From the NCBI GenBank assembly GCA_905236025.1, contig CAJOOB010000071.1, positions 1-43,438 on the forward strand: a stretch of DNA of 43,438 nucleotides, read 5' to 3'. The stretch comes from an uncultured Lachnospiraceae bacterium. GTDB taxonomy: Bacteria > Bacillota > Clostridia > Lachnospirales > Lachnospiraceae. Position 1 is the first letter of the stretch. Each line of letters starts with the position of its first letter. The notes below the pieces were generated by a model, which was not told the origin of the DNA, did not search any database, and worked only from the letters and a program-made list of their open reading frames with translations. Below, in pieces: positions 1 to 43,438 of this stretch. The position numbers and the translations under genes were made by a program.

Positions 1-1245
1 TGCGGAAAAACTGAAAATCAGGTTCGTAAGCTTATAGCAGGACCTAATGGCGTGTTTATCTGTGATGAATGCGTTGATTTGTGCTCTGAAATTATTGATG
101 AAGCATATGAACAAAGCGGCTCCGAAGGAAAAACATATGAGGTTAACCTTCGTAAGCCAAAAGAAATTAAGGCTTTTCTTGATGAATATGTTATTGGTCA
201 GGATGAAGCAAAGAAAGTATTGTCAGTATCCGTATATAATCATTATAAGCGTATCATGAACGCTTCTGATATGGATGTGGAATTACAAAAGAGTAATATC
301 TTAATGCTTGGCCCAACGGGTTCAGGTAAGACTTACCTTGCGCAGACTCTTGCAAAGATGCTTGATGTACCTTTTGCAATTGCCGATGCAACCGCACTTA
401 CGGAAGCAGGATATGTTGGTGAAGATGTTGAAAATATTCTTCTTAAGCTTATCCAGGCGGCTGATTATGATGTTTCAAGAGCTGAACTTGGAATTATCTA
501 CATTGATGAAATTGATAAGATTACAAAGAAGTCTGAAAATGTCTCAATAACAAGAGACGTTTCGGGTGAAGGCGTACAGCAGGCTCTTCTTAAAATTTTG
601 GAAGGAACGGTTGCAAGCGTACCTCCTCAGGGAGGAAGAAAGCACCCTCATCAGGAACTTATTCAGATTGATACAACAAACATTCTGTTTATCTGCGGCG
701 GTGCATTTGACGGGCTTGAAAAGATAATTGAACAGCGTGTTGAAACAAGATCAATCGGCTTTGGCGCAAACGTTGTAAGTTCAGAGGATACAAAGGATGA
801 TTTATTCAGAGAGGTAATGCCTCAGGATCTTGTAAAATACGGAATTATCCCTGAGTTTGTGGGCCGTGTTCCTGTGGTTGTTGCTTTGGATAAACTTGAT
901 GAAGAATCTTTGGTAAGAATCTTAAAAGAGCCTAAAAATGCAATTATCAAACAGTATCAGGCACTCTTTGGAATTGATAATGTAAGACTTGATTTTACGG
1001 ATGAAGCAATTGAGGCAATTGCGCATAAATCTTTTGAAAGAAAGACCGGCGCAAGAGGTTTAAGAGCCATTATGGAAAGCATAATGATGGACATTATGTA
1101 TGAAATTCCGTCCGAAAAAGACGTCGATCACTGTTTAATTACAAAGGAAGTCGTTGAGAATTTGGCTAAACCTGAGGTTACAAGAAAAGTTGCCAAGGTT
1201 TCATCAACTAAACGCAAAAACTCAAATGACGAATCAATAGCATAA
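1..1245 (+). CDS. clpX: ATP-dependent Clp protease ATP-binding subunit ClpX (5' end outside window)
   Basis: Frame is open from base 1 ([28 protein letters not shown], zinc-binding domain), with Walker [19 protein letters not shown], and sensor region [10 protein letters not shown]. Confidence 0.97.
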
Positions 1246-1247
1246 TT

Positions 1248-1838
1248 ATGGTTATTAAAAATGTTGCACTCGAAACTGTGTGCGGAATTACAAGTAAATT
1301 ACCGGAGAATGATAAACCGGAGGTGGCTTTTGCAGGAAAGTCAAACGTTGGAAAATCATCTTTGATTAACGGTCTTATGAACCGTAAATCCCTTGCAAGA
1401 ACATCCGCCCAGCCGGGTAAGACACAAACAATCAATTATTATAATATTAATGATTATATGTATCTCGTGGATTTGCCGGGATACGGATATGCAAAGGTTT
1501 CTAAGGAAGTTGCCGCAAAATGGGGTAAGATGATTGAAAAATATCTTAATACCTCAAAGCAGCTTAAGAGGGTGTTCTTGCTTATTGATATCCGTCATGA
1601 GCCTTCAGCCAATGATAAGCTTATGTATGACTGGATTATTGCGCAGGGGTTTGATCCCGTAATAATTGCAACCAAGGCCGATAAAATATCCAAAGGAGCC
1701 TTGCAGAAGAATGTCTCGGTTATCAGGAAAACACTTAAGTGTAAAGAGGGTACGTTAATTATCCCGTATTCTTCCGTTACAAAGCAGGGAAGAGATGAGA
1801 TATGGGCCGTGATTGATGAGGCGTGTGATTTTGAATAA
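1248..1838 (+). CDS. engB: Ribosome biogenesis GTP-binding protein EngB/YsxC
   Basis: GKSNVGKSSLINGL (G1), DLPGYGYAKV (G3) and TKADK (G4) motifs; sits just downstream of clpX. Confidence 0.95.
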   Translation: MVIKNVALETVCGITSKLPENDKPEVAFAGKSNVGKSSLINGLMNRKSLARTSAQPGKTQTINYYNINDYMYLVDLPGYGYAKVSKEVAAKWGKMIEKYLNTSKQLKRVFLLIDIRHEPSANDKLMYDWIIAQGFDPVIIATKADKISKGALQKNVSVIRKTLKCKEGTLIIPYSSVTKQGRDEIWAVIDEACDFE

Positions 1839-1856
1839 AACTAAATAAATGCAGGA

Positions 1857-1884
1857 AAAAAAGCCACTCTTTCGAGTGGCTTTT
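1857..1884 (+). terminator. Rho-independent terminator after engB
   Basis: aaaagccactc-tttc-gagtggctttt stem-loop followed by a T-rich stretch. Confidence 0.85.
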
Positions 1885-2122
1885 GTGTTTGGTTGGTTTG
1901 TACAAATAATAAAATAAAAAGGGGGTTTTATGAAAAAAAGTTTTTATCGAATGTTTTCTTCGATGATTTCATTATAGAGTAATTAAGTGTCTAAACAATG
2001 CATATTGTGTAAAAGGTAAGTAAAGAAAATTTTAACAAATTATGAACAAAAATGTGAATTAATTTTGCAGAAATTCAAGTGTTTTTCATATTTGAAGAAA
2101 ATGTGAAGATAACAATTTGATA

Positions 2123-2151
2123 TTTACTTATAGATTATATTGATTTATAAT
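2123..2151 (+). promoter_or_regulatory. Putative sigma-A promoter of the nfnAB-like pair
   Basis: TTTACT (2123-2128), 17 bp, TATAAT (2146-2151); the -10 lies within the inverted repeat gattata-ttgatt-tataatc. Confidence 0.5.
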
Positions 2152-2204
2152 CAAATGCGGTGAAAACCGTTGTCCAAAATAATGTATATGAAAGGTGAAT
2201 AGAT

Positions 2205-3047
2205 ATGTATAGGATTGTTAGAAAGCAATTTCTTAATCCTACTGTTGTACTTATGGACGTAGATGCTCCTCTTATTGCCAAGAAGGCAGAGCCGGGACAG
2301 TTTATTATCCTTAGAGTAGATGCAGAAGGTGAAAGAATTCCTCTTACTGTAGCTGATTATGACAGAGTTGGCGGAACTGTAAGAATTATTTTTCAGGTAG
2401 TTGGTGGAGCAACCGAAAGGTTGAAGCATCTTGAAGAGGGTGATTACATTCATGATTTTGTGGGACCTCTTGGTACACCTACACACACAGAAGGCCTTAA
2501 GAAGGTGGCTGTTGTCGGTGGTGGTGTTGGTTGTGCAATTGCATTCCCAATCGCAAAGAAGTTACACGAACAGGGTTGTGAAGTACACAGCGTTGTTGGT
2601 TTCAGAAACAAGGATTTGGTTATCCTTGAAGATGATTTCAAAGCTAACAGTGATATTATGAAATTAATGACTGATGACGGAAGTTACGGTACAAAGGGCC
2701 TTGTTACAGATGCTCTTAAAGAACTTATTGAAGCGGGAAACCAGTATGATGAGGTTATTACAATCGGACCTCTTATCATGATGAAATTCGTATGTCAGTT
2801 AACAAAGCAATATAACATTAAGACAGTTGTATCAATGAACCCGGTTATGGTTGATGGTACAGGCATGTGCGGCGGCTGTAGACTTACAGTTGGCGGCGAA
2901 ACCAAATTCGCCTGCGTAGACGGTCCTGATTTTGACGGTCATTTAGTTGACTTTGATGAAGCAATGGAGCGTGCAGGTATGTATAAAGAGTTTGAAGCTC
3001 ATGCAAGAGATGAAGCTTGTAATCTCTTTAAGAAGGAGGTGCAGTAA
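2205..3047 (+). CDS. Sulfide/dihydroorotate dehydrogenase-type FAD/NAD-binding subunit (ferredoxin-NADP+ reductase subunit alpha, NfnA-like)
   Basis: FAD/NAD-binding architecture, C-terminal MCGGCRLTVGGETKFACVDGPDFDGHLVDFD 2Fe-2S motif typical of the family; directly upstream of a GltA-like partner. Confidence 0.88.
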   Translation: MYRIVRKQFLNPTVVLMDVDAPLIAKKAEPGQFIILRVDAEGERIPLTVADYDRVGGTVRIIFQVVGGATERLKHLEEGDYIHDFVGPLGTPTHTEGLKKVAVVGGGVGCAIAFPIAKKLHEQGCEVHSVVGFRNKDLVILEDDFKANSDIMKLMTDDGSYGTKGLVTDALKELIEAGNQYDEVITIGPLIMMKFVCQLTKQYNIKTVVSMNPVMVDGTGMCGGCRLTVGGETKFACVDGPDFDGHLVDFDEAMERAGMYKEFEAHARDEACNLFKKEVQ

Positions 3048-3048
3048 T

Positions 3049-4437
3049 ATGCCTAATATGTCTCCTACAAAGAATCCAATGCCATCACAGGATCCTAACG
3101 TAAGAAAAAGAAACTTCCTTGAAGTAGCAACAGGCTACACGGAAGAGATGGCAATCGACGAGGCAAACAGATGTCTCCAGTGTAAAAAGCCAATGTGTAT
3201 GAACGGTTGTCCTGTTCAGATTAAGATTCCTGCATTCATTAATGAAGTTGCAAACGGTAATTTTGAAAAGGCTTACGAAATTATTTCAGAAACAAGCTCA
3301 CTTCCTGCTGTATGTGGTCGTGTATGTCCACAGGAAAGCCAGTGTGAAGGTAAGTGTGTTCGTGGTATAAAGGGCGAATCAGTAGCTATCGGACGTCTCG
3401 AAAGATTCGTTGCTGACTGGCACAATGCTCATGATACTGCAGAAGTTAAAGTTCCTGTAAGCAACGGACATAAGGTTGCTGTTATCGGTTCAGGCCCTTC
3501 AGGTCTTACATGTGCCGGTGACCTTGCAAAGAAGGGATATGAAGTAACTGTATTTGAAGCTTTGCATGTTGCGGGCGGCGTACTTGTTTACGGTATTCCT
3601 GAATTCAGACTTCCAAAGGCAATTGTTGCTAAGGAAATTGAAGGTCTTAAGCAACTTGGCGTTAAGATTGAAACAAACATGGTTATCGGTCGTGTTCTTT
3701 CAATCGACGAACTTATGAGTGATTACGGATTTGAAGCCGTATTCATTGGTTCAGGTGCAGGTCTTCCAAGATTTATGAATATCCCGGGTGAAAACCTTAA
3801 GGGTGTATTCTCGGCTAACGAATTCCTTACAAGAACAAACCTCATGAAGGCCTACCAGGATGGTTCTCAGACACCAATCCCTCACGTTAAGAATGTAGCT
3901 GTAGTCGGTGGCGGTAACGTTGCGATGGATGCTGCAAGATGCGCAATGAGACTTGGTGCAGAACATGTATACATTGTATACAGAAGATCTGAAGAAGAAC
4001 TTCCTGCAAGAAAAGAAGAAGTTGAGCATGCTAAGGAAGAGGGTATTGAATTTAAGCTTCTTAATAACCCTGTTGAAATCCTTGGTGATGAACATAAAAA
4101 TGTTAAGGCTATTAAGTGTATCAAGATGGAACTTGGCGAGCCGGATGCATCAGGCAGAAGAAAACCTGCTGAAGTACCGGGTTCTGAGTTTGAAATTGAT
4201 GTTGACTGTGTAATCATGTCAATCGGTACATCTCCAAACCCACTTATCAAATCCACTACAAAAGGACTTGATACTCAGAAATGGGGCGGTATCATCACAG
4301 AAGAAGAGACTGGCCTTACATCAAGACCAAACGTTTATGCCGGCGGTGACGCCGTAACAGGTGCCGCAACTGTTATCCTTGCAATGGGTGCAGGTAAGAC
4401 AGCAGCTAAGGCAATTGACGAATCATTTAATAAATAA
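3049..4437 (+). CDS. NADPH-dependent glutamate synthase-like flavoprotein (GltA/NfnB-like)
   Basis: CLQCKKPMCMNGCPVQIKIP and CGRVCPQESQCEGKCVRG Fe-S motifs, plus GSGPSGLTCAGDLA and GGGNVAMDAAR nucleotide-binding motifs. Start placed at ATG 3049 after AAGGAGG, not at the upstream ORF start at 2947. Confidence 0.92.
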   Translation: MPNMSPTKNPMPSQDPNVRKRNFLEVATGYTEEMAIDEANRCLQCKKPMCMNGCPVQIKIPAFINEVANGNFEKAYEIISETSSLPAVCGRVCPQESQCEGKCVRGIKGESVAIGRLERFVADWHNAHDTAEVKVPVSNGHKVAVIGSGPSGLTCAGDLAKKGYEVTVFEALHVAGGVLVYGIPEFRLPKAIVAKEIEGLKQLGVKIETNMVIGRVLSIDELMSDYGFEAVFIGSGAGLPRFMNIPGENLKGVFSANEFLTRTNLMKAYQDGSQTPIPHVKNVAVVGGGNVAMDAARCAMRLGAEHVYIVYRRSEEELPARKEEVEHAKEEGIEFKLLNNPVEILGDEHKNVKAIKCIKMELGEPDASGRRKPAEVPGSEFEIDVDCVIMSIGTSPNPLIKSTTKGLDTQKWGGIITEEETGLTSRPNVYAGGDAVTGAATVILAMGAGKTAAKAIDESFNK

Positions 4438-4453
4438 TATTAAAGATTATACT

Positions 4454-4489
4454 AAAATACCGTAAGCATTATGCTTACGGTATTTTTTT
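4454..4489 (+). terminator. Rho-independent terminator, probably bidirectional
   Basis: aaaataccgtaagcat-t-atgcttacggtatttt followed by T tract, between convergent genes. Confidence 0.85.
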
Positions 4490-4529
4490 GTTGTATTAAA
4501 TTTACAAGTCAGCAACGTGTGCCATAAAC

Positions 4530-5615
4530 TTATACATCGTAGAAGTTTATTAATTCTTCTGCCGTTATTTTAAACGGATAGTTTTTAAGTTTCTTTTCGT
4601 TTGCCATTATTCCTTCAACATCCTGTTCCAGGAGGGTTTGGTCAAACGAAACCTTTCCAAGAACGGTGTCAATATAGTGCTTGAATTCATCAATATCCTT
4701 AAAATCAAGGTTATTTAAGCATTCTTTTACTGCCTGTGAATCATTTTTGGCATATTCTTTTAAGTAGCCCGGAAGGAATATACCAACTGCCTTTCCGTGT
4801 GGTATATTAAGCTCATATGTGAGTGTGTAGCTTAATCCGTGAGGAAGAGAAGTGCCTGTGTGTGCAATTGCCATTCCCGCAATTGTTGAGGCGTTTAAGA
4901 AGTTGTTAAAATCCTTTTCTTCAAGGCTTGCATTTATAAGGGAATCCTTTGAAGCTCCCCATATTTTTAAGCCGTATTCGGAAAATGCTCTGTTATACAG
5001 ATTTGCGTTTGTGTTAAGGTTACTTTCAAGCATGTGTGCAAGCGCGTCAATTGCCGTGTTTACGGTGTTTTCATGTGACATGAATCTTGTGTATTTAGAA
5101 TCTGTGAGCGCAAGCACAGGGTAAATCTTATGTGGAAGGGAACGCTTTGTTTTATCCTTATGTACGGTAAGAATTGCGTATGGTGTAACCTCTGAACCGG
5201 TACCGGCCGTTGTCGGAATGCATACGGTTGGAAGGTAAGTGGTTTCATAACCTGCATCATAAAGCATTTCCATACCCTTATCTTTATTCTTTATCATCAT
5301 TGATATTGCCTTGCAGGCATCAAGCGGTGAACCGCCGCCAATACCAATAACAAAATCGACATTTGATTTAAGGCCGAAATCGCGCGCTTTCATTACAGTT
5401 TCCATTGACGGATTATTCTCAACCTCATCAAAGATTTCATAAGCCGTATCGTTTGATTCTAACGCTTTAATGACATCATCCAGTGCTCCGCACTTCTTTG
5501 CGGAATATCTTCCGGTTACAATAAGGGCTTTCTTTCCAAAGGAAGCAAGCTTTGTTGCGTATCTTTCAACGCAGTTTTCTGCATTATAAACTTCTGTAGG
5601 TACGTAAAATCTCAT
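4530..5615 (-). CDS. Iron-containing alcohol dehydrogenase family protein
   Basis: GIGGGSPLDACKAISMM, PTTAGTGSEVTPYA and metal-ligand His region (AIDALAHMLES, TGTSLPHGLSYTLT). Confidence 0.93.
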   Translation of the reverse strand: MRFYVPTEVYNAENCVERYATKLASFGKKALIVTGRYSAKKCGALDDVIKALESNDTAYEIFDEVENNPSMETVMKARDFGLKSNVDFVIGIGGGSPLDACKAISMMIKNKDKGMEMLYDAGYETTYLPTVCIPTTAGTGSEVTPYAILTVHKDKTKRSLPHKIYPVLALTDSKYTRFMSHENTVNTAIDALAHMLESNLNTNANLYNRAFSEYGLKIWGASKDSLINASLEEKDFNNFLNASTIAGMAIAHTGTSLPHGLSYTLTYELNIPHGKAVGIFLPGYLKEYAKNDSQAVKECLNNLDFKDIDEFKHYIDTVLGKVSFDQTLLEQDVEGIMANEKKLKNYPFKITAEELINFYDV

Positions 5616-5628
5616 ATTATTACCGCCT

Positions 5629-6285
5629 TTATAAATTTTCTTCTATGTCTTCATCAGGTTCTGTTAAAACCGGTCTGTATATATAGCTTATTATAAGTGA
5701 ATCAATTCCAATAAGCATAAATATCAGGTAACTGAAGACATAAAAATCTGAAAAGTTAATTATCAAAAACATAAGAGTAAAGGTTACAACCGTTGAAAAA
5801 ACGGCACCAATCGCTTTTTTAGGATAGAATTTAAGCAAATAGTAACCTTCCTTAATTGCTCTTTTATATGTAACGTCTTCTCTTGAAAGAATCTGGAAAA
5901 CCGCAATTATCATTGCAATTATAAATATGTCTGCTAAAACAATCACCACAAAAGGAATGTACAATAATTGCATTCCCACATCAAAGAAGAACCTTGTATC
6001 AAGGTAACATATTAAAATAAGCGGAAGCATGGTGAGAGTCAATAACATTGATGTTAAGAACTTTCCAAAGAGAGCGTTAAGATATGTTTTCATAAAGTCG
6101 CCCGCTTTTTCTTCCGTTAAGCGGTTTGTAACTGCATTAAGAGCTTTTATTGAGCCTCCGATTGAAACCACGGGGATACAGCTTACAAAAAACAAAAGGT
6201 TAGCTACAATTACCCAGAAGAGTTTTTCGAAAAAGGCAATAAAAGGGCCGTTTAAACTGAATATTTCTTTTAATCTAGATACCAA
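5629..6285 (-). CDS. YesL-like (DUF624-type) membrane protein
   Basis: Hydrophobic multi-TM protein with FFEKLFWVIVANLLFFVSCIPVVSIGGSIKALN; TTG start with AGAGGTG upstream. Confidence 0.75.
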   Translation of the reverse strand: MVSRLKEIFSLNGPFIAFFEKLFWVIVANLLFFVSCIPVVSIGGSIKALNAVTNRLTEEKAGDFMKTYLNALFGKFLTSMLLTLTMLPLILICYLDTRFFFDVGMQLLYIPFVVIVLADIFIIAMIIAVFQILSREDVTYKRAIKEGYYLLKFYPKKAIGAVFSTVVTFTLMFLIINFSDFYVFSYLIFMLIGIDSLIISYIYRPVLTEPDEDIEENL

Positions 6286-6506
6286 TTCACACCTCTGAAA
6301 ATTTGAGTCTGCAACAAGTGATGCATTAAGCCAAAATCACTGATTTACAGCATTTAAAATAATACCATAAATTGAAAAAAAAGAACACATAATTCACATA
6401 AAGTTCACCCAATATCCACAAACAAAGATTATTATATGGGAATGTTAAACGATAGATTTGCGGCTATCGGGATTATTAAAATGATTATGTAAATTATGGA
6501 GAAAGT

Positions 6507-8513
6507 ATGGCTACTAACAACAATCAGGCTAAACGTACGGGCACAAATCCCGTTATGGTAAACAAAAACAATGCAAAAAAAGGAACCAATAAAAGCGCAA
6601 ATGTACAAAGAAACAAGAGTACATCTAAAAGCGGGTCAAGGAGCAAAAAGAGGAAAAAAAGCTCTTTAAGCGGCGGAGCGATTTTTGGAATCATGATTGC
6701 CGCAATCGCCTTCCTTTTGGCGCTTTATTTTGTTTTGAGTGAGAGTAACAGCTTGTTTTCCGGATCTTCGGCATCAGTAACGATTGATGCAAACGCAGAT
6801 TCGGACGAAGAGTATAATGTAAGCACTCTTTCATACACAACTTTAGAGACCACTGAAGATTATGATGTTTCCGCGGTTTTTGATTCGGACGGAAAGATCC
6901 TTTCGACTGTTGATTTAAGCATTAATGCAATTTACTTAAACGGTGATACGGCAGAATATACGGGAAGTAACATCTCGGTAAGCGGTTCAACCGTTACAAT
7001 TACGGATGCCGGTACTTACTACATTTCCGGTACGTTAGATGGCGGAAGCATTGTGATTGATACGGATGCAGACGCAGATGTAATCCTTGTTTTAAACGGC
7101 GTTTCAATTACGTGCAGTAACAGTGCGGCAATTTACTGTTCACAGTGCAGCATGCTTATAATTAATCTGGTGGAAGGAACAACATCAACTCTTACAGACG
7201 GTGATTCATACGAATATGAGTCGGAAGATACGGACGAGCCAAACGCCTGCCTTTACTGTGATGACGATTTAACCATTAACGGCAGCGGAAGCCTTGTTGT
7301 AAACGGAAATTACAATAACGGCATTGTGGCAAAGGATACTTTAAAGATTTATAACGGAAATATCACGGTATACGCCGTAAATAACGCAATCAAGGGTAAG
7401 GACGCTTTAGTTATTTCGGGCGGTAGTATAAATGTAGAGTCCGATGGCGACGGTATCAAATCAGACAACGATACCGACACATCAAAGGGCTATGTAATCA
7501 TTGAAGGTGGCGTTGTAACAATTGGCGCTGAAGAAGATGGTATATCTGCAGAAACAACCGTAAAAATCACGGGCGGTACCGTAAATATCACGACCGGTGA
7601 CGGAAGCGGCACTACAAGCTCAGGTTCAAGTGATTGGGGATGGAGTTCTTCTTCATCAAGTACCGTAAGTAAGAAAGGCATTAAGGCCACATATTTAATT
7701 GTTATTGAAGGTGGCGAAATTACAATTGATTCAGAGGATGACAGTATTCATTCAAACGGATCTGTTGATATTACGGGTGGTACATTAGAGATTTCATCTG
7801 GAGATGACGGCATTCACGGTGATACAAGACTTACAATAAGCAGCGGAGAAATAAATGTAACCCGGTCTTATGAAGGTCTTGAAGCATCTACAATTAATAT
7901 TGACGGCGGTACAATTTATGTTGTTGCAAGTGATGACGGATTAAATGCGGCAGGAGGTTCTGACAGTTCATCAACAAGCGGAAGACCAGGTATGAACAGT
8001 TTTTCATCAAGTACGGGTACCCTTAATATTACAGGCGGATACCTTTATGTAAATGCAACGGGTGACGGACTTGATTCAAATGGTTCAATTTACATGACGG
8101 GCGGCGAAGTTTACGTTGACGGCCCAACGGACAGCGGTAACGGTACAATTGATTACGGCGACAATTCAAGTGACACATTTGCATTAAGCGGAGGTACACT
8201 TGTGGCAGTTGGTTCAACCGGTATGGCTCAGTCTGCAACGGCAACGGGAAGTGCTTATTCGGTTGAAGTTTACTTTGGTTCATCCTTCTCAAGCGGCTCG
8301 GTAATTACAATTAAAGATTCGGATGGAAATACAGTTCTTGAATATACAGCGGCAAAGAGTTTTGCATGGGGCAACTTTGTATTATCTGAATTTGAAAGCG
8401 GTGAGACGTATACAATTTACGTTGACGGTTCAGAAATAGATGACTTTAAGCTTTCAGACAATAATGTAACTGTTGGCTCGGGTAGTTCAATGGGCTCGTT
8501 TGGAAGAAGATAA
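6507..8513 (+). CDS. Cthe_2159-like carbohydrate-binding-domain protein: N-terminal TM anchor plus right-handed parallel beta-helix repeats
   Basis: Lys-rich N-terminus, TM (GAIFGIMIAAIAFLLALYFVL), repeats such as ITGGTVNI / ISGGSINVESDGDGIKS / ITGGTLEISSGDDGIHGD / NITGGYLYVNATGDGLDSNG. Confidence 0.85.
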   Translation: MATNNNQAKRTGTNPVMVNKNNAKKGTNKSANVQRNKSTSKSGSRSKKRKKSSLSGGAIFGIMIAAIAFLLALYFVLSESNSLFSGSSASVTIDANADSDEEYNVSTLSYTTLETTEDYDVSAVFDSDGKILSTVDLSINAIYLNGDTAEYTGSNISVSGSTVTITDAGTYYISGTLDGGSIVIDTDADADVILVLNGVSITCSNSAAIYCSQCSMLIINLVEGTTSTLTDGDSYEYESEDTDEPNACLYCDDDLTINGSGSLVVNGNYNNGIVAKDTLKIYNGNITVYAVNNAIKGKDALVISGGSINVESDGDGIKSDNDTDTSKGYVIIEGGVVTIGAEEDGISAETTVKITGGTVNITTGDGSGTTSSGSSDWGWSSSSSSTVSKKGIKATYLIVIEGGEITIDSEDDSIHSNGSVDITGGTLEISSGDDGIHGDTRLTISSGEINVTRSYEGLEASTINIDGGTIYVVASDDGLNAAGGSDSSSTSGRPGMNSFSSSTGTLNITGGYLYVNATGDGLDSNGSIYMTGGEVYVDGPTDSGNGTIDYGDNSSDTFALSGGTLVAVGSTGMAQSATATGSAYSVEVYFGSSFSSGSVITIKDSDGNTVLEYTAAKSFAWGNFVLSEFESGETYTIYVDGSEIDDFKLSDNNVTVGSGSSMGSFGRR

Positions 8514-8515
8514 AG

Positions 8516-8552
8516 AAAACCTGCTGTCACTTATGTGGCAGCAGGTTTTTAA
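8516..8552 (+). terminator. Rho-independent terminator (bidirectional candidate between convergent genes)
   Basis: aaaacctgctgtcac-ttat-gtggcagcaggtttt stem with T tract. Confidence 0.85.
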
Positions 8553-8564
8553 TTTTATCAAAAC

Positions 8565-10283
8565 TTATCTTTTTACTGATTTAAGGTATTTTTCAACTTC
8601 ATCCCTGGTATTTAGTTTACTTACCATCTTTTCAACTTCTTTTGCTTCATTAACGCTCCATTTTGAAATGGCCGCACGCAGGCTTAATACCTTTGTAGGA
8701 CTTACGGAAAATTCTTCTAAACCGTAAGCAATTAAAAGCGGGGTAAGAAGTGGATCTCCCGCAGCCTCGCCGCACATTCCCACGGGAATATCGGCGTTTT
8801 TAGCGTTTATAATGATGTTTTTAATGCTTCTTAAAACTGCAGGCTCATATACCGAGCAAAGATCTGAAACATAAGGATTTGTACGGTCTGCGCTCATTAT
8901 ATATCCCGCAAGGTCATTGCTGCCAATTGAAAAGAAGTCAGAAATACCGGAAAGTATGTCAGAAATTACGGATGCGGCAGCAGTTTCAACCATTATTCCA
9001 ACGGATAAATCCTCTTTGTAAGGGATGTTTTGGGAACTTAAAGTATTCTTACATTCCAAAATCAAAGCCTTTGTTTCAAAAACTTCATCATAAGTGCAAA
9101 TAAGAGGTAACATTATCTTTAAGTTGCCGTAAATACCTGCACGAAGCAAAGCTTTAAGCTGAGCCTTAAACATCTCCTTATGATTAAGAGAGTATCTGAT
9201 TCCTCTTTGTCCCATAAACGGATTGTTTTCCTTTTTTGTAAGGGCAGTATCAAGAGACTTATCCGCTCCCAAATCAGCGGTTCTTATAATAACTTCTTTG
9301 TCTTTTGCGGCAAGGAGTATTCTTTTGTAAATTTCAAACTGATGATCCTCAGATAAAGGGGATGAAGAATTTAAATATAAAAATTCGGTTCTAAAAAGCC
9401 CCACACCTTCAGCGCTTGATTGAATAAACGCAGGCACATCCACCTCTGATTCCATATTGCAATATATTTTAAGGCTTACATTGTCGCTTGTTTTTGTTTC
9501 TTTTCCGGCAAATTTTTTGTATTCTTCCTTTTCCTGCAAATACAGGTATTTCTTTTCGTTATATTCGTTGATTGTTAAGGCGTCAGGCATTATAAACACG
9601 TCACCCGTGCCGCCGTCCAAAATAACATAATCATTCTCGGCTATTTTATTTATAATATCATCCACACCAAAAACCGCAGGAATTTCAAGGCTCCTTAAAA
9701 TAATGGCAGCATGTCCGTTCTTTCCTCCGGCCTGCGTGATTACGCCCGCAATATTTTTGTTTGAAAGTTTCCCGGCAAGGGAAGGGGTGAGTTCTTTTGT
9801 GATCAGGACGCTTTTTTCGTTTAAAGCGGAGATATCGGGTTCCGTTATACTTAAAAGAATGTGTAAAATCCTGGTTTTAAAATCTTTTACGTCAAAGGCT
9901 CTCTGGCTGAAGATTTTATCTTCCATTTGTGAAAAAAGAGAAATGTATTTGTCACATATGGTGCCAATAGCCGCTTCTGCGGTTAATCCTTTACTTATTA
10001 AGCCAAGTGTATCTTCATATACGGAAGGGTCATCGGCAATTGCGCTTTGCCCCTCCAAAATCTTTATTTCGTCGCCAAGAGGGAGGTTTTCAGCCTCATT
10101 TAAATCATCATGAATCTGTTTTTTAAAATCATTTAAAGCGTTAGAAAATCTGGATATTTCTGCATCTTTTGAAGTGGTTCTTTTTTCTTCGAAAAAAAGA
10201 TCCGGCTCATTTACAATGTATGCATTTCCGAGTCCGTAACCGTTTGACACGGCAATACCAAGATGTTTCGAGCTTTTTTTCAT
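8565..10283 (-). CDS. ptsI: Phosphoenolpyruvate-protein phosphotransferase (PTS Enzyme I)
   Basis: GGKNGHAAIILRSLEIPAVFG active-site region, GVGLFRTEFLY, FFSIGSNDLAGYIMSADR, MCGEAAGDP. Start placed at MKKSSKHLG rather than the upstream in-frame M. Confidence 0.96.
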   Translation of the reverse strand: MKKSSKHLGIAVSNGYGLGNAYIVNEPDLFFEEKRTTSKDAEISRFSNALNDFKKQIHDDLNEAENLPLGDEIKILEGQSAIADDPSVYEDTLGLISKGLTAEAAIGTICDKYISLFSQMEDKIFSQRAFDVKDFKTRILHILLSITEPDISALNEKSVLITKELTPSLAGKLSNKNIAGVITQAGGKNGHAAIILRSLEIPAVFGVDDIINKIAENDYVILDGGTGDVFIMPDALTINEYNEKKYLYLQEKEEYKKFAGKETKTSDNVSLKIYCNMESEVDVPAFIQSSAEGVGLFRTEFLYLNSSSPLSEDHQFEIYKRILLAAKDKEVIIRTADLGADKSLDTALTKKENNPFMGQRGIRYSLNHKEMFKAQLKALLRAGIYGNLKIMLPLICTYDEVFETKALILECKNTLSSQNIPYKEDLSVGIMVETAAASVISDILSGISDFFSIGSNDLAGYIMSADRTNPYVSDLCSVYEPAVLRSIKNIIINAKNADIPVGMCGEAAGDPLLTPLLIAYGLEEFSVSPTKVLSLRAAISKWSVNEAKEVEKMVSKLNTRDEVEKYLKSVKR

Positions 10284-10284
10284 A

Positions 10285-10548
10285 TTAGTCCCCCAGACCT
10301 GATTCAACGAATTCGCTTGTTACCTTTAATGCTTCTTTTTCGTCGGGACCATCGCAAATTATTTCAAAGTCAGAACCGTATTTGATGCAAGCGGTCATTA
10401 AAGACATAATACTTTTTGCGTTATAAGTTGTTCCGTTGTAGTTAATTCTGACAGAACAGGAAAACTCAGAAGCCTTTTGAGTGAAAAGACTTGCCGGACG
10501 CATATGCATTCCCTGTTCATTTACAATTGTAACTTTTTTTGATACCAT
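10285..10548 (-). CDS. ptsH: HPr family phosphocarrier protein
   Basis: GMHMRPASLF (His-15 site) and AKSIMSLM (regulatory Ser-46 context); immediately upstream of ptsI. Confidence 0.95.
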   Translation of the reverse strand: MVSKKVTIVNEQGMHMRPASLFTQKASEFSCSVRINYNGTTYNAKSIMSLMTACIKYGSDFEIICDGPDEKEALKVTSEFVESGLGD

Positions 10549-10589
10549 AACTGCCTCGATTCCGGGTTTTCCCAGTTTTCTAATACTGT

Positions 10590-11528
10590 TTATAAATTAG
10601 TCGTTTCCAAAACGGAAGCGTCTTTATATTCTCTATATTTGTTTAATATTAATTCCTTGGTTGCAAGTGACTTTGAAACAGCCGTTGCTGCTCCGCAGGA
10701 AAGGCCGTAAAGCATAGCCTCGTTGTAATCGTTATACGTTAAATACCCGTACAAAAATCCTGCAATCATTGAATCTCCCGCTCCTACAGTGTTAACAGGC
10801 GTTTCACCTAATGAAGATCCCGTAATGATTTTATTATCATTTGTTACAAGCAATGCCCCATCACCACCAAGCGAAACGAGTACGTTTTGTGCACCGCGCT
10901 CTCTTAAGGCATTTGCATAAAAAATGATTTCTTCATCAGACTTAATTTCTGTATTAAAAAGAGCACAAAGTTCTTCTTTGTTTGGCTTTATTAAAAATGG
11001 ATTAAAACTAAGTGTATTTAATAAAAGCTCACCCGTTGCATCAACAACGCAGGGGATATTTTTGGCTGAAAGACTTTTTAAAATCTTTGCATAAACATCT
11101 TTTGATACGCTTTTAGGAACGCTTCCCGCAAGAATCAAAACATCATTATCCGATAAAGCATTTAGTTTTGTAAGGAGAGTTTGTATGGCCCATTCCGGGA
11201 TATTTGGGCCCGCAGCGTTTATTTCGGTTTCTGTTTCACCTTTAAGTTTAACGTTAATTCGAGACATTCCTTCGTTTAACTTAATAAAGTCCGTACAGAT
11301 TCCCTTTTTGTTTAAACGTTTTTCTATTTCGTCGCCGGTAAAACCTGCAACAAACGAAAGGGCGGTACTTTTAATATTAAGTTCCGATAAAACGAGGGAA
11401 ACATTGATTCCCTTTCCGCCCATAGCCACGTACTCACTTACGCTTCTGTTTGTCTTCCCAAAATCAAGCGCCTTATCTAAATTCATGACATAATCAACGG
11501 ACGGATTAAATGTAATTGTATAAACCAT
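10590..11528 (-). CDS. fruK: 1-phosphofructokinase (PfkB family)
   Basis: MVYTITFNPSVDYV start, GGKGINVS, and GETPVNTVGAGDSMIAGFLYG signature. Confidence 0.9.
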   Translation of the reverse strand: MVYTITFNPSVDYVMNLDKALDFGKTNRSVSEYVAMGGKGINVSLVLSELNIKSTALSFVAGFTGDEIEKRLNKKGICTDFIKLNEGMSRINVKLKGETETEINAAGPNIPEWAIQTLLTKLNALSDNDVLILAGSVPKSVSKDVYAKILKSLSAKNIPCVVDATGELLLNTLSFNPFLIKPNKEELCALFNTEIKSDEEIIFYANALRERGAQNVLVSLGGDGALLVTNDNKIITGSSLGETPVNTVGAGDSMIAGFLYGYLTYNDYNEAMLYGLSCGAATAVSKSLATKELILNKYREYKDASVLETTNL

Positions 11529-11788
11529 TAATAAACACCAATTTTTCCTTAACAACCATCTATAATATACCTTTTTTTGTGCTTAAGGTCAATATTTTAT
11601 GGGAATTTGCTGACTTTTTATCTGCTTTGGAAATATAAAAACAGATATTTGAAAAAACACAAAAACATTGGCAAGAAAGTGTCATATATGCAAAGTTATT
11701 TATATTGAGGAAATAGCGTAAAAATGCTAATATATTGGCATACAAAAGATGAGCTTCGTTACCCGTTAACGGTCAAGAAAGGATAATT

Positions 11789-13981
11789 ATGAGCATTATT
11801 TTTGATAATGAAAAGAAAGCTTTTTTGTTAAATACAAAAACCACTTCATACATTATGCATATTTTTAAGGATAAATACCTTATGCATGTTTACTGGGGAG
11901 AAAAGATGAAACTCCCAAATATGTTAAATGCTATTCCGCCAAGGGGTGTTGGCTTTGGTGCCAATCCTGATTCTAACGACAAAACATATTCACTTACGGC
12001 TATGCGCCTTGAATATCCGTGGTCAGGCGGTACAGATTACAGAAATACCGCGCTGGACGTCACTTTTTGCGACGGAAGCCACACAACCGAATTAAGATAC
12101 GAAAAATATGAAATAATAAAGGGAAAACCTGCGCTTTTAGGCCTTCCGTCAACTTATACGGAAAGTGATGATGAGGCGGACACCCTTTTTATCACTTTAA
12201 AAGATGCGCTTATGGACCTTTATGTGGTTCTTTCATATACGGTTTATACAGAAAGAGACGTTATTACCAGAAGCGTAAAAATCATAAATAACGGTAAGAA
12301 TGCCTTGACAATTGATAAGGTTCTTAGCGCAAACGTTGACTTTGAGGCCGATTACCGTGATTATACCCTTATGCGCTTACACGGAAGCTGGGCAAGAGAA
12401 AGACACATTGAATACCAGCCTCTTGCACACGGAATCCAGAAGATTGAAAGCCACAGAGGTGCAAGTTCGCATCAGGCAAATCCTTTTATTGCAATGGTTT
12501 CAAAGGACGCAACGGAAGATTACGGAAACGTCTATGCAATGAACTTTGTTTACAGCGGAAACTTTGAAGCGGGCGTTGAAGTCTGCGAGCTTGGTAAACC
12601 AAGGATGTTTATGGGCCTTAACGGGTATGAATTTGCCTGGGAACTTAAAAGCGGAGATGAATTTGTTGCACCGGAAGTTGTGATGGTTTATTCAAATGAA
12701 GGCCTTGGCAAAATGAGCCGCACCTTCCACGATTTGTACCGCGAAAGACTTGTAAGAGGCAAATACAGAGACGAAGCAAGACCAATCCTTGTTAATAACT
12801 GGGAAGGTACATACTTTGACTTTAATGAAGAAAAGATTGTAAATATTGCAAAAGAAGCAGCAAATTTAGGCATTGAACTTATGGTTCTTGACGACGGCTG
12901 GTTTGGTACAAGAAATGACGATACGACGTCGCTTGGCGATTGGACTCCTAATTACGAGAAGTTACCGGGCGGAATCTGTGGTCTTGCTAAAAAGGTTAAC
13001 GAGGTTGGCCTTAAGTTTGGACTATGGTTTGAGCCGGAGATGGTATCTGCCGTAAGTAACCTTTATAACGAGCATCCGGACTGGTGTATCCATGTAAAGG
13101 ACAGGAACAGATCTCAGTGCAGACACCAGCATACGCTTGATTTAAGCAGAAAAGATGTTCAGGATTATGTAATTTCAGCAATTAACGGCGTTTTGGATTC
13201 CGCAAATATTTCATACGTTAAATGGGATATGAACAGACACATGACAGAGCCCGGCTCTGCGTTACTTGATGCTAAGAATCAAAAAGAGATGCCGCACAGA
13301 TATATGCTTGGTCTTTACAGATGTATGAATGAAATTACAAAGGCTCATCCGGATGTGCTGTTTGAAAGTTGTTCGGGTGGCGGCGGAAGATTTGATCCGG
13401 GTATTTTATATTACATGCCTCAAACATGGACAAGTGATGATACTGACGCGGTTGAAAGACTTTATATTCAGTACGGAACAAGCATGGCATATCCAACATC
13501 TTCAATGGGTGCACATGTATCGGCCGTTCCAAATCATCAGGTTGGCAGAATTACTTCTCTTAAGGCAAGGGGAGACGTTGCAATGAGCGGTAATTTTGGA
13601 TATGAGCTTGATTTGACAAACTTAAGTGCCGAAGAAAAAGAGATTGTAAAGAATCAGGTAAAGACATACAAGATGTTACGTGAGTTTGTGCCTTCAAGCG
13701 ATATGTACAGACTTATTGATCCGTTTAAGAAAGATGTTTGCGCGTGGGAATTTGTTTCTAAGGACAAAACAAAAGTATTTGCAGGGTATTTCAGAAAGAT
13801 GATTATACCGAATCATCCCGATGAAAGGCTTAAGTTTAAGGCACTTGACCCGGATGCTTTATACAGAGATGTTGAAAGAAACACAGAGTGGAGTGGTGAT
13901 GAATTAATGAATATCGGTATAATAACGGAATACGGAAATGATTTTACGACATGTACGTATATTCTTGAGAAAATATCATAA
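11789..13981 (+). CDS. Alpha-galactosidase, GH36-type
   Basis: DDGWFGTRNDDTTSLGDW, GLKFGLWFEPEMVS, YVKWDMNRHMTE (nucleophile Asp region), LFESCSGGGGRFDPG. Confidence 0.96.
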   Translation: MSIIFDNEKKAFLLNTKTTSYIMHIFKDKYLMHVYWGEKMKLPNMLNAIPPRGVGFGANPDSNDKTYSLTAMRLEYPWSGGTDYRNTALDVTFCDGSHTTELRYEKYEIIKGKPALLGLPSTYTESDDEADTLFITLKDALMDLYVVLSYTVYTERDVITRSVKIINNGKNALTIDKVLSANVDFEADYRDYTLMRLHGSWARERHIEYQPLAHGIQKIESHRGASSHQANPFIAMVSKDATEDYGNVYAMNFVYSGNFEAGVEVCELGKPRMFMGLNGYEFAWELKSGDEFVAPEVVMVYSNEGLGKMSRTFHDLYRERLVRGKYRDEARPILVNNWEGTYFDFNEEKIVNIAKEAANLGIELMVLDDGWFGTRNDDTTSLGDWTPNYEKLPGGICGLAKKVNEVGLKFGLWFEPEMVSAVSNLYNEHPDWCIHVKDRNRSQCRHQHTLDLSRKDVQDYVISAINGVLDSANISYVKWDMNRHMTEPGSALLDAKNQKEMPHRYMLGLYRCMNEITKAHPDVLFESCSGGGGRFDPGILYYMPQTWTSDDTDAVERLYIQYGTSMAYPTSSMGAHVSAVPNHQVGRITSLKARGDVAMSGNFGYELDLTNLSAEEKEIVKNQVKTYKMLREFVPSSDMYRLIDPFKKDVCAWEFVSKDKTKVFAGYFRKMIIPNHPDERLKFKALDPDALYRDVERNTEWSGDELMNIGIITEYGNDFTTCTYILEKIS

Positions 13982-14010
13982 AGACTATTAATAAAATATC
14001 TTTAGATAGT

Positions 14011-14046
14011 AAACGCCCGACTTGTATTAATACAAGCCGGGTGTTT
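14011..14046 (+). terminator. Stem-loop terminator after the alpha-galactosidase gene
   Basis: aaacgcccgacttgtatta / taatacaagccgggtgttt near-perfect inverted repeat just downstream of the stop codon. Confidence 0.7.
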
Positions 14047-14097
14047 GCTAATATGTATAATGTGAGGGAAAGTGCGTGTAGCGTCATTTCTACACAC

Positions 14098-14138
14098 AAA
14101 AAGACGAGGACATCCATATTAAGACATCCTCGTCTATG
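14098..14138 (-). ncRNA. Putative very short minus-strand transcript: promoter followed immediately by a terminator-like hairpin
   Basis: On the minus strand: TTTACA (14167-14172), 16 bp, TATAAT (14145-14150), then agacgagga-N16-tcctcgtct followed by TTTTTG. Confidence 0.35.
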
Positions 14139-14144
14139 TCAACT

Positions 14145-14172
14145 ATTATATACGAATTTAAAAATTTGTAAA
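14145..14172 (-). promoter_or_regulatory. Putative sigma-A promoter reading leftward
   Basis: Minus strand TTTACA-N16-TATAAT. Confidence 0.45.
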
Positions 14173-14200
14173 GTACTTTTTTCAATTTGACAGATTCAGC

Positions 14201-14231
14201 TTGACAATATATATATATATATATATATAAT
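14201..14231 (+). promoter_or_regulatory. Putative promoter of the membrane cassette with an (AT)11 spacer
   Basis: TTGACA (14201-14206), alternating AT tract, TATAAT (14226-14231); spacer 19 bp as sequenced. A second TTGACA lies at 14187-14192. Confidence 0.65.
14207..14228. repeat. Dinucleotide microsatellite (AT)11
   Basis: Uninterrupted alternating AT directly downstream of TTGACA. Confidence 0.98.
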
Positions 14232-14268
14232 ATTCTCAAACATTTACACAAATGAACGGAGGTATTAT

Positions 14269-14757
14269 ATGAACAAAAGAAAACAAAAACAGGCTAAAAT
14301 TGCCATTGAAGTGGTATTGGCTGCTGCTTCACTTGTAGTAGCTGTGGCAAGTTTGATTGCAACGATCATTCTGACTAATATCAGTGTTAAGAACTATGAT
14401 GCTCGATGGGCTACATTAGCAAAATCGTCTGATGAGGTGTTTGTTTCATTCGATACAAATGATTTATATGGTTTTGCGGACGTTATTGCTGATGCAGGTA
14501 CTGTAAAATATGGTTTGTATCAATTGAGTGGGCGCGTGGGAACAATATATACGTATACCATTTATTACAAGAGATCAGACAAGACAGATTACAAATACTC
14601 GTATAAGATAGACGGGATTTTAGCAAATGGTGAGAACGGTAAGGTTGGATTAATAAAGCTTGTCAGCAGTTCGACTGCACAAAAGTATAATATAAAAATT
14701 GAAAGAAATAATACCGGCAAGGCTGCAACGGTTGTCTTTGATTGGGGAATATATTGA
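14269..14757 (+). CDS. Small single-pass secreted/anchored protein of unknown function (162 aa)
   Basis: GGAGG SD before ATG 14269; basic N-terminus, one hydrophobic helix (AIEVVLAAASLVVAVASLIATIILTNISV), then a polar, basic, Tyr/Lys-rich domain ending VVFDWGIY. Confidence 0.8.
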   Translation: MNKRKQKQAKIAIEVVLAAASLVVAVASLIATIILTNISVKNYDARWATLAKSSDEVFVSFDTNDLYGFADVIADAGTVKYGLYQLSGRVGTIYTYTIYYKRSDKTDYKYSYKIDGILANGENGKVGLIKLVSSSTAQKYNIKIERNNTGKAATVVFDWGIY

Positions 14758-14788
14758 TTTTAATTTTTGATTGGAGAGTACAAATTTA

Positions 14789-16669
14789 ATGATTTATAAA
14801 AACATTATCAATAAGTCATATCTTAATAAGAATGTCAGTTTTGATTTTTCGCTTAACGGTCTGTACGTATTTAAAGGACCAAACGGTTGCGGAAAAACAA
14901 CTATCATCGAAGAAATTCTTTTTGATCGAGACGAAACTCATTATAAATTTCATGATGCGGAAACAGAGAAAATGTTTCATTCAGCAAGATTTAATGTCTT
15001 TTCTTATGTCCCTCAAAAAATATTGTACAGTGAGCTTAAGGTAAGTGATTATATCAATAAGTTAAACATATTGAATAGCGATGAAAAGATTCTTTATTAT
15101 CTTGAATTGTTTGGGATGAATAAAGCGATTTTGGATAATAAATTCTGTTATCTTTCCGGCGGTGAGCAGATGAAAATCTCCATTATTTCCGCTTTGGTGA
15201 AAGACACACCTTATCTTTTTATGGATGAACCAACCAATTATCTTGATGATAATTCTGTTACTGCGCTAAAGGGAATTATTTCAGAAGAAGCAAAAAAACG
15301 AAGAATAATACTTGTTACACATGATCCGAGACTTATATTTGAAAATGCATCAAGTATAGATACTGATGTAGATATGCCAAGGTTTGAAGGCGATAGTTTA
15401 CAGGATGGGTCAGAAAGGCAGATCTTCGATTACAGTGAAAAAAAGACAAAATACCCGAAATTATGGAAGATTCTCACGGCTTTCGGGAAAAAGTTCAGCT
15501 TCCTGGTATCTGTATATGTGTTTATTATATTTCTTGCCATGATGATGACTCTTTCCAATATGGATTTTGAAAATTCCGTTTCAAATGAAGAAATGAACGA
15601 GAGTGGGGACATACTGGTTTATCGTGTGGGAGGATATCATGACGAAGTGAATGAGAACTATGAGTATGGAGAGGGATTAAATGTGGATCCCGGAAATTAT
15701 GATATTTTAGTTGTGTATGAAGATATTTCGAAGATATCAGACCTTAACGGAGTTGAAAAAATTTATGTATGTGATGAGGTATATTGCGATCAATTGCTTC
15801 TTTCGTTTTATGATGAGGATTATTCCGGTATAAGACTATATTCGTGTCCTGAAGATTTATATAATCATTATTTGGAAAATGTGGATTATTTTGGGTTGAG
15901 TGAAACGGAAGGAAGTCTCCCGCGTGACAATTCCTTTGAAGTTGCAATTTCTAAAAAAGTGTTAATATCAAATTATGGATATACCTCTGAAAATGTATCG
16001 GGGGCTATTGGAGATGAAATTGATATTAGTGGTGTAAATTATACGATAGTAGGATTTACAGCTGCTGATCTGGCGGTAGTTTCATATAATGAGGGAGAAG
16101 ATTACGGATACTACTGTTACGATGAAGAAACATACAATGATTTTGTTTCGAATTATTACGATTACTATTCGGAACTTGAAGAGTATTATATTACTCATTC
16201 GGTCAGTAATATGCTTATTTGTGTAGATGGATCTTGTGAGAGAACAGTTCTTAATTATATGATGGTCAACTATCCGGCAGATTGTTATAATTGTCTGTAT
16301 TATGCGACTGTTTCCAGAAGGGCTCAAATAAAGAAAGTATTTTTAAGATATCTGTGGATTGATTTAGCTGTTTCACTGGTATTTGGTGTAGTCGTATTTA
16401 TAATGATACGAAAATCCGTAAGATTAAATATGTATACGCTGAAGGATTTTGGTAATTATTATATGAACCGGCCTAAAATTATCAAAAAGTATATTGCGTT
16501 GCAATGTCTTATATATTTGTTCGTGGGTATATTATTGTCCGTATTTGATATAATTTACTTTGATTACGGTAAGATTACCTGGACATATATTGCAATAAAT
16601 TTTTTGTTTGCTGTTGTAGGTACATTTATAGCGTGTATGCTTGAGTATAACAAAATGAAGAAAAACTGA
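14789..16669 (+). CDS. ABC transporter ATP-binding/permease fusion, MacB-like topology (NBD, TM1, ectodomain, 3 TM)
   Basis: Walker A GPNGCGKTT, signature LSGGEQMK, Walker B YLFMDEPTN, VTHD; TM FSFLVSVYVFIIFLAMMMTL, acidic ectodomain, then three C-terminal TMs. Start placed at ATG 14789 after TTGGAGAG. Confidence 0.88.
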   Translation: MIYKNIINKSYLNKNVSFDFSLNGLYVFKGPNGCGKTTIIEEILFDRDETHYKFHDAETEKMFHSARFNVFSYVPQKILYSELKVSDYINKLNILNSDEKILYYLELFGMNKAILDNKFCYLSGGEQMKISIISALVKDTPYLFMDEPTNYLDDNSVTALKGIISEEAKKRRIILVTHDPRLIFENASSIDTDVDMPRFEGDSLQDGSERQIFDYSEKKTKYPKLWKILTAFGKKFSFLVSVYVFIIFLAMMMTLSNMDFENSVSNEEMNESGDILVYRVGGYHDEVNENYEYGEGLNVDPGNYDILVVYEDISKISDLNGVEKIYVCDEVYCDQLLLSFYDEDYSGIRLYSCPEDLYNHYLENVDYFGLSETEGSLPRDNSFEVAISKKVLISNYGYTSENVSGAIGDEIDISGVNYTIVGFTAADLAVVSYNEGEDYGYYCYDEETYNDFVSNYYDYYSELEEYYITHSVSNMLICVDGSCERTVLNYMMVNYPADCYNCLYYATVSRRAQIKKVFLRYLWIDLAVSLVFGVVVFIMIRKSVRLNMYTLKDFGNYYMNRPKIIKKYIALQCLIYLFVGILLSVFDIIYFDYGKITWTYIAINFLFAVVGTFIACMLEYNKMKKN

Positions 16670-16752
16670 TCAAAAAAAGGAAAACCGCTGTAGTACAAGC
16701 ATAAAAAATGAGTGTAAATGCCATATGTATTACGGTGGTTTTGTGTTATGTG

Positions 16753-18459
16753 ATGAAAGTAGAATTTGATAGTATTAAAATTAAAGACAGACTTATTGTT
16801 AATGCAGGCTTTATAGAAGCAACCCCCGGGGATATTGTGGTTATCAGGGGTGAAAACGGCAGTGGAAAGACGCTTTTGGCAAAAAGGATAGCTTATGAAT
16901 TGCGTAATATTGGAAAAAGTGTTGTATATTTAGATCAGGATAACGAAATCACATTAGATAAATTCAATGTTTTAAAAAGTATATCTTTAAGCGATGATAT
17001 AAATATAAATCGTAAAATGTATGAATTCTTGGAAATAAATGGATACGAATACCTTACAAGGCTTAATAATAAAACATTAAGCGGCGGTGAAAGGCGAATC
17101 ACAAATTTTATACGATGTTTTACATATGATGCGGAGTTTGTGGTGCTTGATGAACCGACCAATGATCTTGATTATGATAAAGTCGGTAAAATGATTGAGT
17201 TTATAAAAAGTAATAAAGGCGATAAAACCGTGGTAATCGTAAGTCATGATGACAGAATGCTTAAATTGTCTAATGTTGTTTATGAAATAAAAGATCACTG
17301 TTTAAACGAGATCAAAAGGGAAGATGTTGTTTGTTCTTCGATTGAAAATAAAAGAGCAATATTGACTTATCTTAATGGTTCATTTATCAGAAAGTGTATG
17401 GAATATAATCCGAGCAAAATACTGGTATTACTGATCATAGGGATTTTTTTGTTTGTCCAGATCAATTCACGAAACATGTTTTTTTTGATGTACCGGAATG
17501 ATTCTATAAGTGATATTGAAGGAACTGTTGTATATAACCACTTGACAGAAACCTCAAATAATATAATCGGTAATAATTATTTGCCAATATCCGTGCTCAG
17601 GATGTGCAGTTCTTTGAATCCACAAAATGTCATAAATTCAATAAAGCAATTTGAAAAATTTTTAAATGATGCGGATCTTGAAATAAACATTGAAGAAATA
17701 AATCTTGAAACAACAGATTCGTATGTTTTTTATCCCATTGAGTATTATGATACAAAAAATGATCTCAGGATTACCGTAATTGCTTATTATGAAGAAAAAT
17801 ACGGAATCGGTGAATCTGAATATGTTGATACATCAGAATATTTTTACGCTCCGTATAATATAAAACAGGAGTGGGAAAGTGAAGTTTTGATAGATATTGA
17901 AAAATATTATGAATGTGTAGAGGAACTTGAATCAAATGAGAATTATATTACGGTAGCCGGATATGTTGAATTCATTGATATCTCTTTGTCGGAGTTTTTG
18001 GATTATGAGGAAATAAAGGCGTTGGGCACCGGCTATGTGAGTATTGCTTCAACGGAAGTTAAAGAAGCGCTGTATACATTGAAAATGTATGGTGAAGTTT
18101 TTGGAGAATTAAAAAGAATAGGTATTTGCAGTTCGATTTTGTTGGTTGTGGAAGTTTCACTTCAGGTTCTGTTTATGAAAAATCAAAGATGTAATATATA
18201 TTTTTATCGGAATTTCGGAATCGGATATGAAACGCTTAGTGAGGCATACAGAAAAAAATTTAATAACAGATTACCGGCTTTGGCAGTATGTATTATTATG
18301 TGCATTGCAGCACTTTACTTACTTAATAAAAACGGTTTTTATCAAAGTAATCTTTTGTATGTAAGTATTCCTGTCATTTACTGCAGTTTCAGTTATTTTG
18401 TGTGTAATCTTATTACAAACGGATTTATAAAAAAGTATTACAGGTGGGATGCGCGATGA
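16753..18459 (+). CDS. Second ABC transporter ATP-binding/permease fusion, MacB-like topology
   Basis: Walker A GENGSGKTL, signature LSGGERR, Walker B FVVLDEPTND, VSHDD; one TM, ectodomain, then three TMs. Start ambiguous between 16708 and 16753; MKVEFDSIKI is the likelier N-terminus. Confidence 0.85.
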   Translation: MKVEFDSIKIKDRLIVNAGFIEATPGDIVVIRGENGSGKTLLAKRIAYELRNIGKSVVYLDQDNEITLDKFNVLKSISLSDDININRKMYEFLEINGYEYLTRLNNKTLSGGERRITNFIRCFTYDAEFVVLDEPTNDLDYDKVGKMIEFIKSNKGDKTVVIVSHDDRMLKLSNVVYEIKDHCLNEIKREDVVCSSIENKRAILTYLNGSFIRKCMEYNPSKILVLLIIGIFLFVQINSRNMFFLMYRNDSISDIEGTVVYNHLTETSNNIIGNNYLPISVLRMCSSLNPQNVINSIKQFEKFLNDADLEINIEEINLETTDSYVFYPIEYYDTKNDLRITVIAYYEEKYGIGESEYVDTSEYFYAPYNIKQEWESEVLIDIEKYYECVEELESNENYITVAGYVEFIDISLSEFLDYEEIKALGTGYVSIASTEVKEALYTLKMYGEVFGELKRIGICSSILLVVEVSLQVLFMKNQRCNIYFYRNFGIGYETLSEAYRKKFNNRLPALAVCIIMCIAALYLLNKNGFYQSNLLYVSIPVIYCSFSYFVCNLITNGFIKKYYRWDAR

Positions 18460-18890
18460 TTTTTGAACATGTTCTTGAAATATATGCTTTATTATTGGCT
18501 TCTGTATTTCTTCATGAGTTGGGGCATTTTGCGGTTGCAAAAATTATAGGTTTATACAATATAACGCTTCATATTGGCGACAGATTCTTTTCGGTGCATA
18601 TCGGAAGGTTTTATATTTCTCCTTTTATGTTTAAAGGTGGTGGAATTGACTATTATGATGAAGATTTAAGCAGGTTTTCGATTTATAAAAAAGTCATGTT
18701 CTTCGGGAGTGGCGTATTTGTAAATCTTTTGATGCTTGCAGCAGGATATATCTGGTCAAAAAGTAATGTCTTATATGGAGACAGTTTTATGTGGATAAAC
18801 GTATATCTCATAATCCAGAATATCATTCCCCTCAAATGGCTTGATAATGACGGGTATAAAATATGGCTGACATGTTTTAAGAATAAATAA
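18456..18890 (+). CDS. Minimal M50-family (site-2-protease-like) membrane metalloprotease
   Basis: FLHELGHFAVAKIIG (HExxH in TM) and IIQNIIPLKWLDNDGYKI (second metal-ligand motif, N..P..LDxDG type); ATGA overlap with the upstream gene's stop. Confidence 0.83.
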   Translation: MIFEHVLEIYALLLASVFLHELGHFAVAKIIGLYNITLHIGDRFFSVHIGRFYISPFMFKGGGIDYYDEDLSRFSIYKKVMFFGSGVFVNLLMLAAGYIWSKSNVLYGDSFMWINVYLIIQNIIPLKWLDNDGYKIWLTCFKNK

Positions 18891-18908
18891 TTTAATTTGC
18901 AGACAGAA

Positions 18909-18950
18909 TAAAAACAGATCCGATGTGAGGTAACGTCGGATCTGTTTTTA
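18909..18950. terminator. Bidirectional Rho-independent terminator between convergent genes
   Basis: aaaaacagatccga ... tcggatctgttttt with flanking A/T tracts. Confidence 0.85.
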
Positions 18951-18997
18951 TTTTTTGTATCCTGCAATGCAGGAAAATATTGAATATTAATAAATGA

Positions 18998-19771
18998 TTA
19001 CATACATGTATAACCGCCATCAACAGGTAACTGTACACCGGTTACATATGATGAAGCAGGTGATGCAAGGAAGATAGCAGCTGTGTCAAGTTCGCCTTCG
19101 TTGCCGTATCTTTCTTCAGGAATCATTGTCTTAGCATTCTGCTGGAAGAAATCAGAGTTAAGAGTTTCTTCGGTAAGCGGTGTGTAGAAGTAACCAGGGC
19201 AGATTGAGTTAACTGTGATACCATACTTACCCCATTCAGCTGCAAGAGCTCTTGTTAAGTTAACAACAGCACCTTTTGCTGCGTGGTATGGTGCAGAGCC
19301 TGCAATCTTGTTACCAACAAGACCGTACATTGAAGCGATGTTGATGATCCTGCCGTACTTAGCAGGAATCATTGCCTGCTTTGCAACGGCTCTTGCAAAC
19401 TTAAATGTACCGCCAAGATCGATATCCATTTCATCTTCCAACTGCTTGTCTGTAATGTCTTCAGCCGGAGCAACTGCGCCTGTACCGGCATTGTTGATAA
19501 GAATATCAATACGTCCGAACTTATCTAAAACTGCCTTAACTGTTGCGTTTACCGTATCTGTGTCTGTGATGTCACACTTGCATGCCATTGTCTGAACACC
19601 GAATTTATCTGAGATTTCCTTTGTTACCTGATCAAGTAATTCCTGACGACGTGCAACAGCTACGATGTTACATCCCTGGTTTGCGAGTGCCTTTGCCATC
19701 TGTACGCCCAAGCCTGTAGAACAGCCTGTTACGATAGCTACTCTGTCTTTAAGATCAAAATAATTTTTCAT
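18998..19771 (-). CDS. SDR family NAD(P)-dependent oxidoreductase
   Basis: TGCSTGLG cofactor motif, NNAG, YHAAKGAV (YxxxK), PGYFYTPLTEE. Confidence 0.92.
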   Translation of the reverse strand: MKNYFDLKDRVAIVTGCSTGLGVQMAKALANQGCNIVAVARRQELLDQVTKEISDKFGVQTMACKCDITDTDTVNATVKAVLDKFGRIDILINNAGTGAVAPAEDITDKQLEDEMDIDLGGTFKFARAVAKQAMIPAKYGRIINIASMYGLVGNKIAGSAPYHAAKGAVVNLTRALAAEWGKYGITVNSICPGYFYTPLTEETLNSDFFQQNAKTMIPEERYGNEGELDTAAIFLASPASSYVTGVQLPVDGGYTCM

Positions 19772-19950
19772 GTGATTAACACCTCCACATTATTTAAATT
19801 TTAACTACCTGTTAATCTTATCACAAAACCGCTGTAAAGTAAAGTTATTTTGAACATAAAATCTTTATAAAACCCATGTGGATAAAAAGGTATTATTATG
19901 GTAAAATAAGAAAGATTATTACTGGTAAATGTATAATATACGAGGTAAAT

Positions 19951-21885
19951 ATGGAAACAGGATATATAAAAGTTGCCGCGGCCACACCAAATATCAAGGT
20001 GGCAGATTGTAAACACAATTATAAAGCTATTACTGAAGCAATTGATGAGGCTTGTCAAAAGAATGCAAAAATCATTGTTTTGCCTGAACTTTGTGTTACA
20101 GGATATACCTGTAATGATTTGTTTTTACAGCAGACACTGTTAAAAAATGCGTATGAAACCGCGGAACAAATTGCAAAGGACAGCCAAAACAAGGATATTT
20201 TAATTGCAGTGGGCTTTCCGTTTGTTTATTTAAGCAAGTTGTATAATGTTGCCGCAATTATTTACGGCGGTGAGATTCTTTGCCTGATTCCAAAGACTTA
20301 CATTCCAAATTATTCGGAATTTTATGAAGTAAGACATTTTAACAGTGGCCCAAAGAAAGCTGTTATGGTAACTATGGGCGGTAAAAATATCCCTTTTGGC
20401 ACGGATATTATTGTCTCTGCCAAAAATGTATGCGGACTTAATATTGCGGTTGAAATCTGTGAGGATTTGTGGGTGTCGCTTCCGCCAAGTACAAATCACG
20501 CGCTTAACGGTGCAAGCGTTATTCTTAATTTATCTGCATCAGATGAAAATACGGGAAAAGAAAGTTACAGAAGGAGCCTTGTATTAAATCAGTCCGCGCG
20601 TCTTTATTCGGCATATGTTTATACTTCTGCGGGTGACGGAGAATCAACTACAGACCTTGTTTTTTCCGGACACAATATTATTGCTGAAAATGGTGTGTTA
20701 CTTAAAGAATCTGAGAGATTTAAAAATCAGATTATATATGCGGATATTGACTTACAAAAGATTGCCGCAGAGCGCTTAAAAACAACCACATATAATGTAT
20801 GTGCGCAAAGTGATTACACTGTTTTGGAATTTGAATATAAGAAGATTGAGTCTTCTGAAGCTTCTTATGTTTTGGACAGATATATTGATAAAGCGCCTTT
20901 TGTTCCTTCGGATGAAAGGTTAAGAAGCAAAAGATGTGATGAAATCCTTAATATTCAGGCATACGGCTTAAAGAAGAGGCTTGAACATACAAACGCGAAG
21001 ACTGCGGTTGTTGCAATTTCAGGTGGTCTTGATTCAACGCTTGCGCTTTTGGTTACGGCAAGAGCCTTTGATCTTTTGGGTAAAGACAGAAAAGATATTG
21101 TTGCCGTTACAATGCCGGGCTTTGGCACAACGGACAGAACATATGATAATGCTGTTTCAATGATTAAATGTATTGGAGCAACCTTTAAAGAAATTAATAT
21201 CTGTGATGCGGTAACTGAGCATCTTAAGCTTATCGAACATGATATTGACACACATGATGTTACGTATGAAAATGCGCAGGCAAGACAAAGAACGTATATC
21301 ATTATGGATATTGCAAACAAGACGGGCGGTATGGTGATTGGAACCGGCGATTTGTCTGAACTTGCTTTGGGGTGGGCAACGTATAACGGTGACCATATGT
21401 CAATGTATGCGGTTAACTGTTCGGTTCCAAAGACGCTTGTAAGGCATTTGGTTAAGTATTACGCGGATACGTGTAATGATGATAAATTAAGAGACGTTCT
21501 TATGGATGTTCTCGATACACCTGTAAGTCCTGAACTTATTCCTCCAAAGGACGGAGATATTGTTCAAAAGACTGAGGATTTGGTGGGTCCGTATGAATTA
21601 CATGATTTTTATCTTTACCATATGATGAGATTTGGTTTTTCACCAAGTAAGATTTATTACATTGCAAAAATTGCCTTTAAAGGCGAATATGGTGATGAAA
21701 CAATCCTAAAATGGCTTAAGATGTTTTATAGAAGATTCTTTAGCCAGCAGTTTAAACGTTCCTGCATACCGGATGGTCCAAAGGTCGGTTCGGTTGCTCT
21801 TTCACCGAGAGGTGACTTGCGTATGCCTTCTGATGCCGTTAGCAAAGGCTGGCTTGATGAACTTGAAAGGTTAGGTAATTTATAA
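19951..21885 (+). CDS. nadE: Glutamine-dependent NAD+ synthase
   Basis: N-terminal nitrilase-type amidase (LPELCVTGYTC, CEDLW), C-terminal SGGLDSTLALL and GTGDLSELALGWATYNGDHMSMYAVN. Start placed at ATG 19951 after CGAGG. Confidence 0.95.
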   Translation: METGYIKVAAATPNIKVADCKHNYKAITEAIDEACQKNAKIIVLPELCVTGYTCNDLFLQQTLLKNAYETAEQIAKDSQNKDILIAVGFPFVYLSKLYNVAAIIYGGEILCLIPKTYIPNYSEFYEVRHFNSGPKKAVMVTMGGKNIPFGTDIIVSAKNVCGLNIAVEICEDLWVSLPPSTNHALNGASVILNLSASDENTGKESYRRSLVLNQSARLYSAYVYTSAGDGESTTDLVFSGHNIIAENGVLLKESERFKNQIIYADIDLQKIAAERLKTTTYNVCAQSDYTVLEFEYKKIESSEASYVLDRYIDKAPFVPSDERLRSKRCDEILNIQAYGLKKRLEHTNAKTAVVAISGGLDSTLALLVTARAFDLLGKDRKDIVAVTMPGFGTTDRTYDNAVSMIKCIGATFKEINICDAVTEHLKLIEHDIDTHDVTYENAQARQRTYIIMDIANKTGGMVIGTGDLSELALGWATYNGDHMSMYAVNCSVPKTLVRHLVKYYADTCNDDKLRDVLMDVLDTPVSPELIPPKDGDIVQKTEDLVGPYELHDFYLYHMMRFGFSPSKIYYIAKIAFKGEYGDETILKWLKMFYRRFFSQQFKRSCIPDGPKVGSVALSPRGDLRMPSDAVSKGWLDELERLGNL

Positions 21886-22881
21886 ATGAACAGAATTGAA
21901 TATCGAAGATTTTTCCAAAAAACAGCGGCAATTTTTACGCTTGCATCTGTTTTTTTCATGACCATAATGAGCGGTCTTGCCGTATACATTACGGATTGGG
22001 TAAGTGAAAATGAAGATGAGCCGGGAATGTATTATTATATTCTTTTTATGCTGTTTATTTTTGGCTTGTTTATGATAGTTTTTGAGACTATGTGTGGTTT
22101 TGTTCAGTTTGTAAAAAAATCTGAGGGTACGGATGTAATGACGCGTTTTTCATCCATCCTTTCAATGATTATTTCAGGCTTATTCATACCGACCTGTCTT
22201 GTTTTGTTAATTACCGATTACAGTGAATTAAGAACATATGATACAAGTCAAAAGGAATTTATGGTTGCATTTATTGTTATGTCAATTGTTGCTGCGTTTA
22301 TTATCCTTTTATTTTCCTTTATTGCAAGAAAAAGCATAAAGATTGGCTTACTTTATGCGGATACCGAAAAGCACTTTGCTCTTACGGTACCTGAAGATAT
22401 GGACTATTTAAGGGCAAATTACGTATATCACAGCTTCATGGCCGTTATTCTTGCAGTTTATACAGCATGTATTTCATTCTTTATGTTCTATTTGCGTTAC
22501 GAATGTGAGGATTATGCATCTGATTATGAAGTTAAAACCCTTATGGGAGAGCATTTCTTCTTTGCCTTATTTATTATTTATGCGCTTGTAAGCATAAGTT
22601 TTATTGTATTTTCAATACTTGTGATTAAAAAGGTTGATTTTGCTTCAAAAGTTATTTTTGGATTAAGTATTTTCCTGATTTTACTTTATGTATTAACAGG
22701 TGTGCTTGAATGCAGCTTTATTGGATCTGCGGCTGCAAGTAAGGGATATGTTGATTATACATACATGATATTTACGGCAGTTATGATGGTTATTTGTCTT
22801 CCAATGATTATTGGATGTATTGTGGCTTTCAGACCTTTGAAAAAGGTTGATCCGGATGCGGATATTGAAGCATTGTTGTAG
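21886..22881 (+). CDS. Polytopic membrane protein of unknown function
   Basis: 331 aa, multiple hydrophobic helices; ATG directly abuts the nadE stop codon (TAAATG). Confidence 0.75.
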   Translation: MNRIEYRRFFQKTAAIFTLASVFFMTIMSGLAVYITDWVSENEDEPGMYYYILFMLFIFGLFMIVFETMCGFVQFVKKSEGTDVMTRFSSILSMIISGLFIPTCLVLLITDYSELRTYDTSQKEFMVAFIVMSIVAAFIILLFSFIARKSIKIGLLYADTEKHFALTVPEDMDYLRANYVYHSFMAVILAVYTACISFFMFYLRYECEDYASDYEVKTLMGEHFFFALFIIYALVSISFIVFSILVIKKVDFASKVIFGLSIFLILLYVLTGVLECSFIGSAAASKGYVDYTYMIFTAVMMVICLPMIIGCIVAFRPLKKVDPDADIEALL

Positions 22882-22909
22882 TGTTTAAGCAAAAATCAGG
22901 GAGGGGAAT

Positions 22910-25900
22910 ATGTCAGTTAATGTTATTGCAGGCGGAAGCGGGTACGGAAAAACGACATATATGGCAAACGGGATTATTAAAGATTCAATTGATAATCCTG
23001 ACAGGAATTACATATTTATTGTACCTGAGCAGTTTACAATGCAGACTCAGAAGGATATGTGCAATCTTCATCCAAACGGCGGTTTGATGAATATTGATAT
23101 TTTAAGCTTTAAAAGGCTTGCATATCGTGTTTTCGAGGAAATTTCGTTTGAAATGCCGGAATATATTGATGATGCCGGCAAAAACCTTATTTTACGAAGA
23201 GTAATTGATTCAAACAGGGAGAATCTTATCGTATATAAAAACAGTACCAAATATATGGGCTTTATTACCGAAATAAAGTCCGTGTTGTCTGAATTTTCGC
23301 AGTATTGCACAAATAAAGAAACAATTGATGAAATGTCAAAGAAAGCTAAGGAAGACGGAAAGGAACTTTTTGCCGCAAAGCTTTCTGATATTTCTTTAAT
23401 ATACGAAAAATTTGAAGAAGCTATTAGGGATAAATACACAACGAAAGAAGATCTTTTAAAGCTTCTTACAAAGGTTGTTTCAAAATCTTCCGTAATTAAA
23501 AATTCTGATATTTATATTGACGGATTTACCGGTTTTACACCTGATCAATATGAATTGCTCTGTGAACTTGCGGCTAATGCAAGGAATATTTTTGTAAGTG
23601 TGGCCGTGGACCCGGATGAAATGAATGGGATGGGTGAGTACGGTTTTGACAAGATTAAAGATTCTGAGCTTTTTAAGTTAAGCAAAGAAACCATAAATTC
23701 GTTAAGCGAGGTTGCAAATTCCATTAACGAAAAGCTTGTTTGCACGGTTATTTCTGACGGTGAAAATTCAAGACTTCATGACAATAAGGAGCTTTCTTAC
23801 TTAGAAAAAAATCTTTTCAGAAAGTCTTTGACTAAACCGTTTGAAGATGTAAATTGTAAGGAAAGTCACATAAATATTGTAAACTGCGAAAATCCGCTTG
23901 AAGAGTGTCTTTATGTTGCAAGTGATATTGCAAAGAGACTTGATGATAACAGATACAGGGATTTTGCGGTTGTTACGGGAGCTTTGGATAAATATTCCGG
24001 ATATATTTCAGAGGCTTTTAAAAAGTATAATATTCCGGTTTTTGTGGATGATTCAAGGTCGATACTTAAAAACCCTTGCGTTAACGCAATTCGTCAGGCT
24101 CTGTTGGTGGCGGATGAGAACTTTTCAAAGGATTCCGTGCTTTCGTATCTTAAATCGGGAATGAGCTTTGCAAACCAGACCGAGATTTATATTTTTGAAA
24201 ATTACGTAAATGCTTCGGGGATTAAGGGATTCAGAGCGTATAAGAAAAGCTTTTTGGAAAGAAAATATAAGCCGCAGGGCATGAATGATGATTTAATCCG
24301 CATTGCAGACTCTGTAAGAGAGCGCTTTATAACCCTTTTTACGCCTGTGTACAAGGAACTTGTTAAGAAGGATTCAACGGTTAAGGATAAAACCCTTGCC
24401 TTGTATGAGCTTGTTGTCAATGAGCGTATGGAACTTAAGCTCGAAGAACTTAAAGAAAAGTATGAAAAACTTGAAAAAAACGCTTTGGTTTTGGAGTGCG
24501 AACAGATATATAAATTTGTAATTGACCTTTTTGATAAGATGGTTTTACTTATGGGAGATGATGTGATTTCTGTAAGAGATTATGCAATGCTCCTCGATTC
24601 AGGCTTCTTAGAGGTTAAGGTTTCCGTTATTCCGCCTTCAAACGATTTAACGGTAATTGGCGACCTTATAAGAACAAGACTTGATAAGGTCAAATATCTT
24701 TACGTTCTTGGTGTTAATGACGGTGTTATTCCGTCGGGAAAAGGCGCTAAGGGCTTACTTAATCCTGCAGACAGGGTTTATCTTGAAAAAAACCGGGTTA
24801 AGCTTGCGCCGGATATTAAGGAAAATGCGTTTATTGAACGTTTTTATCTCTATATGTTAATGACAAAACCACGTATAGAGCTTTCTTTGGCGTACTCAAA
24901 AAAGGATATGAAGGGTGAGACTTTGCTTCCTTCATACCTTGTTGATGTGATAAGTGAGATGTTTCCAAAATGCAACCGTATTACGTATAAATTTGACAGA
25001 GAAAGCGTTGTAAGTGAAGAGTCTGCCTTTAACTATCTTACGAAGAATACGGAAAATTTAAGAGAAATGATAGAGGAAAATGAGAATTATGAGGTTGATT
25101 TGGATTTGATTTCAATTCTCAGACATTTTTCTTTAAATGATAAATATGATACTAAATACAACATGTTAAGAAACGGCCTTTTATACAATAATCGTATGCC
25201 GAAATTAAGCAGTGACACCGTGGATTCTTTATACGGAAAAGATATTTCAATGAGCGTTACCAGAGTGGAAAGCTTTGCAAAGTGCCCGTTTGCGTATTAT
25301 TTACAGTACGGCTTAAGATTAAATGAAATAAGAGAGTATGACATTACATCCATTGATTACGGCGTGGTTTATCATGACTGTCTTGAAAACTTCTTTAAGT
25401 TATTAATGGAATATGTTGAAACAAAAGGTGTTTCGCTTTCGGATGTGGAAGATTCGGTAGTTTCTAAAATTCTAAACGGCTGCATTGATAAGGTGATGGC
25501 TGAAAATGCGGGTACATACTTTGATGAAACCGCAAGAAACAGATATTTTTACGTAAGAATAAAAAGAATATTGAATAAGAGCGTTGATATGCTTCTTAAA
25601 CAGTTAAAGAGCGGCGTTTTTTCTCCGAAATACGAGGAATATACTTTTGGTGATTCAACATCAAAGCACAGTGTGAGACTTACATTAAAGGACGGCTCAA
25701 ATCTTACGCTTAAGGGTAAAATTGACAGAGTTGACGTTGCAACAAAAGATGGTTCAACATATGTAAAGATTATTGATTATAAGAGCGGAAAAAAAGAATT
25801 TAATACCGATGATGTTAATGCGGGTACGGATATACAGATGCTTTTTTACATGGATGCATTTTTAATGTGTGAAGGTGACAAGGATGCAAATATGAATTTA

Positions 25901-26317
25901 AAGCCCGGTGCCGTGTTGTACTTTAATATTGATGACCCTTGGATTAAAGAAGAAGACTTTATCAAGAATAACAATAACATTGATGAGTGTTTAAAAAACG
26001 AATTTACAATGACCGGTGTAGTTAATGCAGGCGTTTCTGACATTATTGGCGACGGGGTAAAGATACCTAAAAAAGAAAACAAAAAAATGTTAAATTATGA
26101 TGATGACACATTTTTGGATTTACTTAAAAATGTAAGAGAAGGGGTAAAAGAAAAAGTTGAGAATATTAAAGACGGCGAGTGTGAGATTTTACCTGTCGTA
26201 AAGTCTAAAGATGAAACCCCTTGCAGTTATTGTAAGTACCTTGATATATGCAGATATCAGCCAAGGTTTGGAATTAACAGCTGCAGAAAGGCGGGTGGAG
26301 ACGAAAATGGCAATTAG
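22910..26317 (+). CDS. addB: ATP-dependent helicase/nuclease subunit B
   Basis: GGSGYGKTTYM near the N-terminus, FIVPEQFTMQTQKDM, IIDYKSGKKEF nuclease motif, Fe-S cysteines (CPFAYY ... CSYCKYLDICRYQ). Confidence 0.95.
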   Translation: MSVNVIAGGSGYGKTTYMANGIIKDSIDNPDRNYIFIVPEQFTMQTQKDMCNLHPNGGLMNIDILSFKRLAYRVFEEISFEMPEYIDDAGKNLILRRVIDSNRENLIVYKNSTKYMGFITEIKSVLSEFSQYCTNKETIDEMSKKAKEDGKELFAAKLSDISLIYEKFEEAIRDKYTTKEDLLKLLTKVVSKSSVIKNSDIYIDGFTGFTPDQYELLCELAANARNIFVSVAVDPDEMNGMGEYGFDKIKDSELFKLSKETINSLSEVANSINEKLVCTVISDGENSRLHDNKELSYLEKNLFRKSLTKPFEDVNCKESHINIVNCENPLEECLYVASDIAKRLDDNRYRDFAVVTGALDKYSGYISEAFKKYNIPVFVDDSRSILKNPCVNAIRQALLVADENFSKDSVLSYLKSGMSFANQTEIYIFENYVNASGIKGFRAYKKSFLERKYKPQGMNDDLIRIADSVRERFITLFTPVYKELVKKDSTVKDKTLALYELVVNERMELKLEELKEKYEKLEKNALVLECEQIYKFVIDLFDKMVLLMGDDVISVRDYAMLLDSGFLEVKVSVIPPSNDLTVIGDLIRTRLDKVKYLYVLGVNDGVIPSGKGAKGLLNPADRVYLEKNRVKLAPDIKENAFIERFYLYMLMTKPRIELSLAYSKKDMKGETLLPSYLVDVISEMFPKCNRITYKFDRESVVSEESAFNYLTKNTENLREMIEENENYEVDLDLISILRHFSLNDKYDTKYNMLRNGLLYNNRMPKLSSDTVDSLYGKDISMSVTRVESFAKCPFAYYLQYGLRLNEIREYDITSIDYGVVYHDCLENFFKLLMEYVETKGVSLSDVEDSVVSKILNGCIDKVMAENAGTYFDETARNRYFYVRIKRILNKSVDMLLKQLKSGVFSPKYEEYTFGDSTSKHSVRLTLKDGSNLTLKGKIDRVDVATKDGSTYVKIIDYKSGKKEFNTDDVNAGTDIQMLFYMDAFLMCEGDKDANMNLKPGAVLYFNIDDPWIKEEDFIKNNNNIDECLKNEFTMTGVVNAGVSDIIGDGVKIPKKENKKMLNYDDDTFLDLLKNVREGVKEKVENIKDGECEILPVVKSKDETPCSYCKYLDICRYQPRFGINSCRKAGGDENGN

Positions 26318-29300
26318 TTTTAATGAATCACAAAGAGAAGTGATTGAAACAAATAATAAAAATATAATTGTTTCTGCATCTGCCGGATCGGGTAAGACAA
26401 CGGTTTTAGCCGGAAGAATTGTTTCAAAGATTGCGGACAAGAATGTAAGGCTTGATATCAACAGACTTTTGGTTGTTACGTTTACAAGGCTTGCAGCTGC
26501 CGAAATGCGCGAAAAAATAAGGAAAAACCTGCTTGATGCGGCTAAAGAAAACCCGGATGATGATTATCTTGCAAAGCAGGCGGTTGATGTACAAAATGCA
26601 TCAATTACAACTATTGACAGTTTCTGTGCGGCTATCGTCAAGGAAAATTTTGAAACCCTTGGTATTGACCCAAATTACAGAGTTGCAACGGAAGAGGAAA
26701 TTGAGATTGCAAAGGGTGAAGTGATTGCTGAACTTTTAGAGGAGTATTTTGCAAAGAAGGATGCGGGAGAAACAGAAGAATATAATGATTTTATCGATGT
26801 TATGGAATGTTTTTCTTCTAAAAAAGGTGAGGATGATTTAGAAAAGGTCATTCTTTCTATTCATAATGTTGCATCCGCCGCGCCTTATTTTGATGAATGG
26901 CTGGATTTTGCCAAGAAGCATTATGAATACGGTGATAGCGTCTTTTTGCAAAAATGGTATGAAGAATTATCGGATATGGAATATGCAAAAATATCCGGTT
27001 TATTTGATGAATATACCGCTTTGGGAGAAGAATTTACTGAGACGTATGTTGACAGTAAGTCTGCCAAAACAATAAAAAATGAGCTTGAAGCGTACACAAA
27101 TGCTTTGAAGTGCGGGGTTTTGGATGTCTATAATTATTATAAGGAAAACGCCTCTAATGACAGCCTGAGATTTTCTAAAACAGAGGATGGGGAAGCTGTT
27201 AAAACCGCAAGAAAGGCTTTTAAGGACAAGTTTGAAAAAATATATAAGCCATACGCCGTTTATGATAAAGAAAAATGTTTGGAATCTTTTAAGACAGATC
27301 TTAAGAGAATTGATACACTGTGCGGGCTTGTAAAGGCATTTGATAAAAAGTACAAAGAATATAAGAATAAAAAGAATATTCTTGAATTTAATGATATTGC
27401 TCATTATGCGCTTGATATTCTTGCGGTTAAGGATGAAGATGGCGTAAAGCCTTCAAAAAAGGCGCTTGAAATCGCTGATTCGTTTGATGAAGTGATGGTT
27501 GATGAATACCAGGATACCAATTATCTTCAGGAAACAATTTTCTCTGTGATATCCGGTGAAAAAGTAAAGAAAAACAATCGGTTTATGGTTGGCGATATTA
27601 AGCAGAGTATTTATAAATTCAGGAATGCGGAAACCTCGATTTTTAATTCTAAATTTGAAGAATATAAAAATGAAGAAAATAAAGACTCTAAATCCATTGT
27701 TCTTGCCGATAATTACAGAAGTAACAAATGTGTTTTGGACAGTGTGAATGAAGTGTTTTGTTCTCTTATGAATAATAATTATTCTGAGATAAAGTATGAT
27801 GAAACGCATAAGATGAATTGCGGCTTACAAACTGAAGAAAATCCGTTTATAGATAATAAAACAGAGCTTTTACTTGCGGGAAAAGAACTTTCCGCAGCGG
27901 ATGATAAAATTGTTGAAGAAGAGATTGATTCTGTGGAAGCTGCCTGTGTTGCCTCAAAAATCAGGGAACTTGTTGATTCAAAGTACATGATTTTTGATAA
28001 AGATACAAAGGAATACAGAGCTGTAAAATATGGAGATATTGTTATTCTTGCAAGAAGTGCAAACCAGATTGCTGCGTCCTGGACAAAAATCTTTGCTGAT
28101 TACGGAATTCCCGCAAACGGAACGGAAAAGAGCGGATTTTACGATACTTTTGAGGTGTCTGTTGTTGTTAATTATATTAGAATCGCCGGCAATCCGACAA
28201 GTGACGTTTCTTTGGTTTCCGTATTAAAAAATGTATACGGATTTACACCGGAAGAACTTGCAAAGATCAGGATTTATTCAAATCCTTTCGGTGCAAAGAG
28301 TTTCTTTGAAGCCGTAAATATTTACCTTTCGGATTTTAAGGAGACATCTCTTAATGAGGAGAATAAGCTTTTCTTTGATAAACGCCTTTACAATATGATT
28401 GTAAGGTTTAAACGCGACTTTGATGAAGTGCTTGAAAACTCTTTATATATGCCGATTTATGAGCTTATTGAAAATATCCTTGATATTACGGGGTTTGAAG
28501 CAATGATTTGCGGCATGCCCGACGGTAAAAGAAGGGCGGATAATGTAAATAAGCTTAAAGAGATTGCAAAGGATTACGAAAACACTTCATTTAACGGCTT
28601 ATACAGCTTCGTTAGATATATTGAAAGAATAAAGGAATGTAATGTTGATACCGGAGAAGCGCCTGCAGCATCGGGCGGGGATTATGTAAGGATAATGACC
28701 GTTCATGCAAGTAAAGGTCTTGAATATCCCGTTGTATTTGTTGTAAGGCTTGAGAAAAAATTCCATCCTGACAAGGGAAACTTCATTGCAGATTCAAATC
28801 TTGGTATTTTTATTGATTCATACGATGTTAAAAACAGAATTAAAAGTAAGTCTTTATTAAAGGAGTATGCAAAGGAAAGGCTTTCCGCCGCAGAATATGC
28901 CGAAGAATTACGAATTCTATATGTTGCAATGACGCGTGCAAGGGATAAACTGTATTTAGCGGCAGCGGGTAAAAATGAAACTCTTGAAGAGTTTTATTCA
29001 ACTTGCAAAAAATACGCTTCCCTAAATAACGATAAAAATGATAAGCCTGCATATTTTCTTTCGGATACGGATTTTTTAAATGCAAACAGTTTCTTTGACT
29101 TATTAAAGTGTGTTGCAAAATACGGATTTAAAACGGTAAAAGTAAATGAACCGAGGTATTTTAGACTTACTCTTACTGCAGATGAATACGTTAAGAAAAG
29201 AGAAAACAGTAAGCAAAAAATGCTTCATTTTATAACGGATGTAAATAATGACATCCCAAAAGAATTGCTAGATGGCTTTAGTAAAAAGTATAAGTATGAG

Positions 29301-30041
29301 GCAGATACACACATTCAAAATAAGTACTCCGTATCTGACATTAAGCATGCATATATGAAAAAGCCCGGTGAAATTTTAGAAGAGGGTGAAGAAAATGATG
29401 AAGCATATCCTGTCTTATATAAAGACTGCAGCGATTATGAAGAGGTTGTAACCTTTAATACAGAGCCTTCTTCGTATGAGCCGAAATACGTGCCAAAGTT
29501 TATAAAAGAAAGAGATGAAAACAAAGGTGCAAAAAGAGGTACGGCTTACCACAGAGTATTTGAGTTACTTGATTACAATAAAGACATTAATTCTAAGGAA
29601 GACGTTGAAAAGCAGATTCTTTTGATGGTTTCACAAGGCCTTATTTCTGATGATGCTGCAAGTGTTGTGAATCCGTATAAGGTTTATAATCTTGTTAAGT
29701 CCGATATTGGAAAGAGAATGCAAAAGGCCGCAAGAAACGGTAAATTATACAGGGAGCGTCAGTACGTAATGACAATTCCCGCAACTGAGGTAAAAAAGGA
29801 TTATAAAGGTTTAGAAAGCGTTTTGGTTCAGGGTATCATTGATGCTTATATTGAAGAAGACGGGGTTATTACTGTTATTGATTATAAGACTGACAGAGTG
29901 GATGATATTTCAGATCTTGACGGAATGTACAGAAAACAGTTGATGCTTTATACCGAAGCGGTTTCAAAGATACTCGGAAAAAAGACAAATCCGCCTGTTA
30001 TTTACAGTGTGAAATTTGACAGAGAACTTGTACTTGATTAA
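26307..30041 (+). CDS. addA: ATP-dependent helicase/nuclease subunit A
   Basis: SASAGSGKTTVLAGRI (Walker A), VDEYQDTNYLQ, VMTVHASKGLEYPVVFV-type motif (IMTVHASKGLEYPVVF), C-terminal VIDYKTDRV nuclease motif. Start placed at ATG 26307. Confidence 0.96.
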   Translation: MAISFNESQREVIETNNKNIIVSASAGSGKTTVLAGRIVSKIADKNVRLDINRLLVVTFTRLAAAEMREKIRKNLLDAAKENPDDDYLAKQAVDVQNASITTIDSFCAAIVKENFETLGIDPNYRVATEEEIEIAKGEVIAELLEEYFAKKDAGETEEYNDFIDVMECFSSKKGEDDLEKVILSIHNVASAAPYFDEWLDFAKKHYEYGDSVFLQKWYEELSDMEYAKISGLFDEYTALGEEFTETYVDSKSAKTIKNELEAYTNALKCGVLDVYNYYKENASNDSLRFSKTEDGEAVKTARKAFKDKFEKIYKPYAVYDKEKCLESFKTDLKRIDTLCGLVKAFDKKYKEYKNKKNILEFNDIAHYALDILAVKDEDGVKPSKKALEIADSFDEVMVDEYQDTNYLQETIFSVISGEKVKKNNRFMVGDIKQSIYKFRNAETSIFNSKFEEYKNEENKDSKSIVLADNYRSNKCVLDSVNEVFCSLMNNNYSEIKYDETHKMNCGLQTEENPFIDNKTELLLAGKELSAADDKIVEEEIDSVEAACVASKIRELVDSKYMIFDKDTKEYRAVKYGDIVILARSANQIAASWTKIFADYGIPANGTEKSGFYDTFEVSVVVNYIRIAGNPTSDVSLVSVLKNVYGFTPEELAKIRIYSNPFGAKSFFEAVNIYLSDFKETSLNEENKLFFDKRLYNMIVRFKRDFDEVLENSLYMPIYELIENILDITGFEAMICGMPDGKRRADNVNKLKEIAKDYENTSFNGLYSFVRYIERIKECNVDTGEAPAASGGDYVRIMTVHASKGLEYPVVFVVRLEKKFHPDKGNFIADSNLGIFIDSYDVKNRIKSKSLLKEYAKERLSAAEYAEELRILYVAMTRARDKLYLAAAGKNETLEEFYSTCKKYASLNNDKNDKPAYFLSDTDFLNANSFFDLLKCVAKYGFKTVKVNEPRYFRLTLTADEYVKKRENSKQKMLHFITDVNNDIPKELLDGFSKKYKYEADTHIQNKYSVSDIKHAYMKKPGEILEEGEENDEAYPVLYKDCSDYEEVVTFNTEPSSYEPKYVPKFIKERDENKGAKRGTAYHRVFELLDYNKDINSKEDVEKQILLMVSQGLISDDAASVVNPYKVYNLVKSDIGKRMQKAARNGKLYRERQYVMTIPATEVKKDYKGLESVLVQGIIDAYIEEDGVITVIDYKTDRVDDISDLDGMYRKQLMLYTEAVSKILGKKTNPPVIYSVKFDRELVLD

Positions 30042-30051
30042 AGGAGGAAAT

Positions 30052-31083
30052 ATGATTTATCCTGAATTTATCAACAATAAACCGATTGGCGTGGTTGCGC
30101 CGAGTTGTGGTATTACGGACGAACTTGATAAGGTGAGATTTGAAAATGCCGCAAAAAAGCTTAAAGAAAAGGGCGTTGAAACAATATTTGGTCCAAATGT
30201 CTTTAAGTCTGACATTAAGGGTGCAAGTGCGTCTGCAAGCGAGCGTGCAAGAGAATTTAACGATATGGTTTCAGACCCCGTGATCGGTGCAATAGTTTCT
30301 GCAACCGGCGGGGACTATATGTGCGAAATGCTTGATTATGTTGACTTTGATGCCGTTAAGAAAAACCCAAAATGGTTTATGGGTTATTCGGATAATACTT
30401 CCCTTACTTTTTCCATCACAACCCTTACGGATGTGGCAAGCATTTATTTTGACAATTACGGCAGTTTCGGTATGGAACCGTGGCATAAAGCGGTTGATTC
30501 TACCTTTAATTTCCTTTACGGAAATTACGGGAAAACCCTTACCTTAGACAGTTATAAAAAGCATGAGTCAAACTTTAAAAAGTACGTAACCGGCCTTGAA
30601 ACGTACCTTACAGATACGGATGTTAAGTATAAGGCATACGAAAACGGCAAAATCACCGATGAACTTTCGTTTAGCGGAAGAGTGATTGGCGGATGCGTGG
30701 ATTTAATTTCTTTCCTTGCCGGCACAAAATATGAGGATTTTCTTGGATTTATACAAAGGTATAAGCAGGATAAGGTTATTTTGTATCTTGAAAGTTTTGT
30801 GGGTAACAGTGAAGAGACCGTAAGAATTTTATGGAGATTAAAAAATCTTGGATGGTTTGAAGATTTAAGCGGTGTAATCATTGGAAGACCGACATTTGTT
30901 TCTTCGGATTATGAAGTGGAGTATGAAGAAGCAGTTTTAAGAGGGCTCGATGGCCGCGTAAAAAACGTCGTTTTTGGCGCCGATATTGGCCACAGATTGC
31001 CGCAGTTTTCAATGATTAACGGCTCATACGCAACCATTGATGTTAAAGATTTTTCTGCAAGACTTACGCAGGAATTGATATAA
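30052..31083 (+). CDS. S66-family LD-carboxypeptidase (LdcA/MccF-like)
   Basis: PIGVVAPS N-terminus, SATGGDY, FMGYSDNTSL (nucleophile Ser region); strong SD AAGGAGG. Confidence 0.9.
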   Translation: MIYPEFINNKPIGVVAPSCGITDELDKVRFENAAKKLKEKGVETIFGPNVFKSDIKGASASASERAREFNDMVSDPVIGAIVSATGGDYMCEMLDYVDFDAVKKNPKWFMGYSDNTSLTFSITTLTDVASIYFDNYGSFGMEPWHKAVDSTFNFLYGNYGKTLTLDSYKKHESNFKKYVTGLETYLTDTDVKYKAYENGKITDELSFSGRVIGGCVDLISFLAGTKYEDFLGFIQRYKQDKVILYLESFVGNSEETVRILWRLKNLGWFEDLSGVIIGRPTFVSSDYEVEYEEAVLRGLDGRVKNVVFGADIGHRLPQFSMINGSYATIDVKDFSARLTQELI

Positions 31084-31084
31084 A

Positions 31085-31705
31085 TTAATCTTCTTCGTGA
31101 AGTTTAATAATGGATAAAACCACCTCATTAAGGTATGGTTTTAATTCCTCTATTTTTACGGGTTCACTGTAAAGAATTGAACTGTATATGGTTGAGCCCA
31201 CAAGTTCAATTATTGTAAAGAACATAAGTTCAGGATTTTTATATGTATGGTTTGATGCTGCAAGCGCATCATTGAAAACCGTTGAAAAATCAATATTATC
31301 TGTTAATTGCGGGTTTAAAATGGCCTGCTTAAAGTATCCCCAGCCAAGGTTCTTCGAAATAAAGTTAAGAAGAATCTTGTTTTCGTTAAGCTGATCCACA
31401 ATATTATTAAGTAAAAACAAGACTTTGTTTTCAAAAGTATCCAAAGAGGCGTTTCCTGCCTCTCTTTCTTTTATGAGCGCTTTTTCGGCAACCTTAAATA
31501 ATTGCGCGGATTTATGCGCAATAAGTAAATTTCTTACGTCCACTTTATCCTTGAAATAAAGATAAAACGTACCCTTGGCAACGCCTGCACGTGTGGCAAT
31601 ATCGGAAACGGAAGTTTCCTGAATACCTTTTTGAGTGAAAAGTTCAAAAGCGGTATTTAAAAGTGCGTCTCTTTTAAGTTGTTTCTTTTCGTCTATTTTT
31701 CCCAT
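31085..31705 (-). CDS. TetR/AcrR family transcriptional regulator
   Basis: N-terminal HTH: LLNTAFELFTQKGIQETSVSDIATRAGVAKGTFYLYFKDK. Confidence 0.93.
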   Translation of the reverse strand: MGKIDEKKQLKRDALLNTAFELFTQKGIQETSVSDIATRAGVAKGTFYLYFKDKVDVRNLLIAHKSAQLFKVAEKALIKEREAGNASLDTFENKVLFLLNNIVDQLNENKILLNFISKNLGWGYFKQAILNPQLTDNIDFSTVFNDALAASNHTYKNPELMFFTIIELVGSTIYSSILYSEPVKIEELKPYLNEVVLSIIKLHEED

Positions 31706-31746
31706 AGCCCTAAATTACCATATAAAACGGCCGTTGTCAACAAAAA

Positions 31747-31759
31747 TGACCGAGAGTCA
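31747..31759. promoter_or_regulatory. Putative TetR operator 1
   Basis: TGACCGAGAGTCA, imperfect match to TGACC-N3-GGTCA. Confidence 0.6.
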
Positions 31760-31778
31760 ATTTTTTTGATAAAAACTA

Positions 31779-31807
31779 TTGACCGATGGTCAGTTTTGTG
31801 ATACATT
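31779..31807 (+). promoter_or_regulatory. Putative promoter of the MMPL operon
   Basis: TTGACC (31779-31784), 17 bp, TACATT (31802-31807). Confidence 0.55.
31780..31792. promoter_or_regulatory. Putative TetR operator 2, overlapping the -35 box
   Basis: TGACCGATGGTCA palindrome overlapping TTGACC. Confidence 0.75.
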
Positions 31808-31823
31808 ATTGCCGAACAAAAAA

Positions 31824-31836
31824 TGACCAACGGTCA
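31824..31836. promoter_or_regulatory. Putative TetR operator 3, downstream of the -10 box
   Basis: TGACCAACGGTCA palindrome. Confidence 0.72.
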
Positions 31837-31883
31837 TAAAACAAAAAACAGCTATTTTTAAAGAAATGGCGATAGGAGGTAAT

Positions 31884-34025
31884 ATGATAAATTTCGGAAA
31901 GAAAATTGTAAAATTCAGAATTCCCATTATCATCCTTTCATTACTTCTTTTGATACCGGCCGTGATTGGGTATGTAAATACAAGAGTTAATTACGATATC
32001 CTTTCGTACCTGCCGGAAGAAATTGATACCATGGAAGGTCAGGAAATTCTTAAAGAAGAGTTTGGAAACGGTGCATTTTCAATGCTTTTGGTTGAAGGCA
32101 TGGATACAAAAGATATTTCTTCTTTAAAAGCAAAGATAGAAAAGGTGGACGGAGTATCAAGCGTTCTATGGTATGATTCAATACTCGATATAAGTATTCC
32201 GATTGAACTTCTACCGTCTGAAGTAACAGAGGCTTTTAACAGCGGGGACACAACACTCATGCTTGTTGTCTTTTCTGATACAACCTCTTCTGATGAAACA
32301 ATTGAAGCGGTAACGGAAATAAGAAAGATTGCAAATTCGCAGTGTTTCTTAGCCGGTATGTCTTCAATGGTTACGGATACAAAGAACCTTTCGGAAAAGG
32401 AAGCTCCAATTTATGTTGTAATTGCCGTTATTCTTTCGGCCATCATGCTCGCGCTTACCATGGATTCCTTTGTTTTACCGGTTATTTTCCTTGTTTGTAT
32501 TGGAATGGCAATTTTGTATAACCTTGGATCTAATGTGTTCTTTGGTGAAATATCATACATTACAAAGGCGCTTGCGGCGGTATTACAGCTTGGTGTAACA
32601 ATGGACTTCTCAATTTTCTTGTGGCACAGTTACAAAGAAAATCAGTTGAGATTTTACGGAGACAAGGAAAGAGCAATGTCTCATGCCATTGCAAACACAA
32701 TCCAGTCAATTGTGGGCAGTTCAATCACAACAATTGCAGGTTTCTTATCACTTTGTGTAATGAGTTTCACCCTTGGTTTAGATCTTGGTATTGTAATGGC
32801 AAAGGGCGTTTTGATTGGCGTTATTGCAACGGTTACAATTCTTCCTTCGTTCATTATGGTTTTTGACGGTCTTATTGAAAAGACTACACACAAAAACCTT
32901 TTGCCAAGCCAAAAGCGTTTTTCAGCTTTTATAACAAAGCATTATGCGGTATTTGCAGTACTTTTTTTGATTTTGCTTGTTCCTGCATATTACGCACAGA
33001 GTCATGCGTCTGTTTATTATAAGTTAGACACGTCGCTTCCCGATAATCTTGAAAGCGTAATTGCATCACAAAAGCTTGATGAAAACTTTGATATGACAAC
33101 CATGCATCTGGTAATTTGCTCATCTGATACGTCTTACAAAAACATGATTGCAATGTGCGACGAATTAAGCGAAACGGATGGTGTTACGTTAGCTGTAAGT
33201 CTGGATTCTTTGTTAGACGGCGTACCTGAAGCAATGATTCCGGATGATGTTGTGAGTATCTTAAAAAATGAAAATTACCAGCTTGTATTAATTGCAAGCG
33301 AGTATGAGGTTGCATCTGATGAAGTTAATGCTCAGTGCGATGAAATACAGGCAATCATTTCAAAATATGATGATTCCGCAATGTTAATAGGTGAATCCGC
33401 ATGTACAAAGGATTTGATAGAGATTACGGATACCGACTTTAAGATGGTAAGTATTGTGTCAATCGGCGTAATATTTGTAATCATAGCTATCGTCTTTAAA
33501 TCAGTGTCACTCCCAATCCTTCTTGTTGCCGCGATTGAGTTTGCCATCTTTATAAATATGGGTATTCCGTATTTGACGGGAACGAAGTTACCGTTTGTTG
33601 CATCAATTGTTATTGGTACAATTCAGCTTGGTTCAACCGTTGATTACGCAATCTTAATGACGAGCAGATACAAGAAAGAAAGAAGCAGAGGTAAGAGCAA
33701 GAAAGAAGCGGTCACAATTGCTCACAGCACTTCAATGAACTCAATTATTGTCAGTGCGTTAAGCTTCTTTGCGGCAACCTTTGGTGTTGGATTATATTCT
33801 GACATTGACATGATCAGTTCACTTTGTATGTTAATGGCCAGAGGTGCTTTAATAAGTATGGCGGTTGTATTACTCGTTGTTCCGTCGTTATTTATGATAT
33901 TTGATAAAGTTATTGTTCATACAAGCGTTGGCTTTTTGCCAAAGAAAGTTAAGGAGGCAAATCATGAGAAAGAAAACAGAGAAAATAGTAGTGACGATTC
34001 TTACGTTGTCCCTAATCACAACTAG
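31884..34025 (+). CDS. MMPL/RND-superfamily transporter
   Basis: Two repeated halves each with TM1, ectodomain and TM bundle; QLGVTMDFSIFLWHSYKE and QLGSTVDYAILMTSRYKKERSRGKSKKEAV motifs. SD AGGAGG before ATG 31884. Confidence 0.9.
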   Translation: MINFGKKIVKFRIPIIILSLLLLIPAVIGYVNTRVNYDILSYLPEEIDTMEGQEILKEEFGNGAFSMLLVEGMDTKDISSLKAKIEKVDGVSSVLWYDSILDISIPIELLPSEVTEAFNSGDTTLMLVVFSDTTSSDETIEAVTEIRKIANSQCFLAGMSSMVTDTKNLSEKEAPIYVVIAVILSAIMLALTMDSFVLPVIFLVCIGMAILYNLGSNVFFGEISYITKALAAVLQLGVTMDFSIFLWHSYKENQLRFYGDKERAMSHAIANTIQSIVGSSITTIAGFLSLCVMSFTLGLDLGIVMAKGVLIGVIATVTILPSFIMVFDGLIEKTTHKNLLPSQKRFSAFITKHYAVFAVLFLILLVPAYYAQSHASVYYKLDTSLPDNLESVIASQKLDENFDMTTMHLVICSSDTSYKNMIAMCDELSETDGVTLAVSLDSLLDGVPEAMIPDDVVSILKNENYQLVLIASEYEVASDEVNAQCDEIQAIISKYDDSAMLIGESACTKDLIEITDTDFKMVSIVSIGVIFVIIAIVFKSVSLPILLVAAIEFAIFINMGIPYLTGTKLPFVASIVIGTIQLGSTVDYAILMTSRYKKERSRGKSKKEAVTIAHSTSMNSIIVSALSFFAATFGVGLYSDIDMISSLCMLMARGALISMAVVLLVVPSLFMIFDKVIVHTSVGFLPKKVKEANHEKENRENSSDDSYVVPNHN

Positions 34026-35847
34026 TATATTATCGTGCACGTTTATTGCAAACGCAAAGGACGGTGCCACAGATTCGGAAACTTCTGTAGAGGAAACCGT
34101 TGTTGATTCAAGTAACGCACAGACTGTATCACGTAAAGAAACCGTTTACGGATTTGCGGATGCAACCGGAAACGTTGAAAGTGTTACGGTAAGCGAATGG
34201 CTTAATAATACGGACGGTGTTTCACAGATTTTAGATGCGACAAACCTTTCCGATATTGTAAATTTAAAAGGTGATGAAACCTATGCGTATGATGAAGACG
34301 GAAACATTGTCTGGGAAGCGGACGGAAACGACATTACATACCAGGGAACCTCAAACGAAGAACTTCCTGTATCTGTAAGTATTACGTATAAGTTAGACGG
34401 TACAGAGGTTGACCCAAGTGAAATTGTTGGAAAAAGCGGCAAATTAGAGGTTATTGTTACATATGATTCAAGTTTGGAAAACGTTCCGTTCCTTGCACTT
34501 AGCGGAATTTACCTTGATGAATCCGTGTTTACAAATATTTCTGTTACAAACGCAAAGTTAATTGAGACAGATTCAGCGGTTGCCGTATTGGGCTTTGGTA
34601 TTACGGGACTTTCGGAAGCGCTTTCTGATTCGGGCATTCCTGAAGAATATATGGATAAAATCCCTACAGGCTTTAGTTTCACCGCGGATGTTGAAAACTT
34701 TAGCATGCAAATGACACTTACAACATTTATGAAGTTGAGTCTTGATACACTTGATACAACGTCTTTAGAAGAAGGAGAAACAACACTTGATGAACTCGTA
34801 AACGGTGTTACAACGCTTAATACTTCATCGGAAAGTCTTACGGAAAGTTCGTCTGTTCTTGCCGATGGCTGCACTAAACTTGCCTCTGCAATTACAACCG
34901 CAAAACTTGGCGCCGTAAGCTTAGAGGACGGTGCAAAAACAGCAGCAAGCGGTTCAACTGCTTTAGTAAGCGGCGTTGAAACATTAGTTGACGGTATTGA
35001 AGCTTTACTTAGTGGTGCTACATCCCTTTCTGAGGGCAGTGATGAACTTTATGCAGGTGCCGAGACTCTTGCAACATCGGCTGCAACACTTGCAAGCGGT
35101 GCAAAAAGCGTATCAGATGGTGTAACAAGCGTTGCAACGGGAGTTGATACCTTGTATGCAACAATTGAAGCAAAATTAACCGAACTTACAACTCAGATTA
35201 CACAGTTAAATACAGCAATTGCAGCTTACGAAGGGGTAAGTGGGTATGAAGATGCGGTTGAAACATATAAAGTAAGCCTTTATCAGGCACAGGGTGCATA
35301 CAGCGCATTAGCAGCATTAGAGTCAAGCATTGAAACGTTAGTAAGTGGTCTTGATACCTTAGAGACCGGCGCAACAACGCTTTCAAGCGGAGCAAGCGCA
35401 CTTTCAACCGGCGCAGCAACTCTTTTTGGCGGAGCAGAGAGTGTTTCTGCGGGAGCACTTGCGCTTTTAAACGGTGTCAGTGATTTAAAGGACGGTGCAG
35501 ATGCGCTTCTTACCGGTGTAACAAAGTTAGACACGGGATTACAGGCATTGTATGCAGGCGCAACCTCTCTTACTAAAGGTCTTTCAGAACTTGAAACCGC
35601 AGGAAATACGCTTGCAACGGGACTTGTTACATATAATGAGTATATGACTGAGTTTAATGAAGGTGTAAACACGCTTTATACAAAGATAACAGAAGCGGTA
35701 TCAGGTATTACTGTTGATTTTTCAGCAATAAGCGAAGATTATAAAGAAATCTTAAATGCATGTAATGAATACGAAACCTACACAGAAGTTGCAGAAGGTG
35801 AAGAAAACACCACGGTATTTATTATTAAAACCGCTGAAGTAAAATAA
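33964..35847 (+). CDS. Secreted heptad-repeat (YhgE/Pip-like) protein, partner of the MMPL transporter
   Basis: Signal-like N-terminus (IVVTILTLSLITTSILSCTFIANA), long L-x2-G-A-x3-L repeats; SD AAGGAGG inside the end of the MMPL gene. Confidence 0.78.
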   Translation: MRKKTEKIVVTILTLSLITTSILSCTFIANAKDGATDSETSVEETVVDSSNAQTVSRKETVYGFADATGNVESVTVSEWLNNTDGVSQILDATNLSDIVNLKGDETYAYDEDGNIVWEADGNDITYQGTSNEELPVSVSITYKLDGTEVDPSEIVGKSGKLEVIVTYDSSLENVPFLALSGIYLDESVFTNISVTNAKLIETDSAVAVLGFGITGLSEALSDSGIPEEYMDKIPTGFSFTADVENFSMQMTLTTFMKLSLDTLDTTSLEEGETTLDELVNGVTTLNTSSESLTESSSVLADGCTKLASAITTAKLGAVSLEDGAKTAASGSTALVSGVETLVDGIEALLSGATSLSEGSDELYAGAETLATSAATLASGAKSVSDGVTSVATGVDTLYATIEAKLTELTTQITQLNTAIAAYEGVSGYEDAVETYKVSLYQAQGAYSALAALESSIETLVSGLDTLETGATTLSSGASALSTGAATLFGGAESVSAGALALLNGVSDLKDGADALLTGVTKLDTGLQALYAGATSLTKGLSELETAGNTLATGLVTYNEYMTEFNEGVNTLYTKITEAVSGITVDFSAISEDYKEILNACNEYETYTEVAEGEENTTVFIIKTAEVK

Positions 35848-35887
35848 AATATTAAGTAGTAATATATCCTCCTGTATGGTATAATAA

Positions 35888-35916
35888 GCATAACTTATTT
35901 GTGAAAATTGTTATGC
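35888..35916 (+). other. Hairpin in the mscS leader
   Basis: gcataac-N15-gttatgc inverted repeat just downstream of TATAAT (35880-35885). Confidence 0.5.
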
Positions 35917-35983
35917 GGGATGTTCTTTGGTATCATTTATGAGAACGTGATTTTCATACCTAAAAACAGGAGGATATTGTATT

Positions 35984-36868
35984 ATGAAGAACGGATCAAT
36001 TTTCTTAAGATTATTAGTTTTAACGGTGGCTCTTGTACTTCTTATAATAATCGGCTCGACCGCTGATTTGTTTGATTTAGAGGAACTGTTTGAAAACACG
36101 ATTAACGGTGAAACGATTTTAAAACTGGTTGTAATGGTGCTTGCCGTAATAACCTTTGAGACTCTTTTTGTGTTTTTATTAAAACTTCCATCCCCAAAAA
36201 GCCACAGAATGCGTTCGATTTTATCGATATTAGCGAGCCTTCTTAAGTATGTGGCGGCTATCGTCATCCTTTGTTTTGGTCTGGCTATTCTTGGAGTAAA
36301 TGTTTCAACCATTGTTGCAAGTGTTGGAATTGTGGCACTGGTTGTGGGCTTTAGTGCGGAAAGCTTAATTGCGGATGTTGTTACGGGCGCTTTTATGATC
36401 TTTGAAAATCATTATAATGTCGGTGATATTATTGAAGTTGACGGATTTAGGGGAACTGTTACGGATATTGGGATACGAACCACGTGCTTAACGGATACGG
36501 GGGAGAATGTAAAAATCATTAATAACTCGGCCATGAAGAATATCCTTAACCGTTCGGACAAAAAATCCATCTGTATAAGTGATGTTGGGGTTGCTTATAA
36601 AACTGACCTTGAAGGTCTTGAAGAAGAACTTCCAAAGCTGTTAGAGACAATTAAGCAAAATCATCCGGATGTGTTTGAAACGGCACCTGAGTATCTTGGT
36701 GTACAAAGCCTTTCTGAAAGTGCAGTGGTTTTAAGATTTAAAGCGTATGTCAATGAGGACAACATTTATAAAGGAGCAAGAATTTTAAATCACGATTTAT
36801 TCATTGGGTTTAAGAAAATGGGTATTGTTATACCTTTTCCACAAGTCGATGTTCATATGGAAAAATAA
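35984..36868 (+). CDS. MscS-family mechanosensitive ion channel
   Basis: Three N-terminal hydrophobic segments, VGFSAESLIADVVTGAFMIFENHYNVGDIIEVDGFRGTVTDIGIRTTCL. Confidence 0.92.
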   Translation: MKNGSIFLRLLVLTVALVLLIIIGSTADLFDLEELFENTINGETILKLVVMVLAVITFETLFVFLLKLPSPKSHRMRSILSILASLLKYVAAIVILCFGLAILGVNVSTIVASVGIVALVVGFSAESLIADVVTGAFMIFENHYNVGDIIEVDGFRGTVTDIGIRTTCLTDTGENVKIINNSAMKNILNRSDKKSICISDVGVAYKTDLEGLEEELPKLLETIKQNHPDVFETAPEYLGVQSLSESAVVLRFKAYVNEDNIYKGARILNHDLFIGFKKMGIVIPFPQVDVHMEK

Positions 36869-36897
36869 TTTGAACTTTTTAAAAAGGTGGTGAAGGT

Positions 36898-37806
36898 ATG
36901 TCAGAGTTTAAAACCACGGATGAATATACAAAGGTTGTTAATGAGTATTCATTAGGTGTTGAATTTAATACCCCTCCGGCAGAATTTTCAGATTATCACA
37001 AATCAAAAAAAGACGCTGCTTCTAACGAAAGTAAGACGCATAAGTTTTTAAAGAAAATGGTGTATCTTACAACTTCCGCAGTTGCAACCGCAGCTATTGT
37101 CTTTGCGTCATACGGATATGACCCTTTGGCGGGCGAATCTTACGATCATCATGATGTGTATGATGAGCCGGATTCAGAAGACGTAACGGAGTCAGATAAA
37201 TATTTGGATTCCTTCCCGGAACTTCCGAATCTTTTACCGGATTGGGACGGAGATTACGCATGGAGTGATACCGGAAGTGAATTATACGTAAGAATCGTGC
37301 TTGAGGGCAGTGACCATTACGAGTATCTGGTACTCGGAGAAGCCTGGAGTTATTACGGGTATTATGATGATAATGGGGATTTTGTTGCAAACACTGAAAC
37401 CACGCTTGATGGTGCAACTTATGATAAAGACACAAATACGCTTACTTTGGAAAATTTTAGCGCAGATGTTCTTGATATGAATCTGATGGGTAACGGTTTT
37501 AAAATTGAACTTATCGGAGAAAATCATATTGGTCAGATTATATCCTGGGGTGCAATGTACGGCGGAAGCATTACGTTTACGGGAAGCGGAAGCTTGGTGG
37601 TTAATGAAAACTTAGATTATACAGAAGGCATTAAAATTAATGCGGAGACAAGTAAAAGTGCAATTATGTTTGACAGATACGTGGATGTTTTAATATATGG
37701 CAGCGAAAATCCTATTCTTGTTAACGATTCGCTTTTATCAAAAACCGTGTATTACCTTTCTCCGATTACTGAGGAAAATGGCTCAAATTACGTGCATTAT
37801 AAGTAA
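36898..37806 (+). CDS. Single-pass membrane protein with a short beta-helix-like extracellular region
   Basis: Internal TM (MVYLTTSAVATAAIVFASYGY), acidic linker, TLDGATYDKDTNTLTLENFSA and GGSITFTGSGSLVVNENLDYTEGI motifs resembling the beta-helix protein at 6507-8513. Confidence 0.7.
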   Translation: MSEFKTTDEYTKVVNEYSLGVEFNTPPAEFSDYHKSKKDAASNESKTHKFLKKMVYLTTSAVATAAIVFASYGYDPLAGESYDHHDVYDEPDSEDVTESDKYLDSFPELPNLLPDWDGDYAWSDTGSELYVRIVLEGSDHYEYLVLGEAWSYYGYYDDNGDFVANTETTLDGATYDKDTNTLTLENFSADVLDMNLMGNGFKIELIGENHIGQIISWGAMYGGSITFTGSGSLVVNENLDYTEGIKINAETSKSAIMFDRYVDVLIYGSENPILVNDSLLSKTVYYLSPITEENGSNYVHYK

Positions 37807-37828
37807 AGCGTGAACGAAAAAATATTTA

Positions 37829-37863
37829 CGGGTTCTTACAATTGTGTAAGAACCTGTTTTTGT
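37829..37863 (+). terminator. Rho-independent terminator
   Basis: gggttcttaca-attg-tgtaagaacctg followed by TTTTTG. Confidence 0.85.
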
Positions 37864-37984
37864 TAATCTGTCCTTTTTTGTATAATATAAAATGATTTTA
37901 ATGATATGTGTTTTGTGATACAATATGTAAGTATTTATATGCTCAAATATTCAGATTAAGAATTTTTATGATAAAGGAGATACT

Positions 37985-39361
37985 ATGGAAAAGAAAATTG
38001 CATGGGAAACCTACAAAGCAAAAGATGTTAAGGCTGCAGAGAAATTTGCGGGTGAATACATTGACTTTATTTCAGTCGGTAAAACAGAACGCGAATGTGT
38101 GAAATTAAGCGTTGAAATGGCTAAGGCAGCGGGATATAAGGATTTATCGGAGGTTGTTAAAAAGAAGGGCAAGTTAAAGGCCGGAGATAAGGTATATCAG
38201 GTTTGGATGAAGAAATCCATTGCGCTTTTTAATATTGGCAGCGACCCAATTGAAGACGGTATGGCTATTCTTGGCGCTCATATTGATTCCCCAAGAATGG
38301 ATGTTAAGCAAAATCCGTTGTTTGAAGACGGCGGTATGGCTTACCTTGATACGCATTATTACGGTGGCATCAAGAAATATCAGTGGGTTACCGTTCCTCT
38401 TGCAATTCACGGCGTTGTTGCAAAAAAAGACGGCTCCGTAATTGATATTACAATTGGTGAAGATGAGGCAGATCCTGTATTTTGCGTTACAGATATTTTG
38501 ATTCACCTTGCCGGTGACCAGATGGATAAGAAGGCTTCGAAGGCAATTGAGGGCGAGCAACTTGATATTCTCTTTGGTTCAAAGCCGCTTGCGGGAAAAG
38601 AAAAGGACGCGGTTAAGGAAAATATCCTTAAACTCCTTAAAGATAAATATGATTTTGAAGAAGAGGATTTTGAATCCGCAGAGCTTGAGATTACACCTGC
38701 GGGACGTGCAAGATTTGCAGGCCTTGATAAGAGCCTTATCCTTGCCTATGGCCAGGATGATAAAGTCTGTGCATATCCGTCTCTCGTTGCAATGTTAAAC
38801 GTTAAGAACGTTAAGAAGACATCATGCTGTCTCCTTGTTGATAAGGAGGAGATTGGTTCTGTCGGAGCAACAGGTATGCGTTCTAAGTTCTTTGAAAATG
38901 CGGTTGCTGAAATTATTGACAGAATGGGTGATTATTCTGACCTTAAATTAAAGAGATGCCTTGCAAATTCAATGATGCTCTCATCTGACGTTACTGCGGG
39001 TTACGATCCTGAATTTGCTTCATGCTTTGAAAAGAAGAATGTTGCATACATGGGTAAGGGCGTTGCTTTTTCAAAGTTTACCGGTTCAAGAGGAAAATCC
39101 GGTTCAAATGATGCAAACGCTGAATATATGGCTAAGATTCGTGCCATTATGGAAAAAGGAAAAGTTAATTACCAGACTGCAGAACTTGGTAAAGTAGATG
39201 TGGGCGGTGGCGGAACCATTGCGTATATCCTTGCTTTGTACGGTATGGATGTTATTGACTGCGGCGTGCCGGTGCTTTGCATGCATGCACCTTGGGAAGT
39301 AACAAGTGTTGCGGACGTTTATGAAGCATATAAAGCATATGTTGCATTTATAAGCTATTAA
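37985..39361 (+). CDS. M18 family aminopeptidase
   Basis: GAHIDSPRMDVK, DTHYYGGIKKYQW, LVDKEEIGSVGATGMRS, MHAPWEVTSVADVYEAYKAY. Confidence 0.93.
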   Translation: MEKKIAWETYKAKDVKAAEKFAGEYIDFISVGKTERECVKLSVEMAKAAGYKDLSEVVKKKGKLKAGDKVYQVWMKKSIALFNIGSDPIEDGMAILGAHIDSPRMDVKQNPLFEDGGMAYLDTHYYGGIKKYQWVTVPLAIHGVVAKKDGSVIDITIGEDEADPVFCVTDILIHLAGDQMDKKASKAIEGEQLDILFGSKPLAGKEKDAVKENILKLLKDKYDFEEEDFESAELEITPAGRARFAGLDKSLILAYGQDDKVCAYPSLVAMLNVKNVKKTSCCLLVDKEEIGSVGATGMRSKFFENAVAEIIDRMGDYSDLKLKRCLANSMMLSSDVTAGYDPEFASCFEKKNVAYMGKGVAFSKFTGSRGKSGSNDANAEYMAKIRAIMEKGKVNYQTAELGKVDVGGGGTIAYILALYGMDVIDCGVPVLCMHAPWEVTSVADVYEAYKAYVAFISY

Positions 39362-39439
39362 TAGTATTATTTATTCGTTTGTGCATTTTGCTTGCACTAA
39401 AAAATATGCAGAATAAGCTGCGTTTTGTATGGAGAAAAT

Positions 39440-40672
39440 ATGAAAAGTTACGAAGAAACCTTAAAATTATTGCAGGATAAAGGTCAGACTCAGTTATTAA
39501 AATATTATGACGAGCTTTCTGAAAATGAAAAAGAAGCGTTGCTTGAACAGATTAACAATATTGACTTTGATGTGATTGACGCCGGTATCGCGGCTATGGG
39601 CAAGAACGAAAGAGGCAGCTTTAAGCCTTTGAAAGCCTTACGTATTGAGGATATTGAAAAAGAAAAGGATAAAGACTTAGAAACAGGCCTTGATGCAATA
39701 AAAAATGGAAAAGTAGGTGCCATGCTTTTGGCGGGCGGTATGGGTACAAGACTTGGCTCTGATGACCCTAAGGGAATGTACAATATCGGCCTTACAAAAG
39801 AAGTGTTTATTTTCCAGAGAATTATTGAAAACCTTCTTGATGTTGTAAATAAAGCGGGTGCATATATTGAGCTTTTCATAATGACAAGTGACAAGAATCA
39901 CGATAAAACCGTTGCTTTTCTTAAGGAAAAGAATTATTTCGGATATGATGAAAAGCACATTACGTTTTTTAAGCAGGAAATGGCTGCCGCAACTGACAGA
40001 AACGGCAAGATTTACCTTGAGGAAAAGGGAAGGGTTTCAACTTCTCCAAACGGTAACGGCGGCTGGTTTGCTTCAATGATAAGAACCGGCGCGATTGAAA
40101 GAGTTAAGAGCACCGGAATTGAGTGGCTTAATGTTTTTGCAGTGGATAACGTGCTTCAAAGAATTGCTGACCCTGTATTTGTGGGTGCAACAATTAATCA
40201 TAACTGCGAAATTGGCGCAAAGGTTGTTAAGAAGGCTGCAAGAGACGAAAAGGTTGGCGTTATGTGCCTTGAGGACGATAAGCCTTCAATCGTTGAATAT
40301 TACGAATTAGATGATAAGATGATGGATGAAATTGATCCTGAAACAGGTGAAAGAGCATATAATTACGGAGTTATCCTAAATTATCTCTTTAACGTTAAGG
40401 CGCTTTTCAGAGTTGCCGACATGAACATGCCTTTACACGTTGTTGAAAAGAAGATTCAATACGTTGATGATAAAGGTGCGGTTGTAAAGCCTGAAGAACC
40501 AAACGGATATAAGTATGAAAGCCTTGTGCTTGATATGATTCACATGATGGATTCGTGTCTTCCTTTTGAAGTAAAGAGAAATTATGAATTTGCACCGGTT
40601 AAGAATAAGACCGGCGTGGATTCGGTGGAGAGTGCAAGAGCGCTTTGCAAAGAAAACGGAATTGAATTATAA
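39440..40672 (+). CDS. UDPGP-family nucleotidyltransferase (UTP-sugar-1-phosphate uridylyltransferase, eukaryotic UAP1/UGP-like)
   Basis: LLAGGMGTRLGSDDPKGMYNIGL, SPNGNGGW, NVFAVDNVLQRIADP, NGYKYESLVLDM. Confidence 0.9.
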   Translation: MKSYEETLKLLQDKGQTQLLKYYDELSENEKEALLEQINNIDFDVIDAGIAAMGKNERGSFKPLKALRIEDIEKEKDKDLETGLDAIKNGKVGAMLLAGGMGTRLGSDDPKGMYNIGLTKEVFIFQRIIENLLDVVNKAGAYIELFIMTSDKNHDKTVAFLKEKNYFGYDEKHITFFKQEMAAATDRNGKIYLEEKGRVSTSPNGNGGWFASMIRTGAIERVKSTGIEWLNVFAVDNVLQRIADPVFVGATINHNCEIGAKVVKKAARDEKVGVMCLEDDKPSIVEYYELDDKMMDEIDPETGERAYNYGVILNYLFNVKALFRVADMNMPLHVVEKKIQYVDDKGAVVKPEEPNGYKYESLVLDMIHMMDSCLPFEVKRNYEFAPVKNKTGVDSVESARALCKENGIEL

Positions 40673-40728
40673 TTATTTAACCAAAAACTTTTAAGAACGA
40701 AAATACATTGCTGTTAGTTAGGAGAATT

Positions 40729-42579
40729 ATGCGTACAGTCTTAGAAATATTAACCGGGGAATTACAAAAAGCTTTTGAAGCGTGCGGTTACGATAAAAAA
40801 TATGCAAAGGTTGTTGTTTCAAACAGACCGGACCTTTGTGAATATCAGTGTAACGGCGCCATGGCCGCAACAAAGGAATACAAGAAGGCTCCTTTTATGA
40901 TTGCGGACGAAGTGGCGGAAAAACTGGCGGGAAATCCATACTTTGAAGAAATTACCTCTGTTAAGCCGGGATTTATCAATATTAAGATTGCTCAGTCATT
41001 TATTGCAAATTATATTGATGAAATGGCTAAGGATAAGAAACTTGGCACAAAGGACGGCGAAAAAAAGACTGCCGTTATTGATTACGGCGGAGCTAACGTT
41101 GCAAAACCTTTGCATGTGGGACATTTAAGACCTGCCGTAATTGGTGAAGCGTTAAAGAGAATTCTTCGTTTTAACGGATACAGGGTTATTGGTGATGTGC
41201 ATCTTGGAGACTGGGGTATGCCAATGGGTCTAATTATTGAGATGCTTCATGATGAACAGCCTGATTTACCGTATTTTGATGAAAGCCTTACACAAGAGGA
41301 CTTTGATAAGATTTCAGAGCCTCCTTTTAACGTAAGTGAGCTTGAAAGAATTTATCCTGCGGCTTCAGCACGTTCTAAGGAAGACGCAGAATTTAAGGAA
41401 CGTGCTCATCAGGCAACTTTAAAGCTTCAAAGCGGATATCCTGCATACAGAGCTTTGTGGAAGATGATCATGAAGGTGTCTGTTGCCGACTTAAAGAAGA
41501 ACTACGGAAACCTTAACGTCAACTTTGATTTGTGGCTTGGTGAAAGTGATGCGGATCCGTTAATCGCTCCAATGATTGATGATTTTATTAGGCGCGGTTT
41601 TGCTCATGAAAGTGAGGGCGCGCTTGTTGTTGATGTTGCAAAAGAGGATGATACAAAAGAAATCCCTCCTTGTCTTATAAGAAAGTCTGACGGTGCCGCT
41701 TTATACGCAACTTCAGATTTGGCAACCATTATTCAGCGTATGCGTGATTATAATCCGGATATGATTATTTATGTGGTTGATAAGCGCCAGGAAATGCATT
41801 TTACTCAGGTTTTCAGAACTTCAAGAAAAACGGGTATTGTAAAAGAGGATACAGTCCTTTCCTTCCAGGGCTTTGGTACAATGAACGGCCCGGACAATAA
41901 GCCTTTTAAGACAAGAGACGGCGGTGTTATGCGCTTAGAGCAGTTACTTAATGACATTAACCTGGCGGTTTATGAAAAGGTTAAGGAAAACAGGGACACG
42001 GATGATGAAAGCGCAAAGAAAACCGCGGCTATCGTCGGCCTTGCAGCTTTGAAATACGGTGATTTGTCCAATCAGATTACAAAGGATTATATCTTTGACG
42101 TAAGTAAATTTATTGCGTTTGAAGGAAATACAGGCCCTTATTTACTTTATACAATTGTAAGAATCAAATCGATTCTTGCAAAATACTGCGAAGCAACGGG
42201 TAATAAGTTTGGAACTGCGGCTTTTGAAACGATCTTTAATAATATTAATAACGGCATGCTTAATGCTGATGTTTCCGTTAAGGATAATTATACAGGCGTT
42301 AATAAGGCGCAGACTCCTTCAGAAAAGAACCTTATGCTTGAACTTTCAAAGTTTGGTTCTGTTGTAAATACGGCGTGTGAAGAACTTGCTCCTCATAAGC
42401 TTTGTAATTACCTTTATTCTTTAAGTGATGCCTTTAATTCGTTCTATCATGAAAACAATATTATGGGTGAAAGCGACAAGGAACGTCAAAAAGGTCTTGT
42501 AAGTCTTATTTCTCTTACAAGAAAGGTGCTTGAAACCGGTATTGACATGCTTGGTTTTGAGGCACCTGAAAGAATGTAA
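40729..42579 (+). CDS. argS: Arginyl-tRNA synthetase
   Basis: GGANVAKPLHVGHLRPAVIGEALKRI (HIGH-like), GDVHLGDWGMPMG, C-terminal anticodon-binding domain. Start placed at ATG 40729 after GGAGAATT. Confidence 0.95.
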   Translation: MRTVLEILTGELQKAFEACGYDKKYAKVVVSNRPDLCEYQCNGAMAATKEYKKAPFMIADEVAEKLAGNPYFEEITSVKPGFINIKIAQSFIANYIDEMAKDKKLGTKDGEKKTAVIDYGGANVAKPLHVGHLRPAVIGEALKRILRFNGYRVIGDVHLGDWGMPMGLIIEMLHDEQPDLPYFDESLTQEDFDKISEPPFNVSELERIYPAASARSKEDAEFKERAHQATLKLQSGYPAYRALWKMIMKVSVADLKKNYGNLNVNFDLWLGESDADPLIAPMIDDFIRRGFAHESEGALVVDVAKEDDTKEIPPCLIRKSDGAALYATSDLATIIQRMRDYNPDMIIYVVDKRQEMHFTQVFRTSRKTGIVKEDTVLSFQGFGTMNGPDNKPFKTRDGGVMRLEQLLNDINLAVYEKVKENRDTDDESAKKTAAIVGLAALKYGDLSNQITKDYIFDVSKFIAFEGNTGPYLLYTIVRIKSILAKYCEATGNKFGTAAFETIFNNINNGMLNADVSVKDNYTGVNKAQTPSEKNLMLELSKFGSVVNTACEELAPHKLCNYLYSLSDAFNSFYHENNIMGESDKERQKGLVSLISLTRKVLETGIDMLGFEAPERM

Positions 42580-42608
42580 CGGGTAATAAATCATTCTTTA
42601 TTTTTTGG

Positions 42609-42627
42609 TGATTATATTATATAATCA
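42609..42627. repeat. AT-rich palindrome containing a TATAAT
   Basis: tgattatat-t-atataatca, upstream of the gene at 42695. Confidence 0.6.
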
Positions 42628-42694
42628 TTAAGTGTGATTTATGGCGTTTATGAAACGTGGCATAAAATAAAAAACTATAAGATGGAGAAGTAAA

Positions 42695-43063
42695 ATGAGT
42701 CAGGAAAAGGTTGATCAATATAAAAAGGAGAAAGCAAACAGAAAGAAAAATATAGCTCGTCAAAAAAGACAGAACGTTATGTATAAAGTGTTTGCAGCTA
42801 TTCTTGGTATGGTAGTTGTTGCATGGATTGTTTTATCGGTTCTTTGGACAAAGGGTATTGTTTCAAATCCTTTTGTTGTAACCACAACAACAGAAACAAC
42901 AACACTGAGTGAGGCTGAACTTTCAAGTATGTATGCGGTTATTTCAGAAGCAGGTCTTTTGGATGAAGATGATACTACTGAATCAGATGAAACAACAACG
43001 GCTTTGGATGATACAACTGCAACGGAAACAGAAACTACGGAAGAAGAAACAACAGCAGAGTAA
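42695..43063 (+). CDS. Small single-pass membrane protein with a Thr/Glu-rich extracellular tail
   Basis: Lys/Arg-rich N-terminus, TM (VFAAILGMVVVAWIVLSVLW), then TTTTETTTLSE ... TTATETETTEEETTAE. Confidence 0.75.
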   Translation: MSQEKVDQYKKEKANRKKNIARQKRQNVMYKVFAAILGMVVVAWIVLSVLWTKGIVSNPFVVTTTTETTTLSEAELSSMYAVISEAGLLDEDDTTESDETTTALDDTTATETETTEEETTAE

Positions 43064-43068
43064 ATTAT

Positions 43069-43100
43069 AAATACCACTTACTTTTGTAAGTGGTATTATT
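43069..43100 (+). terminator. Rho-independent terminator
   Basis: aataccacttac-tttt-gtaagtggtatt. Confidence 0.8.
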
Positions 43101-43109
43101 TGATGAAAA

Positions 43110-43438
43110 ATGAAAATGTTAAAGAAGAAAAATATAAGAAGGATTAGTGCGTGTATATTGTCGATTTGCTTTATTTTAACGGCTTTTTGCGGATGCGGCA
43201 ATAATTCTTATACGTATGATAAAACGACACAAAATGTAACGGATGCTACTTCTTCTTCGGTATCTGAAGATGCCGGTGAAGATGAGACACAGCAATCGGA
43301 ATCTGAATCCGTAAGTGAAATTACAACAGATACGGATGAAGAAACAGAAAGTCTGCAAAATACTGATAATTTGTATGTTGATGGTGTAAAGACGGTTTGT
43401 ATAAATGCGGGGCATCAATCAAACGGTAATTACGAAAA
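43110..43438 (+). CDS. Lipoprotein with N-acetylmuramoyl-L-alanine amidase-like domain (3' end outside window)
   Basis: Frame open to the window end: MKMLKKKNIRRISACILSICFILTAFCGCGNNS (lipoprotein-like signal), Ser/Glu/Thr-rich linker, then VKTVCINAGHQSNGNYE, an Amidase_3-type start. Not present in the supplied ORF track. Confidence 0.7.
   Translation, partial: MKMLKKKNIRRISACILSICFILTAFCGCGNNSYTYDKTTQNVTDATSSSVSEDAGEDETQQSESESVSEITTDTDEETESLQNTDNLYVDGVKTVCINAGHQSNGNYE

Follow-up and report, generated by a model that had tools for sequence, protein, structure and literature searches.

In Bacillus subtilis, the epeXEPAB operon (yydFGHIJ) joins the gene of a short precursor peptide to genes for a radical SAM epimerase, an M50 protease and an ABC transporter made of one ATPase and one permease. 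For toxin production, EpeP, the M50 protease, is sufficient (PMC10885120); EpeAB, the ABC pair, makes the producer partially resistant to EpeX (PMC7614699). ABC transporters of the MacB family (type VII, mechanotransmission: MacAB, LolCDE, BceAB and FtsEX) have an N-terminal NBD, four TM segments and a large ectodomain between TM1 and TM2, and use ATP for work outside the membrane (PMC5985334). In lactococcin 972-type loci (e.g. scbABC), a small product gene is followed by membrane and transporter genes that are thought to act in immunity or export, their function being untested (PMC11796350).

The locus described here lies in a window of 43,438 nucleotides, meaning the whole stretch of DNA that was analysed, from an uncultured Lachnospiraceae bacterium. 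The host genome (1.84 Mb, incomplete) is the sole member of its genus among the genomes compared. Four co-directional genes, g1-g2-g3-M50, were located from the ORF listing and the sequence where the original prediction had placed them, and their intact ABC motifs and ATGA-coupled M50 gene were confirmed by ORFs, motifs and Pfam. The features of the locus are:

14016-14041, no strand assigned: left hairpin terminator, with its T-run on the minus strand in the terminator scan
14102-14135, minus strand: second, terminator-like hairpin left of the cassette, from the terminator scan
14201-14234, plus strand: candidate promoter, with TTGACA at 14201-14206, an (AT)11A run at 14207-14229 and TATAAT at a 19-nt spacer
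14269-14757, plus strand: g1, 162 aa, one TM segment
14789-16669, plus strand: g2, ATG start, 626 aa, a MacB-type fusion of the form NBD-TM1-ectodomain-TM2-3-4
16753-18459, plus strand: g3, ATG start, 568 aa, second NBD-permease fusion, MacB topology
18456-18890, plus strand: g4 (M50), ATG start, 144 aa, predicted minimal intramembrane metalloprotease
18906-18953, no strand assigned: right terminator, strong, its stem of 20 pairs flanked by runs of A and T and so usable from both sides

Both bounding terminators had been predicted, and the scan added the hairpin at 14102-14135. The ATG at 14789, preceded by GGAGAG, is a better start for g2 than the listed upstream TTG at 14771, and 16708 is a possible alternative start for g3. 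Ribosome sites are plausible for g1, g2 and g4. The genes are separated by 31 nt (g1/g2) and 83 nt (g2/g3), and the g3 stop overlaps the M50 start by 4 nt.

Five complete cassettes were identified: that of the window and those of G189 and G054 (two other Lachnospiraceae genera), Alkalibaculum sporogenes (G931) and G1252, which belongs to another class. Proteins were 22-37% identical between loci. All four genes of G189 follow the window's order, each 28-29% identical to its counterpart. The order is g1-g3-g2-M50 in A. sporogenes and G1252, both found by the g2-permease profile, and in G054, found by the g1 profile, two tandem g1 paralogues (44% identical) precede g3, g2 and M50. Gene set, strand and coupling were alike in the five genomes and the flanks were unrelated. 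The small-protein gene that the original prediction had tied to the ABC and M50 genes was present beside them at every one of these loci.

The g1 profile found the cassette in 3 of 220 genomes of the family sample. The full g2 profile was swamped by common NBDs; permease-only profiles worked, and the g2-permease profile matched 3 of 391 genomes in the class sample (one of them with an orphan permease) and 2 of 349 in the phylum sample. Within the family, an M50 profile returned mostly RseP-like proteases and M50s of ~390 aa from other contexts and missed G054, so that its count of 2 of 397 is too low. A single-sequence M50 scan of the genome collection gave no matches, and no cassette was found by tblastn against plasmids and phages. 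The IMG/VR M50 matches examined were phage-contig M50s without ABC fusions, a g1 match in G064 was a false positive, and the match in G1347 covered 60 positions within an 831-aa frame. The cassette is rare and patchy. Its GC was lower than that of the flanks at all five loci (32.6 vs 37.9, 44.0 vs 54.8, 23.3 vs 26.1, 38.8 vs 43.9-55.4 and 27.4 vs 35.2), and no mobility gene was seen with the cassettes; the rare, patchy occurrence and lower GC fit horizontal spread. A search of open-access papers returned no description of such an arrangement. The cassette is real and conserved, and apparently undescribed.

Orphan g2-type permeases of about 360-380 aa, which have no NBD, occur in Listeria marthii, L. 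cossartiae and L. monocytogenes (L061:9743-10888, L060:9749-10834 and L078:5001-5645) between beta-glucosidase and internalin-type LRR genes (annotated as inlC-type in L. monocytogenes), and no g1, g3 or M50 was seen beside them. Another lone g2-type permease, without NBD or partners, was found in Clostridiaceae bacterium DTU079 (L054:7854-9041). The occurrence of NBD-less forms in two lineages suggests decay or separate use.

Both ABC genes had been described as MacB-like fusions. The motifs of g2 (GPNGCGKT, LSGGE and LFMDEP) and g3 (GENGSGKT, LSGGE, VVLDEP and VSHD) were accompanied by Pfam ABC_tran matches above the cut-off (7e-16 and 8e-12, respectively), and Walker A, an (L/M)SGGE signature and the Glu of Walker B are present in all ten NBDs of the five loci. 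By hydropathy, the MacB-family layout was recovered in nine of the ten proteins; in the tenth, a g3, TM3 fell below the threshold. MacB_PCD was matched by four of six g2-type permeases (best 1e-6, below or near the cut-off; weakly by the window's g2, 0.0046) and by no g3-type protein. The g3 ectodomains had no match in Pfam and none to the g2 ectodomains. A putative MacB periplasmic core domain is thus recognisable in g2 only, and for g3 the label holds by topology alone. Because the g3 ectodomains match neither Pfam families nor those of g2, a g2-g3 complex, if formed, would be asymmetric outside the membrane. Phylogenetic reconstruction across the five loci placed g2 and g3 in two deep clades with support of 100/100 each. 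This indicates that the pair is old and has been kept, and lends support to the heteromeric pairing proposed originally.

The window's M50 protein has HELGH and D-N-D and matched Peptidase_M50 at 6.7e-8 (32.6 bits vs a cut-off of 27.2). The motif, which the original prediction required to be sound in homologues, is not degenerate: HExxH and the distal Asp are intact in all five M50s, with distal motifs DND, NSD, NTD, SND and NTD, so that an Asp is conserved and LDNDG as such is not. A profile of the cassette M50s matched RseP-type proteases of solved structure (E 2e-6). By profile and zinc-ligand residues these proteins belong to peptidase family M50, and they are predicted to be proteases. 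They share HExxH, the distal Asp and a multi-pass form with the site-2/RseP/SpoIVFB proteases, but at 137-149 aa they amount to a minimal core that leaves no room for a PDZ domain, and their genes sit within an ABC cassette. The M50 start overlaps or directly abuts the preceding ABC gene at all five loci; the frame in A. sporogenes has no ATG, GTG or TTG at its start, and its probable first codon is a CTG or ATT immediately following the g2 stop.

A 30-aa remnant in the window's own genome, just upstream of rpoB (contig C136, L015:575-664), resembles the C-terminal end of the window's M50 (57% identity) and has an internal stop; it is possibly the relic of a second, decayed cassette. A distinct M50 family was also seen in Lachnospiraceae (L047:7387-8535, L048:7767-8951 and L049:6886-8043), without adjoining ABC genes. 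Its members, of ~385 aa, have a long C-terminal domain, and their FR(I/V)G ... G(T)xGQC motif is related.

The g1 proteins are 138-164 aa long across loci. Hydropathy and charge indicate that all six are N-in, with a short net-positive tail and one TM segment followed by 110-128 residues of outer domain; in the window, this gives a type II single-pass protein with its TM segment at about residues 16-34. The cytoplasmic tail has only about 7-15 residues and carries no domain. The ectodomain had been called basic and rich in Tyr and Lys; it is indeed Tyr-rich, but its net charge is only +2, with homologues ranging from -3 to +7. No credible Pfam family was found for the window's protein, and neither Pfam, NCBIfam, PADLOC nor the PDB yielded a solid sequence match for g1. 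AlphaFold2 modelled the window's g1 as a helix and eight strands with low confidence (pLDDT 60), so that claims about the fold rest on the ectodomain of a G054 homologue (g1b), modelled as a sandwich of eight main strands (pLDDT 88.9, pTM 0.83). Its best Foldseek matches were jelly-roll and GOLD-type domains at TM-scores of 0.55-0.60, without a consensus on function; the fold matches include carbohydrate- and collagen-binding modules, and the scores point to no specific ligand. The outer domain of g1 (~110 residues) is thus predicted to be a folded, jelly-roll-like beta sandwich, unlike a short peptide, which makes the earlier label of a peptide system misleading. A toxin under diversifying pressure would be expected to diverge faster, and this did not appear: g1 diverged no faster than its partner genes and kept pace with the ABC genes.

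The cassette is closest in logic to epe, with a product gene, an M50 protease and an ABC transporter together, but fails its defining features. The window M50's best NCBIfam equivalog match is YydH/LiaK (E 0.0017), at 18 bits vs a cut-off of 225 and so outside that equivalog, and only one of the five cassette M50s matches it at all; the g3 NBD matches YydI weakly (43.5 bits vs 240 needed). No radical SAM epimerase was found among the ORFs in or next to the window's cassette or in the other four cassettes, the product is an anchored protein of 138-164 aa with a predicted folded domain rather than a short peptide, and two NBD-permease fusions take the place of the separate ATPase and permease. 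Heteromeric pairs are known in the MacB family (LolCE), and the g2 ectodomains show some resemblance to MacB_PCD; however, the cassette pairs two different NBD-permease fusions, g3 having an ectodomain of no known family, and it has an M50 partner and no kinase. It also differs from MacAB in having no MacA/HlyD-type adaptor gene, and no adaptor family in Pfam matches g1. The product of lactococcin 972-type loci is a small beta-sandwich, like the predicted outer domain of g1. Those precursors carry a cleaved signal peptide, unlike g1, and the loci are not known to include an M50 protease; sequence kinship was not supported, with no match for four g1 proteins in Pfam or six in NCBIfam at E up to 5. 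Among the anti-phage defence systems of PADLOC, only NBD-type matches were obtained for g2 and g3 and none for g1 or M50, and no named family or system among Pfam, NCBIfam and PADLOC covers the cassette. The original interpretation is partly supported: recurrence, the heteromeric pair and the lack of a named system favour it, and it gives way on the peptide and the basic domain.

The cassette is best read as a version of the epeXEPAB layout that is built around a protein. We consider it evenly poised whether the genes form a four-component membrane system in which the M50 frees g1, the heteromeric ABC pair exports or clears it, and the released domain acts on competitors. g1 would be made N-in/C-out (type II), with its jelly-roll-like domain outside the membrane; the minimal M50 would cut within the anchor and free this domain; g2 and g3 would assemble into a heteromeric complex of the MacB (mechanotransmission) family and act on g1 from the outer face, either pulling it out and releasing it or clearing it from the producer's membrane (immunity); and the freed domain would most likely act on competitors. 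The analysis shows the gene content, its recurrence, intact active sites, a topology from hydropathy and the predicted fold of a homologous ectodomain; cleavage, complex formation, export or immunity, and antagonism are inferred. In favour of this reading are the complete sets amid unrelated flanks in genomes of two classes, the two clades of ABC fusions, the intact zinc ligands and close coupling of the M50s, the tandem g1 paralogues of G054 and the low GC of every cassette. Site-2 proteases cut substrates of type II orientation, and a role of g1 as M50 substrate fits its N-in/C-out anchor. Cleavage of the anchor is proposed because g1 has this orientation, all five M50 genes are coupled to an ABC gene and EpeP suffices for toxin production in epe. 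Because the MacB family does ATP-driven work outside the membrane, g2-g3 may extract g1, or clear it much as EpeAB partially protects against EpeX. Site-2 proteases usually need the ectodomain to be trimmed first, and the set contains no second protease, which counts against cleavage by the M50. In A. sporogenes the cassette is flanked, by ORF reading, by an agrBDCA-like quorum-sensing operon on one side and by a small secreted protein and ABC-2-type genes on the other (L053:3454-7627 and 13354-16253), possibly a bacteriocin island. In G1252 (L064:1171-4517) the M50 directly precedes a 192-aa Ser/Tyr-rich secreted protein, a 324-aa protein, and an ABC-2-type ATPase and permease; the 192-aa and 324-aa proteins have no Pfam family. 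A small secreted protein with ABC-2 genes thus adjoins two cassettes; agr and ABC-2 neighbours are absent at the window and G189. Such neighbours favour a role in competition. The even divergence of g1 and its partners counts against the epe-like reading, as do the lack of such neighbours at the window and G189 and a jelly-roll fold common to binding domains of many functions.

The main alternative, a serious contender although we think it less likely than not, is a pump for envelope detoxification or sensing, in which the ABC pair serves to remove or detect some compound from outside, g1 is an anchored accessory or receptor, and the M50 turns g1 over or tunes it. MacAB and BceAB act in this way. 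MacB-family members commonly do so, in some cases together with a partner that has one TM segment, for example MacA (PMC5985334). The equal divergence of g1 and the ABC genes and the frequent ligand binding of jelly-roll domains also agree with such a pump, but the set has no adaptor or kinase homologue and G054 carries two tandem g1 genes. Pumps of this kind are not known to have a role for an M50, which is obligate here. It is unlikely that g1 is instead a binding protein (lectin-, carbohydrate- or matrix-binding) that is released to act at surfaces or in the environment and kills nothing, with M50 and ABC proteins as release machinery. The carbohydrate- and collagen-binding fold matches and the gut, rumen and digester anaerobes that host the cassette suit this, yet ordinary binding proteins carry a signal peptide and leave via Sec, four genes devoted to release would be unusual, and fold matches at TM-scores of 0.5-0.6 do not single out a ligand. 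Signalling is a classic role of M50 proteases, and the type II orientation fits a substrate of regulated intramembrane proteolysis, but cleavage of g1 to yield a cytoplasmic signal is very improbable given its short, domain-free tail and a cassette without a sigma or anti-sigma gene. Chance adjacency of four unrelated genes, with which the window alone would be compatible, is scarcely credible when set, strand and coupling are repeated in five genomes with unrelated flanks.

The candidate promoter before g1 was absent from the original description of the locus. Its AT run is 23 nt long, whereas none exceeded 13 nt in 200 simulated windows, and a spacing of TTGACA-17-TATAAT would result if a single AT unit were lost. 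Slipped-strand change in the run could therefore make expression from the g1 promoter phase-variable, an idea limited to this genome; the TTGACA-(AT)n-TATAAT arrangement was not found at the other four cassette loci. The boldest form of the favoured epe-like reading, which we advance tentatively and think more doubtful than the four-component system itself, is a new class of antagonism or secretion in which an M50 and an obligate heteromeric MacB-type machine mature and launch an anchored jelly-roll protein toxin without leader peptide, modification enzyme or adaptor, here under a phase-variable promoter. If the epe-like reading is true, the logic of M50 and ABC proteins known from small modified peptides (epipeptide) would extend to a folded, membrane-anchored protein. 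The cassette would also be a compact setting in which to study how heteromeric machines of the MacB family act on substrates outside the membrane, and the five aligned cassettes define it well enough for searches and tests.
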